64,000 nt of DNA from assembly GCA_030447685.1 (NCBI GenBank), contig JAUJOK010000004.1, forward strand, positions 1 through 64,000. Direction: 5' to 3'. The DNA comes from Armatimonadaceae bacterium (lineage in GTDB: Bacteria > Armatimonadota > Armatimonadia > Armatimonadales > Armatimonadaceae). The notes beneath the pieces are model-generated. The model saw only the letters and a program-made list of their open reading frames with translations. It was not told where the DNA came from and did not search any database. Made by a program: the position numbers and the translations under genes. Shown here one piece after another: positions 1-64,000 of the stretch (position 1 is its first letter; the number at the start of each line of letters is the position of its first letter).

Positions 1-163
1 GGGAGGAAGAAAAGAGCCAGAGCCGCCATTGTCGGATCAAATAGTCAAAGTGCATCATGGGGCTTTTCTTCCTGAAACAGCCCGTTCCTTCAGGGACGGG
101 GTCAATGGACGGGGCGCGGAGTATCGGTTGTCGTAACCCGCCGGTGTGGGTTACACTGGCTTC

Positions 164-829
164 ATGAATCAAACCGACAACGCCGCCGAGGCGGCGACCG
201 AGCATCTGGTCACGCTGCCTTATGATTTCGTGCCGGGAGGAGCGATCTTCGACTGTGACGGCACGCTGGCCGACACGATGCCGCTGCACTTCCGGGCCTG
301 GTCGGAGACGCTCGCGCCCACCGGCTGCCCTTTTCCCGAAGAACTTTTTTACGCCTGGGGCGGCGTCACCGCCCGCGAGATTGCGGTGCGGCTGAATGAA
401 AAGTACGGCTGCGCGCTGGACCCGGATGCCATCGCCCATGCCAAAGAAGAAACGTACCGTTTACTGATTCCGCAGGTCGGCCCCATCGCCGCCATTGTCG
501 CCGAGGTGCACCGTCTGCACGAGCGGCGCTGCCCCCTGGCCGTGGCGTCGGGGGGGATGGGCCTGGTGGTCGAGGAGACTTTACGGATACTGAACCTGCG
601 CGCCTTTTTTGAAACGGTGGTCGCCGCCGAAGACTACGAACAGGGCAAGCCCGCGCCGGATATTTTTCTGCTGGCGGCCCGGCGTCTGGGCGTGCCGGCG
701 GAAAGCTGCATCGTGTATGAGGACTCGCCCGCCGGTCTGCTCGCCGCCCATCGCGCCGGGATGCGCGCCGTGGACGTGCGTCCCTATTATGATGCCGGGC
801 AGGAACCGGCGGTATCTTCGGCGAAGTGA
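164..829 (+). CDS. HAD-superfamily hydrolase, beta-phosphoglucomutase-like
   Basis: A cytosolic phosphatase or phosphosugar mutase of the haloacid dehalogenase superfamily, about 221 residues. The four HAD motifs are visible: motif I DCDGT near residues 30-34 with the nucleophile and acid/base Asp pair, motif II VASGG with the Ser, the motif III Lys in QGKPAPD, and motif IV in VYEDSPAG. The cap between motifs I and II is the helical type of the beta-phosphoglucomutase/phosphoglycolate phosphatase branch. I chose ATG 164; an in-frame GTG at 146 would add six residues. The substrate cannot be read from the sequence. The oxidoreductase gene follows 60 bases downstream on the same strand. Confidence 0.85.
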   Translation: MNQTDNAAEAATEHLVTLPYDFVPGGAIFDCDGTLADTMPLHFRAWSETLAPTGCPFPEELFYAWGGVTAREIAVRLNEKYGCALDPDAIAHAKEETYRLLIPQVGPIAAIVAEVHRLHERRCPLAVASGGMGLVVEETLRILNLRAFFETVVAAEDYEQGKPAPDIFLLAARRLGVPAESCIVYEDSPAGLLAAHRAGMRAVDVRPYYDAGQEPAVSSAK

Positions 830-888
830 CCGAGCGGAGATAGTTGTGGGGAAGGCTCGCCCCCCGCGACATCGGGAAGGACAGGATT

Positions 889-2235
889 GTGGAAATAACA
901 CGCCGCCGCCTTCTTAAAATGACAGGAGAAGCAGCCGCAGCGGCGGGGCTTCTTGGCCGGAACAATGCATGGCCGCAGGAAGCGCCGCGTGCGCAGGATT
1001 CCAGAAAGGGACGTGCCGTGGGGGAAAACGATAAAATTGTCGTAGGCATAATTGGTGTCGGGAGTCGTGGTTACAACACCCATATAGATTGGTTCGGCAA
1101 GCACCCCGATGTCGAGATCGGAGCGGTCTGCGATGTGCACGCGCCCTATGTCGAGCGCGCTGTCGCCAAGACCGGGGGCAAGGCCAGAGGCTACCACGAT
1201 TTCCGCGACCTGCTGGCGCAGAAGGACATCGATGCCGTCGTTGTCTGCACGCCGCCGCAGTGGCACGCGATCATCTCCATCCTTGCCTGCCAGGCGGGGA
1301 AGGATGTCTACTGCGAGAAGCCGATGTCCCGCTTCCCCGCCGAGGCGCGGGCGATGGCTGAGGCCGCGAAGAAACACGGGCGGATTACCCAGGTGGGAAC
1401 CCAGATTCACGCCACGGAAAACTATCATAAGTGCGTCGATGTCGTCCGCTCCGGCGCGCTCGGTCAGATTACCGCCGTCCGTAATTTCTGCTCCATGAAC
1501 GATGATTCGGAAGGGTTGGGCATGCCGCCGGACACCGCCCCGCCGGAAGGTCTGGACTGGAACATGTGGCTCGGTCCCGCTCCCCAGGTGCCGTTCAATA
1601 TCGGGCGGTTCCGCGATGGAATGCACCGCTATTTCAAAGACTATGTGGATAGCTGGCTGCACGAACTGGGGCCGCACATCGTCGATCTGCCGTTCTGGGC
1701 GCTCGACCTGCCGCAGCCGACCGCCGTTTCCGCGTCCGGCGGGCGTTTCGCCACGAACAGCATCGCCGACGTGCCGGACACGATGGACGTGATCTGGGAG
1801 TGGCCGGATAAAATCATGACCTGGAGCCTGATGCAGGCGAGCAGTTTCCCGTTCGGGGTCGGCGGGCCGGGCAGCGGGCGCAAGCTGGGAATCGTCTTCC
1901 ATGGCAAGGACGCCACCCTGCTCGCCAACTACGGCCTGTGTCAGGTGCTGGACAAGCAAGGCAAGCCGGTGGAAGATAAAGCATATCCGGTCGCCGCGCC
2001 GCCCTCGCCGGGCCACGAGCGGGAGTTTCTGGATGCGGTCAAGTCGCGCAAACAGCCGTCCTGTTCGTTTGAGGCGCATCTGCCGCTTCATGTCGCGCTG
2101 AATCTGGCGCATACCGCTTTGCAAACCGGGCGCAAACTGCACTGGGATGCGGAGAAGTTCGAAGTGGTCGGGGACAAAGAAGCCAATCGCCTGATCACGC
2201 CGCAGTACCGCGCGCCGTGGAAACTGCCCACATAG
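889..2235 (+). CDS. Gfo/Idh/MocA oxidoreductase with twin-arginine signal
   Basis: A NAD(P)-dependent sugar or inositol type dehydrogenase of about 448 residues. The N-terminus has TRRRLLKMTGEAAAAAGLLG, a twin-arginine export signal, so the protein is predicted to fold with cofactor before export. The Rossmann motif GIIGVGSRG follows around residue 50, and the family EKP motif appears as CEKPMSRF. A GTG at 889 preceded by GGGAAGGA is the preferred start; the frame opens earlier, at 844, without a good ribosome site. Exported members are common in Armatimonadota, Planctomycetota and Verrucomicrobiota (family knowledge). The last 19 bases overlap the longest frame of the next gene, but not its chosen start at 2259. 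Confidence 0.9.
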   Translation: MEITRRRLLKMTGEAAAAAGLLGRNNAWPQEAPRAQDSRKGRAVGENDKIVVGIIGVGSRGYNTHIDWFGKHPDVEIGAVCDVHAPYVERAVAKTGGKARGYHDFRDLLAQKDIDAVVVCTPPQWHAIISILACQAGKDVYCEKPMSRFPAEARAMAEAAKKHGRITQVGTQIHATENYHKCVDVVRSGALGQITAVRNFCSMNDDSEGLGMPPDTAPPEGLDWNMWLGPAPQVPFNIGRFRDGMHRYFKDYVDSWLHELGPHIVDLPFWALDLPQPTAVSASGGRFATNSIADVPDTMDVIWEWPDKIMTWSLMQASSFPFGVGGPGSGRKLGIVFHGKDATLLANYGLCQVLDKQGKPVEDKAYPVAAPPSPGHEREFLDAVKSRKQPSCSFEAHLPLHVALNLAHTALQTGRKLHWDAEKFEVVGDKEANRLITPQYRAPWKLPT

Positions 2236-2258
2236 AACCGCGCAGGAAGCAATCCACC

Positions 2259-3923
2259 ATGAACCGGCTTATCCGTGTTATTTATGTTCTGCTGGCGGCA
2301 GCGGTGGTTAACAGCCGCATGAGCTTCGCCCAGGCGCCGTCCCCCCGCGCCGCGCCGCCCGAACCACAGCAGCAGAGACCCCGCTGGATGGTGACCGATC
2401 CCGCGCTTCAGGCCATCGTCACTGTCGAGGCCAAGGGCCGCCCCCTGCGGGTCATTCTTGCCGCTGTTTCCCGGCAGTGCGGCGCGGATCTGCGCGCTGC
2501 TCCGGAACTGGGCGAGTTCCGGGTTTCGCTCCACACTGGCGCGCAGCCGCTGGGAACCTTCATGGCGCGCCTTCAGGACCTTTTCGGCCACGGGCGGCTG
2601 CCGGGAAGCAGCAGCGTCTGGGAACGTCTTCAGGAAAAGAACCGCGCGCCACGCTACATCCTGCGTCCGACTCCCGCCGGGGTCCACGAAGAAGAGGCTC
2701 TGCGAAGCTATCCCCTGACCGCCGCTGCCCGCTGGCTTCGCGAACTGCGCGACTACGCCAACCTTCCCCCCCAGCGGCGCGCGGAGTTTCGAAGCAGCAA
2801 CCCGCTCGTTCATGAGTACCTGGCGCAGAACGAAAGCCTGACCGAGGGCATTCTGGGGCCGGTCGGCGAGGCGGTCGCGTCTCTGACGGATGAGCAATTG
2901 ACGGCGCTGGTGACGAAGGGCCGCGTGGAACTGCCGAACTTCTCCCCGTCGCCTGCCGCCGTCGCCCGGATGCGGCAGGCCACCCAGGAGCAGCCAGGAA
3001 AGGTATCCTTGCCCGAAAGCCGCGACAGCGCTGCCCTGCCCACCGGCGCGGTCCTGCGCTTCGGCTCCGATACCACCGAAGAGGGCGGCTATCGCGTCAC
3101 CCTTTCCTTCCGATCCGGCTTCCCCCGCTCCTATCCCCATGGTATCGCGCTGGACACGCTGGATGTGCTGTCGCGCCCGTGGGACGAGGACGCTCTGGAA
3201 GAGGCGCAGCAGCGGGAAGACCGACCGCCGATTGATCTCGACCGGACGCTGACTGCCCGCTCGGTTTCGCTGCCGGAAGCCCTGAACCTGCTTGCCCGCC
3301 AGGCCGGGATACCGATTTACGCCGAGATATTTCCGGAAAAGCCGCGCGCCCTGCGCTTCACGCGCGGCAAGCCCGAATACCTGCTTTCCCGCCTGTGCCA
3401 GGATTTCGGCTATGACTGGCGTCGGGTCGGCGGGGACTATCTGGTATGGAGCAAGCGGTGGGCAGAGGCGCGGGCCGCCGACGTGCCCCAGCCGCTGCTG
3501 GACCGGTGGACGAACGCCCGCAGAGTACGCGGGCGCTTCGCGCTTTCCGACCTGCTGGAAATGGTGCGCCTTTCCGACCGGCAGCTTTCCACGGTACAGA
3601 CGGTTCTGGGCATCAGCGGGCCACTGGCCCCGTTCAATGCCAATCCCCTGCGCCTGATCGGCACGCTCCCGCCCGCGCAGCGTCAGGCGGCTCTGACGCC
3701 CGCCGGGGCCAAACTCACAGTGGCCAATGACCAGCAGATGCAGCTTCTTCGCCGGGTATTCCGCCGTGATCAGATCGTCCTGCCGGTTCAGGTGCGGCTT
3801 CAGACCCTGCCCGAAGGCGTCGAAATACGTCTGGTGGACAAACGCGGGGCCGCCCCGCCCGGTTGGGCCTATCTCGGCGCAGAACCAAGCCAGGCGGAAC
3901 GGCGGCGGACTTCGGCCAGGTAG
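2259..3923 (+). CDS. Secreted protein with two STN-like segments, function unknown
   Basis: Not assigned to a characterised family. The 554-residue product begins with a signal peptide (MNRLIRVIYVLLAAAVVNSR, cleavage probably after FAQA). Two stretches, around residues 50-110 and 335-390, have the pattern of secretin/TonB short N-terminal (STN) domains: a conserved 'replace and repeat' segment, Leu-rich helix, then GxPI or GADL strand. No secretin pore domain or TonB plug follows. Start ATG 2259 is preceded by AGGAAG at suitable spacing. The gene is 24 bases after the exported oxidoreductase and may be cotranscribed with it. A role in binding a partner in the envelope is possible but is inference only. 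Confidence 0.6.
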   Translation: MNRLIRVIYVLLAAAVVNSRMSFAQAPSPRAAPPEPQQQRPRWMVTDPALQAIVTVEAKGRPLRVILAAVSRQCGADLRAAPELGEFRVSLHTGAQPLGTFMARLQDLFGHGRLPGSSSVWERLQEKNRAPRYILRPTPAGVHEEEALRSYPLTAAARWLRELRDYANLPPQRRAEFRSSNPLVHEYLAQNESLTEGILGPVGEAVASLTDEQLTALVTKGRVELPNFSPSPAAVARMRQATQEQPGKVSLPESRDSAALPTGAVLRFGSDTTEEGGYRVTLSFRSGFPRSYPHGIALDTLDVLSRPWDEDALEEAQQREDRPPIDLDRTLTARSVSLPEALNLLARQAGIPIYAEIFPEKPRALRFTRGKPEYLLSRLCQDFGYDWRRVGGDYLVWSKRWAEARAADVPQPLLDRWTNARRVRGRFALSDLLEMVRLSDRQLSTVQTVLGISGPLAPFNANPLRLIGTLPPAQRQAALTPAGAKLTVANDQQMQLLRRVFRRDQIVLPVQVRLQTLPEGVEIRLVDKRGAAPPGWAYLGAEPSQAERRRTSAR

Positions 3924-3967
3924 CGCGTTTCTTTACGCTAAATATCCCGTCAAGGAAAAAGACTGTT

Positions 3968-5344
3968 ATGCCCGAACCAGATACCACACTGCCGATTACC
4001 CTGGATGCCGCGCACCTGGCGCCCAATGTGACGCCGGAGATGGTGGCCGCGCAGACCGCGCGCCTGGCCGGAGCGCAGGAAACGCTGCGGAATGGCACGG
4101 GGGCCGGAGCCGATTTTCGCGGATGGCTCGACCCGACGGCGATGGTAGACGAGAAGACGCTCACCGACATCGAGGATATTGCCGCCGACCTGCGCGAAAA
4201 CTCTGATACTCTGGTCGTCATCGGTATCGGCGGGTCGTATCTGGGCGCGCGCGCGGTTATCGAGGCGCTGCAAACGGCACAAGGTGCGCCGCCGGTACTT
4301 TACGCCGGGCAGAACCTTTCCGCGCGCTACCATGCGGATCTGCTTCAGTCGTTGGAGGGGAAGCGGGTCGCGCTGAACGTCGTCTCCAAATCGGGCACGA
4401 CCACGGAACCGGCAGTGGCTTTCCGCCTTCTTCGCGCGCTGGTGGAGCGGCAGACAGTGGGCGCGGAAGAAGCAAAAAAGCGGATTGTCGCCACCACAGA
4501 TGCGAAGAAAGGGGCGCTGCGGACGTTCGCGGGCGAGCGCGGATATCGAACATTGCCTATCGCCGATGATGTGGGGGGACGCTATTCGGTGCTGTCGCCG
4601 GTGGGTCTGCTGCCTATAGCCTACGCGGGAATAGATATCCGCGCCCTGCGCGCCGGGGCGGCGGCCTGCGCGGAAGCGGCAGCGGAGCCGGACCCGCGAC
4701 GTAATCCGATCCTGTTTTACGCCGCTGCGCGCAACCTGCTGTACAGCCAGGGCTTTGCGGTGGAGATTCTGGCGTCGTTCGAGCCGCGCCTGCACTACCT
4801 GCTGGAGTGGTGGAAGCAGTTGTTCGGCGAATCCGAGGGCAAGGATCACATGGCCCTGTATCCCTCGTCCGCCGAATATACCACCGACCTGCATTCGCTG
4901 GGCCAGTACGTGCAGCAGGGCCGCCGTCATCTCGCGGAGACGTTTCTATGGGTGGAGGGCGCGGACGAGCCGCCGCTGCCCCTGCCGGAAGGCGACAATG
5001 CGGACGAATTGGGCTACTTGGCGGGCCGCCCGCTGACCGAGATCAACCAGGCGGCGTATCAGGCGACCGCGCTCGCCCACCGTGAAGGCGGCGTCCCGAA
5101 CCTGACACTGCGGCTGCCGCGCCTGGATGCCTTTACGCTGGGGTTCCTGCTGTACTTCTTCGAGCGCGCCTGCCCGATTTCCGGCTATCTGATGGGGGTG
5201 AACCCGTTCGACCAGCCCGGCGTCGAGGCGTACAAGAAGAATATGTTCGCGCTGCTGGAAAAGCCGGGCAATGCAAACGAAACGGCGCGCCTGCGGGAGG
5301 CCGTGAACCGGGTTCCCGCAGGCGCGCTCATCCGTTTCCCGTAG
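3968..5344 (+). CDS. pgi: Glucose-6-phosphate isomerase
   Basis: Interconverts glucose 6-phosphate and fructose 6-phosphate in the cytosol (glycolysis and gluconeogenesis). The product is about 458 residues, typical of the shorter bacterial form. Two SIS-type sugar-phosphate binding segments are seen: VIGIGGSYLGARAVIEAL and VVSKSGTTTEPAVAFRLL. The family signatures GRYSVLSPVGLLP and NPFDQPGVEAYKKNMFALL are intact. ATG 3968 is preceded by AAGGAA; the frame is open from 3863 but that part overlaps the previous gene. Its stop lies 6 bases from the stop of the convergent prepilin-like gene. Confidence 0.95.
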   Translation: MPEPDTTLPITLDAAHLAPNVTPEMVAAQTARLAGAQETLRNGTGAGADFRGWLDPTAMVDEKTLTDIEDIAADLRENSDTLVVIGIGGSYLGARAVIEALQTAQGAPPVLYAGQNLSARYHADLLQSLEGKRVALNVVSKSGTTTEPAVAFRLLRALVERQTVGAEEAKKRIVATTDAKKGALRTFAGERGYRTLPIADDVGGRYSVLSPVGLLPIAYAGIDIRALRAGAAACAEAAAEPDPRRNPILFYAAARNLLYSQGFAVEILASFEPRLHYLLEWWKQLFGESEGKDHMALYPSSAEYTTDLHSLGQYVQQGRRHLAETFLWVEGADEPPLPLPEGDNADELGYLAGRPLTEINQAAYQATALAHREGGVPNLTLRLPRLDAFTLGFLLYFFERACPISGYLMGVNPFDQPGVEAYKKNMFALLEKPGNANETARLREAVNRVPAGALIRFP

Positions 5345-5360
5345 CGCCACTTACGGCGCT
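5343..5360. terminator. Short hairpin between convergent pgi and pilus gene
   Basis: AGCGCC and GGCGCT pair around a six-base loop directly at the two facing stop codons. The stem is only six pairs and there is no T-run, so it is at best a weak bidirectional terminator. Confidence 0.3.
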
Positions 5361-6580
5361 GGCAGTTCCACCCAATCGACCACGCTGGGATTGCCGACGT
5401 ATCTGCCCATGCTGCTCGGGTAGCTCAAGGTAAAGCCGCCCCGGAGCGTGACGGTCGCGCCGGCCCCGCCCGCTTTCAACTGTCCGCTTACGGTAGCGCC
5501 TCCATAGCAGTCCATGCCGCCGTTGACCGCGTACAGCGTGGAGAAGGCGTTGCATTGCGCCTTTGCCGATATGCTGATTGCCGAAGTAAGATTCGTTGAC
5601 AATACCATCAGCGAGGCCCGACTTCCGGTATCACTGCCGGAGGTAGAGCTGCCGGAGGCTAAACTTGCATCGGAAGCGCTGGCCATAGTGAACGTACCGG
5701 CAACCACCAGAGTAACATCTGGGGAGATCACCAGTTTACCTCGTATCAAGACATTTCCGGTCACGTAGACCGTCCCGCTGCCGGTAATGGTCAGGGTTTC
5801 GCTGGGCTTGAGAGCAATGTCGCCGCTGATATACTCGGGCGCGGTAATCGTCCGGGTGGTTTCGATGAGGCCAGTAGTTGTTCCGCCTGCCGTGGCCTCG
5901 GAAATCCACTGCGTCTTCCAGGCGTTGATCTCGGTCTGCGTGGGGAACGGGATCGGGGCGGCATTTGCCTGCCCCTTGGGAAACAGCGGATCCGAGCACT
6001 TGACATTGGAAACGCTATCCACAGCGGACACGCGCCCATCCACGAAGTTATCCGGTGCCATCGTGACATCGTCATTAGCGCGCACATGGGCGTAGCCGCC
6101 ACCTTCCGGAGAGGTCTTTACCCGGGCCGCACTTGCCATGCTAACGTCGCCGTTGGAAAGGATGGCCGCGCGCGGGTCACCGGTGATATGGACGCGGGCA
6201 TAGACCTTAGAAGTCTGGCCGATGGGCGCGGTTCCCGGCGTCTGCCCGTCCGAAAAAATGTCCACCTCGTTGGGCGGGTAGTGTTTCGTGGTAACGGTAA
6301 AGGTGCCCGCCGTAGTTCCGTCGGCATTGGTAACGGTCGTCACTGCGCCCGTGACGTTGTAGGCGCTGTTGGCCCGCAGACGGTCCACCGTATCGTCCAC
6401 GCCTGCCTCGGCCAGCGACAGCGCGGACGCCCGTTCGCGGTTGGGAACCGACATGCGCGCGGCGGTGACGGAAAAGTTCGTCAGCGCCATCAGGGCCACC
6501 GCCACCACCAGCATCAGCACAAGCACGCTGGCGAGCGTCATCCCACCGTTGCGGCGCAAGCGTCTCTTCGGCGTCGTCAT
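5351..6580 (-). CDS. PilX-like pilus assembly protein with prepilin-like N-terminus
   Basis: A 409-residue envelope protein, last gene of a three-gene prepilin-like operon. After a basic leader (TTPKRRLRRNGG) comes the hydrophobic segment MTLASVLVLMLVVAVALMAL and then ASALSLAEAGVDDTVDRLR, the layout of PilX-type minor pilins. The Glu5 usual in major pilins is absent, as in PilX. The remainder is Ser/Thr/Gly-rich beta structure, including a run of alternating strand residues (residues ~270-330), which suggests an extended extracellular domain. Start ATG 6580 has AAGGGAAGAG upstream; the longer frame to 6736 overlaps the neighbour. Expression should depend on the riboswitch leader at 7.9-8.3 kb. 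Confidence 0.75.
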   Translation of the reverse strand: MTTPKRRLRRNGGMTLASVLVLMLVVAVALMALTNFSVTAARMSVPNRERASALSLAEAGVDDTVDRLRANSAYNVTGAVTTVTNADGTTAGTFTVTTKHYPPNEVDIFSDGQTPGTAPIGQTSKVYARVHITGDPRAAILSNGDVSMASAARVKTSPEGGGYAHVRANDDVTMAPDNFVDGRVSAVDSVSNVKCSDPLFPKGQANAAPIPFPTQTEINAWKTQWISEATAGGTTTGLIETTRTITAPEYISGDIALKPSETLTITGSGTVYVTGNVLIRGKLVISPDVTLVVAGTFTMASASDASLASGSSTSGSDTGSRASLMVLSTNLTSAISISAKAQCNAFSTLYAVNGGMDCYGGATVSGQLKAGGAGATVTLRGGFTLSYPSSMGRYVGNPSVVDWVELPAP

Positions 6581-6618
6581 CAGTTCTTCTCTTCCCTTCT
6601 CCACGATAAATCGCCTGC

Positions 6619-7434
6619 TCAGTCCGGCCAATTGCGTACCCGTCCGCTGCCGGTCAGCGTCACCGTCCGTGTCGCCAGCCCGGCCATATCGGAAAAGGTC
6701 AGCGTTACGTCCACGCGGCTGACCATGCCCAGCCACGCGCCGCCGCTCTGGTTATGGCTGACCGTGTAGACGCACTGCACGTCTACGCCGCTGGGGGGAG
6801 CCGGGCTGATGGAGACGGTTCCGGTCGGCGAGCTGGGAATATAGGTCACGGTCGCGGGTGCGCCATTCACATACGCCTTTACCGCCGACGTATCCGAAGG
6901 GCGCGCGTTGAGCACAAAGGTAGCTGTCCCGGTGCCCTCAAACCTGTCCCGCACATAATAAGTGAAGACGACGTCTTCCACATTTTTGGCGAGGACGAAG
7001 TCCTTGCGCACCGGGCGCTTCGAGCCGACGCCCACGACGGTAGTTTGAACCAGGGTTCTATTTGCGGAGTCATGCTCCAAGTTCACCAGGTCGAAGACGC
7101 CCGGCAGCAGTACCCGCGTACTGGCCGGATCGAAGCCGGGGGCGTGGATCGTGATCTGGTCGTCAGTGGTCTTAAACTTGTTTGCGCCGATGTCAATTCC
7201 GGCGATGATCTCGTCGCCGGAGCGTACCTCGCGCAGCACCTCGTCCATTGCCGTGCGCGCCTGAATACCCAGGTTGTTTTCCGTATTGCGCCGGTCGGTG
7301 GTGCGAGACGTCGCGCTCGTCAGCCCAAGCATCATCGTCGAAACCAGGCCCAGCACGAACAGACCGGCCAGCATATCGATCAGGGTGGCCCCGCAACGCG
7401 CCCTGTGGCGTGGGAAGGAACGGAGGTTTCTCAT
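6619..7434 (-). CDS. PilW-like minor pseudopilin
   Basis: Prepilin-type protein of 271 residues. The basic leader ends in Gly, followed by ATLIDMLAGLFVLGLVSTMML, which fits a prepilin peptidase site; the residue at mature position 5 is Asp, not the common Glu. Its size and middle position in the operon match PilW-like minor pilins. ATG 7434 overlaps the stop of the upstream gene by four bases (ATGA), so translation is probably coupled. The C-terminal part is a beta-rich domain without recognised motifs. It should be inserted in the inner membrane and contribute to a type IV pilus tip or a type II secretion pseudopilus. Confidence 0.75.
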   Translation of the reverse strand: MRNLRSFPRHRARCGATLIDMLAGLFVLGLVSTMMLGLTSATSRTTDRRNTENNLGIQARTAMDEVLREVRSGDEIIAGIDIGANKFKTTDDQITIHAPGFDPASTRVLLPGVFDLVNLEHDSANRTLVQTTVVGVGSKRPVRKDFVLAKNVEDVVFTYYVRDRFEGTGTATFVLNARPSDTSAVKAYVNGAPATVTYIPSSPTGTVSISPAPPSGVDVQCVYTVSHNQSGGAWLGMVSRVDVTLTFSDMAGLATRTVTLTGSGRVRNWPD

Positions 7435-7877
7435 TTCGTCACTCCTCCCGGAGCCATCAATGTCGTAACCGTCATGGTGCGCGGCTGCCGGTTCTGCCCG
7501 GCACGCCAGTTTATCGTTACCGAAACCCGCTTTACCGTATCGCGATAGGTCTGCACGGTCAGGGTTCCCGCGCCGCCGTTAAGCTGGGCAAGCTCCGGCA
7601 GCGTCAGCGCCTGGTTCGTCACGTTCGCCATCTGAGCGCCGCGCAGCGAGCGCATGTTTTCGATCTGCTGGCGCGCGATATTGTAGGCGATAGTTGACTG
7701 TTTCGCCCCGTCGGACACCGAGGAGGCGCTGACCATCAGCGATAAGCCGGACACGGTAATAAACGAAGCGACCATCATCCCGAGCATCGCTTCGAGAAGA
7801 ACGCCGCCGCGCCGCGCCCTGCGTCGCCGCGTAAAAGGATTGGGATGTACCGCACGGAACCACGGATTACGAAACAT
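7431..7877 (-). CDS. PilV/GspI-like pseudopilin, first gene of the operon
   Basis: A 148-residue prepilin-like protein. RRRARRGGVLLEAMLGMMVA shows the basic leader, the Gly cleavage position and a Glu at mature position 5 if cleavage falls between the two Gly residues. The hydrophobic helix continues through ASFITVSGLSLMV. The chosen start, ATG 7877, has AGGGGAAG about six bases upstream; the frame runs further to 7973 but that part lies inside the riboswitch. It is the first gene after two GEMM aptamers, so its translation is likely set by cyclic di-GMP. The four-base overlap with the next gene supports one operon. Confidence 0.75.
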   Translation of the reverse strand: MFRNPWFRAVHPNPFTRRRRARRGGVLLEAMLGMMVASFITVSGLSLMVSASSVSDGAKQSTIAYNIARQQIENMRSLRGAQMANVTNQALTLPELAQLNGGAGTLTVQTYRDTVKRVSVTINWRAGQNRQPRTMTVTTLMAPGGVTK

Positions 7878-7901
7878 TAATCTTCCCCTCGCATCGCAAC
7901 T

Positions 7902-7999
7902 TCGGCAACCCGGCTGCCCTACAAGAAAGGGTCTCGTCCCTTTCCTGCTTAGGCCCGTGGCTTTGCGTCTCACCCTTTCGCGATGGTTTGCCCGGTCGA
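7902..7999 (-). promoter_or_regulatory. Cyclic di-GMP-I (GEMM) riboswitch, promoter-distal aptamer of a tandem pair
   Basis: Read on the minus strand, this leader has the GEMM core in order: GGGCAAACC (7993-7985), a GAAA tetraloop hairpin (about 7982-7974), GACGCAAAGCC (7969-7959), ACGGGCCUAA, a variable hairpin, then CAGCCGGGUUGCC (to about 7903). The Gly-binding G corresponding to G20 of the Vc2 aptamer is G, which favours c-di-GMP over cGAMP (family knowledge). The aptamer ends about 13 bases before the ribosome site of the first prepilin gene and no intrinsic terminator is visible, so control at translation initiation is the likelier mode. Confidence 0.88.
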
Positions 8000-8160
8000 T
8001 TGCAAAGGATTCTTCGGGTCACACGGGTTAAATTTCGGGTGCCCGCCTGCCGTTCTTTAGGTAAAAACGCGTAAAAGCGGCAGCCTATCCGGCCCGACGA
8101 GGGGGAGCGAGGAGAAAGATGCGCCCGAAGCGGCGTGTTTGCGTCTTATTCCTCGTCGCC

Positions 8161-8325
8161 CTTTCGGCAGCCCGGCTGTCTTGGAGGCAGTTGAGGGTTG
8201 AGGGATGAGGGTTGAGCGTAAAGAAGTTTCGTTCTTCACTCTCAACTCTCAACGTTCAACTCTCAACCGCTCCAAAACCCGTCGGCTTTGCGCCCCTGCC
8301 GTGAAGCAGGTTTACCTTTGTCGGG
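8161..8325 (-). promoter_or_regulatory. Second GEMM (cyclic di-GMP-I-like) aptamer with an enlarged arm
   Basis: On the minus strand: ACAAAGGUAAACC (around 8320-8309), a hairpin UGC-UUCACG-GCA instead of a GNRA loop, GGCGCAAAGCCGACGGG (8294-8278), then UUUUGGAG...CUCCAAGACAGCCGGGCUGCCG (down to 8165). The spacing matches GEMM, but between UUGGAG and CUCCAA lies an insert of about 85 bases made of two facing sets of TTGAGAG/TTGAGGG repeats that can form a long extra arm. The usual C in GGCAAACC is U here. It sits about 160 bases upstream of the other aptamer in the same leader. Confidence 0.72.
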
Positions 8326-8394
8326 GGCGGATGAAGGAAGGGAATGCAGGAACTGTGCCAGGGAAAGCAGGCGAGCAGGCGAGCAGGCGGGCGG

Positions 8395-9804
8395 TCAGCG
8401 CGCGAAGAGCGAGCGGTCGACAAGGCGCAGGATCGCCTGGGCCAGTTTGTCGGGGTCGTGCCGGACAACGGCGCTTTCGGAGATGAACGAACCGACGATG
8501 GCTTTATAGCCGAGTGCGGCGATCTTATCCGTGTCCGCCGTCACCAGTTCCGCCCCGGTTTTGCGGTAGCGGGCCATCAGGTCTTCTGATGGCGTGGCCT
8601 TGTTCACCAGCACATAGTCGAAGACGCGCCGCCCGGCATGACGCTCCACCGCGCGCAGATGGTCGGAGGCGGCGTAGCCGTCGGTTTCGCCGGGCTGGGT
8701 CATCACATTGCAGACATAGACCTTGACCGCCTTTGCGGCGGCGACCGCCGTGCTGATCTCGTGTACCAGCAGGTTCGGGATAACCGAGGTGAAGACACTG
8801 CCCGGCCCCATAACGATAACGTCGGCCTCGCGGATCGCCTCCAGAACCTCGGGCAGCGGTTTCGGGCTGTCCGGGCAAAGCTTGATACGCTGGATGCGGT
8901 CGGAAGCATGGGCGATGTTGGTCTCGCCGGTGATCTCCCCCCCGTCCTCCATCTCGCCCACCAGAACGACATTTTCGACCGTGGAAGGCAGCACCCGCCC
9001 ACGTATCGCCAGAATGTTCGATGTCTCCTCGACCGCGCGCTCGAAATCGCCGGTAATGTCGGCCATCGCGGCGATAAGCAGGTTCCCGAATGAATGGCCG
9101 GAAAGGCCGTCTTTGTTGTCTTTAGTGGTGAAACGGTATTGGAACAACTCCTGCATCAGCGGTTCGGCATCGGCCAGGGCCACCAGACAGTTGCGAATAT
9201 CGCCGGGGGGCAGCATTCCGCCCAACTGCCGCTGCAATAAGCCCGACGAGCCGCCGTCGTCGGTCATCGTCACCACCGCCGTCAGGTTGGACGAGTGCTT
9301 TTTCAGACCGCGCAGCATGGTGGATAGCCCCGTACCGCCCCCGATGACAACAATGCGCGCCCCACGCCCCAGCGAGATATTGCGGTGAAGCACATCGGGC
9401 AGCTCGTCCAGATGTTCCGGCGAAATCACACTGAGAATCGAGCGGTTGAGACCGATCATGGCGGCAGCGATGACGGCAAGACCGGAGAATAGCAGAAGCA
9501 GACCCAGCGGGATGAACACCAGGGGAATATCCAGCGGCATGTTCAAAAGGCGCTGCACGACGGCGGCCAGCCGCTCATAGATAGTCTCCATCATCTTCCA
9601 CTGGGCCAGCACCATGACGCCCAGGATACCCAGAGACAGGCCCACGGGAATGAGCAGGAGCCATCGCTTGACACGCATGCCGGGGTACAGCCACTTCAGG
9701 CCGCGCGGCATGCGGGGCGCGGGCGGCGGCGACGGCGCTGCTTCCATGGCAGAGAGCGTCAGCGGGGGGGCGTGGGGCTTGCGGGAACGCGGCTGGATCG
9801 CCAT
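8395..9804 (-). CDS. yvcK: YvcK/CofD-like gluconeogenesis factor with N-terminal membrane helices
   Basis: A 469-residue protein of the YvcK family, which binds UDP-sugars and affects cell shape and carbon flow (family knowledge). The CofD-like core begins at RGARIVVIGGGTGLSTMLRGL and continues with VVTMTDDGGSSGLLQRQ and PPGDIRNCLVALAD. Ahead of the core are two hydrophobic helices (around residues 40-70 and 90-120), a longer form than the soluble Bacillus protein. The gene starts 4 bases after rapZ ends, the usual rapZ-yvcK order, although the WhiA gene that often follows is absent; the prepilin riboswitch leader lies downstream instead. Confidence 0.9.
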   Translation of the reverse strand: MAIQPRSRKPHAPPLTLSAMEAAPSPPPAPRMPRGLKWLYPGMRVKRWLLLIPVGLSLGILGVMVLAQWKMMETIYERLAAVVQRLLNMPLDIPLVFIPLGLLLLFSGLAVIAAAMIGLNRSILSVISPEHLDELPDVLHRNISLGRGARIVVIGGGTGLSTMLRGLKKHSSNLTAVVTMTDDGGSSGLLQRQLGGMLPPGDIRNCLVALADAEPLMQELFQYRFTTKDNKDGLSGHSFGNLLIAAMADITGDFERAVEETSNILAIRGRVLPSTVENVVLVGEMEDGGEITGETNIAHASDRIQRIKLCPDSPKPLPEVLEAIREADVIVMGPGSVFTSVIPNLLVHEISTAVAAAKAVKVYVCNVMTQPGETDGYAASDHLRAVERHAGRRVFDYVLVNKATPSEDLMARYRKTGAELVTADTDKIAALGYKAIVGSFISESAVVRHDPDKLAQAILRLVDRSLFAR

Positions 9805-9808
9805 AGGT

Positions 9809-10708
9809 TCAAAATCTCCCGATGTCGCGATGCTGCATGATTACCGGGTAACCGCGATTTTGCAGAAAACGAACCAGTTTTTCGGTGATAACGACGGAGC
9901 GGTGCTTGCCGCCCGTGCAGCCGATACCGACGGTCAGATACGCCTTCCCTTCATCGACATACTGCGGCAGGGACCAGCCCACCATGTCGTACAGCCGTTC
10001 CAGAAAGCAGCCTGTTCGGTCATCGTCCATCACATACCGCTGCACCGCCTCGTCCCGCCCGTCGCAGGGGCGCAGTGCGTCCACATAGTGCGGGTTGCGC
10101 AAAAAACGAACGTCGAAAATCAGGTCGGCATCCAGCGGCAGGCCATGCTTGAAGCCGAACGAGGTGACGGTAACGGTAAGCGGATGTCGCCGCTGCTCCG
10201 GCTGGCCCCAAAGCTCCAGAATCTGCGTCCGCAGATCGCTGGGAGCAAGATCGCTGGTATCTATTACCTTATCCGCCCGCGCCTTGACGGATACCAGAGT
10301 CTCCCGCTCGGCGCTCAGCGCGGGAAGAATGCCGCCGTGGGCAAGGAACAGCGGGTGCGTCCGGCGCGTCTCCTTGAATCGCTGCACCAGCGCCTCATCG
10401 GTAGCATCCAGAAATACCAGCACGGCAGGCATATCGCGGTCGCGCAGCGTATCGAGCGCCGGGAGCAAGCCCGCAAAGTCCTTCCCTGCCCGCACATCCG
10501 CAATCACGCACAGGCGCGGGGGAACGGAAGGACTCTGGTCTCCTATTTCGCGGCACGCGGCCAGTTCTCCCATCGCCAGGTCCGGCAGCAGACGCGGCGG
10601 CAGGTTGTCTATGACGCGCCAACCCATATCCTCGAAGAACCGGGCGGCAAGCTGCTTGCCCGCGCCGCTCATGCCGGTCAAAACGATTAACTGTCCACTG
10701 CCTTCCAC
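9809..10708 (-). CDS. rapZ: RapZ/YvcJ nucleotide-binding RNase adapter family protein
   Basis: P-loop protein of about 299 residues. Walker A is GMSGAGKQ at residues ~11-18 with VIDNLPPRLLPDL following, and the C-terminal domain has the conserved KHGLPLDADLIFDVRFLRNPHY and GIGCTGGKHRSVVI segments. In enterobacteria RapZ targets small RNAs for RNase E; in other phyla the role is less clear. GTG 10708 is preferred: the preceding gene ends with TAG at 10710 and a GAGGCG ribosome site precedes the GTG. The track of the frame to 10738 would overlap the upstream gene. Tight linkage to yvcK suggests one transcript. Confidence 0.92.
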   Translation of the reverse strand: MEGSGQLIVLTGMSGAGKQLAARFFEDMGWRVIDNLPPRLLPDLAMGELAACREIGDQSPSVPPRLCVIADVRAGKDFAGLLPALDTLRDRDMPAVLVFLDATDEALVQRFKETRRTHPLFLAHGGILPALSAERETLVSVKARADKVIDTSDLAPSDLRTQILELWGQPEQRRHPLTVTVTSFGFKHGLPLDADLIFDVRFLRNPHYVDALRPCDGRDEAVQRYVMDDDRTGCFLERLYDMVGWSLPQYVDEGKAYLTVGIGCTGGKHRSVVITEKLVRFLQNRGYPVIMQHRDIGRF

Positions 10709-10709
10709 G

Positions 10710-11078
10710 CTATCGCCTCGCCTCGCCGCGTTCCACAATGGCCGTGTTCAGGATACCGGAGATAACGCTGAGTACGACCGACCCGAACAGCGCTGCCCAG
10801 AACCCATCCACTTTCAGACCCAGGTTCAGACTGCCGACCAGCCAGAACATCAATGCATTGACGATAAAACCGAAAAGCCCCAGTGTCAGACAGTTCAGCG
10901 GCAGTGTCACCAGCTTGAGCACGGGCCGAATAAAGGCGTTGACGAGCGTGAGCAAGAGCACGGCAAGGAACGCCCCGCCGACATCCGTGATCGCCATCTT
11001 CAGGCCCAGTTGCTGTCCCAACAGCACGGTAACATACAGCGCCGCCGCACCGATGGCCCATCGCAGTAATACGCGCAC
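10710..11078 (-). CDS. Small integral membrane protein, phage holin family 4 superfamily IV (YvlD-like)
   Basis: 122 residues with four hydrophobic segments (RWAIGAAALYVTVLL, GGAFLAVLLLTLVNAFIRPVL, LTLGLFGFIVNALMFWLVG, FWAALFGSVVLSVISGIL). The pattern NAFIRPVLKLVTLPLN...GLFGFIVNALMFW is characteristic of Pfam Phage_holin_4_2, whose members are chromosomal membrane proteins without proven holin activity. It ends two bases before the rapZ start and is probably cotranscribed with it. Function unknown. Confidence 0.8.
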   Translation of the reverse strand: MRVLLRWAIGAAALYVTVLLGQQLGLKMAITDVGGAFLAVLLLTLVNAFIRPVLKLVTLPLNCLTLGLFGFIVNALMFWLVGSLNLGLKVDGFWAALFGSVVLSVISGILNTAIVERGEARR

Positions 11079-11127
11079 GTTGTCAACCCCTCCGGTTCAT
11101 TATAGCACGGCGCGCAAAAAGCTCGGC

Positions 11128-12003
11128 TCAGGCATTAACCCGGTGCTGCCTTCTGCCGGCCTCTTTCCGCTCCGGGGAAGACTGTATCGGGCGCAGTTCC
11201 TCCCGGTGATCGCGCAGGTAGCGCAGCAGTGTCGTCCGCTTTTCCGCACCGCGCCCTCCCCCCGGCGCGGCGTCCGGCAGCAGGCCGGGGTCCACTTCCG
11301 CGACCCGCGCGAAGATACCGAGCCACCGCTTCTTCAGGGCGCTGGGCGTTACCTCAAGAAGCGGAGCGATCTCCTCATCCGTCGCGCCCATCAACGCCCG
11401 CAGAAGCAGGTCCTGCTCGTGCGGCTTGAAAAAGAAGCGCGGCGGCGTATAAGCGAACACATGGCTGGCGAAACTTCCTTCGTCTGCCAGCGCCTCCTCG
11501 CGCGTGAGGCCCAGCAGGCAGGGACGCTTATCCTGCGGCACTGAAGTAGGGTTGTCGTGAAAAAAGGCGGCATAATCGTTGCGAACGCGAAAACCTGTGT
11601 TCAGCGCCCGCCGCCGTGCAACCTCTCCATTTGCTTCCAGGAGGATTTCTTTGAAGTTATAGCCCTGGCGATAGGTCACAAATTGTCGGCTGAGATACTC
11701 GCGGACACGATGTTCATCTTCGGGGAGCAGGGAATGGGTCGTTTCCCAGCGGGTGACGAGAACATTGACGCCGTCCTGAGCGTTCGCCTTCCCTACGCCT
11801 TCCAGTCCGAGGAGGGGCCATGAACTGTCGGGCAGCGGTCGGGCGGCATGTGCATTGGCCCACGGCGCGGGAGTCGTCTTCACCCACTGAACGAACCACT
11901 CCGTAATGAACACCACCTGAGCGATCCCGACCATCTGATCGAGCGGCGCACGCTTTGTATCCTCGACCACCATTGAGAGCGTTGCCGCGTTGTTCATGAC
12001 CAC
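11128..12003 (-). CDS. Unknown protein with C-terminal helix-turn-helix
   Basis: I do not recognise the family of this 291-residue protein. Residues ~205-255 (FKPHEQDLLLRALMGATDEEIAPLLEVTPSALKKRWLGIFAR) look like a LuxR/sigma-4 type helix-turn-helix, with DEEIA..LEVTPSALKKR as the two core helices. The N-terminal part has no hydrophobic segment or clear enzyme motif and may be a sensory or ligand-binding region. The C-terminus is Arg-rich. Upstream lies the degenerate region, so the true start might have been lost; ATG 12003 was kept because VMNN follows no better site. Confidence 0.55.
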   Translation of the reverse strand: MVMNNAATLSMVVEDTKRAPLDQMVGIAQVVFITEWFVQWVKTTPAPWANAHAARPLPDSSWPLLGLEGVGKANAQDGVNVLVTRWETTHSLLPEDEHRVREYLSRQFVTYRQGYNFKEILLEANGEVARRRALNTGFRVRNDYAAFFHDNPTSVPQDKRPCLLGLTREEALADEGSFASHVFAYTPPRFFFKPHEQDLLLRALMGATDEEIAPLLEVTPSALKKRWLGIFARVAEVDPGLLPDAAPGGGRGAEKRTTLLRYLRDHREELRPIQSSPERKEAGRRQHRVNA

Positions 12004-12049
12004 CTGCCATTCGTGCTCGATTATAGACCGAAATACGTTGTCGAACCGG

Positions 12050-13520
12050 CGGTCGTGGAAACGCGCTGGAGCAGGAAAAGCGCCGGGGAGTTGCGCGGCA
12101 GTTCAATGCGGTTCATTCGCGACACCTGGACACGAACACCAGCTTATTGTAACCTGCCGGCCAGCCCGATAATCCGCTTGGTCTTAGCCGAACTGCTTTT
12201 CATGGAACACACGAGGGCTGCCACGCTCACGCGCCCTTTGCCGCCGTCATAGAAGCGGATCGACAGATCACCGTAGCCGTTCGGGCGACCCGTACCGGCT
12301 TTCCGTCAGCCATCGAACGGCACAACGCTTCACCCCGTACATCATCGCGAAGTCGTTCGGGTCCCGGGACGGCACGCTCTCTTTTCCTATAATTTCGATG
12401 ACCAGGCCTACGGCGGTACGGTTCCACTGGGCCTTTTTGGGTAGTGCGCTCGAAGCCCCGTTCGTGCTCAACCGACAGAATACGTCCACGCATCACGGGA
12501 CATTCGGCTTGTCATACGCAGCAATGCGCGCTCAGCAGATTATCCGCTGCGCGCCGACGCCGCCGACGGAAAGCGCGCCCCTGGGGGTGTTCTCGGTGCC
12601 TTGTCCAGGCGGAGGTCTACGACGACCGACTTGCGCCTTGATCTGGCCGAGCGCGCCGGGCGTTGGTCGCCCCATCTCGATAAGGCGCTTCACTTCGCCC
12701 TGCTTCGAGGCCAAAGTGGCGGAACGCAAGCAGCCCCTTTTTCGGATGCGTTCGTGCAGATACTCAAGCAGTTTACCCAGGATCTCCATCTCTCCGCCCC
12801 TGCTGCCCCTTGCTTGCTCCTCTTGCGACGGCACGAAGGCCTGTGCCGCGCTGGTAATACTGCCAGACCGAGGCCAATCAGCTTCCCCTGCGCCGCAGTC
12901 GCCTCTTCCAAACCGTTTCCGCCCCCGCCGCCCTTCTAAGAGAAAATTCTGACCGAACCGAGCCGAGATTCTGCCTGCTGGCCTCAAGAACATCCTGGAC
13001 GCCATCGCCCAGCGGCTTCGTCATTGACAACCGCAATCACAAAAAACTGTATGCCCTGGGTGTCAAAAACCGCACCGAGGCCGGGCAGTGGGCCACGACT
13101 CGTGCGCCCCGCGTTGATAAACTACCCGTTCGGGTAGCGCGCACCTTGCCGGGTAGTGGCAAGCAGGCGGTCGCTTGTTATAATGGGTGCAGCCTACGGG
13201 AGCCAATATTTCCGGGGCAAGTAATAGGAGTAGAGCCATGTCCGATCTTGCTACTCTGCCAGCGCCAGAAAAGCACCATCCAGAACTATGCCGTGCCCGT
13301 GACCACCATGCCATCCTGCGCCATGGATTCTGGCCGGAGGCAGTCCGGCTTACGCGCTATGCGGCCCATGTGGTGGCTATTCAGACAGGGCTTCTGGTTT
13401 TCCGCGCTGGTTTGGCAAAAACGAACCAGGTTGACGAAAGGACGACCGGTCGCCGCGCGGAAGCGTCAACCTCGGCGATGTGGCTTCTTCAGACGCATCC
13501 ACTGTCATCGCTATGAAGGA
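12050..13520 (-). pseudogene. Degraded second copy of uvrC
   Basis: No long coherent frame is present, but stretches are identical to the intact uvrC 3 kb away, in the same order and strand: 12061-12108 equals 15149-15196, 12337-12363 equals 15397-15423, 13019-13040 equals 15954-15975, and 13361-13376 equals 16219-16234. Between these islands the sequence is scrambled by substitutions and indels. The copy starts inside the uvrC C-terminal region and runs toward the N-terminal part. It is either an old tandem duplication now decaying or a misassembled low-quality stretch; the mix of long perfect islands with random-looking sequence leaves both open. Confidence 0.7.
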
Positions 13521-14500
13521 TAAACCACTGTGACGAAACAGTTCAAAAACCGAGTTGCCGAGGGCGAAGAGCCTGTGAAACTCCGTGACCTACTCCTCCC
13601 GACGGCAAGCGCTGGAACTCGCTACACAAGACCCTTCTTGGTGGTGCTGTTGCGCTGGTAGGCACGTTCGGCGCTCAGGCTGTGGTGCGGGTAGCAGGGC
13701 AACCGGAGGTGACGATAGCTTGTCACCTGACCAAGCCCGTTCACTCGCCCTCAATAAGGCGAACCGTCAAGCTCGGAAGTTGGTTGCTGAAGTCAATCCA
13801 CTCCATACTTCAGCCAGGGGGTACGTTGGCCCTGAAGCCCTCAGCTACACGCGCGGCGAGTGAGTACAGAAGCCAAAGAATTCGCCGAGTCAGTATTGGC
13901 GAAAACGAACTCTTTGGTCGAAGCAGGTGAGGCGCGCTTCGACGAAAACTTCAACGTAGTCCTGACAGGGCAAACCCGGGCTAACTACACGCGCTGGTCG
14001 GGCTGGCGTTGGTGGGGCGGTGTGTTCAGCATGAGTACCAATTCCATCAACGCTCTCGACTTCGCGATAAAGGGAGCCGGCGTTTCTGGGGCGGTGAAGT
14101 TCTTCATGCAGGCTTCTGTAGCCGCTTCTTGGGCTACCTTTGTATCCTCTCATAGTAGGCGCATGGATGTGGACCATTCCTTGCCGCACGGGTGGTTACG
14201 CTCACCCCAACGAACTTGGGCAGGGGTCATTGTCGTGACGCCACATAAGATTCAGCAAGGCGTCAAGACGTTGTCAATGCCGCAAGACTTGGCCCTTGTG
14301 GGCAGTTTTCGCAAGAACCAAAAAGTGTTTCACACATGTCTCTACTGGATAAGAAGCGCGAGCGGTCTAACCATCGTTTGCACCGAACGTGAACGTAACC
14401 GGTTCCGTCGTCGGGCTTCGCCAGCGTCTACCTGCGCTACAGCCGGGATGCTCGCGCCGGTGAAGCGAGGCGCTCTGCCGAAAACATAAAACCGCAACAC
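13521..14500. other. Low-information region, probable continuation of the degenerate duplicate
   Basis: No supported gene. A 209-codon open frame (13860-14489, plus) has no recognisable motif and odd composition, so I do not call it. Around 14199-14214 the string matches 16820-16836 upstream of the methyltransferase, and 14263-14277 resembles 16883-16898, so the duplicate probably extends past uvrC into the start of the next gene. Confidence 0.45.
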
Positions 14501-14640
14501 AGCATCAATATAACGGCATCAAGAATGCACGTCGTTTAGCCGACGTTTCGTGCGGCGACGAGACGAGTAAAAGGTTTCGTATGCCCATCTGCGGGTATTT
14601 CATTTATGGTAAAAATTCGCACGAAGGAGGTACTTCCGTT

Positions 14641-14880
14641 ATGAGTGTGAACGATGACCAGGTGAAGGGTAAGGTGAAGCAGGCCGAGGGCGCGGTTCGG
14701 GACGCCAAGGGCGACCTGACCGATGATCCCAGCGATGACCTGGCGGGCAAGGCCAAGAAGGTGGAAGGCAAGGCCCAGGAAACCTTCGGTGACGTAAAAA
14801 AGCGGTACACGACGCGACAAAGTAGTAGCTGCATCGGCGTATTTCAAGGGCCGCCTGCTGAGCAGGCGGCCCTTCTGATT

Positions 14881-14892
<12 letters not shown>
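14641..14892 (+). CDS. CsbD-family stress protein (3' end probably frameshifted)
   Basis: Small hydrophilic protein of the CsbD family, often stress-induced; its biochemical role is unknown. GAAGGAGG just upstream sets ATG 14641. DQVKGKVKQAEGAVRDAKGDLTDD...GKAKKVEGKAQETFGDVKK matches the family repeat. The frame as given then runs through the downstream terminator hairpin. In a run of six A at about 14795-14800, one additional A would give VKKAVHDATK and a stop near 14826, which is how family members usually end. So the natural protein is probably about 62 residues. Confidence 0.85.
14846..14874. terminator. Strong bidirectional hairpin between csbD and uvrC
   Basis: A perfect 13-pair stem (AAGGGCCGCCTGC with its complement) closes a three-base loop, followed by TTTTATGCTTTT on the plus side and preceded by A-rich bases on the other. 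It lies between the stops of the convergent csbD and uvrC genes. Confidence 0.85.
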
Positions 14893-16776
<1,884 letters not shown>

Positions 16777-16848
16777 AACAATGTTATTGTATCACTGGAA
16801 GGAGTGGTTCCTTGCCGCGTCGCTCACCCCAACGAAGGGAAAGATAGG

Positions 16849-17532
16849 ATGCTCGACAATAACGATTTACTTTCTTCCGAGACGGTTGTCAATGCCGCCA
16901 TGAACCGTGGGCGTGGCCTGTCAGGCGTCAACTCCTATGAGCGGGAACTGCGAATGTCTATTTTGCCAATGCTGGAAGAACGGGTGCGAAGAACCGGTCA
17001 GGCCGTTTGGTATGATGCCTGCTGCGGCGAAGGCCGCGCCCTGCGGGAAGCGAGCGAACAGCTTGCGGCAACGGCTTCCAGGCGAAATATCCGCCTTGTC
17101 GGTGCGGACCTATGGGATGCGTTCCCGCCCGCTGCCGGTGAAAATCTGCGCTTTGTCGCTGCGGATGTAGTGAACTTTGATCCTGGCGTCCCTGTTGACC
17201 TGATTACCTGTGTTCATGGGCTGCACTACCTGGGCGATAAGCTTGGCTTTCTTGAAACAGCGTACGCACGGCTCGCGCCGGGCGGCATCTTTGTCGGGCA
17301 TCTGGACACGACTAATCTGCGTGCCAAAGACGACGCGAGTATCTGGCCTGCGCTGATGCGCCGCATTCGCGTCCAGGGCATACTCGTCCGCTACAGCAGT
17401 CACCTGCTCCGGCTGGAACGAAACGACGCGGTGTTGGATTTCGGAGTGGCCTATCAGGGCGCGACGGTGTCCGCGCAGGCGAACTATTCAGGAATGATCG
17501 GGGTCGATTCCTGGTATGCTCTGACACGTTGA
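16849..17532 (+). CDS. Class I SAM-dependent methyltransferase
   Basis: 227 residues. The AdoMet-binding motif I is VWYDACCGEGRALREA (residues ~52-66), with an acidic residue after strand 2 at LVGADLWD and motif post-II VPVDLITCVHGLHYLGD. LAPGGIFVGHLD is the usual motif III region. The substrate is not evident. ATG 16849 has a GAAGGGAAAGATAGG leader; the frame starts earlier at 16762 but overlaps the divergent uvrC start. It is transcribed away from uvrC. Confidence 0.82.
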   Translation: MLDNNDLLSSETVVNAAMNRGRGLSGVNSYERELRMSILPMLEERVRRTGQAVWYDACCGEGRALREASEQLAATASRRNIRLVGADLWDAFPPAAGENLRFVAADVVNFDPGVPVDLITCVHGLHYLGDKLGFLETAYARLAPGGIFVGHLDTTNLRAKDDASIWPALMRRIRVQGILVRYSSHLLRLERNDAVLDFGVAYQGATVSAQANYSGMIGVDSWYALTR

Positions 17533-17629
17533 TGGCCTACTGTCTTCGCAATAATAGGCAACCTGGGTAATAATAAAGCGTTTGATGCCGGACTACCGGC
17601 AAATTCAAAACAGGAAAAGGACAATCCCG

Positions 17630-18007
17630 ATGAAAAACGGATTTCCGTGGGGCGCTCTGGCCGTGACCGCCACAGTCGGCGCGGGCGCGCTGCTTATCGG
17701 TTGCACGCAGCAGGCAGCGGAGACGCCCCCGACCCAGACGCAGTCGTCCACAGCGGCGGCGAATCTGAAGACTGTCGTATTGAATGTCGAGGGCATGACC
17801 TGAGGAAGCTGTGTGGCCTCCGTGAAAGAGGTCCTCGCAAAAGTGGACGGCGTTTCCGAAGTCGCTACCGACATTCCGACAAAAGAGGCGAGAATCTCGT
17901 TTGATCCCGCCAAAACGGAACCGGAGAAACTGGCGAAGATACTGACAGACCATGAGGGCGAACATGATTTCACGGCCACCGTGAAAGAGGCCCCCTCAGC
18001 CTCCTAA
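17630..18007 (+). CDS. HMA-domain lipoprotein, predicted selenoprotein (in-frame TGA at codon 58)
   Basis: A 125-residue heavy-metal-associated (MerP/copper-chaperone-like) protein. The N-terminus MKNGFPWGALAVTATVGAGALLIGC is a lipoprotein signal with lipobox LIGC, Cys at residue 25, so it should be anchored in the envelope. The HMA fold begins at LKTVVLNVEGMT and the metal motif reads GMT-TGA-GSC, where family members have GMTCxxC. The TGA (17801-17803) is in frame with both halves and the downstream half is fully HMA-like (VKEVLAKVDGVSEVATDIPTKEARI). A SECIS-like hairpin follows the TGA. I therefore read codon 58 as selenocysteine, forming a U-x-x-C site. No selA, selB or selC lies in the window. 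ATG 17630 has AAGGACA upstream. Confidence 0.82.
17801..17833 (+). promoter_or_regulatory. Bacterial SECIS-like element downstream of the in-frame TGA
   Basis: Starting 11 bases after the TGA, GGCCTC (17815-17820) pairs with GAGGTC (17828-17833) through six pairs including one G-U, closing the loop CGTGAAA. The loop has G as its second base and lies 18 bases from the TGA. Both properties fit the rules published for bacterial SECIS elements (G within the first two loop positions, loop about 16-37 bases from the Sec codon). Confidence 0.72.
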
Positions 18008-18026
18008 TAGGCCCGCATGAATCCAC

Positions 18027-18053
18027 CCCTTCCCCCTTATCACGGGGGAAGGG
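18027..18053. terminator. Convergent hairpin after the HMA gene
   Basis: A ten-pair stem, CCCTTCCCCC with its complement, around a seven-base loop. It separates the plus-strand HMA gene from the minus-strand ATP-grasp gene and probably serves both. There is no T-run on the plus side, so efficiency is uncertain. Confidence 0.55.
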
Positions 18054-18078
18054 CAAGTGCGTTATGTATACGGTTTGC

Positions 18079-18996
18079 CTATGCTGCCTCCCTACCCATT
18101 ACATGTTCCTTCAGCGCTTGATAAAAAGCGGTAGGATCAGCACGCTCAGGCAGTCCTGCGACCTGACCATCGCCGAGTTCTACGATTATCCACTCCCCGC
18201 TTCGCCGCTGGGCTACATCCATCGTAAAGAAGCGACTGCGGACAGATTTCATGACGGTGCGAAAATCGTCATTTGAGGGGGCAGCGTCATCATAACTTCC
18301 TTCTTCCCAATAGGCAGTAGTGCTGATAGGCTCGCCGTCTAAGATAAACAAGCGGTACTCTTTAGCGAGTGGTATCCCGCTCCGAGAATGGGCTGTTAAT
18401 TGCTCGAACTCGATAAATTCCCGGAACACCAAACCTCCGTTCAAATCATCCCCCTGCAATTCCATAAACCGACCTACGACACGCTCAACAGCCTCTCTAT
18501 TCGAAGCCGAAGGAATGAAACACGCTTCGTTCCATTCGTGCTTTCTGGATTTAACGAAATCTTTGACAATAACCGGCTGCGAACCAAAAGGACGAAGTAA
18601 CTCCATGAGAGAGTCTGTGGAAACATCGCCGCTGGCAGAGAGCCAAACAGACCGGGGTGTATGCTGCTCTATCACAGCATACGATTCTGGTAGATAGTGA
18701 CAATGTTGATAAGCGTCCGGGGAGTTGATAAGTTCAATCCCGCGCTCAGCCAGCGCCTCGTAAAGATGCCGGTATCTATGCGGAGTCAGCATCCAGCCCC
18801 GGAAAACACCCATACAGGGATGATCCGGTGGAGCTACCCTTTGAATCGCTTTCCCCGCGTCTTCGTCATAGACAAGAGCTTCAAAGTTAATCAGGGAAAT
18901 GTCTATGCCAAGCTCCCTTGCAGCGGCAGCTTCTACTTCATAAGCGGAATCCGTCCTGCGCACATCCAGGGGGTCGGAGCAGAATAACAGACGCAT
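18079..18996 (-). CDS. ATP-grasp domain protein
   Basis: A 305-residue ATP-dependent ligase-like protein. PVIVKDFVKSRKHEWNEACFIP carries the ATP-contact Lys, FREFIEFEQLTAHSRSGIPLAKEYRLFILDGEPISTTAYWEEG is the central ATP-grasp sheet, and SGEWIIVELGDGQVAGLPE supplies the metal-binding acidic residue and the D/E-x-N-like end region. Members of this ATP-grasp group occur in peptide-tagging and small stand-alone contexts; no peptide precursor gene is seen next to it. ATG 18996 has GAGAGG upstream. Base composition is lower in GC than neighbours, which suggests acquisition. Confidence 0.7.
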   Translation of the reverse strand: MRLLFCSDPLDVRRTDSAYEVEAAAARELGIDISLINFEALVYDEDAGKAIQRVAPPDHPCMGVFRGWMLTPHRYRHLYEALAERGIELINSPDAYQHCHYLPESYAVIEQHTPRSVWLSASGDVSTDSLMELLRPFGSQPVIVKDFVKSRKHEWNEACFIPSASNREAVERVVGRFMELQGDDLNGGLVFREFIEFEQLTAHSRSGIPLAKEYRLFILDGEPISTTAYWEEGSYDDAAPSNDDFRTVMKSVRSRFFTMDVAQRRSGEWIIVELGDGQVAGLPERADPTAFYQALKEHVMGREAA

Positions 18997-19040
18997 GGGC
19001 CTCTCTCTAACCTCGCTTCCGTTTTACTTGAGCAATCTTT

Positions 19041-19574
19041 TTATATTTTAGATAGGAACCAGTGCATTGTAGACGTTAACCGTTCTTCGTTGAGAGTTAC
19101 TTCCGCCGAACTCTTATTGTGCGACAAAGCAATGTCATTTCTGCCGCGCAGGTGGTGAAGAAAAGCGGGCACGAAATCCTCATCGAAGCCGAGGTAGCTG
19201 ACCGTGGCGGCGCGTTTAACGGCGGGCAGAAAGCGGGCGGCGGCGCGGGCGTACAGCGCCGCTTCGCCGCCGGTCGCTTTGACTACGACGACACGCGCGG
19301 CGGGATTGGCGGCGGCGATACGGCCCAGGCGCTTTACCTCGATCTGGCCGCAGTCAATCCACAAAACCACCTGCGCGGTTTCCGGGTCGGTCGCCACCAG
19401 GTCCGGCTTGTGCCGCTGCCCCACCCCCTGCTCGATCCGAAGCGGCAGGCCGTTTGTCTCGTTTCGGAACAGCAGATAGCTAAGTATTTTAAGCGCGATA
19501 TGCCGGTTCGACTCGCCCGCGCGGCTTTCGAGGATGATCTTGCCGTCATCTTCGATGCTGAAGGTGTATTTCAC
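19041..19574 (-). CDS. YaeQ-family protein (PD-(D/E)XK-like fold)
   Basis: 177 residues. The sequence follows the YaeQ pattern: VKYTFSIEDDGKII, HIALKILSYLLFRNE, KPDLVATDPETAQVVLWIDCGQIEVKRLGRIAAA, then RVVVVK. Within it, D...LWIDCGQ..VKR has the spacing of the PD-(D/E)XK nuclease core described for YaeQ. Its role is unknown. GTG 19574 overlaps the stop of the upstream ABC exporter (GTGA), so translation is coupled. The longer frame to 19817 lies inside the exporter and is not used. Confidence 0.72.
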   Translation of the reverse strand: MKYTFSIEDDGKIILESRAGESNRHIALKILSYLLFRNETNGLPLRIEQGVGQRHKPDLVATDPETAQVVLWIDCGQIEVKRLGRIAAANPAARVVVVKATGGEAALYARAAARFLPAVKRAATVSYLGFDEDFVPAFLHHLRGRNDIALSHNKSSAEVTLNEERLTSTMHWFLSKI

Positions 19575-21403
19575 GGGACTGCTGCGGCGGCGCCTGTCTC
19601 GCGCGGCGCGGTGCTGCCCTCTCCCATCTGAAGCTCGTACATTGCCGCATACAGGCCGCCGGATGTCAGCAGTTCGGCATGACTGCCCTGCTGGACAAGC
19701 CGCCCTTCCTCGAAGACCAGAATCGTATCCGCGCCGCGCACGAGCGACAGCCGGTGGCTGGTGACGAACGTCGTGCGGCCCCGCATCAGGCGCTCCAGGG
19801 ACTGCTGCACGATCCACTCGGATTCCGGCTCGACCGAGGAGGTCGGTTCATCCAGAATGAGAATCGCCGGGTCGGCCAGAAAGGCGCGGGCAATGGCGAT
19901 TCGCTGGCGCTGCCCGCCGGACAGCTTGACGCCTCGCTCCCCGATCTCGGTGTCGTAGCCGCCGGGCAGTTCCGCGATAAAATCATGGGCGTTGGCGGCG
20001 CGGGCGGCAGCTTCCACATCGGCCATCGGCGCGTCGGGATTGCCGTAGCGGATATTGTCCAGCACCGTCCCGTTGAACAGGAACGGCTCCTGCGGCACCA
20101 TCGCCATGCGGCTGCGCAGGCTGCGCTGTGTCACTTTGGTAATGTCCTGACCATCGATACGGATCGCGCCGCTGTTCGGCTCGTAAAAGCGCAGCAGCAG
20201 GTTCAGCACCGTGGTCTTGCCCGCGCCCGACGGCCCCACCAGCGCGACCATCCGCCCCGGCTCCACGGCGAACGAGACGTTTTGCAGCACCGTCTTGCGA
20301 TCCGTGTAGGCGAAGGAGACGTTTTCAAAGGCGACACGCCCCTCGGTCAGGTGCAGTTCCGAGGCGTCGGGGGCGTCGGCGATGACTTCGGGAGCATCCA
20401 GCACCTCGAAAACGCGCGACCCCGCCGCCTGCGCTCGCTGAAGCATCTCATTCACGGCGGCAAGCTGGTTGATCGGCGCGAAAAGGGGCCACCAGTAGCC
20501 GCGATAGGCGACCAGACCGCCGACCGTGAACTGCCCCTGAAGCACCAGCCATGCACCGTAGCCGATAGACAGGATGTTGCTGAAAAAGCCGACGAACTGC
20601 ACGGACGGAAAGAAAACCGTCCGTGCGTTGATTGCCCGGAACTGAAGCGCCCGGTGCACGTCGGTCGCTTTGCGAAAGCGTCCGCTCTCATAGTCTTCAC
20701 GGGCAAAGGCTTTGATAAGCGGCAGGCCCGTCAAATTCTCCTGAAGGCGCGCGCCCACATCGCCGAGCCGGTCGCGCGACTCCCGGTACAGCGTCTTTAC
20801 CTTCGTATTGAAATACTTGGTCAGCACGAAGACCAGGAAGATCGGCAGCAGCGTCGCGATTCCCAGCTTGACGTTCAGCACCAGCAGCACCCCGGCCACA
20901 TAAAGGAAGCTCAGGCCGTTCGCGATGACCGAATCCGTCCCCTGAACAGCCACTTCCTGTAACTGGTCGATGTCGCCCATCGTGCGCGCCTGAAGATCGC
21001 CGGTGCGGTTCTCGTGGTGATAGGAAAGGGACTGGCGCTGAAGTTTGTTGTAGACCTCGTTGCGCAGGTCATAGACCAGACGCTGGCCGACCTTTTCCAG
21101 CAAGTTGGAGCGCCACGCCCCCAGCACGGAGCCGACCGCCTGCACCGCAAACATCAGCCCGACCCAGGGCAGCAGTATCTCCGCACGCCTCTGCCCGATA
21201 ACCTCGTCCACAATCACTTTCCAGGCGATGGGATGGAAGTTCTGCGCGGGAATGGAGATAAGGAGAAGGAACAGGCCGAAGCCGATGGCGCGCCCGTGCG
21301 GTCTCAGGTAGGGCAGCAGCCGCCAGAACACTGCCCGGCCCGCTCCCGGCGTAACCGCGACACTCCGGCTGTCTCCCGCATCGGAGAAGGAACGTCGGTA
21401 CAT
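19571..21403 (-). CDS. ABC exporter, fused permease and ATPase (MsbA-like)
   Basis: A half-size exporter of 610 residues that should act as a dimer in the inner membrane. Six transmembrane helices fall within residues ~30-330. The ATPase has Walker A GPSGAGKTT, Q-loop MVPQEPFLFNG, signature LSGGQRQRIAIARA, Walker B ILILDEPTSSVE and the switch His in VTSHRLSL. The Asp/Glu after Walker B is followed by SVEPESEW, where most relatives have SALD; the D-loop Asp is thus altered. Lipid or small-molecule export is the usual role. Located 77 bases from the divergent ECF sigma gene. Confidence 0.9.
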   Translation of the reverse strand: MYRRSFSDAGDSRSVAVTPGAGRAVFWRLLPYLRPHGRAIGFGLFLLLISIPAQNFHPIAWKVIVDEVIGQRRAEILLPWVGLMFAVQAVGSVLGAWRSNLLEKVGQRLVYDLRNEVYNKLQRQSLSYHHENRTGDLQARTMGDIDQLQEVAVQGTDSVIANGLSFLYVAGVLLVLNVKLGIATLLPIFLVFVLTKYFNTKVKTLYRESRDRLGDVGARLQENLTGLPLIKAFAREDYESGRFRKATDVHRALQFRAINARTVFFPSVQFVGFFSNILSIGYGAWLVLQGQFTVGGLVAYRGYWWPLFAPINQLAAVNEMLQRAQAAGSRVFEVLDAPEVIADAPDASELHLTEGRVAFENVSFAYTDRKTVLQNVSFAVEPGRMVALVGPSGAGKTTVLNLLLRFYEPNSGAIRIDGQDITKVTQRSLRSRMAMVPQEPFLFNGTVLDNIRYGNPDAPMADVEAAARAANAHDFIAELPGGYDTEIGERGVKLSGGQRQRIAIARAFLADPAILILDEPTSSVEPESEWIVQQSLERLMRGRTTFVTSHRLSLVRGADTILVFEEGRLVQQGSHAELLTSGGLYAAMYELQMGEGSTAPRETGAAAAVP

Positions 21404-21480
21404 AATTCTTTTATTGTACCCGCCGGTATGGACACGAACTTTGCGTGGGCCGCGTCGTTTAACCGGGTGAGCGAGCGAAG

Positions 21481-22068
21481 ATGATGGACAACGAAACGCC
21501 CGATGAGGCGCTGATGCAGCGAGTGACGCGCGGCGACACCGAGGCGTTCGATCTGCTTTTCCAGCGCCACCAGCGTTCCGTGTACTATTTCATTCTGCGA
21601 ATGACCGGCGGCGATGCCTCGTTAACCGAAGACATCGCCCAGGAGTGCTTCCTGCGGCTCTGGCGGGCGCGACAAACGTATCGGCCCACATCGGCGGCGC
21701 TGCGGACGTATTTATTCACCATCGCGCGGCGGCTGGTTCTGGACGTAACCAAGCAGCAGCAGCGGCGCGCAGCCGTCATGACCTGCGGGGAAACCGGTGA
21801 AGCAGTGGCGACGGAACAGCCGGGCCGCGCCGACCCACAGACGATGCTGATGGGCCGCGAACTGGAGCGGGTTCTCCTTGCCGCTCTGGACGCGCTGCCC
21901 CCGACACTGCGCGAAGTCGTGCTGCTGCGCGACATGGAGGGGCTGCGCTATGAAGAGATCGCGGCGATCACCGGCTGCCCACTCGGAACTGTAAAATCGC
22001 GGCTTTCCTCCGCCCGCCAGCGGCTCAAAACAGCGGCCCAGCACTGGCTGCGGGAAGAGAAAGAATGA
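21481..22068 (+). CDS. ECF-type RNA polymerase sigma factor
   Basis: 195 residues with sigma region 2 (AFDLLFQRHQRSVYYFILRMTG...EDIAQECFLRLWRAR) and region 4 (ALPPTLREVVLLRDMEGLRYEEIAAITGCPLGTVKSRLSSARQRLK), and no region 1 or 3, as in extracytoplasmic function sigma factors. ATG 21481 or the next ATG. It overlaps the following small gene by four bases, the usual sigma/anti-sigma arrangement. The target promoters are not evident here; the adjacent membrane coiled-coil genes are possible targets (inference). Confidence 0.92.
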   Translation: MMDNETPDEALMQRVTRGDTEAFDLLFQRHQRSVYYFILRMTGGDASLTEDIAQECFLRLWRARQTYRPTSAALRTYLFTIARRLVLDVTKQQQRRAAVMTCGETGEAVATEQPGRADPQTMLMGRELERVLLAALDALPPTLREVVLLRDMEGLRYEEIAAITGCPLGTVKSRLSSARQRLKTAAQHWLREEKE

Positions 22069-22385
22069 TGCCTCGCGATAACGAAGAGACGGAAAACGAC
22101 GACGCGCTTCATCAGGTGATAACGGCCCTGCGGCAGATGCCGCGCCCTGCCCCGCCCGAAAGTCTGCGGCGTCGGGTGATGGCCCAGGTGTGGTCGGAAG
22201 GCGAAACCCCGGCAAGACACATAGATGTACTTATTACGCGCACGGAGGAGATCAGGGGGCAGGAGCACGTCTTCTGGGAGCGGCGCGACGTTCAGGAGCA
22301 TTCACCCCCGGCGGCACGCACCGCCGCCGAACACCGCTGGACGCCCGTCCCCCGCGATGCTTTTCACGCAACACAGATAGATTAA
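22065..22385 (+). CDS. Small protein coupled to the ECF sigma factor
   Basis: 106 residues, starting at the ATGATG overlap with the sigma gene stop. The segment QMPRPAPPESLRRRVMAQVW resembles the N-terminal region of anti-sigma factors ('P.PPSLR.RV..'), but there is no transmembrane segment and no zinc-binding HxxxCxxC. It might be a truncated or soluble anti-sigma factor; a frameshift removing a membrane helix cannot be excluded. Beyond position 50 the sequence is low complexity and charged. Confidence 0.5.
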   Translation: MMPRDNEETENDDALHQVITALRQMPRPAPPESLRRRVMAQVWSEGETPARHIDVLITRTEEIRGQEHVFWERRDVQEHSPPAARTAAEHRWTPVPRDAFHATQID

Positions 22386-22401
22386 AGGAGCCAGAAACGG
22401 T

Positions 22402-22971
22402 ATGAGCCAGGATCTACAAGATCAGATAGACGCCCTGCGGCGCGATGTGGACGCATTGAAAGCCGTGATTGCGGGCAAACAGGACTCGAAGTCGCAGGAA
22501 GGCAGCTTCGCGGACCGCTTCGGAAACGAACTGAAAAACAATCTGATGCAGGAACTTGCCGAGAAGAACAAGGCGGCGGGCATCGCGGCGGGCTTTGTGA
22601 TTGCGCATACGAACGCGGATGGGCAGGGAAGCAGTTCCGTCCGGTACAGTCTGGTCACGAAGCTGGAGGCGGCAGACTTACCCTCGGACGAGCAGATCAC
22701 GACCATGATCAAGCGCCTGACACCGCTCGTCACCAGTCCGCTGGCGCTGCGGGCGCTGCGGGAACTGGCACGACCGCGCTTCGAGCGTGGGGCGATGCGA
22801 AAAACCGGAATGGAGCTGGCAGCGGCGCTGGGTGTTGCCGAGGCCCTGGTGGAACAGGCGCTGCGTCCGCTGGTGGGTGACGGCACGCTGCGGCAGGTTA
22901 AAACGGGAGAAGCGGAGTTCTATGAGTGGGACGGAAGCAATTTAGCGATGGTGCTGCTGATTCACGGTTAA
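22402..22971 (+). CDS. Unknown protein with coiled-coil start and winged-helix-like end
   Basis: 189 residues, preceded by AAAGGAG. An N-terminal heptad segment (DLQDQIDALRRDVDALKAVI) is followed by a Gly/Ala segment, a central helical region containing LTPLVTSPLALRALRELARPRF, and a C-terminal MELAAALGVAEALVEQALRPLVGDGTLRQV that has the form of a winged helix. That end suggests a DNA-binding or partner-binding role. Its stop overlaps the stop of the convergent gene by four bases. Downstream in the sigma factor operon. Confidence 0.55.
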   Translation: MSQDLQDQIDALRRDVDALKAVIAGKQDSKSQEGSFADRFGNELKNNLMQELAEKNKAAGIAAGFVIAHTNADGQGSSSVRYSLVTKLEAADLPSDEQITTMIKRLTPLVTSPLALRALRELARPRFERGAMRKTGMELAAALGVAEALVEQALRPLVGDGTLRQVKTGEAEFYEWDGSNLAMVLLIHG

Positions 22972-23312
22972 TGGCGGCGCAGCGGCACCGAGTCTGTTTC
23001 GCCTGCGGGCGCAGCGGCGGCGGCGCTGCTGCGCCGCTGCTCGCGCTCCAGTTGTTCCAGACGCGCTTCCATGCGGTCGATGGCATTGTCGAAGGTCACG
23101 TCGCATCTGGTGGTGGTTTCCCGCAGCGCCGCGATTTCCTGGCGCAGGGCGGCCACCTCCTCCGCAAGTGTCGGCGCGGCCCCCTGATGATATTTCATCG
23201 CGATCATCTTCTCGCGGTGCTTCAGAATCAGGCGCACGATCATCACCGGCGACAAAACGGTCAGCGCGACGCTGGCGGCGACGGAAAGCGGGATGATGAC
23301 ATCAGGGTCCAT
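22968..23312 (-). CDS. Membrane-anchored coiled-coil protein C (paralog of the two upstream genes)
   Basis: 114 residues: one N-terminal transmembrane helix (IIPLSVAASVALTVLSPVMIVRLIL), a basic HREKMIAMKYHQG turn, and a coiled coil with AALRQEIAALRETTTRCDVTFDNAIDRMEARLEQLEREQ. The block LRET(S/T)T..D.(S/T)FD.A..R(M/L)E.R.E..E is shared by the two upstream genes, so the three are tandem paralogs. Topology resembles PspB-type proteins, but sequence identity to PspB is not evident. Function unknown. Confidence 0.55.
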   Translation of the reverse strand: MDPDVIIPLSVAASVALTVLSPVMIVRLILKHREKMIAMKYHQGAAPTLAEEVAALRQEIAALRETTTRCDVTFDNAIDRMEARLEQLEREQRRSSAAAAAPAGETDSVPLRRH

Positions 23313-23314
23313 GA

Positions 23315-23632
23315 TTAGATTTTGCGGCCCACGGAGACAGTGGCCGAATCGGAAGAAGAAGCGCTGGCACTGCTTTGCCGCTCCTCGACACGCTCCATGC
23401 GATCTTCCAGGCGGGACAGCGACGCATCGAACGACATATCGAACTTGGTGCTCGTTTCCCGAAGCTCCTGCACTTCGCGGCGAAGCTCCTGAAGCGTTTG
23501 CAGCGTGTTATCGTCGCCGGCGCGCCGGTGCAGCTTGAGTTCTTCCAGCCGTATCTTGTGCTTGAAGAAGACGGCAATAGGAATCCAGCCGAATAAACCA
23601 ATGGCCCCGATGAGACCGACGATATCGTCCAC
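23315..23632 (-). CDS. Membrane-anchored coiled-coil protein B
   Basis: 105 residues from GTG 23632 with AAAGGA eight bases upstream; the earlier part of the frame overlaps the previous gene. A transmembrane segment (IVGLIGAIGLFGWIPIAVFFKH) precedes LEELKLHRR and a coiled coil, TLQELRREVQELRETSTKFDMSFDASLSRLEDRMERVEERQ, nearly identical in pattern to the upstream paralog. It ends in a Ser-rich tail. The three stops and starts are 2-13 bases apart, so one transcript is likely. Confidence 0.6.
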   Translation of the reverse strand: MDDIVGLIGAIGLFGWIPIAVFFKHKIRLEELKLHRRAGDDNTLQTLQELRREVQELRETSTKFDMSFDASLSRLEDRMERVEERQSSASASSSDSATVSVGRKI

Positions 23633-23645
23633 GGTTGCGTCCTTT

Positions 23646-24053
23646 CTATTTACGCGACAGCACCTGGGCTTCCGCAGTTCCGGTCGTCGAATTTGCCGCC
23701 GCCGCGCTGTTCGTTCGCTCCTCGACGCGCTCCATGCGGCTTTCCAGACGGTCGAGAGCGGCATCGAAGCTCATGTCGAACTGCGTGGACGTATCCCGAA
23801 GGGCGGTCATCTCTTCCTGGAGCCGGTCGAGCCGCGAAACGATGTCGCGATTGGCTCCGCCGCCCGCCCCACCGGCGCGCCCGCTGCTTTCCCGCAGTTC
23901 GGCCATCTCGGCCCGCAGGGCCTTTAGCTCCTCCAGAATCCGCTTCGCGTCTTTCCCGGAACCTGCCTGTCCCATACGCTTCACATACTCATGGAGCGAA
24001 ACGCCGCCGGAAAAGACCGCGATCATAATGGATATTCCGATGAAAACTTCCAC
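23646..24053 (-). CDS. Membrane-anchored coiled-coil protein A
   Basis: 135 residues; the N-terminal helix is FIGISIMIAVFSGGVSLHEYV. The rest is a long coiled coil broken by a Gly-rich hinge (GRAGGAGGGAN) with MTALRDTSTQFDMSFDAALDRLESRMERVEER near the end, the shared paralog block. It begins 22 bases after hisA ends and may be read through from the his operon. The three-copy expansion beside an ECF sigma unit hints at an envelope role, which is inference. Confidence 0.6.
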   Translation of the reverse strand: MEVFIGISIMIAVFSGGVSLHEYVKRMGQAGSGKDAKRILEELKALRAEMAELRESSGRAGGAGGGANRDIVSRLDRLQEEMTALRDTSTQFDMSFDAALDRLESRMERVEERTNSAAAANSTTGTAEAQVLSRK

Positions 24054-24075
24054 GCTGTTGCCTTTCCGTCGTTTC

Positions 24076-24816
24076 TTACGCCGCCGTCGTGGCCGCGAGC
24101 CGCAGGGCGTCCGCGAGGGTCAGCGCGCCCGCGTACAGCGCCTTGCCTACTATGACCCCTTCCACACCGGATGGTTGCAAGGGCACTAGAGCGGTAATAT
24201 CGCCCGGCCCGGCGACGCCGCCCGACGCAATGACCGGGACGCCCACGGCTTCGGCGAAGGCGCGCGTCGCCTCGATGTTAACGCCTTCCAGCATGCCGTC
24301 GCGGGCGATGTCGGTAAATAAAAACCGGCGCGCGCCCATCTGCACCAGCCGTTTGCCGAATGCCTCCACGGCCTCATCGGTGCGCTGCATCCAGCCCTGT
24401 ACGGCCACAAAACCATCCCGCGCATCCGCCCCGATAACCACCTTTTCGCCGAACCGGGCCAGAATCTCGCCCGCGTTCTCGGCATCAATCGCCGCCGAGG
24501 TGCCGACAATTACGCGATCCGCGCCCAGATCCACCACCCGCTCCACCAGTTCCGCCGTCCGCAGTCCCCCACCGACCTGCACGGGAATGGATACCTGGCG
24601 CAGTATCTGGCGAATGACGGGCACGTTCTGGGGCGACCCCATACGCGCGCCGTCCAGGTCTACGACGTGCAGCCTTGTCGCCCCCTCGTCCTGAAACTTT
24701 CTGGCGACTTTAACCGGGTCTTCCGCGACGCGCGCTTCGGTTTCAAAAGCGCCACGCTGAAGCCGCACCGCTTTGCCGCCCCGCAGGTCAATAGCCGGAA
24801 TGATTTCAAAGGGCAT
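24076..24816 (-). CDS. hisA: ProFAR isomerase, histidine biosynthesis
   Basis: The 246-residue (beta/alpha)8-barrel that isomerises ProFAR to PRFAR in histidine synthesis. EIIPAIDLRGGKAVRLQRG carries the catalytic Asp at residue ~9; the two phosphate-binding loops are QVGGGLRT and VIASGGVAGPGD; the second catalytic Asp is in FTDIARDGMLEGVN. Intact, unlike its two upstream operon partners. Starts three bases after the hisH stop region. Confidence 0.95.
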   Translation of the reverse strand: MPFEIIPAIDLRGGKAVRLQRGAFETEARVAEDPVKVARKFQDEGATRLHVVDLDGARMGSPQNVPVIRQILRQVSIPVQVGGGLRTAELVERVVDLGADRVIVGTSAAIDAENAGEILARFGEKVVIGADARDGFVAVQGWMQRTDEAVEAFGKRLVQMGARRFLFTDIARDGMLEGVNIEATRAFAEAVGVPVIASGGVAGPGDITALVPLQPSGVEGVIVGKALYAGALTLADALRLAATTAA

Positions 24817-24818
24817 TT

Positions 24819-25444
24819 TTATATCCGCGCGAAGTTGTCGAGAATATGCAGGCCGACAGCGCCGCTTTTTTCCGGGTGAAACTGGACGCCGTAGATGTTT
24901 TCCCGCGCCACCGCCGAGCAGTAGGGCGCGATGAACTCGGTTTCGGCGGCCACAGCCATGGAAGCGTCGGGGCGGCAGTAGTAGGAGTGGACGAAATAGA
25001 CCATCGCCTCGTTTTCCAGCCCGGCAAAAAGCGGCGTGGGCGTGGGAAAGCGAAGCGCGTTCCAGCCGATCTGCGGCACCTTTACCCCCGCGCCGCCGGT
25101 CCCAGATTCCGCTCATCGAAGCGCAGCACGCGGCCCGGAATGAGGTTCAGGCCGCGATGACAGCCCATCTCCTCGCTTTGCGAAAACAAAAGCTGCATGC
25201 CGACGCAGATACCCAGAAAAGGCCGCCCGGAGTGCGCCGCCTCCAGCGTCACCCTTTCCAGCCCCGACGCCCGCAGCGTGTCAATCGCCGCCCCGAACGC
25301 GCCGACACCGGGCAGCACCACCTTTTTCGGCGTCCCGTATTCGCGCCGGGTCGCTGGTCACCTGGGCGTCGTGCCCCCGGCGGCAAACGCCTTCTGCACC
25401 GAGCGCAGATTGCCGACGCCATAGTCGATAATCGCTATCGACAT
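24819..25444 (-). pseudogene. hisH: Imidazole glycerol phosphate synthase glutaminase subunit, with three apparent single-base indels
   Basis: The glutaminase that feeds ammonia to HisF. Family-like sequence is read across three frames: [20 protein letters not shown] from ATG 25444 (AAGGGAG upstream), then [16 protein letters not shown] and VVLPGVGAFGAAIDTL, the nucleophile motif LGICVGMQLLFSQSEEMGC, and VPQIGWNAL...QFHPEKSG with the catalytic His and Glu. The shifts are near 25378 (one base missing), 25325-25329 (five A where four fit) and 25090 (one base missing). Every segment is conserved, so I think the gene is functional and the indels are sequence errors. Confidence 0.8.
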
Positions 25445-25445
25445 C

Positions 25446-26050
25446 TCACAGAACTCCCTTGGTGGAGGGTACGCCGCCGACACGCGGATCAAGGCGCGTG
25501 GCCGCATCGAGCGCGCGCCCGAACGCCTTGAATGCCGCCTCGGCGATATGGTGGGCGTTGCGCCCGGCGATCTGGCGCAGGTGCAGCGTGATTCCGGCAT
25601 TCGCGGCGACGGCCCGGAAAACTCCTCGACCAGTTCGGTGGCGAACGTGCCGATGCGGTAGTCGGTGAACTGGAAGTCGGCGTATAGCCCGCCGCGCCCT
25701 GAAAAATCCAGCGCGCACAGCACCAGCGCCTCGTCCATCGGGATCGTCGCCGCACCGTAGCGCACCATGCCCGCCTTATCGCCCACTACCTCCGCCAGCG
25801 CCTGCCCCAGCACGATACCCACATCCTCGACCGTATGGTGATCGTCCACCCAAATCGCCGGTGCAGCGCACGTTCAGCGCGAGCAGGCCGTGCCGGGCGA
25901 TATGGGTGAGCATGTGGTCGAAAACCCCGACGCCGGTAACGAGGTCGGAGGAGCCGTCACCGTCCAGATCGAGGCGCAGAGTGATGTCGGTTTCGGCAGT
26001 CCGACGGATAATCTCGACGGTGCGATGGGTTGCAATGGCGCAGCTTCCAT
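25446..26050 (-). pseudogene. hisB: Imidazoleglycerol-phosphate dehydratase, with three apparent single-base indels
   Basis: Converts imidazole glycerol phosphate to imidazole acetol phosphate. Recognisable parts in order: [59 protein letters not shown] with the metal-binding His-His-x-x-Glu, [24 protein letters not shown], and [19 protein letters not shown] with the second HHxxE site. The frame changes near 26035, 25860 and 25625. All metal ligands remain, so real loss of function is unlikely. Proposed start ATG 26050 sits directly after a good promoter, implying a leaderless message. Confidence 0.8.
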
Positions 26051-26057
26051 AGGCTGA

Positions 26058-26087
26058 AGTATAGCCCGGAAGCGGGCCAGGCGTCAA
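26058..26087 (-). promoter_or_regulatory. Sigma-70-type promoter of hisB, probably leaderless
   Basis: On the minus strand TTGACG (26087-26082), an 18-base spacer and TATACT (26063-26058). The start expected about 7 bases further coincides with the ATG of hisB at 26050, and no Shine-Dalgarno sequence lies between. Confidence 0.65.
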
Positions 26088-26560
26088 ATCGCGCGCTCTT
26101 CTTCGTCGCCGAAGCGGTAACGCTGCTCTTTCCACGGGTCGCCAAGCATGTGATAGCCACCGCGCTCCCAAAAGCCGGGGGTATCCTCGGCGCGGAACTC
26201 GACGCCTTTGACCCACTTGGCCGATTTCCACGCGTACAAACGTGGGATCACCAGGCGCAGCGGCCCGCCGTGCTCAAGACTTATCGGCTCGCCGTCGTGC
26301 GTATCGGCAAACAGCGCGTCCTCGGCCAGAAACTGCTCCAGCGGCAGGTTCGTTGTCCAATCGGTCGCGCCGCCTCGAAAGGAAAATCCCTTGTCGTATG
26401 CCGAGATGAGCACGAACTTCGCCTCCGGCTTGACAGAAAGATGCTTGACGACCTCGCGCGTGCTGACCCCCTCCCACACATTGCCCAGCCGCGACCAGCG
26501 TGTGACGCAGTGCATATCGGCATTCCAGCTAATGTGGACGTCATAGTGCTCGCATTAGCC
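26084..26560 (-). pseudogene. Sulfite-oxidase-like molybdopterin oxidoreductase, C-terminal part
   Basis: C-terminal two-thirds of a YedY/COG2041-type molybdoenzyme. It starts abruptly at ADMHCVTRWSRLGNVWEGV, where the Cys is the molybdenum ligand, and continues with [54 protein letters not shown]...[21 protein letters not shown], all family hallmarks. The N-terminal third is found at 28653-29033, on the same strand, separated by about 2.2 kb of inserted DNA. The gene is therefore split. Confidence 0.8.
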
Positions 26561-26663
26561 CCTCAGTCTGTCTTCCATCCCCTTTGTGCTACACTTCTGT
26601 GCAGCTAAAACCCATAGAGTTTGATAAATATAAGAGTCTTGTATTCTTATCCGAGGAGAGCAT

Positions 26664-27165
26664 ATGAGCACACGAAAACCTAAACGATCACAACCTGTTC
26701 CCGAACCCAAATCTTCGCCGCCAGCACCGCGTGAGCAGGAAGAGTTGGATGACACGACCTTCACCGAAATTGGCGGCTCTCCCGTGCCCGGCTCACCCTG
26801 CGCCACGTCTTGCGCGGGCATACCGGTCATATAGGCCGCATTGCGTGGTCGCCGGATGGCTCATACCTCGCCTCCGCCTTCTGTTGATGGGACTATTCGG
26901 ATCTGGGACGTGAGCAAGGGGATATGTGTACACATCTTACAGGGGCATTCTATGAGGGTCAACAGCGTGGCTTGGTCACCGGATTGTCAGTACCTAGCCT
27001 CGGCTTCGAGTGACCAAGCCATCCGCCTCTGGGACGCGGCCAGCGGCAAGCATTTGCAGACATTGAGGGGCATCACATAGGTGTCGTAAGTGTAGTGTGG
27101 TCGCCAGACGGTCAAAACCTCGCTTCGGCTTCTGCTGACGAAACCGTGCGCCTGTGGGAAACCAC
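26664..27165 (+). pseudogene. WD40-repeat gene fragment (N-terminal part of a WD40/TIR protein)
   Basis: ATG 26664 has a GAGGAGAG ribosome site. A Pro/Lys-rich start is followed, with three frame changes, by WD40 repeats: HTGHIGRIAWSPDGSYLASA, SVDGTIRIWDVSKG, MRVNSVAWSPDCQYLASASSDQAIRLWDAASG, and VVSVVWSPDGQNLASASADETVRLWETT. The third repeat ends at the IS630-type left end. The right flank of that element encodes a TIR-domain tail, so the two were probably one gene, of the kind seen in TIR/WD40 proteins of multicellular bacteria. Confidence 0.65.
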
Positions 27166-27167
27166 TA

Positions 27168-28362
27168 GTCCTCAGTTAAGCTGGTCTTGAAATAACGAGC
27201 TTGTGACGGTATCCTGGCGGCATGAGCCAGAAACTGTACGTCCGACTTTCGCAAGAAGAGCGCGCCGCTCTGGAAAAGATGACCCGCAGCGGCATCGGCA
27301 AAAGCCCGTGAGATAACCCGCGCCCGCATCCTGCTGCTGGCGGATCGGAACCAGCCGGATTGGAAGACGCAGGCGCAGATTGCCGAGGCGGTGGGCGTCT
27401 GGCCCGTCACCGTGTCGCGCACCTGCCGTCGTTTCGTTCTGGAAGGGAAGTCGGCGCTGCGAGAAAGACCAAGGCCAGGGCAGGTTCCCAAGATAACTGG
27501 TGATGTCGAAGCAAATCTGCTCTTGCTGGCTTGCTCCGAACCGCCTACCGGTAAGGCGCGCTGGACGATGCGGATGCTGCGCGACGAGTTGATTCGGCTG
27601 GAGGTGGTGGAGGACATCTCGCATGTGGCGGTCCACCAGGCGCTGAAAAAAACGAAGTCAAGCCGTGGCGCGTAAAGAGCTGGTGCGTTCCCAAAGCCAG
27701 TGCTCGCTTTGTTGCCAAGATGGAGGACGTGCTGGATGTCTATGCCAGGCCCTATGACCCGCTGCGCCCGGTGGTCTGTTTGGACGAGAAGAGCAAGGAA
27801 CTGCATGGGCAGCTTCGTCATCCGTTGCTTACCGAGCCGGGACAAGTGCGCCGGAGGATAGCGAGTACGTCAGAAACGGCACGGCCAATCTGTTTCTGTG
27901 GGTCGAGCCACTGGCGGGAAGGCGCGGCGTCTGTGTCACCGACCGGCGCTGCGCCACTGACTTTGCAGAAATGCTGCGGCACCTTTCGGATAATGTCTAC
28001 GCCGCTGTGGAGAAGATCATTCTTGTGGTGGACAACCTGAACACGCACGGCCCGCAGAGCCTGTACGAGACATTCATTCCTGAGCAGGCACATCGTCTTG
28101 CCCGCCGGTTCGAATGGCACTATACGCCGGAGCACGGAAGCTGGCTCAACATCGCTGAGTGTGAACTGTCGGTGCTGGAGCGGCAATGTCTGAATCGGCG
28201 TATTGCGGACAGGCAGACGCTGGAGCGGGAAGTTGCTGCCTGGGAAGAGGCGCGCAATGGCGCTGCCACCGTGGTTCGCTGGCAGTTCACCACGGCAGAC
28301 GCTCGAATCAAGTTGCGCCGACTGTATCCACAGATTCATAAAGATTCAGCTTAACTAAGGAC
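27168..28362 (+). mobile_element. IS630-type insertion sequence with defined ends
   Basis: About 1195 bp. The terminal inverted repeats are GTCCTCAGTTAAGCTG on the left (27168) and, read inward from the right, GTCCTTAGTTAAGCTG (ending 28362), one mismatch. Both ends abut TA (27166-27167 and 28363-28364), the target duplicated by this superfamily. It has inserted in, or caused a deletion within, a WD40/TIR gene. Confidence 0.85.
27222..28354 (+). pseudogene. IS630-family transposase, three homopolymer indels
   Basis: DDE transposase, about 375 residues when frames are joined. A helix-turn-helix region (QAQIAEAVGVWPVTVSRTCRRFVLEG) is followed by the catalytic residues: Asp in RPVVCLDEK, Asp in ILVVDNLNTHG, and Glu in HGSWLNIAECEL. 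The shifts are in AAAA near 27303 (three A fit), in seven A near 27656 (eight fit), and in CC near 27851 (three C fit). Either the element is dead or these are read errors; the strict homopolymer pattern favours the latter. Confidence 0.85.
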
Positions 28363-28364
28363 TA

Positions 28365-28649
28365 GCAATACTGCTGGTGAGTCAACACTTCCTTGCTTCT
28401 CGGTTCATTCAGGATGATGAATTGCCGCGTCTGCTGCAACGCCGCCAAGAGCAAGGGTTGCGTGTTGTGCCAGTTATCGTTCGACCTTGCACGTGGCAAA
28501 GCGAACCAGTGCTAAAAGACCTTCAAGCCTTGCCCAAAGATGGCAAAGCGGTGATTACATTCCCGCAAGCGACCGGCGAGCGGGATCAAGCATGGACTGA
28601 TATTGCCACTGTCATTGAGAAACGCGCGAAAGCGAAGCTAACGCCATAA
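28365..28649 (+). pseudogene. TIR-domain C-terminal fragment
   Basis: Begins at the right end of the insertion sequence. AILLVSQHFLASRFIQDDELPRLLQRRQEQG and VVPVIVRPCTWQSEPVLKDLQALPKDGKAVITF are the C-terminal half of a bacterial TIR domain (the strand D/E region of effector-type TIRs). The N-terminal half, including the catalytic Glu region, is missing. The frame does not join the WD40 fragment by simple removal of the element, so part of the gene has been lost. Confidence 0.65.
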
Positions 28650-28652
28650 TGA

Positions 28653-29033
28653 CTACACACTGTCAATTTTCGCATGTAGCCTCAAACGCGGCTGTGTTCC
28701 TTCTCCGTCAGCCACCTGCACTCGCACTTCGCCGTTAACTGTACAGTGCATATCCGCAAACACTTTCACTCGCGGCAGCGCCTGAAACTGTTCCCATGTC
28801 CATTCGACCGGCTCCTCCACCAGCCCGGTCAGCGTGAAGCGCCATTCTTCCAGCGGGATATGGCCCGGCGGCCCTCCGGCGTCCAGAACCGGCCACTTTT
28901 TGGTGCGCGACTGATTGCTCGGTATACGGTTCTCGCGGTGCGTGTCCGGTGAGATGATAACGTCCGGGGCTTGCTTTTCGGGAACGGGCGCAATATCCCC
29001 TTGCAGTTTCGTGTCTTTGGTGCCGAACAGCAT
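28653..29033 (-). pseudogene. Sulfite-oxidase-like molybdopterin oxidoreductase, N-terminal part
   Basis: From ATG 29033 or 29036 (GGGAGG upstream). Reads IISPDTHRENRIPSNQSRTKKWPVLDAGGPPGHIPLEEWRFTLTGLVEEPVEWTWEQFQALPRVKVFADMHC, typical of COG2041 proteins up to the molybdenum-ligand Cys, then continues into unrelated TVNGEVRVQVADG and a stop. The 11-base string CAGTGCATATC at 28744-28754 recurs at 26508-26518, at the matching point of the C-terminal part, marking the edges of the insertion. Confidence 0.8.
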
Positions 29034-29070
29034 CATTACCTCCCAGGAAAATACGCACAGAAAACATCAC

Positions 29071-30438
29071 TCAGGCAAACAGCCGACGTGATATCAGACG
29101 TGCCATGAACTGGTCGTAAGCCAGGCTCAGACCATTTTCCATAATCGGGTCGCTGCCGCCGCGCGCCGCCACCTCCTGCGCGCGCCAATCGCTCAGCCGC
29201 CGCGCCAGGTCATCGCGCACGTCGGGAAACTGCCCGCTCACATCGCTGCGCTCATCGGGATCGTTTTCCAGATCAAAAAGCAGCAGCGCCGGGTCGCGCG
29301 GCTTTCCATAGATGTCGGGAAGCGGCTCGCCGCGCGCGTCCCGAACAATCGGCTGAATCAGTTTCCAGCGGTCCGTCCGCAGACAAAGCGATGCCTGGCG
29401 CGTCGATTCGACACCGATGATAGAATCGCGCGTGGGCGTCGGCTCGCCCCGCAGCGCCCCGGCGAAGCTCTGGCCGGTTAAGGGGTAACCCGGCGCGCGC
29501 CATCCGCACCGCTCGATCAGCGTCGGCATCAGATCTTCCGTGGAGATCATTACCCGGGAGCGTCCCGGCGCGGTATCCGGCGCGCGCCAGAGCAGGGGCA
29601 CGCGCATTACCGCATCATACAGGCCGTGATGGTCAAAATAGATGTCCCCCTCACCGAAACATTCACCATGATCACCGAGCACGACGACAATAGTATTGTC
29701 CCAGAGGCCGCTTTGCTTCAAATGCGCCAGGATGCGGCCAATCTGCGCGTCCACATACGAGATTTCACCGTCATACTGCGCCACCACGTAGGCGTAATCA
29801 TCGGGGCGGCTTAGCTTCATCTCGTCCAGAAACGCTTCGTAATACTCCGGCGAAAGCGCCTTGACCTCGGCCAGGCTCGGGTCGCCCGAAGAAGATGCCG
29901 CCTGCGGTTCGTAGTGCAGGGTATCGTAAGGCGGCGGCGGGCCATAGGGCGTATGTGGGTCCCATAGGTGCATGAAAAGCAGAAACGGGCGGTCCCGGTA
30001 GGTATCGACAAAGCGCAGCGCGCGGTTCATTAGCTGCTCGGTCTGGTTGCTGAACGGCTTGTATAAAAAACCGGAATAGAAATCGTAGCCGCGCGCGAAC
30101 CAGGAACCGCGCCCGTTGCCCTGCACGACCAGATTGTCTATGCCGATGGTGACGTAGCCGCTTTCGCGGGCAATCTGCGGCAGCAGGATGACGCTTTCGC
30201 TGACCTGCTGGTCGCTGCTGTGCGCGGTGATGCCGTGACGATACGGATGCAGACCGGAAAGAAGCGTCGTGAACGACGGCATGGTAGGAATGCCGGGCGC
30301 GAACGCACGGTCAAACACGACGCTTTCGGCGGCCAGGGCATCCATGCACGGCGAGGTCGGCTTAGGATAACCGTAGCAGCCCAGATGATCGGCGCGCAGC
30401 GTATCGACCCCGATAATAACCACGTTGGGACGAGACAT
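29071..30438 (-). CDS. Sulfatase-fold hydrolase A, non-canonical active site
   Basis: 455 residues of the alkaline phosphatase superfamily: NVVIIGVDTLRADHLGCYGY binds metal, FLLFMHLWDPHTPYGPP and VVVLGDHGECFGEGD complete the metal site. At the position of the sulfatase formylglycine motif (C/S-x-P-S-R) it has T-M-P-S-F in GIPTMPSFTTLLSG, so the Cys that would be converted is a Thr. A Thr nucleophile is used by phosphodiesterases and phosphoethanolamine transferases of this fold, so the substrate may be a phosphate ester, not a sulfate. No signal peptide. Followed by the split molybdoenzyme. Confidence 0.85.
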   Translation of the reverse strand: MSRPNVVIIGVDTLRADHLGCYGYPKPTSPCMDALAAESVVFDRAFAPGIPTMPSFTTLLSGLHPYRHGITAHSSDQQVSESVILLPQIARESGYVTIGIDNLVVQGNGRGSWFARGYDFYSGFLYKPFSNQTEQLMNRALRFVDTYRDRPFLLFMHLWDPHTPYGPPPPYDTLHYEPQAASSSGDPSLAEVKALSPEYYEAFLDEMKLSRPDDYAYVVAQYDGEISYVDAQIGRILAHLKQSGLWDNTIVVVLGDHGECFGEGDIYFDHHGLYDAVMRVPLLWRAPDTAPGRSRVMISTEDLMPTLIERCGWRAPGYPLTGQSFAGALRGEPTPTRDSIIGVESTRQASLCLRTDRWKLIQPIVRDARGEPLPDIYGKPRDPALLLFDLENDPDERSDVSGQFPDVRDDLARRLSDWRAQEVAARGGSDPIMENGLSLAYDQFMARLISRRLFA

Positions 30439-30477
30439 AATGAGAAGCGCTAAGCCGGGACAGTTGCCCGCGCGCTT

Positions 30478-31972
30478 TCAGGCTCCTTTCGTATCGACGT
30501 AGCCGTGCAGCGGAGTTCCGGTATTCTCGTCAACGTCCACGTTGGTCTGCGCCTCGCCGCTGTCCGCTATTTCAGGCGCGGCAGGCGGAGGCGCGTTCAG
30601 TGCATCGGGGGCGGGAATGGTGGCGGCCTCTTTGGGCGCGCGCAGATGCAGCGGCGTCGCGCCCGCACCGATGGTTTCGCCCTCCAGCGGCTTTCCGATC
30701 CGCGTCCCGCACCTCCCCTGCTCGGCTGCCGGATCGACACTGCGCCCCGTCTCCTCCAGACGCCGCGCGAGCCAGGCGTCCAGACGGCCCTTCAAGTCCT
30801 GTACGATCTCCGGGCGCTGCTCAGCCAGATTGGTCTGCTCGGTCGGATCGCTTTCCAGATCGAACAGCTCCTGCATCGGGCGGCCATGCGGGTCCGGTTC
30901 GATGGACTGGATAAATTTCCATTGCCGGTTCACCAGGCCCCGCTTCACTTCCCAGGTGGCCTCGCTCAAATACACCTCGTCATAGTTGCCGTCGCGCTCA
31001 CCATGAATGCAGGGCAGCAGGCTGCGCCCTTCGGTGTTTTCCGTATCCGGCAGCCCGGCCATTTCGAGAAAAGTCGGCACGAAATCCACATTCTGCACGA
31101 ACCCCGGTACACGCTTACCGGCAGGGAGAGCGCCCGGCCAATAACAGATGAGCGGAACGTGAACGTCGCCCTCGTACAGACCGTGGTGGTCGTAAAAGCC
31201 CAACTGCTCATCTAAGATCTCACCGTGATCGGCAGTCAGAACGACGAGCGTCTCCTCTTTAATTGGCTCCAATGCGGCAAAAACGCGCCGCAACTGCCAG
31301 TCCATGTAGGCGGTTTCGGCATCGTACAAAGCGTTAACATACGTGCTGTCGGTGACGCCGGGAATCCATTCATGGAAATACCAGCGGAACATCTCGTCGT
31401 TCCAGGCCGGGTCCATCGAGTGGTTGTTCGGATCATACGGGTCTCGGTCCGGCGGGTAGAACATCGTGCGGAACTCTGCCGGGGGCAGATACGGCGTGTG
31501 CGGGTCCCAGTAGTGCAAGAAAAGAAAAAAGGGCTGGTCGCCGCTCCGGAGTGTCTCAATCAGAGGCAGCGCGGCGTCGGTGATATGCTCGGCGCGGCGC
31601 AGGGTCAGCGGGTCGCTGCGGTCCCATTGCGGCGAAATATACGTCTCGAAGCCGCGCGAGAAATGGCGTCCCATCGTATCGACCGCGCCGGTGCGCCAGC
31701 CGTTCTCCTGCAAAATCTCCGGAAGCAGGCGCACGCCCGGCTTAATGGGTACACCGCCGCCGATATTGATGATGTCGTGCGTGATCGCTTCTTTACCTGT
31801 CAGCATCGTGGTAAAGGACGGGTGCGTCGGGATGTTCGGCGCGTAGCAGCGCTCGAAGACGACGCCGCGCGCGGCAATCGAATCAATAAACGGCGAGGTG
31901 TTTTTCGCGTAGCCGTAGCAGCCGAGATGGTCGCGCGCGCTGCGTATCGAGCGCAATCAGGACGATATTCAT
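30478..31972 (-). CDS. Sulfatase-fold hydrolase B, with one N-terminal frameshift
   Basis: About 497 residues. From ATG 31972 (AAAGGAACT upstream) the sequence reads MNIVLIALDTQRA, then an additional base around 31932-31940 (in a GC-dinucleotide run) shifts the frame; DHLGCYGYAKNTSPF continues in the main frame, restoring the family start. The active-site motif is T-H-P-S-F (NIPTHPSFTTMLTG), again without Cys. Metal motifs FLHYWDPHTPYLPP and VLTADHGEILDEQ are present. The C-terminal tail of ~70 residues is low complexity. Same strand and spacing as hydrolase A; probably one degradative operon. Confidence 0.8.
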
Positions 31973-31997
31973 AGAGTTCCTTTTTACGGATTAAGAT

Positions 31998-32022
31998 GGC
32001 CCCCTCCGCGGCGGAGGGGGCC
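31998..32022 (-). terminator. GC-rich hairpin between dehydrogenase and sulfatase B
   Basis: GGCCCCCTCCGC pairs with GCGGAGGGGGCC with almost no loop. It follows the stop of the 32-kb dehydrogenase and precedes the ribosome site of the sulfatase. There is no T-run, so it may attenuate transcription or be one of the GC-rich repeats of this genome. Confidence 0.4.
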
Positions 32023-32029
32023 GCTTCCT

Positions 32030-33094
32030 TTAAACAGCCGCAATGCTTCCGTCGTCTATCCGCACCCGCCGCCCCTCGCGGCTCGAAACATAGCAGGCAA
32101 GGGTCATCCGCAGCGACGTTCTGCCCTCTTCTGCTGTGGCGATGGGTGGACGGCGACCCTGCAAAAACTCGGCCAGCGGCGCGACCAGCCCGGCGATGCG
32201 CTCCCCGTGCCCGGCAGGGCTGGCGATGTCGCTGCACGTCCACTGCCCGCTTTCAGCGGTATACCACTTGAGGCCGCACGCCCCTTCCGGGCGCGGCACA
32301 TTGGCACTGGGCGCATCGCCGTAGTTCTGGATGATCGTGCCGCGCTCGGCGATAATTTCGGTCGTGTTTTCGGCAGCCGGGCAGGTGAACGAGCAGACGA
32401 CTTCCACGAGCGGCCCGCCGTTCGGGTAGCGGAACAGGGCGACCCCGTTATCGTTGGGTATACGCGGGTCGTGCAGCGTCGCCATCTCCGCCGTCACCGT
32501 TTCCGGCACACCTAACAGATAGTGGATAAAATCAATCGCGTGCGAGGCATCGTCGGCCCAGATGTCACGGTTTAGCGCGGGATTCACGTGCCAGGTATCG
32601 GCAAACCCCGGCCACAGGTGCACGGACAGTCCGTGCCGACGGCGCACCGTGAACACCCTGCCCAGCGTCCCGCCGCGAATCATCTCCCGCATCTCGACAT
32701 TCTGCGGATCGACGCGCATCTGCCAGGCAAGGGTAAACGGCACACCCGCCCGCTCCACGGCGGACACGATACGATCCGCCTCACCGAGCGTCAGCGCCAT
32801 CGGCTTCTGGAGCACAATGGCCTTGCCCACCGCCGCCGCGCGCTCCACCAGTTCCGCATGGCGCGCGGTTTCCGCCGCTATGATTACGGCCTGAATGTCC
32901 GCATTCGCCAGAAGCGCGTCCACATCGTCGTAAGCCCGAAGACCGAAGCCGCCCGCCGCCTTTTCCAGGCGGCCCGGCTCATGATCCCACCCGGCCACGA
33001 CGCGAATACCCAGTTCCGGTTTATCACGCCATTGGGTGCAGTACGAGTTGACGTGCCCATGCGCGAAACCGAGGATGCCCACTCCGACAGTCAT
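32030..33094 (-). CDS. Gfo/Idh/MocA family dehydrogenase
   Basis: 354 residues from ATG 33094, preceded by AGGAGACGTT. The nucleotide-binding start is VGVGILGFAHGHVNSY, with the family Lys-Pro motif as LQKPMALTLGEA. C-terminal substrate region includes DDASHAIDFIHYLLG, with the His of the family D/H catalytic set. No export signal, unlike the 0.9-kb relative. Eight bases upstream is the sugar isomerase gene, and this pair suggests stepwise oxidation and isomerisation of an unusual sugar. Confidence 0.88.
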   Translation of the reverse strand: MTVGVGILGFAHGHVNSYCTQWRDKPELGIRVVAGWDHEPGRLEKAAGGFGLRAYDDVDALLANADIQAVIIAAETARHAELVERAAAVGKAIVLQKPMALTLGEADRIVSAVERAGVPFTLAWQMRVDPQNVEMREMIRGGTLGRVFTVRRRHGLSVHLWPGFADTWHVNPALNRDIWADDASHAIDFIHYLLGVPETVTAEMATLHDPRIPNDNGVALFRYPNGGPLVEVVCSFTCPAAENTTEIIAERGTIIQNYGDAPSANVPRPEGACGLKWYTAESGQWTCSDIASPAGHGERIAGLVAPLAEFLQGRRPPIATAEEGRTSLRMTLACYVSSREGRRVRIDDGSIAAV

Positions 33095-33102
33095 AACGTC
33101 TC

Positions 33103-33900
33103 CTACCGTGCGCCGCAGGCTTGCAGACACGCCTGCATATGGCCGCGCGATTCTGCCGCGATCATGCCGCACCGCACCAGATCGTACTCTTTCGCCCCGA
33201 TAATCTCCAGGTCCAGCGGTCCGTTATACCCGTTCTCATGCAGCACACGGATATAGCCGACCAGATCAATATCGCCGCGCCCGTTCGCCTGCTCCTCCGG
33301 CTTGCCCGGATTCTGCTGGCGTCCCTTGCAATCGCGGATATGCACATGCTTGACACGCGAAATAACAGCGGCGATGGCCTCGACCGGGTTTTCCCCCGCG
33401 CGGTGGATATGCGACGGGTCCATATCGATACCAAAGGCCGGGGACGTGATCGCCTCCATCAGTTGCAGCGTCGTCGGCGTATTATAGATACTCGCGCCCA
33501 CATGCGCCTTGGCGCACAGGGTCACGCCATATTTTTCGGCCTTCGCCGCCAGGCCGCCCAGCGTATCGATAGACTGCTGCAAGCTGGCCTCGTCCCCGCT
33601 TTTGCCGCCTGGCCCACAGTTGATAATCGGGATACCGATCTCCACCGCCGCCTGGAACGCCTTTTCCATTTTCGCCGCGTCCTGCGACGGCTGCTCCATC
33701 GCCAGCAGTTCCAGATCGTATTCCGTCGCCAGCCGCTTGATCTCCGGGGCGACCTCCTGCCAGCGATCCAGCACCAGATGCTCGCTCATCCCGTCAATCG
33801 CCGAAAGCTCGATACCGTCGTACCCCGCCCGCGCCATCTGCTCAAACGCGGTCTTCATATCGAACCCGCCGAACAACACCGAATTCGCACTAAGCTTCAT
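33103..33900 (-). CDS. Sugar phosphate isomerase/epimerase (xylose-isomerase-like TIM barrel)
   Basis: 265 residues of the AP endonuclease 2/xylose isomerase-like barrel. GYDGIELSAIDG, FGIDMDPSHIHRAGENPVEAI, VKHVHIRDCKG and GYNGPLDLEIIG carry the metal-binding Glu, Asp, His and Glu that recur in this fold. Such proteins act with Gfo/Idh/MocA enzymes in inositol and keto-sugar pathways. The exact sugar is not known. It lies just upstream of a dehydrogenase and downstream of the ATPase/nuclease-like pair. Confidence 0.85.
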   Translation of the reverse strand: MKLSANSVLFGGFDMKTAFEQMARAGYDGIELSAIDGMSEHLVLDRWQEVAPEIKRLATEYDLELLAMEQPSQDAAKMEKAFQAAVEIGIPIINCGPGGKSGDEASLQQSIDTLGGLAAKAEKYGVTLCAKAHVGASIYNTPTTLQLMEAITSPAFGIDMDPSHIHRAGENPVEAIAAVISRVKHVHIRDCKGRQQNPGKPEEQANGRGDIDLVGYIRVLHENGYNGPLDLEIIGAKEYDLVRCGMIAAESRGHMQACLQACGAR

Positions 33901-33954
33901 TTTGTCCTCTCTGACCTGCTATCGATATTAGCGTATTCCAAAATACGATCATTC

Positions 33955-34446
33955 TCACGGAAGCGCAGTGGCCGGGTATCCAGAGAACAGGCTGTTCCAG
34001 TCGCCCAGGTCCACCACCGCAACTTCCACACGCACAAACCAGGGGCCGCTCCGTGGAATCAGGCCACGCATTCGGGTCGTCGCATGGAGCTTGAGCGCGC
34101 TGTCAAAGCGGGGGGATTCCAACAGAATAATGTAGACAATGTCTTTGACAGGGTGCTGATCGGTCAAAGCCAAAAAGGCGCTCGTGCCGATGAACTTGGC
34201 GCGCAACTCTCCTGCAAAAAATGCATTGCTCTTCATTTTGCTGAGGAACGACCACCGCTGCCCGCCACGGCGGCGTGGCGGCAACGCGGCTGGTTCCCAG
34301 TTTTTGACCTCCAGCCAAATCCAGCGTGCGGGTTCTTCGACAAGGAAATCGACGCCGGGCCATACATGATTCACCGCGTCGTGCTTGGAACAGGACACGG
34401 CATTCGAGAAGTCAAACTCGATGCCGCTTTCCCGTTCGATTCTCAT
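33955..34446 (-). CDS. Small PD-(D/E)XK-like protein partnered with an AAA ATPase
   Basis: 163 residues with no family name that I can give. The segment GVDFLVEEPARWIWLEVKNWE has the D-x(n)-E-x-K arrangement of PD-(D/E)XK nucleases, preceded by HDAVNHVWPG and followed by a Lys/Arg-rich stretch and a helical region. Its ATG overlaps the stop of the ATPase gene by four bases, so the two are coupled and probably form a complex. ATPase-plus-small-nuclease pairs are common in phage defence; that role is inference. Composition is lower in GC than the flanks, as expected of acquired DNA. Confidence 0.55.
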   Translation of the reverse strand: MRIERESGIEFDFSNAVSCSKHDAVNHVWPGVDFLVEEPARWIWLEVKNWEPAALPPRRRGGQRWSFLSKMKSNAFFAGELRAKFIGTSAFLALTDQHPVKDIVYIILLESPRFDSALKLHATTRMRGLIPRSGPWFVRVEVAVVDLGDWNSLFSGYPATALP

Positions 34447-35471
34447 CCCTGTCCTCTTGTGCCGATGGCGCGCGACAATTCTAAATCGTACAGACGGTCG
34501 AATTGCGCGGAAATCGGGTTGGGGTGCAACAGGGCGTAGTCGTCAGCGGCATGAATAGTCGTACCGTCTTTGGTGCGCGCGAACGCAAAATAACGCACGG
34601 CTGCCTCTACACCAACGGCTTGGGACTGCAAATCCAGTTCCTTCAGAATAACGAAACTGTGGGTGGCGAGAAAAACCTGGACCCCGCTTTGAGCTAGGGT
34701 AAGCAGCGCGCCCACCACTTCGTCCATCAGAACCGGGTTCAAGTTTACCTCTGGTTCGTCCCAGAAAAGAACGCTGCCGGGCCGAAGCCAGCCGTTCCGC
34801 AGCAGTTGGTGCAATGTCGCTATCTTCCGCAACCCCTCAGCGACAAGCGGCATCGGCTGCCGCCCCTTTGGGGTTAGTAAGTAGAAGCGCTGATTTTCCT
34901 CCTCAATACTGCCGCCCAATATCGCCATAAGCGTTTCCGACAACCCTCCGCTATTATTTTCCGTACGGCGCTTCTCAGGAGAAAGCAGGAGCGATACGAT
35001 GTCTCGATGCGTTTGGTCAAAGTCGATTTCGTACTCATCAAATGTGGAAACAAAGCGGCGGGTGTGTCCCATCATATCGATGGCAGGGATGAAGACGGGA
35101 CGCGGCATTTTAATTCTACGACTGACGCCTTTATCTCCAAGGTTATGGTTTTTGTCGCTGTGCTGTATGACGAATACCCAATCCATCTTGTGCCATTCGC
35201 CGCCCACTTCAGCGACCACACCCTGCGGAGCAGCATCACGAATGAGCAGGCCAAGGTCCTTGCTCTGGAAAACGCTTTGCATCGCCTCCTCCAACTTGCG
35301 ATCACGGGAGCGGCTGAACTGGAGGGCGTACAGTGCCTTCAGGACGTGGGTTTTGCCCGTGCCGTTTTCGCCGACAAAGACGTTGATGCCACGCGTGAAG
35401 GTAAACTCAGCGTCGTCGAAAACTGTGAAGTTCGTCAAACGCAGTCTTTGGTGGAAGGGGAAATCTGTCAT
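34443..35471 (-). CDS. AAA15/OLD-like ATPase
   Basis: 342 residues of the ABC-like ATPase group. RLRLTNFTVFDDAEFTFTRGINVFVGENGTGKT gives the recF-like start and Walker A (residues ~34-41). Walker B is SVLFWDEPEVNLNP, and the switch region VFLATHSFVIL follows. SGGLSETLMAILGG serves as a signature-like segment. Proteins of this group operate with nucleases or toprim partners in defence modules. The immediate partner here is a PD-(D/E)XK-like protein. The gene sits in the middle of a sugar operon, 13 bases after the dehydrogenase at 35.5 kb, so it is probably a foreign insertion. Confidence 0.75.
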   Translation of the reverse strand: MTDFPFHQRLRLTNFTVFDDAEFTFTRGINVFVGENGTGKTHVLKALYALQFSRSRDRKLEEAMQSVFQSKDLGLLIRDAAPQGVVAEVGGEWHKMDWVFVIQHSDKNHNLGDKGVSRRIKMPRPVFIPAIDMMGHTRRFVSTFDEYEIDFDQTHRDIVSLLLSPEKRRTENNSGGLSETLMAILGGSIEEENQRFYLLTPKGRQPMPLVAEGLRKIATLHQLLRNGWLRPGSVLFWDEPEVNLNPVLMDEVVGALLTLAQSGVQVFLATHSFVILKELDLQSQAVGVEAAVRYFAFARTKDGTTIHAADDYALLHPNPISAQFDRLYDLELSRAIGTRGQG

Positions 35472-35484
35472 CGTTCTTGTTTAC

Positions 35485-36477
35485 TTATGCGACCTGTACG
35501 ACCGCGCCGGTTTCGAGCGATTCGATGGCGGCCTGTAAGACCTTCTGTGCGGCGAGGCCGTCCGCGCCGGAGCCGTCTATCTCCTCTGGGGCGACGCCCT
35601 CGCTGACCTGCTCCAGAAAGCGGTGGATGCGGTCACGGAACGTGTCCTCAAAATCGCGGAAGCCGCCGAAAAGCGGGTTCGTGTAGACCGTCTTTTCCAG
35701 ATTGCCCGCCGGATACAGCGTCACCTCCCGGTACATATCGTCGATAATGAAACGCCCGCCGGTGCCCGCCACCTCGCAGCGCTCCATCGGGTGGCCGCGC
35801 TCGATGTCATAGGAGCCGGTCAGCCCGCCGACCACGCCGTTCTTGAAGCGCATGGAGAAATGGGCAGTCGTCCAGATCGTGCGGCCCGGCGCTTTCGTGG
35901 CGAAGCACTGCACGGCCTCCACATCACCGCAGAAGTGGCGCATGATGTCCACGGTGTGCGGGTGGAGCGCCTTGATCTGGAAATAGGGCGAGCTTTCCGC
36001 CGGGTTCTTGATCCACATGCTCATGTTGACAAACAGCAGGTGCCCCAACCGTCCCTCGTTCTGCCATTTCTTGGCGAGACGGGCGGCAGGCGTGAAGCGG
36101 TGGTTCAGGTTGATGCCGTAGCAGACGCCTTTTTCGCACGCTAAAGCGACCATCTCCTCCGCTTTGCTGATCTCGTTCGAGATAGGTTTTTCACCCAGCA
36201 CATGGCAGCCCGCCTGGAGTGCCTGCATCGTCGGCTCGTAGTGGTCGCTGCCGTACTCGTAGCCGCCGGTTGTGATGCTGCACACGTCGGGCCGCAGCGT
36301 TTCCAGCATCTTCCCTACATCGGTGAAGGCGGGAACACCGAGGCGACCGGCGGCGGCGTCCGCCCGGTCCTGGCGGATGTCGCAGATTCCCACCAACTCG
36401 CTTAGCCCATCGACGCGGTACATATCGGCGTGGCGGTTGCCGATTGGCCCCATGCCGATCACGCAGACGCGCAGCAT
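35485..36477 (-). CDS. Gfo/Idh/MocA family dehydrogenase
   Basis: 330 residues: RVCVIGMGPIGNRHADMY forms the Rossmann start, GEKPISNEISKAEEM carries the EKP motif, and LHPHTVDIMRHFCGD the downstream His. It is highly similar in layout to the upstream neighbour (both have GE KPISN and YGINLNHRFTPA), so they are tandem paralogs that may act on related sugars or form a heteromer. Its ATG is joined to the upstream stop as TAATG. Confidence 0.88.
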   Translation of the reverse strand: MLRVCVIGMGPIGNRHADMYRVDGLSELVGICDIRQDRADAAAGRLGVPAFTDVGKMLETLRPDVCSITTGGYEYGSDHYEPTMQALQAGCHVLGEKPISNEISKAEEMVALACEKGVCYGINLNHRFTPAARLAKKWQNEGRLGHLLFVNMSMWIKNPAESSPYFQIKALHPHTVDIMRHFCGDVEAVQCFATKAPGRTIWTTAHFSMRFKNGVVGGLTGSYDIERGHPMERCEVAGTGGRFIIDDMYREVTLYPAGNLEKTVYTNPLFGGFRDFEDTFRDRIHRFLEQVSEGVAPEEIDGSGADGLAAQKVLQAAIESLETGAVVQVA

Positions 36478-37487
36478 TACAGTGTCACCACGTTCCCGGT
36501 CTCCCAGGATTCGATGACGGCTTCGATGATGCGCTGGACGTGCAGGGCGGCGGCACCCGAAGCGTCAATTTCGTCGGGCGACACCTTGGCGATGTTCTGC
36601 TCCACCCATTTACTGATGCGGCTGTTGAAGGTCTCGTTGAAGCCCATCATCCCGCCCAGATAGTCATACGTTTCGGTCTGACGGGAGAAGCGCGGATAGA
36701 AGGTCAGGTGCTCGCAGGCGTCTAAGAGCACGAAACGACCCTCGGAGCCGACCACTTCCAGCGTCTCCAGACCGTAGCTGCCCCCGGCATCGTAGCTGCC
36801 GGTCAGATGGCCGATGATGCCGTTTTTAAAAAGCAGATTGACCTGCACGTTCGACCAGCAGACGCGGCGGCCATCGGGGCCGTCCTTGCGTGGGCCGCGC
36901 TTGAAGAACGCCTGCACCTTTTCCACATCGCCGCCGTAGTAGCGCATGACATCGAGCGAATGCGGGTGGAGGGCGCGGATGTGGAACCACGGGGACGATT
37001 CATTGGGGTTATTGATCCACATGGTCATGTTGATGATGTTGATCTCGCCCAGCCGCCCGGCTTCGACCCACTCTTTGGCGCGCAGCGCAGCGGGGGTGAA
37101 GCGGTGGTTGAGGTTGATGCCGTAGCGCAGGTTTTTCTCGCGGGCGAGCGCCACCATCTCCTCAGCATGACCGATATTGTTGGAAATAGGCTTTTCACCG
37201 AGCACAGGAAGACCCGCCGCCAGAAGCTCCATCGTCGGCTCGTAGTGGTCACCGCCGTTTTCCGTACCGGCGGTAGCGACGCTCACGGCGTCTATCTTGA
37301 TGCCGCTCGCCAGCATCTCCTTCACTGACGTAAAGCCGGGGCAATTATAGCGCGTGGCGGCCTTGTCCGCCTTTTCTTTGATGATGTCACAGACCGCGAC
37401 AATAGTGCAGTCCGGGCGCTTCTCGTACACGCCTCCGTGTATGTTACCGATATTTCCCACACCGACGATTGCGACGTTCAAACTCAT
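36477..37487 (-). CDS. Gfo/Idh/MocA family dehydrogenase, tandem paralog
   Basis: 336 residues from ATG 37487; the frame is open to 37673 but that overlaps the sulfatase. NVAIVGVGNIGNIHGGVYEK is the nucleotide site and GEKPISNNIGHAEEM the conserved EKP region. RYGINLNHRFTPAALRAKEW matches its downstream neighbour. Seven bases separate it from sulfatase C. It probably oxidises the sugar released by the neighbouring hydrolases (inference). Confidence 0.88.
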   Translation of the reverse strand: MSLNVAIVGVGNIGNIHGGVYEKRPDCTIVAVCDIIKEKADKAATRYNCPGFTSVKEMLASGIKIDAVSVATAGTENGGDHYEPTMELLAAGLPVLGEKPISNNIGHAEEMVALAREKNLRYGINLNHRFTPAALRAKEWVEAGRLGEINIINMTMWINNPNESSPWFHIRALHPHSLDVMRYYGGDVEKVQAFFKRGPRKDGPDGRRVCWSNVQVNLLFKNGIIGHLTGSYDAGGSYGLETLEVVGSEGRFVLLDACEHLTFYPRFSRQTETYDYLGGMMGFNETFNSRISKWVEQNIAKVSPDEIDASGAAALHVQRIIEAVIESWETGNVVTL

Positions 37488-37494
37488 TTTAATC

Positions 37495-38889
37495 TCACTT
37501 TCTGGATTCGGCTTGCAGTTTCGCGGCCTGATTCGGGTCGCCGATATGGAGCGTGTCATAGGCCTGCTGCGAACTCTGGAACGGGCCGATGCCCTTATGG
37601 CCGTGCCAGTCGCCCTGATGATAGATGGGGTTAGGCAGTCCGGTCTCCTGCTCCCGCTTATTGATAAAGGCATCCATGCGGCCTTTCAGCAGCGTTACCA
37701 CGTCCCCATGGGTATCGGCCAGATTGTTGTTTTCGCCGGGGTCCTCGATCAGGTTGTACAGTTCGACCATCGGCTTGAAATGGAAGTCCGGCTCCAGAGC
37801 GACGATCAGCTTCCATTCCGGCGTGCGCCAGCCATGCTTACGCATCCAGGTGCATTCGGTGATATAGAATTCACTCGTATGCGACGCCGCTTCACCGCGC
37901 GCCATGTCCATTACGCTCGCGCCGTCGAACGCAATGTCGGTTTCGACCTCGGCCAGTTCCAGCAGGGTCGGCACCAGGTCTTTGTGCTGGTTATAGCCAC
38001 GCACCCGCTTGCCCGCCGCCACTTTGGGCGGGTAGCGCAGGATCAGGGGCACATGAAGGGTCTGGTCGTAAATGCCGTGGTGGTCGAACCAGCACTCGTG
38101 GTCGTACAGCGTTTCGCCATGGTCGGCGTTGAAGGCGACAATGGTCTCGTCGAGAATGCCGCGCGCATTCAGTGCCGTGAAAAGGGTCTGGATGCAGGCA
38201 TCCATATAGGCAATGGCCCCGTCGTACTGCGCGATGACATAGTCCTTGTCGGTGATTCCCGGCGGCATCCAGCTTACGAAAAAGTCGCGGAAGGGCTTGA
38301 AGTCCATCACCGGCTTCATGGATCTGTTTTTGGGGTCGCACTCGTTCCCGCCGTAGAACATTCGCTCATACGGTTCGGGCGGCAGATAAGGCGCGTGCGG
38401 GTCCATGTGACGCAGAAAGAGAAAGAAGGGCTTCTTCCCCGATGCCAGCCGGTCCAGCTCCGGAATCGCCTTTTCGTTCAGGTTCTGCGCCTTGGGGCTG
38501 CGGCCCGTGTTCCAGCTTCCCCAGCCCGCATAGTCCAGATAGGTGTCGAAGCCGCGCGAACTCGGGTTGCCGGTAAACCCGACGCAGGACGTGTCGTACC
38601 CGGCTTCGCGCAGGATTTCGGGCAGCGTCTGCACCTCCGGGCGCAGCGGCCCTTTATGACGCAGGGCGACTACCTGCGTGGAAAATACATCCATTCCGGT
38701 CAGCATCGAGCCGTAGGCGCTGGTGGTGGGAATGTGGGCGCTGTAGGTGTTCTCGAACAGCGTGCCTTCCTGCGCGAAGCGATCCAGATGCGGGGTAGTC
38801 AGCCTGGGGTAGCCATAGCAGCTCATGTGGTCAGCGCGCAGCGAGTCCACGCCCAGCAGCACGATATTAGGTCTCTTTTTTCGACGCAC
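37495..38889 (-). CDS. Sulfatase-fold hydrolase C, non-canonical active site
   Basis: 464 residues. Metal motifs: NIVLLGVDSLRADHMSCYGY, FLRHMDPHAPYLPP, AFNADHGETLYDHE. Where sulfatases have C-x-P-S-R this protein has T-T-S-A-Y (HIPTTSAYGSMLTG), so even the Pro and Ser are lost. It is the furthest diverged of the three in the block. No signal peptide is visible, so the substrate is likely intracellular. It begins the transcript that includes two dehydrogenases. Confidence 0.85.
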   Translation of the reverse strand: MRRKKRPNIVLLGVDSLRADHMSCYGYPRLTTPHLDRFAQEGTLFENTYSAHIPTTSAYGSMLTGMDVFSTQVVALRHKGPLRPEVQTLPEILREAGYDTSCVGFTGNPSSRGFDTYLDYAGWGSWNTGRSPKAQNLNEKAIPELDRLASGKKPFFLFLRHMDPHAPYLPPEPYERMFYGGNECDPKNRSMKPVMDFKPFRDFFVSWMPPGITDKDYVIAQYDGAIAYMDACIQTLFTALNARGILDETIVAFNADHGETLYDHECWFDHHGIYDQTLHVPLILRYPPKVAAGKRVRGYNQHKDLVPTLLELAEVETDIAFDGASVMDMARGEAASHTSEFYITECTWMRKHGWRTPEWKLIVALEPDFHFKPMVELYNLIEDPGENNNLADTHGDVVTLLKGRMDAFINKREQETGLPNPIYHQGDWHGHKGIGPFQSSQQAYDTLHIGDPNQAAKLQAESRK

Positions 38890-38934
38890 TTAATATTCTC
38901 CTGAAAGCGACAGGGGGAGAGGTGAGCCTCAGAT

Positions 38935-39330
38935 TTATCCGCCAGCGCGCTTTACCTTCCACCCGTGGCGGGCAAGTTCCTGCGCCAGTGAATCGGCATG
39001 GTCGCCCTGTATCTCGATGACGCCGTCCTTGACCGTTCCCCCGGAGCCGCACTTCTTTTTAAGCTGCGCGCAAAGTTCGGCCAATTGCGCGGAGGGCAGC
39101 GGAACGCCCGTGACCAGAGTCACTCCTTTGCCTTTGCGGCCTTTGGTTTCGCGACCGACACGAACGGTACCGTCCGCAGTTGCGGCGGCGACGGCAGTGG
39201 CGGCAGCAGGCCCGCTTTGAGGACAGGCGCAGTGGGTCAGGGGCCGCTCACAGGCGGGGCACATCCGGCCCTGCTCCGTGGAGTAGACAAGCCCGCCGCT
39301 GTTCGTTCCCGCTCGTCTCTGCTTGTTCAT
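38935..39330 (-). CDS. yciH: SUI1/YciH-family translation initiation factor-like protein
   Basis: 131 residues. The C-terminal SUI1 domain is clear: GRKGKGVTLVTGVPLPSAQLAELCAQLKKKCGSGGTVKDGVIEIQGDHADSLAQELARHGWKVKRAGG. An N-terminal CPACERPLTHCACPQ could bind zinc, as in several bacterial YciH proteins, which are thought to affect start-site fidelity. The middle is Ala-rich linker. ATG 39330 chosen; the frame extends to 39372. Confidence 0.9.
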   Translation of the reverse strand: MNKQRRAGTNSGGLVYSTEQGRMCPACERPLTHCACPQSGPAAATAVAAATADGTVRVGRETKGRKGKGVTLVTGVPLPSAQLAELCAQLKKKCGSGGTVKDGVIEIQGDHADSLAQELARHGWKVKRAGG

Positions 39331-39334
39331 GATT

Positions 39335-41236
39335 TCAGCGCGCGGCGGCGGAGCGGGTTCTGCTTCCGCCACCGATAAGCGTTACTACCGAGCGCGGCGG
39401 CAGGGTGATGGTCAGCCGCCCGGCCCGGTCTACACGCTCCCGGACGGCCATCGGCTTGCGCGGCGCGACCGCATAGCGGCGCACGACGGAAACCGCTGCG
39501 CCGGGCGGCAGGCCCGAAATAATCGCCTTGCCCGCGCCGACCGGGTTGACCAGCAGCACGGAAAAACGCCCCGGCTGCGGGCCGACCGAAGCCAGCGCGC
39601 GCAGATCATCGTTATCGGAGACCGCCGATGCGATTTTCGCTCCCGGAGGCAGCGCATCTTCCATCTGCTCGATGGTGAAGAAGACGGGGTACGGGCTGGT
39701 TCCCTCGCGATTGACCAGTGGATAGTTGTTCTGGTAGGTCCAGTAGTGCATCAGGGACGCGCCGCTCAGCCGCAGCGTCTTCTCGTAAGCCAGCGCCGTC
39801 CGCAGCGCGTTTTCCCACGAGGCCCAGGGGTCGGGGGCCTGCCAGAGCTGGGCGTCATGCCCCGCCTCAGTGCACCAGACCGGCTTTTTGTACTTGCGGC
39901 CCATCGCCGCGATTTCGGCATAGCGGGCGTCCGGCACGCCCAATGCGTCCCAGGAATGAAAGGCAAGCGGGCCAAGGTAGGGCGCGAGCGACCTGTCCTC
40001 AAGCTGCGGGCGGGCATACGCGGCAAAGGCCGCCCCGTTCGCCGTATCGCCGACCAGAAACTTGGTTTTCAGGCCCAGCGCCCTAAAGCGCGGCCCCGCC
40101 TGCCGGATAAAGGCCGCCATCTCCGCCGGGCTGAATTTGAAGTTGACGCCGATGTCCGGCTCGTTGAAAGAGAAATAGTCCACGGTGACGCCGTATTTGT
40201 CGCGCGCGCGGTGACGAGAAATTGCGCGACAGCCTCGATACAATCGTTGTACCTTTCCGGCGGCAGCCTGCGGCCCATCTCCTCCGGCTTCCCGCCGATC
40301 ATCCAGGCCGGACCTTCCCACACCGCTGCGGCAATCGGTATCTTGCGCCGCGCCATCTGCTGCATCTGGAGAAGGGCCGCATGCGCCTGCGCCTCGTCCC
40401 GATACACGCCTTTTTCCGGTGTCCACCGATCCAGCGGTATGGCGACGCGGGCATGAACGACACGCAGATGCTTCAGGTTGTACGTTCCGACGGCATCCAT
40501 CGGATCGGTCGCGCCGTAGCGGGGCTGGGCAAAGTTGCCGCCGAAGCCCTCCAGCGTCTGCCGGGTGTCCTTCAAACGCACCGTCACCCGCGCCGCGCCG
40601 AGCGGGTTCTGCTGCGCCGCCAGCGCGATCAGTTCATCCGCCGTTTTAGTCTTGCCGAAGCTGACCACGGACAGGCCGCCGACTTCCACCGTCTGCGGGC
40701 CGAAGGCGAAACGCAGCGACACCATCGCCTCGCCGGGCTGATAGGCTTCGACTGCCGTGAACGGAACCAGAACCCGTTTTCCAGGTTCCCGCGTTTTCGC
40801 GCCGACCACGCCCTGTGTCGCCGACTTCGTCCACGGGTTCTGAGTGCGCTCGAAAGGAACCCGTCCGTGCCGCGCCCTTACCCCTGCCGCCGCGCCGCAT
40901 ACGTAGAACGATGCTAACAGCGCATCTCCCTTTGCCACGGGCATTGTGATGGGCATAGTCAGTTGTGTCGCGTTGGTTTCCGGGGCATTGGCGCGGACGA
41001 CCACACGCAGCGCCTTCGAGAAGGGCTGCCCCGTCACCGGCACGACCTGCGCCGTTGCCCGTGTCCTTTCCAGCCCCGACAGCAGTTGTCAGCAGCGCCT
41101 CGGCGGGCAGCACTTTCTTCCCGCCGCCCGGCATATTGTTCTGCGCCCGGCACGGCGCGAGCGCAATCGCAGCCATCAAGATCAGGGCAAAAAGCGACAG
41201 GAAAATATTTCGGGGAACGCACGAAACAGCCGTCAT
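39335..41236 (-). pseudogene. GH30-like secreted glycoside hydrolase, two apparent frameshifts
   Basis: Read from ATG 41236: signal peptide (SLFALILMAAIALAPCRAQ), a frame change near 41080, a beta-rich carbohydrate-binding-like part (QVVPVTGQPFSKALRVVVRANAPETN...FYVCGAAAG), then the barrel: DTRQTLEGFGGNFAQPRYG, a second change near 40205 in a GC repeat, DYFSFNEPDIGVNFKFSP with the Asn-Glu-Pro acid/base, and KPVWCTEAGHD with the likely nucleophile Glu. GFGG and NEP are hallmarks of GH30 and related clan-A families. The C-terminal beta sandwich is complete. Both key Glu residues remain, so errors are more likely than decay. Confidence 0.7.
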
Positions 41237-41370
41237 AACGTCTCCTCAATCCGCAGTTCGTCGGGGATGGGGAAAGCAGGCGATTCGCCCGCCAGGGTAT
41301 TCTTATTGTACCCGCGCCCGCCGACGCAGGATACCTGTTTTCGCCGGAGAACCGCAGTCTCCGCAGGCTT

Positions 41371-42210
41371 GGGAGTACCTAACTTAGCGGTGGTAGAAAC
41401 TCCATGAGCGTTGGCTTGAGCTTGGGGTGGCGCTACAACCGCAATCGTCTGCGGTTGTAGCAGTAGACAAAGAGCCAAAACGCTTGACGCAGCGACTCGA
41501 CTTTGCGGCAGAAGCAGCGGCTCCTTCGGGCAAGACGGGCCAGGTAATGGCGGATGTCCGCATTGACCGCCTCCACGCTGTAGGTCTGGCGCTTGTCTTC
41601 ATGCGCTTCGTGCTTGCCGTTGTAGTAGAGCAGCGTGGGATACGTGTTCAAGCCGTCACTATAGAACTGCTGACAGGTGCGCGGCACCTGATCCACTACG
41701 GGTTGCAGGGTATCGAAGGTGCGTTCTTCGACTACTGCCCAGCCCACGATGCAGCGCGTGAGGCGATCCACAGCAGTGGCTATGTAGACCCAGCGTTTTT
41801 TTCGCCCTTTCTGGCACCGACAAAGACGTGCAACTCATCGAGTTCTACCGTCTGGCATGCGCCCAGCCCAGGATCATCTGTCGGCAAAGTAGCCTGAGCT
41901 GTCCGCTCCAGCGCGTTCTGGTGAGCGGCCAGCCAGTTCGCTACGGACTGCGCGTTGACCGACAGCAGTCGCGCGATGCGCCGCAGCGACAGTCCCTCCA
42001 CATGCAGAGCGACTGCCTGCTGCCGCACCGACAGTGGATAGCCATGCACCATCGGCTCGGGGGTGTAGACCTTATGACAGTCCTGGCAGCGATAGCGCTG
42101 GCTGCCACAGCGGTTTTTGCCCCACTTGGCCTGGCGCTTGTCACTGCCACACTGCAGACAGGAGGCGGTAAGCATGCCTAAAGTATACCACTGCTATGTT
42201 AGGTACTCCC
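41371..42210 (-). mobile_element. IS1-family insertion sequence, complete, with target duplication
   Basis: 840 bp. The ends match as inverted repeats: GGGAGTACCTAACTTAGC on the left and, read inward from the right, GGGAGTACCTAACATAGC, continuing with GGTGGTA and AGTGGTA. CAGGCTT is found directly outside both ends (41364-41370 and 42211-42217), a seven-base target duplication. It is inserted upstream of the 42.3-kb gene and may affect its promoter. Confidence 0.9.
41433..42175 (-). CDS. IS1-family transposase (InsA and InsB joined by -1 frameshift)
   Basis: InsA-like part from ATG 42175: four-Cys zinc ribbon (CLQCGSDKRQAKWGKNRCGSQRYRCQDC), then the helix-turn-helix LSLRRIARLLSVNAQSVANW and the first catalytic Asp (VELDELHVFVG). 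It terminates at ARKGEKNAGST. Around 41795-41801 the heptamer A AAA AAC allows -1 slippage into the second frame, which gives KKRWVYIATAVDRLTR, Asp in YSDGLNTY and Glu in YSVEAVNADIRHYLARL. This is the known IS1 mechanism; the transposase appears intact. Confidence 0.85.
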
Positions 42211-42269
42211 CAGGCTTCTGTTTCCGCAATGGCCCGTTTTCCGCAAGTAATGAAATGGAGGTTTTCACT

Positions 42270-42707
42270 ATGCAGTGTACGATCACGATTGAAGGCAAAC
42301 AGTTCGAACGCGGGCGCGCTCTGTTTCCGGCCTGGCAGATGCCGCTGCTGCCGGAGCAAGAACCGTCCGAGGGACGCCTGCCCCTGCGCGCTCTTATCAC
42401 GCACATCGTTCATGAAGAGGTCGCCGCCTTTCGTGAGCGGCAGGAACGGCGTTTGACGGTCGAGGCGCTGACGCAGACGCAGATCGGGGCAGGCGCAGCG
42501 AAGGGCAAAATCGCTATGGGCGGAAGCGACGCCGCCGTTCCGGAGGTGGATACGCAGGCCGCCGTGGACGCCGCGCTGCTCGCCTTCGAAGATGGGCTGT
42601 ACTATGTGTTCGTGGACGATGCCCAGCAGCAGAGCTTGGACGATGAGGTTCACCTGCGCCCGGACAGCCGCGTGACGTTCCTGCGCCTGGCACTGGCGGG
42701 AGGTTAA
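42270..42707 (+). CDS. Small conserved companion of the DUF4132 protein
   Basis: 145 residues, not assigned to a named family. ATG 42270 has GGAGG seven bases upstream; the frame runs in from inside the IS1 element but that part is not coding. The N-terminus MQCTITIEGKQFERGRALFP and the acidic C-terminus (ALLAFEDGLYYVFVDDAQQQSLDDEVHLRPDSRVTFLRLALAGG) look globular. The ribosome site of the DUF4132 gene overlaps its stop, so the two are likely cotranslated. Confidence 0.6.
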   Translation: MQCTITIEGKQFERGRALFPAWQMPLLPEQEPSEGRLPLRALITHIVHEEVAAFRERQERRLTVEALTQTQIGAGAAKGKIAMGGSDAAVPEVDTQAAVDAALLAFEDGLYYVFVDDAQQQSLDDEVHLRPDSRVTFLRLALAGG

Positions 42708-43261
42708 AGCGATGTTGAACCCCGAACGCGCGCAGGTGCGGCTGAAAGGAATTTGCGGTCAAGGACAGCCTGGGCCGACGGCTGGAGCGGATCAAGACGC
42801 TGCCGGATGCTGGTCGGAACATCGCCTTTGCAATGCACGACCGCGATGAAACCGGCAAGCCTCTGGGCAATAATTTCGGATACGAACAGCGTAACGAGAT
42901 CAAGGCACAGTCGCCTGAAGCTCGATATGCTGGACGAAGCGGAACGAGGACTGCTTTTTGCGGCCCTGTTCCCGGCTATCGCCCCCACCGTGGAACAGGC
43001 ATGGCAGCTTATGAAGCGGCTGCCCTACCAGATCGGGTATCAGCGCAAAGCGTTCCGTGCACCCTCCGCGCCGGAAGCGAGCGTCACGGCGCGCGCACAA
43101 TGGCTGGAATCGCTGCTATCTTTAGTGGGCAGCTACGAGGAGCAGGACATCGCCTGGCTGGCCGCCTGGGCCGCCTATCTGGGCTGGAACGCCGATACCC
43201 TGGGTATCCTCTTCGCCGCCACTATTGAGGCGGGCGGGCCGGAGGAGAGACCGTCCGGGAA

Positions 43262-44998
43262 ATGCTGCTTGCCTCGGCGCGTGGGGAGCACGAGATCGGC
43301 GCGATGGGCCGCCATGTCGTGCGCGGCCTGCTGCTCCCGTCCCGGCCCGACGGCTGGGAGTTCGTGGAAAAGCTGCTGCTGGCGGCTCAGCGTCAGGAGG
43401 GACTGCGCCAGTATATTCTGGAGACTATCGACGAGTGCCACCCGGACGCTTTCCGCAGGATGCTGCGTCTACTGGTGGAGCACGACCTGACTCGCTTCAG
43501 CGCCACCATCCGTGCTATAGATACCTGGTTTGGTTTCGGCTACGAGGCCCTGAATGCGCGCGAATGCAACCAGACGATCACGCACACCCTGCGCTTTCTG
43601 GCAGACCCGGCGGCGCGTCAGGAGGCGATAGCGGGCGCGGACGCGCAGGCCGTCTATCTGGCGCTGTGGGCGAGCGCGTTCGAGGACGCCCCGGCAACAA
43701 TTCCTTGCGCCCAGGCCCTGCTAACGGACGCACTTGCCGAGCGGCGCTTCGCCGGGGCGCATCTGCTGGCGCAGATCGGGCTGCCGGAGGCGAAGCAGGC
43801 CCTCCTTCCCGCGCTGGAGGACGCCGACCTGCGCGTGGTGGCGCGGGCTTTCCTGGGATCGCAGGGAGTGGACGAGAGGCTCACGGACAGCGACCTGTTC
43901 GAGCGCCTGGAACGCGCGCTGCCCCGCTTCCCGCGCAAGGAGCAGACGCTCAGCGCCATCGTCTGGCCCTGGATGACGCTGTCTGTCAGTCAATCCGACA
44001 TCGCGGATACTCTGGGACATCGTCTCGGCGCGCGTTCTCCCCAGCGACTTATCCCCTACCTGCCCCTGATGACCTCCTACGCGCGCGGCAGCGTCGTGGA
44101 GATGCTGGCGAAGACGACCGAGTGGGATACGCAGACGCGCGACACGCTTTTCGCCCTGGTCGGCGATACGACCGAATGGGTGCGCGAAAAAGCGGTCCAG
44201 GCCATTTCCCGCTGCGCCATCACCGAAACGGAAGCCGCAAACATGGAGCGTCTTCTTACCCGCAAGGCGGGCGACCTGCGCCGCAGTGTCATTTCGCTTC
44301 TACTGAACCAGACGGACGAGGCCGCCTTGACCAGCGCCGCGCGCCTGCTGGACGATAAGAACCCGCTGCCGCGCCAGGCCGGGCTGGAAATCCTCGCGCA
44401 GATGAGCAAAGCGGAGCGCGCGCCCGACGCCTGCCGCGACCGCGCGCGCTCCTACCGGCAGAAACGGCCCGAAGCTGCCGAGACGGAAGCCAATCTTCTG
44501 GACGCGATTCTTGATGCGGAGCGCGCGGTCCCGACGCTGGACAACGCGCTGGGTCTGCTGGACCCGGCGCGGCGTACCCCGCCGACGCCGCCCCGCCGGA
44601 TCGAGGGCCTGGCGCTTGTCACCGAAGCCGCCGCCGCCTGTGTGAAGGCGCTGGACGAGTTGATCCACAGCCATCGGGAAACGCCCGTCGATGTGAAAAG
44701 CTGGAACGGCGCCACCGAAGAAGTCCTGTTGGGCAATATGAAGTATAGCTGGCTGTTTCCCTCGCCGAACCACGCTGCGCCGCTGGAGGAGGACATTGCC
44801 CGCCTGCCGCTGCGCGAGGTCTGGGAAACCTGGTGGAACGAGCGCCCGCCCGCCCTGCGCGACGCCGACGGCTTCGAGCTGCTGCGCGCCTCGGTCAACC
44901 ATGCCAGCGTTCACGGCAAAGATATGCGCTACAAGGATATTCTGGAACGGATATTTCCGTGGCTGCTCCGCCTCCATCCTCCGAAGAACGCCGCCTGA
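43262..44998 (+). CDS. DUF4132 locus, second large frame piece
   Basis: The longest uninterrupted piece of the central HEAT-like part. It contains repeated helix pairs such as LLTDALAERRFAGAHLLAQIGLPEAKQALLPALEDADLRVVAR and TRKAGDLRRSVISLLL. It ends at the in-frame TGA, after which the same frame continues. Part of the single locus at 42712-47585. Confidence 0.6.
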   Translation: MLLASARGEHEIGAMGRHVVRGLLLPSRPDGWEFVEKLLLAAQRQEGLRQYILETIDECHPDAFRRMLRLLVEHDLTRFSATIRAIDTWFGFGYEALNARECNQTITHTLRFLADPAARQEAIAGADAQAVYLALWASAFEDAPATIPCAQALLTDALAERRFAGAHLLAQIGLPEAKQALLPALEDADLRVVARAFLGSQGVDERLTDSDLFERLERALPRFPRKEQTLSAIVWPWMTLSVSQSDIADTLGHRLGARSPQRLIPYLPLMTSYARGSVVEMLAKTTEWDTQTRDTLFALVGDTTEWVREKAVQAISRCAITETEAANMERLLTRKAGDLRRSVISLLLNQTDEAALTSAARLLDDKNPLPRQAGLEILAQMSKAERAPDACRDRARSYRQKRPEAAETEANLLDAILDAERAVPTLDNALGLLDPARRTPPTPPRRIEGLALVTEAAAACVKALDELIHSHRETPVDVKSWNGATEEVLLGNMKYSWLFPSPNHAAPLEEDIARLPLREVWETWWNERPPALRDADGFELLRASVNHASVHGKDMRYKDILERIFPWLLRLHPPKNAA

Positions 44999-45866
44999 TT
45001 TCTTATAGACGCCATCGAGGAGATACTTGCGACCACGCCGCAGGACCTGCTGGAGCGCGCGCCCAAACCCGATGCCTACTACGATGGCGGCTGGCGCAGC
45101 AATCATAAGCGGCTCGCCTGGCTGGACCTTGCCCGGCAGTACCGCGCGCTGTATCCGGCGGAATGGACGGACACCGATCATGTTCGCCTGTACGGCCTGC
45201 TGCGCTGGATGGACGAGCCGGGAACCAAAATCCCCCGCTACCGCGCGCAGCTTGAGGAGGTTCTTCTGGCGTACGCGGCGGGCGGCGCGACCGAGGCCGA
45301 CCTGTATGACCAGCTACTCGGTCCGCGCTTCGGGCGTTATTCGGGCTTCGAGGAGCTGCGGACGCTGTCCGGGCGCAAAGGCTCGCCGCTTTTAGAGAAG
45401 CACCCGGCCCTGAAAGAGATCGTGCAGCGCTGCCGGGAGCGCATCATCGCCGTCGAATTGGAGCGGGGCGACCTGCCCACGGCGGCCTCGGAACCGGCGC
45501 GCAGTCTGCGCTACGCGGGCGGGCTGGATACGGTCGTGCGGCTGATGCAGGCGCTGGGTCAAGCGCGCTTGTGCGCGGCTGGAACTACGACGGCCAGGGG
45601 AAGGCGGCCACCTTCAGCCACCTTACCCGTGTCACTTTCCCCGCCCCGTCCGACACCCCCGAAGCCTTTGCCGAGCGTGTGCGGGCGGCGAAGATATCCG
45701 AAAAACGGCTTTTGGAACTGGCCTTTACGCGCCGCAGTGGACGCCACATCGAGCACACGCTGGGCTGGCCGGAGTTTGCGGAGGCGGTCGCAATTGGATT
45801 CACGCGCACACCAAAGACCAGCAGTGGAGCGTCGAGCCGGAGATTCGGGAAACGTGGACGGCGCAG

Positions 45867-47585
45867 GTGAGCGAGCGGACGCCGCTTTCCGGCGAGGATC
45901 TGGTGGACGGCGCGGTGGATGTGGCCTGGTTCCATCGGGTTCACGCGGCACTGGGCGCGGACTGCTGGCCGAAGCTGGATGAGGCGGCCAAATACGCCTC
46001 CGGCGGAGGCGGGCACAAACGCGCCCAGCTTTTCGCCGATGCCATGCTGGGACGTGTCGGCAAAGTGGAACTATTGGCGCGCATCACGGAGAAACGTCAT
46101 CAGGACGCCGTCCGCGCTCTGGGTCTGCTTCCCCTGACCTCCTCCTCCCCTGCCGGGGGAGGGGGCCGGGGGGAGGGGTCAGACGAGATTCTGGAACGCT
46201 ACCGGATCATCGCCGAGTTCGTGCGGACCAGCCGCCAGTTCGGGTCGCAGCGTCAGGAAAGCGAAAAGCTGGCCGCGCGCATCGGGATGGAAAATCTGGC
46301 GCGCACGGCGGGCTATCCCGACCCGGCGCGGCTGGAATGGGCGATGGAGGCGCGCGCCGTCGCCGATCTGGCCGAAGGCCCGGTGCACGCTGCCGTCGGC
46401 GAGGTGACGGTGACGCTCCGAATCAATGCACTGGGCGAGCCGGACCTATCCGTAGCCAAAAACGGCAAGGCGCTGAAGGCGATTCCGCCCGCCACCAAAA
46501 AAGATGCCGCCGTCGCCGCGCTGGTTGTCCGCAAGCGCGATATTGAGCGGCAGGCGGCGCGCATGCGCCTTTCCCTGGAAAACGCCATGTGCCGGGGCGA
46601 CCTGTTTGCCGGTGCGGAGCTGCGCACTCTCTTTACCCATCCCGTGCTCGCGCCCCTGCTCCGCAACCTGGTTTTCATTGGCTCGGAGGGGCTGGCAGGC
46701 TATCCGACGGCGGACGGGCAAGATATAGAAGATCACACCGGAACCCGAACCGCCGTCCTGGACGACGCCACGCTGCGTGTGGCGCATCCGCACGACCTGC
46801 TGCAAACTGGTCAGTGGCATCTGTGGCAGCGCGACTGCTTTTTGCGCGAGCGGGTGCAGCCGTTCAAGCAGGTCTTTCGTGAACTCTATATATTGACGGA
46901 CATGGAAACCGGCGACGGTACGCTCGCGCGCCGCTACGCGGGGCATCAGGTGAACCCGAAGCAGGCGCTGGTACTGCTGGGCAAACGTGGCTGGGTCAGC
47001 AACCCTGAAGAGGGCGATGTCCGACGCACATTCCACGATGCACACCTCACCGCCTGGCTCACCTTCGATTATGGTTGGACCACGCCCGGCGAGGTCGAGG
47101 GGCTGACGGTGGACGAAATCCGGTTTACCCGGCGCGGCGACTGGAAACCGCTGCCGCTTCGGGAGATTCCGCCGCGCCTTTTCAGCGAGGCGATGCGCGA
47201 TCTGGACATGGTGGTCAGCGTGGCGCATCAGGGCGGGGTAGACCCGGAAGCCAGCGCCTCCACTGTGGAGATGCGAGCCTCCCTTCTGCGGGAAGCCTGC
47301 GGCCTGCTGCGCCTATCCAACGTCCGGTTCCAGGGCGCGCACGCGCTCATTGACGGCGAACTCGGAACCTACAGCGTCCATCTGGGCAGCGCTGTCGTCC
47401 ACCGTCAGCCGGGCGGGCATCTGTGCATCGTTCCCGTCCATTCGCAGCACCGGGGCCGCCTATTCCTGCCGTTCGCAGACGACGATCCCCGAACCGCCGA
47501 GGTCGTTTCTAAAGTCCTGCTGCTCGCCAAAGACACAGAAATCAAAGACCCGACCATTCTGGAACAGATTCTGGTGGCTCGCTGA
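45867..47585 (+). CDS. DUF4132 locus, C-terminal piece with the DUF4132 core
   Basis: About 572 codons, ending at the real stop. It contains the DUF4132 core from about residue 290 on (DDATLRVAHPHDLLQTGQWHLWQRD; ELYILTDMETGDGTLARRYAGHQV; LLGKRGWVSNPEEGDVRRTFH). Residues ~92-107 (SSSPAGGGGRGEGSD) come from a GC-rich palindromic repeat inserted in frame. Confidence 0.65.
   Translation: MSERTPLSGEDLVDGAVDVAWFHRVHAALGADCWPKLDEAAKYASGGGGHKRAQLFADAMLGRVGKVELLARITEKRHQDAVRALGLLPLTSSSPAGGGGRGEGSDEILERYRIIAEFVRTSRQFGSQRQESEKLAARIGMENLARTAGYPDPARLEWAMEARAVADLAEGPVHAAVGEVTVTLRINALGEPDLSVAKNGKALKAIPPATKKDAAVAALVVRKRDIERQAARMRLSLENAMCRGDLFAGAELRTLFTHPVLAPLLRNLVFIGSEGLAGYPTADGQDIEDHTGTRTAVLDDATLRVAHPHDLLQTGQWHLWQRDCFLRERVQPFKQVFRELYILTDMETGDGTLARRYAGHQVNPKQALVLLGKRGWVSNPEEGDVRRTFHDAHLTAWLTFDYGWTTPGEVEGLTVDEIRFTRRGDWKPLPLREIPPRLFSEAMRDLDMVVSVAHQGGVDPEASASTVEMRASLLREACGLLRLSNVRFQGAHALIDGELGTYSVHLGSAVVHRQPGGHLCIVPVHSQHRGRLFLPFADDDPRTAEVVSKVLLLAKDTEIKDPTILEQILVAR
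46142..46180. repeat. GC-rich palindromic repeat inside coding sequence
   Basis: CCTCCCC-TGC-CGGGGGAGG followed by GGGCCGGGGGGAGGGG. Composition and motif resemble the arms of the inverted repeat at 62.7 kb and the hairpin at 18.0 kb. It adds a Gly-rich linker to the DUF4132 protein. Confidence 0.5.
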
Positions 47586-47597
47586 CGGCGAATTTCG

Positions 47598-49127
47598 TCA
47601 CCAGAGCAGCGTATCGGCACGCCATCGAGAAAGATGGAACGACGGCCAGCTTTGCTGCGAAGCCGCGCGTTCCCTCTGCTCCCGGCGCTGCCTCAGATGC
47701 GCGCCAAGCGCAAGCGCGGCAGCGCCCGGAAGCGTTTTTGCGGCGGGCACGAGCACGGGCGCAGCATCATCGGATAGGCTGCTCAGGTACATCGCATCCA
47801 GCTTTCCCGTGGCCGCATAGCGCGCCAGGTTCCGGCGAGCGATAAAGGCGTCCGGGTTGATCAGATTCAGCGTCGCGAGAAAGCCAAAGGCGACAGCGAA
47901 TCCTCCCAGCGCATACCGATTCGCGCGCAGCCACAACGCAAGGACCATCCCCACCAGCGCGACCGCCAGCCAGCCCATGAAGACATGGACGTACAGTCGG
48001 ATTTCGGTGAAGCCATAGGCGTTTTCATACAGCAGCAGCCGCTGGAACGCCGAAACCAGCAGAACGAGCGTCAGCGCGACCAGATGGCTGGCGAGGCTGT
48101 TGAAGCGATAGGCCGCCGCTTCCGTTTCGCGGCGCGTACTGCGGTGCAGACCCAGTATCAGTGCGAGCGTCAGAACGGCCACCGCCACCAGTTCGAAAAA
48201 GCCGCGCCGGGCGTATTCGGCATAGGTGAAACCGGCTTCGGCGGCGACGTTCGCCTGTCCCCCGAACAGGTACGTAAACTGAATCGCGATGAACGCCCCG
48301 AACAGGACATTGACCGAGATCAAAACTGTCGCGCATTCGACCATCCCCAGCCAGCCCCGGGAAGGAGCGGCCTGGCTCGGCTCCGCATCCTTCGCACCGG
48401 AGCGCTGCACGGCATAGGCCAGTCCCCCGGCGATAACCCAGGCCGCCCCAATAACAACAACGGCTCGTTCCCAGAAGGTTTCCCAGCCGGGAGGCAACTC
48501 CAGACGCAACAGGCGGTCCAGGTACCGGGCGAACACCAAGTCGGCGGAGGCCAGCAGCGCGCCGAAGACGATCAGAATCGGAAGCGCCAGAAGCAGACCG
48601 CGCAAAACGGGCATCAGGTTCCGTCCCCCGCGCTCTTTAACCCGCGTCACACTCACCACGGCAGGAATGAGCGGCGCGGCCCGCACCAGCGCGTTCGCCG
48701 CCGTCCGCAGGGGAATGAACAGGAAGCCGCCCAGGCCCAGCGCCTCCACCCGCCCCGCCGCGTAAAAATGGGTAATCAATCCCAGCAGCAGGAGGCACGC
48801 CCCGATATTCAGGAACGTGAGAAAGGGGTTCGCCCGCACCGCCACCATTGCCGCGAAAAAGAGCAGCGGCGCGAAGAGCCACAGCGTGCCGCGCATGGGG
48901 CGAATGCCCTCGTGCCGCGCCAAAAGCAGCAGCGTCCCCATGAGAAGCAGCGTGAACAGTGGGACGTTTATGCCCAATGGCGTATAGTGGAAAAGCAGAT
49001 CGATGCTGCCCCCGAGGGCCAGAGCAGCGATCAGCAGCCGGGCCGGGCCGCGCAGACGTAGCGCAGCAGGGTCTGGTTTCGGTATCACAGCGGGCACATC
49101 CAGCCCCAGATCATAGGACGCAGCCAT
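47598..49127 (-). CDS. DUF4173-family polytopic membrane protein
   Basis: 509 residues with about twelve hydrophobic segments; LFGGQANVAAEAGFTYAEYARRGFFELVAVAVLTL is the DUF4173 signature region. The N-terminal 30 residues and C-terminal 40 residues are soluble. Function unknown. ATG 49127 has GGAGGAAA upstream. A consensus promoter with a palindrome over the -10 box lies ahead, so it is a repressed gene whose regulator is not in the window. Confidence 0.82.
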   Translation of the reverse strand: MAASYDLGLDVPAVIPKPDPAALRLRGPARLLIAALALGGSIDLLFHYTPLGINVPLFTLLLMGTLLLLARHEGIRPMRGTLWLFAPLLFFAAMVAVRANPFLTFLNIGACLLLLGLITHFYAAGRVEALGLGGFLFIPLRTAANALVRAAPLIPAVVSVTRVKERGGRNLMPVLRGLLLALPILIVFGALLASADLVFARYLDRLLRLELPPGWETFWERAVVVIGAAWVIAGGLAYAVQRSGAKDAEPSQAAPSRGWLGMVECATVLISVNVLFGAFIAIQFTYLFGGQANVAAEAGFTYAEYARRGFFELVAVAVLTLALILGLHRSTRRETEAAAYRFNSLASHLVALTLVLLVSAFQRLLLYENAYGFTEIRLYVHVFMGWLAVALVGMVLALWLRANRYALGGFAVAFGFLATLNLINPDAFIARRNLARYAATGKLDAMYLSSLSDDAAPVLVPAAKTLPGAAALALGAHLRQRREQRERAASQQSWPSFHLSRWRADTLLW

Positions 49128-49144
49128 AGTTTCCTCCAAAGAGA

Positions 49145-49161
49145 ACTTTGTTAAACAAAGT
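49145..49161 (-). promoter_or_regulatory. Perfect 17-base palindrome overlapping the DUF4173 promoter
   Basis: ACTTTGTT-A-AACAAAGT, symmetric around one base. It overlaps the last bases of the -10 box and the start point, the position for a repressor operator. Confidence 0.65.
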
Positions 49162-49187
49162 ATACATGCCTATGAGTGGCGTGTCAA
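49159..49187 (-). promoter_or_regulatory. Consensus sigma-70 promoter of the DUF4173 gene
   Basis: Minus strand: TTGACA (49187-49182), 17-base spacer, TATACT (49164-49159). Both boxes are near-perfect. Confidence 0.8.
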
Positions 49188-49237
49188 CCCGAAGGTCGCA
49201 AATCGGACCATAGCCTGTCAATCAGAATATCCGATGC

Positions 49238-49266
49238 TTGACCCCCCGTGTCCTATCGGCTACAAT
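49238..49266 (+). promoter_or_regulatory. Sigma-70-type promoter of the isocitrate dehydrogenase gene
   Basis: TTGACC (49238-49243), 17-base spacer, TACAAT (49261-49266), with the gene start 45 bases further. The intergenic interval of about 170 bases carries promoters for both divergent genes. Confidence 0.7.
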
Positions 49267-49310
49267 GCGGACAATAAACGCTCCCATTCTACATTCCCGA
49301 GGTGGTTCAT

Positions 49311-50372
49311 ATGGCCGCACCGACGACTACGACTCAAGAAGAACAGGCTTCCCCGCCGCAGGAGCCGAAGCCCTATACCGTAACGCTCATACCGGGCGAC
49401 GGTATCGGGCCGGAAGTGGTTGACGCCACCGTACAGGTGCTGGAAGCCACCGGCCTTCTTTTTGAATGGGAAACACAGGAGGCGGGGGCGGAGGTTGTCG
49501 GCAAATACGGCACGGCGCTTCCCGATCAGGTTGTCACCTCTATCCTCAAGAACCGCATCGCGCTGAAGGGGCCGGTCGCGACGCCCATCGGCACCGGGTT
49601 TGCGTCGGTGAATGTCACGCTGCGCAAGCGACTCGGCCTGTACGCCAACGTGCGCCCCGCCCGCTGCCTGCCGGGAATCAAGACCCCCTTCCCTAACGTG
49701 GACCTGATCGTCGTCCGGGAGAACAGCGAAGACCTGTATTCGGGAATCGAGCATGTGGTCGTGCCGGGCGTTGTCGAATCGCTCAAAATCATCACTGAGG
49801 TCGCCTCCACGCGCATCGCGCGGCACGCTTTCGACTACGCCCGCACGAACGGACGAAAAAAAGTGACCGCCGTCCACAAGGCCAACATCATGAAGCTTTC
49901 CGACGGCCTTTTTCTGGACTGCTGCAAACGAGTTTCCCGTGAATATACCGACATTGATTATGAGGAGATGATCGTCGATAACTGCTGTATGCAGCTTGTC
50001 ACGCGCCCGCAGCAGTTTGACGTGATGGTGATGGAGAACCTGTACGGCGACATCGTCTCCGATCTTGCCTCCGGCCTTGTCGGCGGCCTGGGCGTCACCG
50101 GCTCGGCTAATATCGGCCCGGATGCCACGGTCTACGAGGCCGTGCATGGCTCCGCGCCGGACATCGCCGGGAAAGGACTGGCGAACCCCACCGCCGTCCT
50201 TATGTCTTCCGTCATGATGCTGCGCGACCTGAACGAGACCGCCACCGCCGACCGCGTCGAGAAAGCCATCCTGTCCGTCTTCTCGAAGGGCAAGTATCTC
50301 ACCCGCGACCTGGGCGGCACCGCCACCACCGCCGAGTACGTCAGCGCCGTTATCGGCGCAATGGGAGCCTGA
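49311..50372 (+). CDS. Isocitrate/isopropylmalate dehydrogenase family, probably NAD-dependent isocitrate dehydrogenase
   Basis: 353 residues. [14 protein letters not shown] opens the beta-decarboxylating dehydrogenase fold; [15 protein letters not shown] and [15 protein letters not shown] contain the substrate Arg and the Ser/Asn pattern typical of NAD-type isocitrate dehydrogenase; [16 protein letters not shown] has the catalytic Lys; [27 protein letters not shown] holds the metal Asp residues; and [19 protein letters not shown] ends the coenzyme site. Start ATG 49311 has GAGGTGG. The ribbon-helix-helix gene begins four bases after the stop. Confidence 0.88.
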
Positions 50373-50376
50373 CCCG

Positions 50377-50673
50377 ATGAGCCAGCTACTGGAACTGCCC
50401 GACGAAGTCTATGAAGCCGTGAAGCGGGCCGCCGACGCCAGCGGAACGAGCATGGCAGACCTGATCCGCCAACGTTTCGGCACGGGTAACGGACACACGG
50501 CTAACAAAATACAGGACAGCCGCACGGAAGAAGAAAAACAGGCCGCCCGCGAACGGTTCGAAAGCTATTTCGGTTCGTATGATAGCGGCGACCCGGATTC
50601 CTGCAACAACGACCGTATCGATGCAGACTTAGCCCGTGAGTACGGTGACAACCATGAACCTACCGATAGATGA
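50377..50673 (+). CDS. Ribbon-helix-helix (CopG-like) protein, possible antitoxin
   Basis: 98 residues. LLELPDEVYEAVKRAADASGTSMADLIRQRF is a ribbon-helix-helix DNA-binding domain at residues 4-35. The acidic tail ending in DRIDADLAREYGDNHEPTDR is shared with many antitoxin-like proteins. The partner gene starts six bases downstream. An antitoxin role is inference because the partner is not a known toxin type. Cotranscription with isocitrate dehydrogenase is possible. Confidence 0.6.
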   Translation: MSQLLELPDEVYEAVKRAADASGTSMADLIRQRFGTGNGHTANKIQDSRTEEEKQAARERFESYFGSYDSGDPDSCNNDRIDADLAREYGDNHEPTDR

Positions 50674-50679
50674 GATGCC

Positions 50680-50979
50680 ATGCCTGTTTTTCCATTAGTT
50701 CTTCAAAAAACGTACTACGAGCAGGGTTTCTTCAACGTTACCGTTGATTTCGACCAATACGTTCGCCAAAGTGACGGCTCTATCAGCTTGGTTATTGGTG
50801 AAGCAGGACAACGTATTCAAGGAAAAATCAACCGCCGCGCCAACATGAATGGTACCGCGCGCATCATGGGTGGACGGGAGTTGCGTGACTGGTTCAAGAG
50901 CAACTTTTCGGTGCTGGACAGAGTAGACGTTGATCTCGGTTCATCCGACGCAATTCATCTCTCCAAACCCAAACACTAA
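50680..50979 (+). CDS. Unknown small protein paired with the ribbon-helix-helix gene
   Basis: 99 residues, not recognised. The segment YYEQGFFNVTVDFDQYV, then INRRANMNGTARIMGGRELRDWFKSNFSVLDRVDVDLGSSDAIHLSK, is beta-rich with a helix near the end and resembles the B3-like DNA-binding domain of some restriction enzymes in pattern. It lacks PIN, RelE or MazF signatures. Genes of this size after a ribbon-helix-helix gene are typically toxins; here this is only a hypothesis. Confidence 0.5.
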   Translation: MPVFPLVLQKTYYEQGFFNVTVDFDQYVRQSDGSISLVIGEAGQRIQGKINRRANMNGTARIMGGRELRDWFKSNFSVLDRVDVDLGSSDAIHLSKPKH

Positions 50980-51032
50980 ATGATTCTGCCTACCACGAAT
51001 CGCTTCGCCCGGCGGCTCCGATAACCGTAATC

Positions 51033-53168
51033 ATGGACAACAACGACCCGTTTCTGGCCCGGCTTTACGACCGGCTCCACGACAGCCTCAACCAGCAGAA
51101 GTTCCGCCACCTTGCCCCCATGCCCATCGGGGTCGTCTTTCTGCAATGGCCGGAGATGACCGAGGAGGACATTCGCGGCCACTTCCGGCTGATGAAGCAG
51201 CTTGGCTTCAACGCCCTGAAGCAGATCATGACCTGCCCCGGCACCACCATCGCCCGGATTCAGCACATGGCGCTGGACGAAGGCATTATCCCCTGGTGGT
51301 ACGGCGAAGGCGGCTGGGAAGCGATTACAAACGAACTGCTGGACAAGCTGGACATCCCGCAGGATACGCCCATCAGCGACATTCGGCGGCACCCGCGCAT
51401 GGTGGAATACCAGACCCGGCTTCTGCGCGAGCGTATCGACGGTAAGCCCGTTCCGCCCGTCGGTCAATCCCCTATCGAACCCTACGACACGGTTCCGCAC
51501 ACGGTCGGGGTGGAGCTGGAAGCGCGGTATCATGCGCGGTTCGTGGAATGGCTGAAACAGACGTATGGAACGGTCGAGACGCTGAACGACGCCTGGAACC
51601 TGCGCCATGTCGGTATCGCCAAAGGAGGCGCACCCTGGACGACCTGGAACGAGGTGGCCGAGAACTGGGCGAAGCTGGGAACCAATGAATACCGCCACCT
51701 GCGCGATATTCTGCGCTTCAAGGCCGATGAGTATCTGCGGGCCGTGCGTTTGAGAACCGATCAGGCCCTGACCCACGACCGCAACGAGCCGGTACGCGCG
51801 GGCGGCGAGATGGGGCTGTTTTTGCCGTTCGCGGCGCGCGCCACGGACATGGAGGGCATCGCCGAGGAGATGGCGCGCGGCGGCTCGTTTTATCCGTCTA
51901 TCCACCTGGCCTGGCATTTCGAAGAAGTGGATTTTGAGATGGCGCGCACCGTCTACATGCAGGCATCCATCGCCGCCGACTGGTTCAAGGGCGGTTGGTC
52001 GGCGACGTGGGAATCGACGGGCGGACCACAGCAGTTATCGGGCGGCAAGGCGTGGGACCGGGAATCGGCGCTGAAGACGGCGGGCTTTACGGTGGACGCC
52101 GGAACGATCACGCAGCTTCTGCTCAGTTATGTTGCCGGGGGATTTCGCGGCGTGGGCATGTGGTGCTGGAATCCGCGCTCGGCGGGCTGGGAGGCGGGCG
52201 AGTATTCGCTGCTTGACCGAAACATGGAGCCGACGCCGCGGGCCATTCGCGCCGGGCAGATCGGGCAGGCGATGGTGCGGCTGCGTGACGAGCTATGGCA
52301 GGCGCGCAAGGAGCCGCTGGTCGGCGTTTTTCAGGACTGGGATAACGAGGCGATCTGGGCCTGTATCTCCGTGCCCAACCGCGACAAGTACAAGCACGTC
52401 CCCATCCATGCGCGCATCGGCGCGAGCCGCGCGCTGATCAACAGCAACGTCCCCTGGGAGCACGTGACGGCGAGCGACCTGCGAAACGGCCTGGCCGGAC
52501 GTTACCGGGTTATCTACCTGCCTGCCGTCATGGGGCTTTCGGCAGACCTGCTGCCCCTGCTGCGCGGCTATGTCGAAAGCGGTGGGCGCGTGGTCCTGGA
52601 TATGCCGGGCGCGTGGTATGACACCTTTGGCCGCCTGCTGCCCACCGGCAAAGGCTCCGACTTCGAGGCGCTTTTCGGCGCGACATTGGACGACTTTCAA
52701 TACGCTTCCAACGTCCCGCGCAGCATCGACGGTATGGCCGCGCGCGGCTTCGTCTCCTTCGTCACGCCGACCTCAGCCCGCGCCGTGGCGACGTTCGACG
52801 ATGGCCGCCGCCCCGCTGTCACCGAGCACGTCCTGGGCAGCGGCACCGCCGTCCTCCTTGCCTATGAAGCATCCCTGATGTGCTTCCGCCCCGGCGATCA
52901 GGCCGCCGAGACACTGCTGCTTCGTCACACGCTCGGTCAGTACGGCTCCCCCTATGCCTGCGCGGACGCCGTCGTCTACCGGCTGGCTGCCCCCGCCGCC
53001 GACCATTACTTTTTTATTAACAACGGCCCGGCCCGCGCCGTCACGCTCAACACCAAAAGCTTCCACTACCGCGCCGCCGCCGATCCGGTGACGGAAGAAA
53101 CGCTTGACTTAAACGCGCCTATTGCTCTCGAAGCCTATAGTGGGCGCTGGCTGCGCTGCGAAAAATGA
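51033..53168 (+). CDS. GH42-like beta-galactosidase family protein
   Basis: 711 residues without a signal peptide. Barrel part: GVVFLQWPEMTEEDIRGHFRLMKQLGFNALKQ, RYHARFVEWLKQTYGTVETLNDAWN, WSATWESTGGPQQLSGGK with the likely nucleophile Glu, and GGFRGVGMWCWNPRSAGWEAGEYSLLDRN. A Rossmann-like trimerisation domain follows (YLPAVMGLSADLLPLLRGYVESGGRVVLDMPGAWYD). In known GH42 enzymes the acid/base Glu follows Asn (NE); here the corresponding position reads GVELEARYH, so the Asn is missing. The activity might therefore differ. Its stop overlaps the next start (ATGA). Confidence 0.75.
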   Translation: MDNNDPFLARLYDRLHDSLNQQKFRHLAPMPIGVVFLQWPEMTEEDIRGHFRLMKQLGFNALKQIMTCPGTTIARIQHMALDEGIIPWWYGEGGWEAITNELLDKLDIPQDTPISDIRRHPRMVEYQTRLLRERIDGKPVPPVGQSPIEPYDTVPHTVGVELEARYHARFVEWLKQTYGTVETLNDAWNLRHVGIAKGGAPWTTWNEVAENWAKLGTNEYRHLRDILRFKADEYLRAVRLRTDQALTHDRNEPVRAGGEMGLFLPFAARATDMEGIAEEMARGGSFYPSIHLAWHFEEVDFEMARTVYMQASIAADWFKGGWSATWESTGGPQQLSGGKAWDRESALKTAGFTVDAGTITQLLLSYVAGGFRGVGMWCWNPRSAGWEAGEYSLLDRNMEPTPRAIRAGQIGQAMVRLRDELWQARKEPLVGVFQDWDNEAIWACISVPNRDKYKHVPIHARIGASRALINSNVPWEHVTASDLRNGLAGRYRVIYLPAVMGLSADLLPLLRGYVESGGRVVLDMPGAWYDTFGRLLPTGKGSDFEALFGATLDDFQYASNVPRSIDGMAARGFVSFVTPTSARAVATFDDGRRPAVTEHVLGSGTAVLLAYEASLMCFRPGDQAAETLLLRHTLGQYGSPYACADAVVYRLAAPAADHYFFINNGPARAVTLNTKSFHYRAAADPVTEETLDLNAPIALEAYSGRWLRCEK

Positions 53169-54124
53169 AGATCGTCATTCTGGACTCCCACCCGATGGAC
53201 GCGGGCGACCTGGACTGGACGCCGCTGCGCACTCTGAGCGGCGACCTGGTTCTGCACGCACAGACCGCGCCCGAGCAGACAGCGGAGCGCATCGCGGGCG
53301 CGTCCGTCGTCTGCACGAACAAAGCGCCGCTGCCCCGCGCCGTTTTCGCCGCCGCCTCTGCTTCCGGCCTGAAGCTGGTGAGCGTGCTTGCCACCGGTTA
53401 TAACATCGTGGACGTTGCCGCCGCGCGGGAACATGGCGTCACCGTCTGCAACGTCCCCGGCTATAGCACACCCAGCGTCGCGCAGATAACTATCGCCCTG
53501 CTGCTGGAACTCACGCACCGGGTCGGGGCGCACGCGGCTTCCGTGCGGGCGGGCGCGTGGACGCAGGCGGGCGTGTGGAGCTTCTGGGATGGGCCTCTGG
53601 TGGAGCTATCGGGCAAGACGCTGACTGTTGTGGGGTTGGGCGCGATAGGCAGCCAGGTCGCCCGCATTGGAGCCGCGCTGGGGATGCAGGTAGTCGCGGC
53701 GCAGTTGCCGGGGCGTTCCACCGCCGACAGCCCCTATCCCCGCCTGCCGCTCGATGAGGCGTTTTCGGTGGCCGATGTCGTCACGCTTCATTGCCCTCTG
53801 ACGCCGCAAACGCAGGAACTGGTAAACGCGGAACGTCTCGCCCAGACGAAGCCGACGGCCTTCCTGCTGAACACATCACGCGGGCCGCTGGTGGATGAGG
53901 CCGCGCTTGCCGCCGCGCTGCACGCGGGCCGAATCGCCGGGTATGCCGCCGATGTGCTGACCACCGAGCCGCCCCCGCCGGACAATCCCCTGCTCCGCGC
54001 CCCGAACTGCCTTATCACGCCGCACCTCGCCTGGGCTTCGCGCGAATCCCGCCAGCGACTCTTAGACGCCACGGCGGAAAATATACGGGCCTTCCTCGAC
54101 GGCAGCCCACGCAACATAGTTTGA
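53165..54124 (+). CDS. D-isomer-specific 2-hydroxyacid dehydrogenase
   Basis: 319 residues. The NAD-binding motif is TVVGLGAIGSQVARIGAALGMQVV, followed by VADVVTLHCPLTPQTQELVNAERLAQTKPTAFLLNTSRGPLVDEAALAAALHAGRIAGYAADVL with the catalytic Arg, and EP plus H in TTEPPPPDNPLLRAPNCLITPHLAWAS. Glycerate or hydroxypyruvate dehydrogenase is the closest annotation. Coupled by ATGA to the glycoside hydrolase, so it may process a product of sugar breakdown. Confidence 0.9.
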   Translation: MKIVILDSHPMDAGDLDWTPLRTLSGDLVLHAQTAPEQTAERIAGASVVCTNKAPLPRAVFAAASASGLKLVSVLATGYNIVDVAAAREHGVTVCNVPGYSTPSVAQITIALLLELTHRVGAHAASVRAGAWTQAGVWSFWDGPLVELSGKTLTVVGLGAIGSQVARIGAALGMQVVAAQLPGRSTADSPYPRLPLDEAFSVADVVTLHCPLTPQTQELVNAERLAQTKPTAFLLNTSRGPLVDEAALAAALHAGRIAGYAADVLTTEPPPPDNPLLRAPNCLITPHLAWASRESRQRLLDATAENIRAFLDGSPRNIV

Positions 54125-54150
54125 CAAATTTTCCAGCAGGCGCGGCAGAG

Positions 54151-54556
54151 TCAGTTATTGTCTAAGGAGCCTATCTTGCGGCCATCTCGTTCGTAGTATA
54201 CGCGTACCTGGGCACCTCCGGGCGAGGTGTAACGTACTATATAATAACCAGGATGTTCTTTCTGGAACGGAGAACGGGTGTCCAATCCTTGCCGTCCCCT
54301 TTGATGTATTGTTTTCTCCACCCGCGTAGTAGCGCATCCACTTCGTGTTCGTGTTTGTTCCGCAGTTTCTCCACCTGCTTATTCGTCCGGTACGATACCT
54401 CATCAGCGTGTATACAAGGCACGAAAACAAACATCACGCCAAGGCACCCTCCCCAAACCGGAAGGGCTGTCGTTAGACCGACGATGAGCCACCAGGGTGC
54501 AAACCGAGAAGCTTTATCTACGGTATGCGTTCAGCAGGTAAATCAGGTCTATCCAT
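54151..54556 (-). CDS. Small membrane protein, frame disrupted twice
   Basis: Read from ATG 54556 (AGGAGAT upstream), MDRPDLPAERI, a missing base near 54524, then VDKASRFAPWWLIVGLTTALPVWGGCLGVMFVFVPCIHADEVSYRTNKQVEKLRNKHEHEVDALLRGWRKQYIKG, a missing base near 54277, and FQKEHPGYYIVRYTSPGGAQVRVYYERDGRKIGSLDNN, stop at 54153-54151. With both bases restored the length is divisible by three (135 residues). One or two hydrophobic helices are followed by a soluble tail. Family not recognised. Confidence 0.5.
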
Positions 54557-54592
54557 CTCGTAATCTCCTAATCCTTAAAAGACAACCCCTTC

Positions 54593-55507
54593 TCAGCGGC
54601 GGGCGGTCAGGATGGCGTTATAGAAACGGGGCAGGAACAGGGACAGTACGGTGACTTCGCCGCTGCCGGGTGCGGCATGGATAAAACGCCCCTTGCCCAG
54701 ATAGATGCCGGTGTGGTTGATGCGCCCGGTGCCTTCCAGATCGAAGTACAGCCGGTCGCCCGCCTCCAGGTTCTGCCATTTCACCGGGATGCCTACCGCC
54801 GCCTGCTCGCGCGCGTAGCGCGGCAGCGAAATGCCCTGGGCGGCGAATACCCGCCGAACGAACAGCGAGGCGTCCAGATTAGCGTTTTGCGCGCGGCTGC
54901 CCGTCAGCGGTTCCCGGTAGGCGAGCGCGCGGCGCAGAAGCGCCTGGGTTCTCGCATCCAGCCCTTTCGGCACAAGCGCCTCGCTTGTGGCGGTGGCTGC
55001 TTGTTTGCGCGTTTTAGTGGGCACGGCAGCGGTCCGCGTCGGCGGCTTTGGAGTGGCAGCAGTGCGGCGCGGCGGGGGCTTGGCGGCAGGCGGCGGTGAA
55101 GCGGAAGGTTTCCGGGGTGGCGCGGAAGGCTTGGCGGGCGGCGTTCCGCCGGGGCTGCTCATCGCCATCTGATACGGGATCATCCGCACCTGGGAGCGAT
55201 GCACCCAGCCGGTGGTGCGGTTTATCATCAGCACGCCGTAGTATTCGCCCTGCTGCCGGGTAATAGCCAGGTAAGTGTTCCGGGGCACGATGGAAAGCGC
55301 CCGCGCCTGAGTCTCCGGCCTCGCCCGCAGTGTCGCCTCCCGTGCGGAAACCATCGCCAGTTTGCCCAGCACGCGCGGTGCTGCTGCTCGTGCCCGTGGC
55401 GCGGTTTTCGCTCGAGGCTTTGGCGGCCTTGCCGCTGCCGCCGTTATTGTCAGGAGGAAAAGGCTGACGGCCAAAATCATTGTGGCTCCGAAACGCTGCC
55501 TTACCAC
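54593..55507 (-). CDS. NlpC/P60-like protein lacking the catalytic Cys
   Basis: 304 residues from GTG 55507 (AAGGGAG upstream), with signal peptide ILAVSLFLLTITAAAA. An SH3-like domain follows (LAMVSAREATLRARPETQARALSIVPRNTYLAITRQQGEYYGVLMINRTTGWVHRSQVRM), then a Pro/Ala/Lys linker and an NlpC/P60 fold. Where the active paralog at 57.7 kb has DCSGFV this one has LDASLFVRRVF, so the nucleophile is Ala. The His remains in NHTGIYLGKGRFIHAAP. It may bind peptidoglycan without cutting it. Confidence 0.82.
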   Translation of the reverse strand: MVRQRFGATMILAVSLFLLTITAAAARPPKPRAKTAPRARAAAPRVLGKLAMVSAREATLRARPETQARALSIVPRNTYLAITRQQGEYYGVLMINRTTGWVHRSQVRMIPYQMAMSSPGGTPPAKPSAPPRKPSASPPPAAKPPPRRTAATPKPPTRTAAVPTKTRKQAATATSEALVPKGLDARTQALLRRALAYREPLTGSRAQNANLDASLFVRRVFAAQGISLPRYAREQAAVGIPVKWQNLEAGDRLYFDLEGTGRINHTGIYLGKGRFIHAAPGSGEVTVLSLFLPRFYNAILTARR

Positions 55508-55565
55508 AAACAACTCCCTTCCATGAAAAGCGCGGCGCAGACTACACCGGAGGACGCCGCGAGCC

Positions 55566-56102
55566 TCAGCCGGGCTTGTAGGCGGGGGCGGGATCATTGG
55601 CATCCACAAGAAGAACCGGCTCGCGCTCCAGAAAGGCGGCGATGCGCTCGGAAATCCCGTTCATCGCTTCGCGGTCCCAGCCGATGAGCTTTTTCTGCAC
55701 CAGACCGTCGCTTCCGGTCAGATACAGGGTGGGAACGGTGACGATGCCGTAGGTCATTGAGTGGTACAATTCCCGGTCGAGGAGCAGGGGGAACTGGATG
55801 CCGTATTTCTGAGCAAAGGCTTCCGTGGCGTCCTCGTCATCCTGCGAAACGCCCCAGACGGTGAGCTTTTTGGATTCGGCGTAGGCATCAGACAGCTTTT
55901 GCAGGTAGGGAAAGGTAAGCTGGCAGGTGGGGCAGGTGGTCTTGAAAAATGCCAGCACAAGCATACCGCCCTTGCGCGCCTGCGCGGTGGCGCGCGGCTC
56001 CCCCTTCGTGTCGAACAGAAGCAGGTCGCGTATGGTTTCCTGGGCATTGACGGTGTTATCGCCCCAGCGCTGCTGGGACTGGCCGCCATAGGCAAAGGGC
56101 AT
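55566..56102 (-). CDS. TlpA-like thioredoxin-fold protein
   Basis: 178 residues. LVLAFFKTTCPTCQLTFPYLQKL shows the CxxC redox site of a TlpA/peroxiredoxin-like fold, and VTVPTLYLTGSDGLV the cis-Pro loop. There is no signal peptide in the called frame, so it may be cytosolic or the start may lie upstream. It lies between the NlpC-like gene and the GH26 gene on the same strand. Its partner is not evident. Confidence 0.8.
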   Translation of the reverse strand: MPFAYGGQSQQRWGDNTVNAQETIRDLLLFDTKGEPRATAQARKGGMLVLAFFKTTCPTCQLTFPYLQKLSDAYAESKKLTVWGVSQDDEDATEAFAQKYGIQFPLLLDRELYHSMTYGIVTVPTLYLTGSDGLVQKKLIGWDREAMNGISERIAAFLEREPVLLVDANDPAPAYKPG

Positions 56103-56132
56103 AGTCGTTGTATTCTTTCCGCGGCAGCGGGT

Positions 56133-57593
56133 TCAAAGCTGCCGCACAATGATTCTCTTCTGCGTTTTTGCCGCCACGCGTCCCCGGTCGTCTTCCACCA
56201 CGGCGGTCAGCCGGTGCGGGCCGGAACCGCGCAGGTGAAGATCAGCCTCAAACGCGCCCGGAGCCGAGGAGCGGAATACCTCCCGGCCATCCAGCAGGTA
56301 GCGCACCGTGGGGCGTGGGGAATAAGAGCGCACCCACGCCGACACACGAAGCATACCCTGCGCCGCGCGAAAGTTGTCCCCCAGGGGCACAATGGGCACG
56401 GGCGGCGGCAGCGGCGGCAGCGGCACAGCAGCAGCGTCCGCCGCCTGGCCCGCGCCCGCTATATCCGTCAGAAAGTAATCCCCGGCAACGGCGGCGGCGT
56501 AGCCGTCCCGCACCACCGGCGAGTCCGTTACCGAATAGTTGTTGAGAGCACGGCGCGGCCCCGCATATTGTAGGTTATCGTTATTGAAGATGTCAACCAG
56601 CTTGACGCGCGGGTACAGGCGCGGCAGCGACGCATACAACTGGGCGATTTTTTCCGCCGCCCACGCCGAGCGGTCGCGGTGATCCACGGCGGAGCGGTGG
56701 GACGCGCCGAATTCGCAGACCATGATAGGCTTTTTCGCGGCGTACAGACGGTACACGGTTCGCAGCATGTCGGCGGGGTTCTCGTGCAGACCGGGACGCG
56801 CCGCATTATTGTCATGGAAGGGAACGCTGTAAAAGTTGACGCCCACCCAGTCTACGTAGTTGTCGCCGGGGTAGTAGAGCGGAATCGGGGGTTCGGGGAT
56901 ATGATTGACGCACCAGACCATCGCGACATTGGGCGCGCGCACAGCCATTACGCGATGCACCGTGCCCCATGCCTGTTTATAGCGCAGCGGATTGCCGCCG
57001 TAGCGGGTCCAGTCGCCGTTCATCTCGGAGGCGAAGCGCAGAAAGACGGGACAGTCGGCGCGAGCCGCATCGTCGGCAAAGCGGCGCAGATAATCGTCAT
57101 CCCGGACCATCTCCAGACCCGCGTTCGGCTCCCAGGCGATATGCGGCGCGACGCCCCGCGCCTTCAGCCAGCGAACCCAGCGGAGCGGAAACGGCCTGCC
57201 ATAACTCAGATAGCAAAACACCGACGCTAACTTCTTCCCGGTCAGCCGCGCGAACGCCGCCGGGTCACGATGCGCCTGCCAGTTCTCGTCCAGGAACCGC
57301 TCCCCCAGCCGCTCGTCCCGATCCAGAAACGCGCCCAGATAACAGCCATAGGGCGGCTCCCATTTGGCAAGGCGGGCAGGGGCAGCGGTGGGCGAGGAGC
57401 CGGGAAGATGGGCGAAGAGGCGGATTTCCGACGACCATCGATCCGCCTTCCCCTCTTCGACCTTCGCGCCGTTCAAGTCCCCTTCCCGGCGGCGGATAGC
57501 GGCTTCGCGCCGGTAGGCATCGGCGGCCTCGGCGTATCGGCCTTGCTTTACATACTGCTCGGCGCGGCGACGCCAGACAAAGGCGGATTGCAA
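56133..57593 (-). CDS. GH26-like glycoside hydrolase with TPR-like start and C-terminal Ig-like domain
   Basis: 486 residues, start TTG 57593, weakly supported. Residues ~1-50 (FVWRRRAEQYVKQGRYAEAADAYRREAAIRRREGDL) have a TPR-like pattern. The barrel has YGCYLGAFLD, VFLRFASEMNGDWTRYGG with the acid/base Glu, and KPIMVCEFGASHRSA with the nucleophile Glu, both GH26 hallmarks (beta-mannanase family). The end (YLLDGREVFRSSAPGAFEADLHLRGSGPHRLTAVVEDDRGRVA) is an Ig-like domain. No secretion signal is seen, which is odd for a mannanase. Confidence 0.75.
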   Translation of the reverse strand: MQSAFVWRRRAEQYVKQGRYAEAADAYRREAAIRRREGDLNGAKVEEGKADRWSSEIRLFAHLPGSSPTAAPARLAKWEPPYGCYLGAFLDRDERLGERFLDENWQAHRDPAAFARLTGKKLASVFCYLSYGRPFPLRWVRWLKARGVAPHIAWEPNAGLEMVRDDDYLRRFADDAARADCPVFLRFASEMNGDWTRYGGNPLRYKQAWGTVHRVMAVRAPNVAMVWCVNHIPEPPIPLYYPGDNYVDWVGVNFYSVPFHDNNAARPGLHENPADMLRTVYRLYAAKKPIMVCEFGASHRSAVDHRDRSAWAAEKIAQLYASLPRLYPRVKLVDIFNNDNLQYAGPRRALNNYSVTDSPVVRDGYAAAVAGDYFLTDIAGAGQAADAAAVPLPPLPPPVPIVPLGDNFRAAQGMLRVSAWVRSYSPRPTVRYLLDGREVFRSSAPGAFEADLHLRGSGPHRLTAVVEDDRGRVAAKTQKRIIVRQL

Positions 57594-57677
57594 GAAAACG
57601 TGTCTCCGGTTTCTCAGTTTTCTACCGTGGGTAACTACGGTTTATACGGCAGCGGGAAGCGTTTTGTGGCAAAAAAC

Positions 57678-57707
57678 AAAGCGCCCTGCCGCGTGGCAGG
57701 GCGCTTT
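57678..57707 (-). terminator. Intrinsic terminator after the active NlpC/P60 gene
   Basis: A 13-pair stem (AAAGCGCCCTGCC and its complement) around GCGT; on the minus strand it is followed by TTTGTTTTTTG. It ends the NlpC/P60 transcript. Confidence 0.88.
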
Positions 57708-57730
57708 TGCGAGAGCAGAAAGAGAAAGGC

Positions 57731-58618
57731 TTAACGGCGCGCACCGACCAGCGACCGGTAGTAGTTGGGCTTCAGGAGGGAATCAACACCGACTTTTTTC
57801 TGGTTCGAGGAGGCATGGATAAAGTAGCCGTTGCCCAGGTAGATACCGGTGTGGCTGACGCGCTTGCCGCCGCCCATCGCAAAGTACAGCCGGTCGCCCG
57901 CCTGGAGATTTTCCCAGGCTACAGGCTGGCCCACTCTGGCCTGGTCGCCGGAATGGCGCGGAAGACGAACTCCCTGAGTCGCGAAGACCTGCTTGACAAA
58001 GCCGGAGCAGTCGATTCCCGAGCGGGTGTTGCCTGCCCAGACATAGGGTACGCCCAGATAGGTGAAGGCTTCGCGCAAAAGCGCCTCGGTGGGAACGTCC
58101 AGCCCTTCCGGCAAGCCCTCCGGTGCATTGGTGGACGGCTGCGGATTGGACTGCCTCATGGCGCTGGGATCGCCGACCGCTACCTGATAATCGATCATCC
58201 GCACCTGGGAGCGATGCACCCAGCCGGTCGTCTTATCGATCATCAGCACACCGTAGTAATCCCGATCTTCGGCGACTATCGCCAGATAGGTGTTCTGCGG
58301 GATGCTGGAAAGGATGCGCGCGCTGCTGTCACGGTCGCGGCGAATCACCGCGTTGTCCACCGAAACGACGGCCAGCTTGCCCAGCACCTGCGGTTCCTTA
58401 GCGGCGCGGCGGGACCGGGTGCGTCCGCGTGACATAGTCGCCCGGCGGCCTCCGCTGCGGAAATTGGCTTTGCGAGACGGCGCGGAGTTGGTCTTTGCGC
58501 TGGTGTTCAGTGTCAGGTCAAGGGTGGAAGCGCCACTCTGCGCCCAGGCAGCAGGGGCAGCGTAGAGTGTGGGAACGAGAACCACAAATGCGGCAGTAAG
58601 GGATCGAAGCGTCAGCAC
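57731..58618 (-). CDS. NlpC/P60 peptidoglycan endopeptidase with SH3-like domain
   Basis: 295 residues from GTG 58618, preceded by AGGAGG. Signal peptide SLTAAFVVLVPTLYAAPAAWAQ. SH3-like region (LAVVSVDNAVIRRDRDSSARILSSIPQNTYLAIVAEDRDYYGVLMIDKTTGWVHRSQVRM), a linker and an intact catalytic domain: GIDCSGFVKQVF with the nucleophile Cys, HTGIYLGNGYFIHASS with the His. It cuts peptide cross-links of the cell wall. It shares the whole architecture with the inactive paralog at 54.6 kb. Confidence 0.9.
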   Translation of the reverse strand: MLTLRSLTAAFVVLVPTLYAAPAAWAQSGASTLDLTLNTSAKTNSAPSRKANFRSGGRRATMSRGRTRSRRAAKEPQVLGKLAVVSVDNAVIRRDRDSSARILSSIPQNTYLAIVAEDRDYYGVLMIDKTTGWVHRSQVRMIDYQVAVGDPSAMRQSNPQPSTNAPEGLPEGLDVPTEALLREAFTYLGVPYVWAGNTRSGIDCSGFVKQVFATQGVRLPRHSGDQARVGQPVAWENLQAGDRLYFAMGGGKRVSHTGIYLGNGYFIHASSNQKKVGVDSLLKPNYYRSLVGARR

Positions 58619-58774
58619 GCGCGATAGATCCTCCTGTTTTATTTTGCCTGGACAGAAGCGCCCCCAATGCGCCGTTGCATTGCGACCACTTCTGCCCGAC
58701 ATCCTTCATTATCGGCGCAAGCGCCGCTTTTTGTACCCCTGCCCGGTTTAAAATCAGACAGAAGTGGATATGTC

Positions 58775-59170
58775 TTAGCGCTTGGAGAACTGGAAGCCGC
58801 GCCGCGCCCGCTTGCGCCCGTACTTTTTGCTTTCCTTGACACGCGGGTCGCGTGTCAGGAAGCCCAGCCTTCTCAGTGTCGGTCGCAGTTCCGGGTCGGC
58901 TTCGATCAGGGCCTTGGAGATGCCGTGGCGCAGCGCGCCCGCCTGCCCCGAGATGCCGCCGCTGAACGCGGTTGCCAGCACGGAAAAGCGGCCCAGGGTG
59001 TTGGTGGCATCAAACGGCTGCTGAACCAGAGCTTCCAGGCTGGGCCGCCCGAAATACGCGCCGGGAGTCTTGCCGTTTACCGTGATCGTGCCGTCGCCGG
59101 GCATGAGCCAGACCTTGCAGATCGCGTTCTTGCGCTTGCCGGTACCGTAAAATTTTACTGAGTCTGCCAT
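58775..59170 (-). CDS. rpsI: 30S ribosomal protein S9
   Basis: 131 residues, full length. [28 protein letters not shown] and the basic tail [17 protein letters not shown], whose terminal Lys-Arg reaches the P-site tRNA, are typical. It lies five bases after rplM, the usual L13-S9 pair, at the end of the alpha operon transcript. Confidence 0.97.
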
Positions 59171-59175
59171 ATCGG

Positions 59176-59640
59176 TTATTCCGTCGCCTTCCCTGCCGCT
59201 GCTGCTGCCGCGCGGGCTGCCTGGGCGCCCTTGATCTGCGCCTCATGCGGATGCGTGCTGCCCCGGTAGACACGCAGTTTCTTCAGCATCTTCGCGCCCA
59301 GGGAGTTGTGCGGGAGCATTCCCTTCACGGTGCGAAGTATAGCGTAGTCGGGCCTGCTTGTCAACAGTTCTCCACGCGGAATCTGCCTGATGCCGCCCGG
59401 ATACAGGGTGTGCCGATAGATCGGCTCCTCCGCCTTGTTGTTGCCGGTATAGATGGCCCGCTCCGCATTGATGATAATCACATGATCCCCGGTATCCATA
59501 TGCGGGGTGAATATCGGCTTATGCTTGCCGCGCAGTATCTTGGCGACCTCCACAGCGAGCCGCCCCACGGGCTGTCCCGCCGCATCGATCACCACCCAGT
59601 CACGGACAATATCCGCCGGTTTGGCCGAATAAGTTTTCAT
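59176..59640 (-). CDS. rplM: 50S ribosomal protein L13
   Basis: 154 residues, slightly longer than usual because of an Ala-rich tail ([17 protein letters not shown]). Core segments [46 protein letters not shown] and [29 protein letters not shown] are canonical. Located two bases from truA. Confidence 0.97.
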
Positions 59641-59642
59641 AG

Positions 59643-60479
59643 TCAGCTATCCTCGGTTCCCTCACCGGTGAGAAGTTCGCCCCACCGGTGTCTTGTTCCG
59701 TCATATTCCACGCGCACCAGGCACAGACCCTGCGCGGGGGCCACGAGCGGGCACAGGACCCGGTCGCGGCTTTCACGTATCGTCGTCACGTCGTCCGGCG
59801 ACAGCGCGCCGTTTCCTACCGTCAGCAGTGTCCCCACGAACGCCCGCACCATCTGGCGCAGAAAAGCATTTCCGCACACGGTAATCAGCACGCAGTCCCG
59901 CCAGGTACGCACCTCCACCCGGCGCATTTGCCGCACGGTGATTTTGCTTCGCCCGCTGGGCCGCCCGAAGGCGGCAAAGTCATGCGTTCCCACCAGATGC
60001 CGGGCCGCCGCCTGCATCGCCGCCACGTTCAGCGTCTTTTTGACATGAAGCGCATAGCGCCCCAGCAGCGCGGACGGCGCGGCGCGGTTCAGAATAACGT
60101 ACCGGTAGGTTCGCGCTGTGGCCGAATACCGGGCATGGAATCCTGGCTCTGCGATCCGGGCCGCGCGCACCACTATATCTCGTGGCAGCACCCCGTTCAG
60201 CGCCGCCGCCAGGGTTTCCCCCGGAACCTGCCAGGCGCTTTCAAAATGGGCTACCTGTCCCAGAGCATGCACTCCGGCATCGGTTCGTCCGGCCCCATGC
60301 ACGCGGGACACCGTCCCCGACAGCCGCTCGATAGCCGCTTCGAGCGTCCCCTGTACCGTACGCTCCCCCTGGCCCTGAAGCTGGAACCCCGCAAAGTCGG
60401 TTCCGTCGTATTCCAGCACAAGGCGAAACGTCCGCTGATCAGTCGTCGGCAAGTTCCAGGATTGCCATCGGTGCGCCAT
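59643..60479 (-). CDS. truA: tRNA pseudouridine synthase A
   Basis: Forms pseudouridine at positions 38-40 of tRNAs. FRLVLEYDGTDFAGFQLQGQGERTVQGTLEAA and the catalytic Asp in VHGAGRTDAGVHALGQVAHF are clear; NAFLRQMVRAFVG follows. Start uncertain: ATG 60479 lies inside rplQ and would give 278 residues, while a TTG near 60452 would give a length closer to the family norm. Confidence 0.92.
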   Translation of the reverse strand: MAHRWQSWNLPTTDQRTFRLVLEYDGTDFAGFQLQGQGERTVQGTLEAAIERLSGTVSRVHGAGRTDAGVHALGQVAHFESAWQVPGETLAAALNGVLPRDIVVRAARIAEPGFHARYSATARTYRYVILNRAAPSALLGRYALHVKKTLNVAAMQAAARHLVGTHDFAAFGRPSGRSKITVRQMRRVEVRTWRDCVLITVCGNAFLRQMVRAFVGTLLTVGNGALSPDDVTTIRESRDRVLCPLVAPAQGLCLVRVEYDGTRHRWGELLTGEGTEDS

Positions 60480-60795
60480 CGCCGCGACGTATGCCCAGTT
60501 TGGCCATACGCGTGTAACCGCCGGGCCGATCCCGGAAGCGCGGCGCAATGTTGTCGAACAGTTCTTTGATGACCGATTCGTCGTCCACGTACTGACGGCA
60601 GATGCGGCGCGCGTGCAGCGTGTCCTGCTTGGCGCGCGTGACCATCTTTTCCGCAATGGAGCGAACGTCTTTCGCGCGTGTCTCGGTCGTTTCGATCTTT
60701 TTATGTATCAGCAGCGAGCGCACCAGCCCCTTTAGGAGCGCGCGCCGCTGGTCGGAAGGCAGTCCGAACTGCCGTCCGCCGATGCGGTGTCGCAT
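60439..60795 (-). CDS. rplQ: 50S ribosomal protein L17
   Basis: 118 residues: MRHRIGGRQFGLPSDQRRALLKGLVRSLLIHKKIETTETRAKDVRSIAEKMVTRAKQ is the diagnostic start. Follows rpoA by 25 bases in the standard order. Confidence 0.97.
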   Translation of the reverse strand: MRHRIGGRQFGLPSDQRRALLKGLVRSLLIHKKIETTETRAKDVRSIAEKMVTRAKQDTLHARRICRQYVDDESVIKELFDNIAPRFRDRPGGYTRMAKLGIRRGDGAPMAILELADD

Positions 60796-60820
60796 TTTCC
60801 GTTCTCCTTAACCGGGCTTC

Positions 60821-61864
60821 TTACTCGTCGCCCTCGTCCTCGTCTTCGTCGTCGTCATCTCCGCCAATCGGCACGCTGCCCGGCTCGGAATCCTTCAAAG
60901 CCAGCCCAAGCTGCGACAGCTTTTCCTTGACCTCATTCAGTGACTTCTTGCCGAAGTTGCGAATGTTCATCAGGTCGTTCTCGGAAATCTGCGCCAATTC
61001 GCCGATAGTCAGAACGCTGGCCTTTTTCAGACAGTTATAGGTGCGGACGGAAAAGTCCAGCTCCTCGATACGGGCGTCCTGCGCGGTGCTGCCCTGAACT
61101 CCGCCCTCGAACCCGAAGGTGGACAGCGCGCGGCCACTGGGTCCGGGGAACTCCACGAACCGCTGGAAGTAGTCCGTCAGCGTCTGCGCCGCCTCGCTCA
61201 GCGCTTCGGCGGGCATGATGGTTCCATTGGTTGTGATCTCGATGAGCAGCCGCTCGTAATCCGTCCGGTTGCCCACACGCGTCGGATCAACCGTGTAGTT
61301 CACTTTACGAACCGGCGTAAAGGCAGCCGGAACCGGAATATCGCCGATAATATCGGAGCGCGTGCCGCCCTTTTCCGGCAGCACATAGCCGCGTCCGCGC
61401 TCAACGCGCATCTCCATGTGCAGGTGCGCCGCTTCCTCGGAAAGCGTTGCGATATACACTTCCGGGTTGGCGATCTCAACGTCCGGCGGACAGATGACGT
61501 CCGCACCGGTAATGCGCCCCTGCCCCTGGGCCTCGATGCGGACCATGTGCGCCTCGGACGGTCGCTCCGAATCGTCGGCCCCGTTCCCGTTAGAGCCGTT
61601 GTCGTACACCTTGACGAATAACTCCTTCAGGTTCAGGAGCAGTTCGGTGGCGTCTTCCTTCAGGCCGGGAATCGTCTGGAACTCGTGCTGGACACCGTCG
61701 ATACGAACCGACGTGATGGCTGCGCCTTCGATAGACGAGAGCATAACCCGCCTCAGCGAGTTACCGAGCGTCACCCCGTATCCCGGTTCCAGCGGCTCCA
61801 CCACAAATTTTCCGTGCGTATCCGACTGCTCCAGCGTCTCAATTCGCGGAGTCACTGCTTCCAT
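60821..61864 (-). CDS. rpoA: RNA polymerase alpha subunit
   Basis: 347 residues from ATG 61864. N-terminal dimerisation domain (KFVVEPLEPGYGVTLGNSLRRVMLSSIEGAAITSVRIDGVQHEFQTIPGLKEDATELLLNLKEL) and C-terminal domain (IEELDFSVRTYNCLKKASVLTIGELAQISENDLMNIRNFGKKSLNEVKEKLSQLGL) are complete. Two unusual features: an Asn/Gly/Asp insert near residue 90 (DNGSNGNGADDSERPSEA) and a strongly acidic tail GGDDDDEDEDEGDE. Confidence 0.96.
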   Translation of the reverse strand: MEAVTPRIETLEQSDTHGKFVVEPLEPGYGVTLGNSLRRVMLSSIEGAAITSVRIDGVQHEFQTIPGLKEDATELLLNLKELFVKVYDNGSNGNGADDSERPSEAHMVRIEAQGQGRITGADVICPPDVEIANPEVYIATLSEEAAHLHMEMRVERGRGYVLPEKGGTRSDIIGDIPVPAAFTPVRKVNYTVDPTRVGNRTDYERLLIEITTNGTIMPAEALSEAAQTLTDYFQRFVEFPGPSGRALSTFGFEGGVQGSTAQDARIEELDFSVRTYNCLKKASVLTIGELAQISENDLMNIRNFGKKSLNEVKEKLSQLGLALKDSEPGSVPIGGDDDDEDEDEGDE

Positions 61865-61994
61865 ATCTCTCTTATACTCCTTGGAAACCAATCCGGCAAA
61901 GGGCGCGGCAAACAACGAGCGCCCCCCACCGATGCCGGCCCAGGCTTTCCTTGCCGGGACGCCGCTTGCCGCGTGCGTCCCGGTCAAATCGACG

Positions 61995-62639
61995 TTACCG
62001 GGAGTAGAACTCGATGATGATCTGCTCCTGCACGTCCGAGTCGATCTCTTCGCGGCGCGGCGCGGCGACAATGTGCCCCTCGAAAGCGGCGGCGTTCAGC
62101 GACAGCCATGCCGGGATACGGTTCCCGACACTCGCCAGGGACGCCTGGATGTTGTCCTGCTTGCGGGACTCTTCGTTGACACGAACCACATCGCCGGGAC
62201 GGGTCTGATACGAAGGGATGTCTACACGGCGACCGTTGACCTCGATATGGCCGTGGTTGACGGTCTGCCGGGCCTGCGCCCGCGACGCGGCAAAGCCGAG
62301 GCGGTACACCACGTTGTCCAGACGCATTTCCAGAAGCTGGAGGAGATTCTCACCGGATACGCCGCGACGGCGCTGGGCCTCCCCAACATAGCTCCGGAAA
62401 GGGCCTTCCAGCACGCGGTACATCTGGCGCATCTTCTGCTTCTCGCGAAGCTGAAGCCCAAAATCGGTGATCTTGGCGGGGCGACCGGAGTTGCCGTGCT
62501 GGCCCGGCGGGAAGTTGCGGCGCTCAATGGCGCACTTCTTGGTATAGCAGCGCGAGCCTTTGAGGAAAAGCTTTTCCCCGGCCCGGCGGCACTGGCGGCA
62601 ACGGGCGTCGCCGCTCACACTATTAGCGGATTTAGACAT
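61995..62639 (-). CDS. rpsD: 30S ribosomal protein S4
   Basis: 214 residues. N-terminal CRQCRRAGEKLFLKGSRCYTKKCAIERR carries a Cys set (C-x2-C and C-x4-C type) seen in zinc-type S4 proteins. The S4 RNA-binding domain is MRLDNVVYRLGFAASRAQARQTVNHGHIEVNGRRVDIPSYQTRPGD. The stretch of about 130 bases to rpoA holds only the rpoA leader. Confidence 0.96.
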   Translation of the reverse strand: MSKSANSVSGDARCRQCRRAGEKLFLKGSRCYTKKCAIERRNFPPGQHGNSGRPAKITDFGLQLREKQKMRQMYRVLEGPFRSYVGEAQRRRGVSGENLLQLLEMRLDNVVYRLGFAASRAQARQTVNHGHIEVNGRRVDIPSYQTRPGDVVRVNEESRKQDNIQASLASVGNRIPAWLSLNAAAFEGHIVAAPRREEIDSDVQEQIIIEFYSR

Positions 62640-62697
62640 GCTTCTCTCTTCCTCTGTTCGCTGTCTTTCGCGTGAACAGGTTTACAAGGTTAATTTT

Positions 62698-62827
62698 GCC
62701 CCCTCCCCCTGCCCCTCCCCCACGCTGTGGGGAGGGGTGGAAGAAAGAGGCTTTACAGACAGCTTTTCATATTCCCACCCTGGTATCCCCACACCCACTG
62801 GGTGGGGGAGGGGCAGGGGGAGGGGGC
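62698..62827. repeat. Long perfect GC-rich inverted repeat between rpsD and rpsK
   Basis: Two arms of 26 bases, 62698-62723 and 62802-62827, are perfect complements; each is a run of C-blocks separated by T or TG. The 78-base centre holds smaller GGGAGGGG/CCCACCC pieces. The right arm touches the rpsK stop codon. It could form a very stable hairpin in the rpsK-rpsD message or be a small mobile repeat. Confidence 0.75.
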
Positions 62828-63232
62828 TTAAACGCGGCGGCGCTTGGGCGGACGGCAGCCGTTGTGCGGCAGCGGCGTCACGTCTCGAATCAGATTGACT
62901 TCCAGGCCGACGGCGGAAAGCGCGCGGATTGCCGTTTCCCGACCGGAGCCGGGTCCCTTGACGAACACATCGACGCGCCGCAGACCATGCTCCTGCGCCC
63001 GGCGCGCGGCGGCTTCGGCGGCAAGCTGCGCGGCAAAGGGAGTGCCCTTTTTCGTCCCCTTGAAACCGACGGTACCCGCCGACCCCCAGGAGATGACTTC
63101 CCCTTTGACGTCGGTCAGCGTGATGATGGTGTTGTTGAACGTGCTTTGAATGTGCGCAACACCGATCATGATGTTTTTGCGCGCCTTGGGCTTGTTGCGC
63201 GCCGCCTGCGCAGGCGTGGGTTTACGTGCCAT
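62828..63232 (-). CDS. rpsK: 30S ribosomal protein S11
   Basis: 134 residues. [82 protein letters not shown] and the end [13 protein letters not shown] pattern (here [14 protein letters not shown]) are canonical. Followed by the GC-rich inverted repeat, which separates it from rpsD more widely than usual. Confidence 0.97.
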
Positions 63233-63272
63233 ATCTCTCTTCCTTTTCCCCCATTATTGGGGGCCAGGGGGC

Positions 63273-63647
63273 TTACTTCTTCTTCTTCTTCGCGCCGACC
63301 GTGCGCTTCGGCCCCTTGCGGGTGCGCGCGTTTGTGGATGTTCGCTGGCCCCGCACCGGCAGACCCGCCCGATGCCGCCGCCCCCGGTAAGAGCCAATCT
63401 CCTGGAGCCGCCGGATGTTGAGCTGGATCTGACGCTTCAGGTCGCCTTCCACGCGGTATTCCCGCTCAATAATGTCGCGCAAACGGGCGATTTCGGCCTC
63501 GGTCAGGTCGTTTACCCGCGTCCCGGCTGCAACGTTTGCCTGCGCCAGGATGATGCGCCCATTCGAGAGACCAATGCCGAAAATCTCCGGCAGCGCATAT
63601 TCTACACTCTTGTCGCGCGGCAGATCCACGCCTGCTATACGTGCCAC
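63273..63647 (-). CDS. rpsM: 30S ribosomal protein S13
   Basis: 124 residues: [26 protein letters not shown] at the start and [40 protein letters not shown] at the end, both standard. Twelve bases after rpmJ. Confidence 0.97.
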
Positions 63648-63659
63648 GTTTCTCTTCTC

Positions 63660-63773
63660 CTACCCCTGCCGCTGCTTGTGCTTGGGGTTCTTGCAAATGA
63701 CCCGCACGACACCCTCGCGCTTGATCACTTTGCACTTCTCGCAGATTTTTTTAACGGATGCTCGAACTTTCAT
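63660..63773 (-). CDS. rpmJ: 50S ribosomal protein L36
   Basis: 37 residues, too short for most gene tracks: [21 protein letters not shown], then [16 protein letters not shown]. It has the zinc-binding C-x2-C-x12-C-x4-H set, so it is the zinc-type L36. ATG 63773, stop TAG at 63662-63660. Confidence 0.96.
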
Positions 63774-63826
63774 AATAATCCTCTTCCCGTGCCGCTGCTC
63801 CTGAGCCAGGCGCGCGGCGGCGCAGA

Positions 63827-64000
63827 TTATTTGTACCGGTAAAGGATACGACCGCGCGTCAGGTCATACGGCGATAATTCTACCAGCACCCGGTCGCCCG
63901 GCAATATCTTGATAAAGTGCATCCGAATCTTACCGGAGATATGGGCGAGCACCTGATGCCCGCTTTCCAGTTCCACGCGGAACATGGCATTCGGAAGGGT
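63827..64000 (-). CDS. infA: Translation initiation factor IF-1, 5' end outside the window
   Basis: The last 57 residues are visible: [56 protein letters not shown], the S1-like OB fold of IF-1. The start lies beyond base 64000. It heads the visible part of the alpha operon, upstream of rpmJ. Confidence 0.95.

Follow-up and report, generated by a model that had tools for sequence, protein, structure and literature searches.

A predicted selenoprotein in an Armatimonadota genome: a putative HMA lipoprotein gene with an in-frame TGA at the first ligand of its metal motif

A gene at positions 17630-18007 (forward strand) of the 64,000-nucleotide stretch analysed here (the window; JAUJOK010000004.1, positions 1 to 64,000, from assembly GCA_030447685.1 of Armatimonadaceae bacterium, an Armatimonadota MAG) raises the question of whether a TGA within its reading frame ends translation or is read as selenocysteine (Sec). 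The frame runs from ATG 17630 to TAA at 18005-18007 over 125 codons and is unbroken but for this single TGA at codon 58 (17801-17803), which occupies the first Cys position of the metal motif GMT-C-x-x-C and gives GMT-U-GS-C. The second ligand, Cys61 (TGT, 17810-17812), is retained and is invariant in both homologue alignments. The original prediction of an in-frame TGA as the first Cys codon of GMTCxxC, with the second Cys kept, an unbroken frame to a stop at 18007 and HMA-like sequence beyond the TGA, was thus accurate. Judged from the evidence below, the gene very likely encodes a genuine 125-residue bacterial selenoprotein with Sec at residue 58.

With the TGA read as Cys, the product has a hydrophobic leader joined by a low-complexity linker to a complete HMA domain spanning residues 47-120 (17768-17989; beta-alpha-beta-beta-alpha-beta). 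The Pfam HMA profile PF00403 matches with 61.2 bits against a gathering threshold of 24.8 (E 1.2e-16, profile positions 1-58 of 62). AlphaFold2 returned a confident HMA domain (block mean pLDDT 91-95 over residues 51-120), while the leader and linker were modelled with low confidence. Among solved structures the best match was 1osd, the Ralstonia metallidurans MerP, at 40% identity and with a TM-score over the target of 0.90; on plasmids, merP genes matched best (42-45% identity). The fold, as modelled, is MerP-like. A signal peptide with a lipobox, LLIG-C (Cys25), was recognized by eye at 17630-17704. Of the six close homologues, five have leaders of similar type with G-C or A-C, the one with Cys at the Sec position among them; G181 shows no clear one. 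The product is plausibly a lipoprotein, LLIG-C25 being its predicted lipobox.

Flanked by a methyltransferase gene upstream and a converging ATP-grasp gene downstream, the gene stands by itself. Ahead of the start lies a purine-rich, Shine-Dalgarno-like stretch (CAGGAAAAGGACA, 17610-17622), with the ribosome-binding-type AGGAAAAGGA about 10 bases 5' of ATG 17630. A weak sigma-70-like promoter match (TTCGCA-18-AATAAT, 17545-17574), found by consensus only and expected 0.3 times by chance, sits in the 97-base gap 3' of the methyltransferase gene. Beyond the stop codon is a strong hairpin (CCCTTCCCCC...GGGGGAAGGG, 18022-18060; -22.5 kcal/mol) that has no T run and was not called as a terminator in terminator/promoter prediction; it may mark where the transcripts of both converging genes end. 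No metal-resistance or mer genes were found beside the gene in the window, where the neighbours are uvrC, the methyltransferase, the ATP-grasp protein and an ABC transporter.

Decoding of UGA as Sec requires dedicated machinery, and the original prediction had named selA, selB, selD and the tRNA-Sec gene as the genes to look for. All are present in the host genome (5.0 Mb, 116 contigs, 88% complete), which appears to belong to a soil-type bacterium. The tRNA-Sec scored 67 bits and has the anticodon TCA (Rfam match L001); when the four best Rfam tRNA-Sec matches in this genome were typed, the other three proved to be Ser-tRNAs. SelB was matched with 349 bits and SelD with 379 bits, the selD gene having an in-frame TGA of its own and a SECIS-like hairpin (loop GUC) 17 nt after it. 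Three apparent one-base losses break SelA (326 bits) into pieces in different frames; they are located in a TCCCC run, in an AAAAA run and near the C-terminal end (locus L173, contig C85, 47,095-48,343). Because protein similarity runs on across each break, these frameshifts are likely assembly errors. The combination of tRNA-Sec, SelA, SelB and SelD that serves as the criterion for bacterial selenoproteins is therefore found in this genome, with SelA bearing the three apparent assembly frameshifts. Across the phylum, SelB scored above its curated cut-off in about half of the Armatimonadota genomes searched (141 of 291).

To follow the TGA in relatives, the 291 genomes were searched with the window protein and its ortholog from G003 as a query pair; in an accompanying contig pattern scan keyed to Cys codons at the Sec position, TGA forms were reachable only through the leader pattern. 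G003 (AVDCRST_MAG63, an uncultured Armatimonadetes bacterium, CADCTO010000284.1) belongs to the same family as the host and was assembled independently. Its ortholog shares 58% identity, extending over leader, linker and tail, and its TGA falls at the same codon. Four genomes of another family (G158, G179, G180 and G181) encode small HMA proteins with GMT-U-x-x-C and TGA at that codon, and the Sec-capable relative G134 has GMT-C-GS-C, with Cys at the Sec position. Because their identity to the window protein is 29-40%, these five proteins are called homologues, not proven orthologues. The alignment of homologues proposed in the original prediction thus finds either TGA or Cys at the Sec position in relatives. 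In total, TGA at the identical codon is found in six Armatimonadota genomes from five genera and two families, all of which have SelB above the cut-off and a strong tRNA-Sec (66-78 bits). On these alignments, TGA at one codon in independent genomes, together with a frame conserved downstream, is beyond chance.

Other matches from the searches fell away: L032 has no HMA motif as translated, the TGA codons of L053 and L055 lie outside the metal motif, and in a 75-residue match in G292 the sole TGA is the true stop. In the distant genomes the UxxC HMA gene is directly preceded by an M42 glutamyl aminopeptidase gene (four of four; L168, L169, L170 and L171).

The conserved TGA bears directly on the possibility that the codon is a sequencing or assembly error, the true codon being TGC or TGT and the product an ordinary Cys-type HMA lipoprotein. 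The assembly does contain apparent errors, since selA has its three one-base losses and contig C58 holds a near-copy, frameshifted, of another HMA gene, but these are losses of single bases and not substitutions. Since such an error would also have to explain TGA at the same codon in the independently assembled G003 and in four more genomes, this account is very improbable.

The original prediction had further described a hairpin that starts 11 bases after the TGA and carries a seven-base loop, with G as its second base, 18 bases away. This geometry was reproduced: the predicted SECIS upper hairpin, GGCCUC[CGUGAAA]GAGGUC (17815-17833), begins at 17815 after 11 bases, and the loop CGUGAAA (17821-17827) leaves 17 nt between itself and the UGA. 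Published rules for bacterial SECIS elements specify a loop of 3-9 nt, a stem of 4-16 bp, a spacing of 16-37 nt, a minimum free energy of -7.5 or below and a G as the first or second base of the loop (PMC13188914). The window hairpin, which folds at -12.3, agrees with them as had been predicted, although 12-20% of synonymous recodings of the window sequence alone give a hairpin as strong. By itself the hairpin is modest and within chance.

Comparison with relatives adds to this picture. The G003 hairpin, CGCCUC[CGUGAAA]GAGGCG, differs by one pair changed on both sides and by one G-U replaced by G-C, these two close sequences being too few for SECIS covariation statistics. A hairpin at a shared position in both genes is expected by chance in 1.2% of cases if the codons are treated as independent and in 11% if the shared codons are held fixed. 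In the distant homologues a far clearer hairpin lies 32 nt beyond the UGA; its GGUC loop, which the window hairpin lacks, resembles that of E. coli, and two examples are CCAUCUU[GGUC]AAGAUGG and CCACUCU[GGUC]AGAGUGG. The chance of such a hairpin is about 2% for three of the four genomes and 23% for G181, and the GGUC-loop hairpin of the nearest relatives is lost in the Cys form of G134. The 17-nt spacing between UGA and loop is common to the window gene, the host selD and E. coli fdhF, for which the sequence was checked and the loop position is well established.

The modest hairpin is one of two observations that would fit a TGA acting as a true stop, with the gene decayed or its 3' part translated alone; the other is a 64-residue open reading frame that begins at GTG 17813. 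A product initiated at this GTG would, however, be without strand 1 and the metal loop. Over the 62 codons downstream of the TGA, comparison of the window gene with that of G003 gave a dN of 0.29 against a dS of 1.9, so that translation and purifying selection very probably extend beyond the TGA. This selection, the retained second Cys, the lack of any further disruption over the 125 codons and the occurrence of TGA or Cys in homologues at exactly this ligand position all argue against a true stop, which we consider quite improbable.

Reading of UGA as Trp, Cys or Gly, through a variant code or a suppressor, has nothing in its favour except the in-frame TGA itself. TGA is an ordinary stop elsewhere in the window, for example at the end of the upstream methyltransferase gene (17530-17532), and the Sec machinery is present. 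Moreover, the in-frame TGA codons of the window gene, of selD and of a second HMA gene of the host with a UxxU motif all fall at ligand or catalytic Cys positions, making this explanation extremely improbable.

Sec insertion at the TGA is thus the reading that we carry forward. Against it count the modest hairpin, the frameshifted selA, the lack of an adjoining metal-resistance gene, the missing clear lipobox of G181 and the case of G038, described below, where a TGA-containing HMA protein of another subfamily occurs in a genome that yielded neither SelB above the cut-off nor a strong tRNA-Sec.

The original prediction had noted, correctly, that HMA-type selenoproteins were already on record, and had suggested that a lipid-anchored one might be new. 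None of the curated NCBIfam cut-offs is reached by the window protein. Its best match is NF041115, a UxxU metal-binding (seleno)protein reviewed in PMC13188914 (58.9 bits, E 4e-16; cut-off 95), which likewise has an HMA-like domain and Sec as the first CxxC ligand but contains two Sec residues, whereas the second ligand of the window protein is Cys (TGT 17810). NF045683, a MerT/CopZ fusion-like heavy metal transport selenoprotein, also has an HMA domain but is fused to a MerT-like membrane region; here the window protein scored 52.7 bits and the cut-off is 375. A cation-transporting ATPase E1-E2 selenoprotein shares the UxxC motif (ABB15669.1; PMC13188914), there as a domain of a membrane pump and here in a predicted free-standing lipoprotein. 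MerP (TIGR02052; 1osd, 1afi) has the same fold, is exported and bears the GMTCxxC loop, but it is a Cys-Cys protein, free in the periplasm and encoded in mer operons, in contrast to the Sec-Cys window protein with its predicted lipid anchor and no mer genes nearby (51.4 bits against 92.55). The copper chaperones CopZ and Atx1 (NF033795, TIGR00003) consist of a single HMA domain too, but are cytosolic Cys-Cys proteins without a leader (51.1 against 91). A MerP selenoprotein was also counted, without details, in the GOS survey (PMC2398784). Together with an ATPase-like protein of G069 and an HMA protein of G581, both described below, NF041115, NF045683, the UxxC P-type ATPase and the GOS MerP make up a repeated record of Sec at HMA metal sites. 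What is new, within the databases and openly readable literature searched, is the stand-alone single-Sec (UxxC) MerP-like form with a putative lipid anchor at LLIG-C25.

Several other HMA selenoprotein candidates were encountered. The second one in the host (L047, 4854-5516, minus strand; contig C23, about 24,853-25,515) joins an unknown N-terminal domain to an HMA domain and has the motif GMS-U-PVG-U-P with two TGA codons, which precede a GGUC-loop hairpin by 35 and 23 nt; a MerR-family regulator gene lies 90 bases downstream, and relatives with UPxG[U/C] occur in G003, G024 and G051. The near-identical, frameshifted copy of this UxxU gene on contig C58 (L048, 4078-4287, minus strand) reflects either strain variation or a fault in the assembly. 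In G038, a MerT-HMA fusion with GMT-U-PVG-C (L031, 1114-1776, contig C165) belongs to a subfamily other than that of the window protein. A genome search of G038 (88% complete) gave no SelB above the cut-off and no strong tRNA-Sec; either the machinery was missed in this incomplete genome or TGA is not Sec there. A P-type ATPase-like protein of G069 (L054, contig C382) has an N-terminal HMA domain with GMTUSSC, like the known UxxC ATPase selenoprotein. Two genomes from the phylum of Luteitalea (L089) also have HMA proteins of this kind: G581, which has SelB and tRNA-Sec, with GMT-U-AG-C (L182, contig C120), and G586 with GMT-U-NA-U (L196, contig C416).

We infer that UGA at codon 58 would be decoded as Sec by SelB and tRNA-Sec, aided by the hairpin 17 nt downstream, and that the small lipoprotein would be exported and lipid-anchored, presenting one MerP/Atx1-like HMA domain. 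Replacing the first Cys by Sec would supply a selenolate, deprotonated at neutral pH and a tight binder of soft metals. In the loop that leads into helix 1, the Sec58 selenolate and the Cys61 thiolate could then form a site for such metals, which would capture Hg(II), Cu(I) or another ion of this type at the envelope and hold it or pass it on, as MerP does in the periplasm. Because a Sec selenolate is known to bind soft metals tightly, soft-metal capture at the envelope is judged the likeliest role, and is probable.

Its main rival accepts the selenoprotein but gives it a redox role, with UxxC acting as a selenenylsulfide/thiol switch and not in metal capture. The cell envelope is oxidising, and prokaryotic selenoproteins are mostly thiol-based oxidoreductases (PMC9312934). 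The HMA fold and the GMTUxxC loop, however, belong to metal chaperones and not to thioredoxin-like enzymes, and the second HMA selenoprotein gene of the host lies close to that of a MerR-family regulator. A mainly redox role is unlikely, and metal capture remains the preferred reading.

Known selenoproteins mostly use Sec for redox catalysis, while Sec as a metal ligand has been proposed and hardly tested. The roles in metal detoxification still need to be studied further, according to PMC13188914. A single-domain protein of 125 residues, with a known fold, one Sec and a natural Cys homologue in G134, offers a simple system in which to measure what selenium contributes to soft-metal binding. 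No selenoprotein survey of Armatimonadota was found in the literature searched, judged by title, and the group is worth examining, with SelB in 141 of the 291 genomes searched. It is conceivable, though somewhat doubtful, that stand-alone lipid-anchored UxxC HMA proteins form a distinct Armatimonadota subfamily with far higher soft-metal affinity than MerP, and that together with the UxxU protein, encoded next to a MerR-type regulator gene in the host genome, they constitute a selenium-based metal defence. If the Sec reading is true, the protein would hold mercury, copper and similar metals more tightly.
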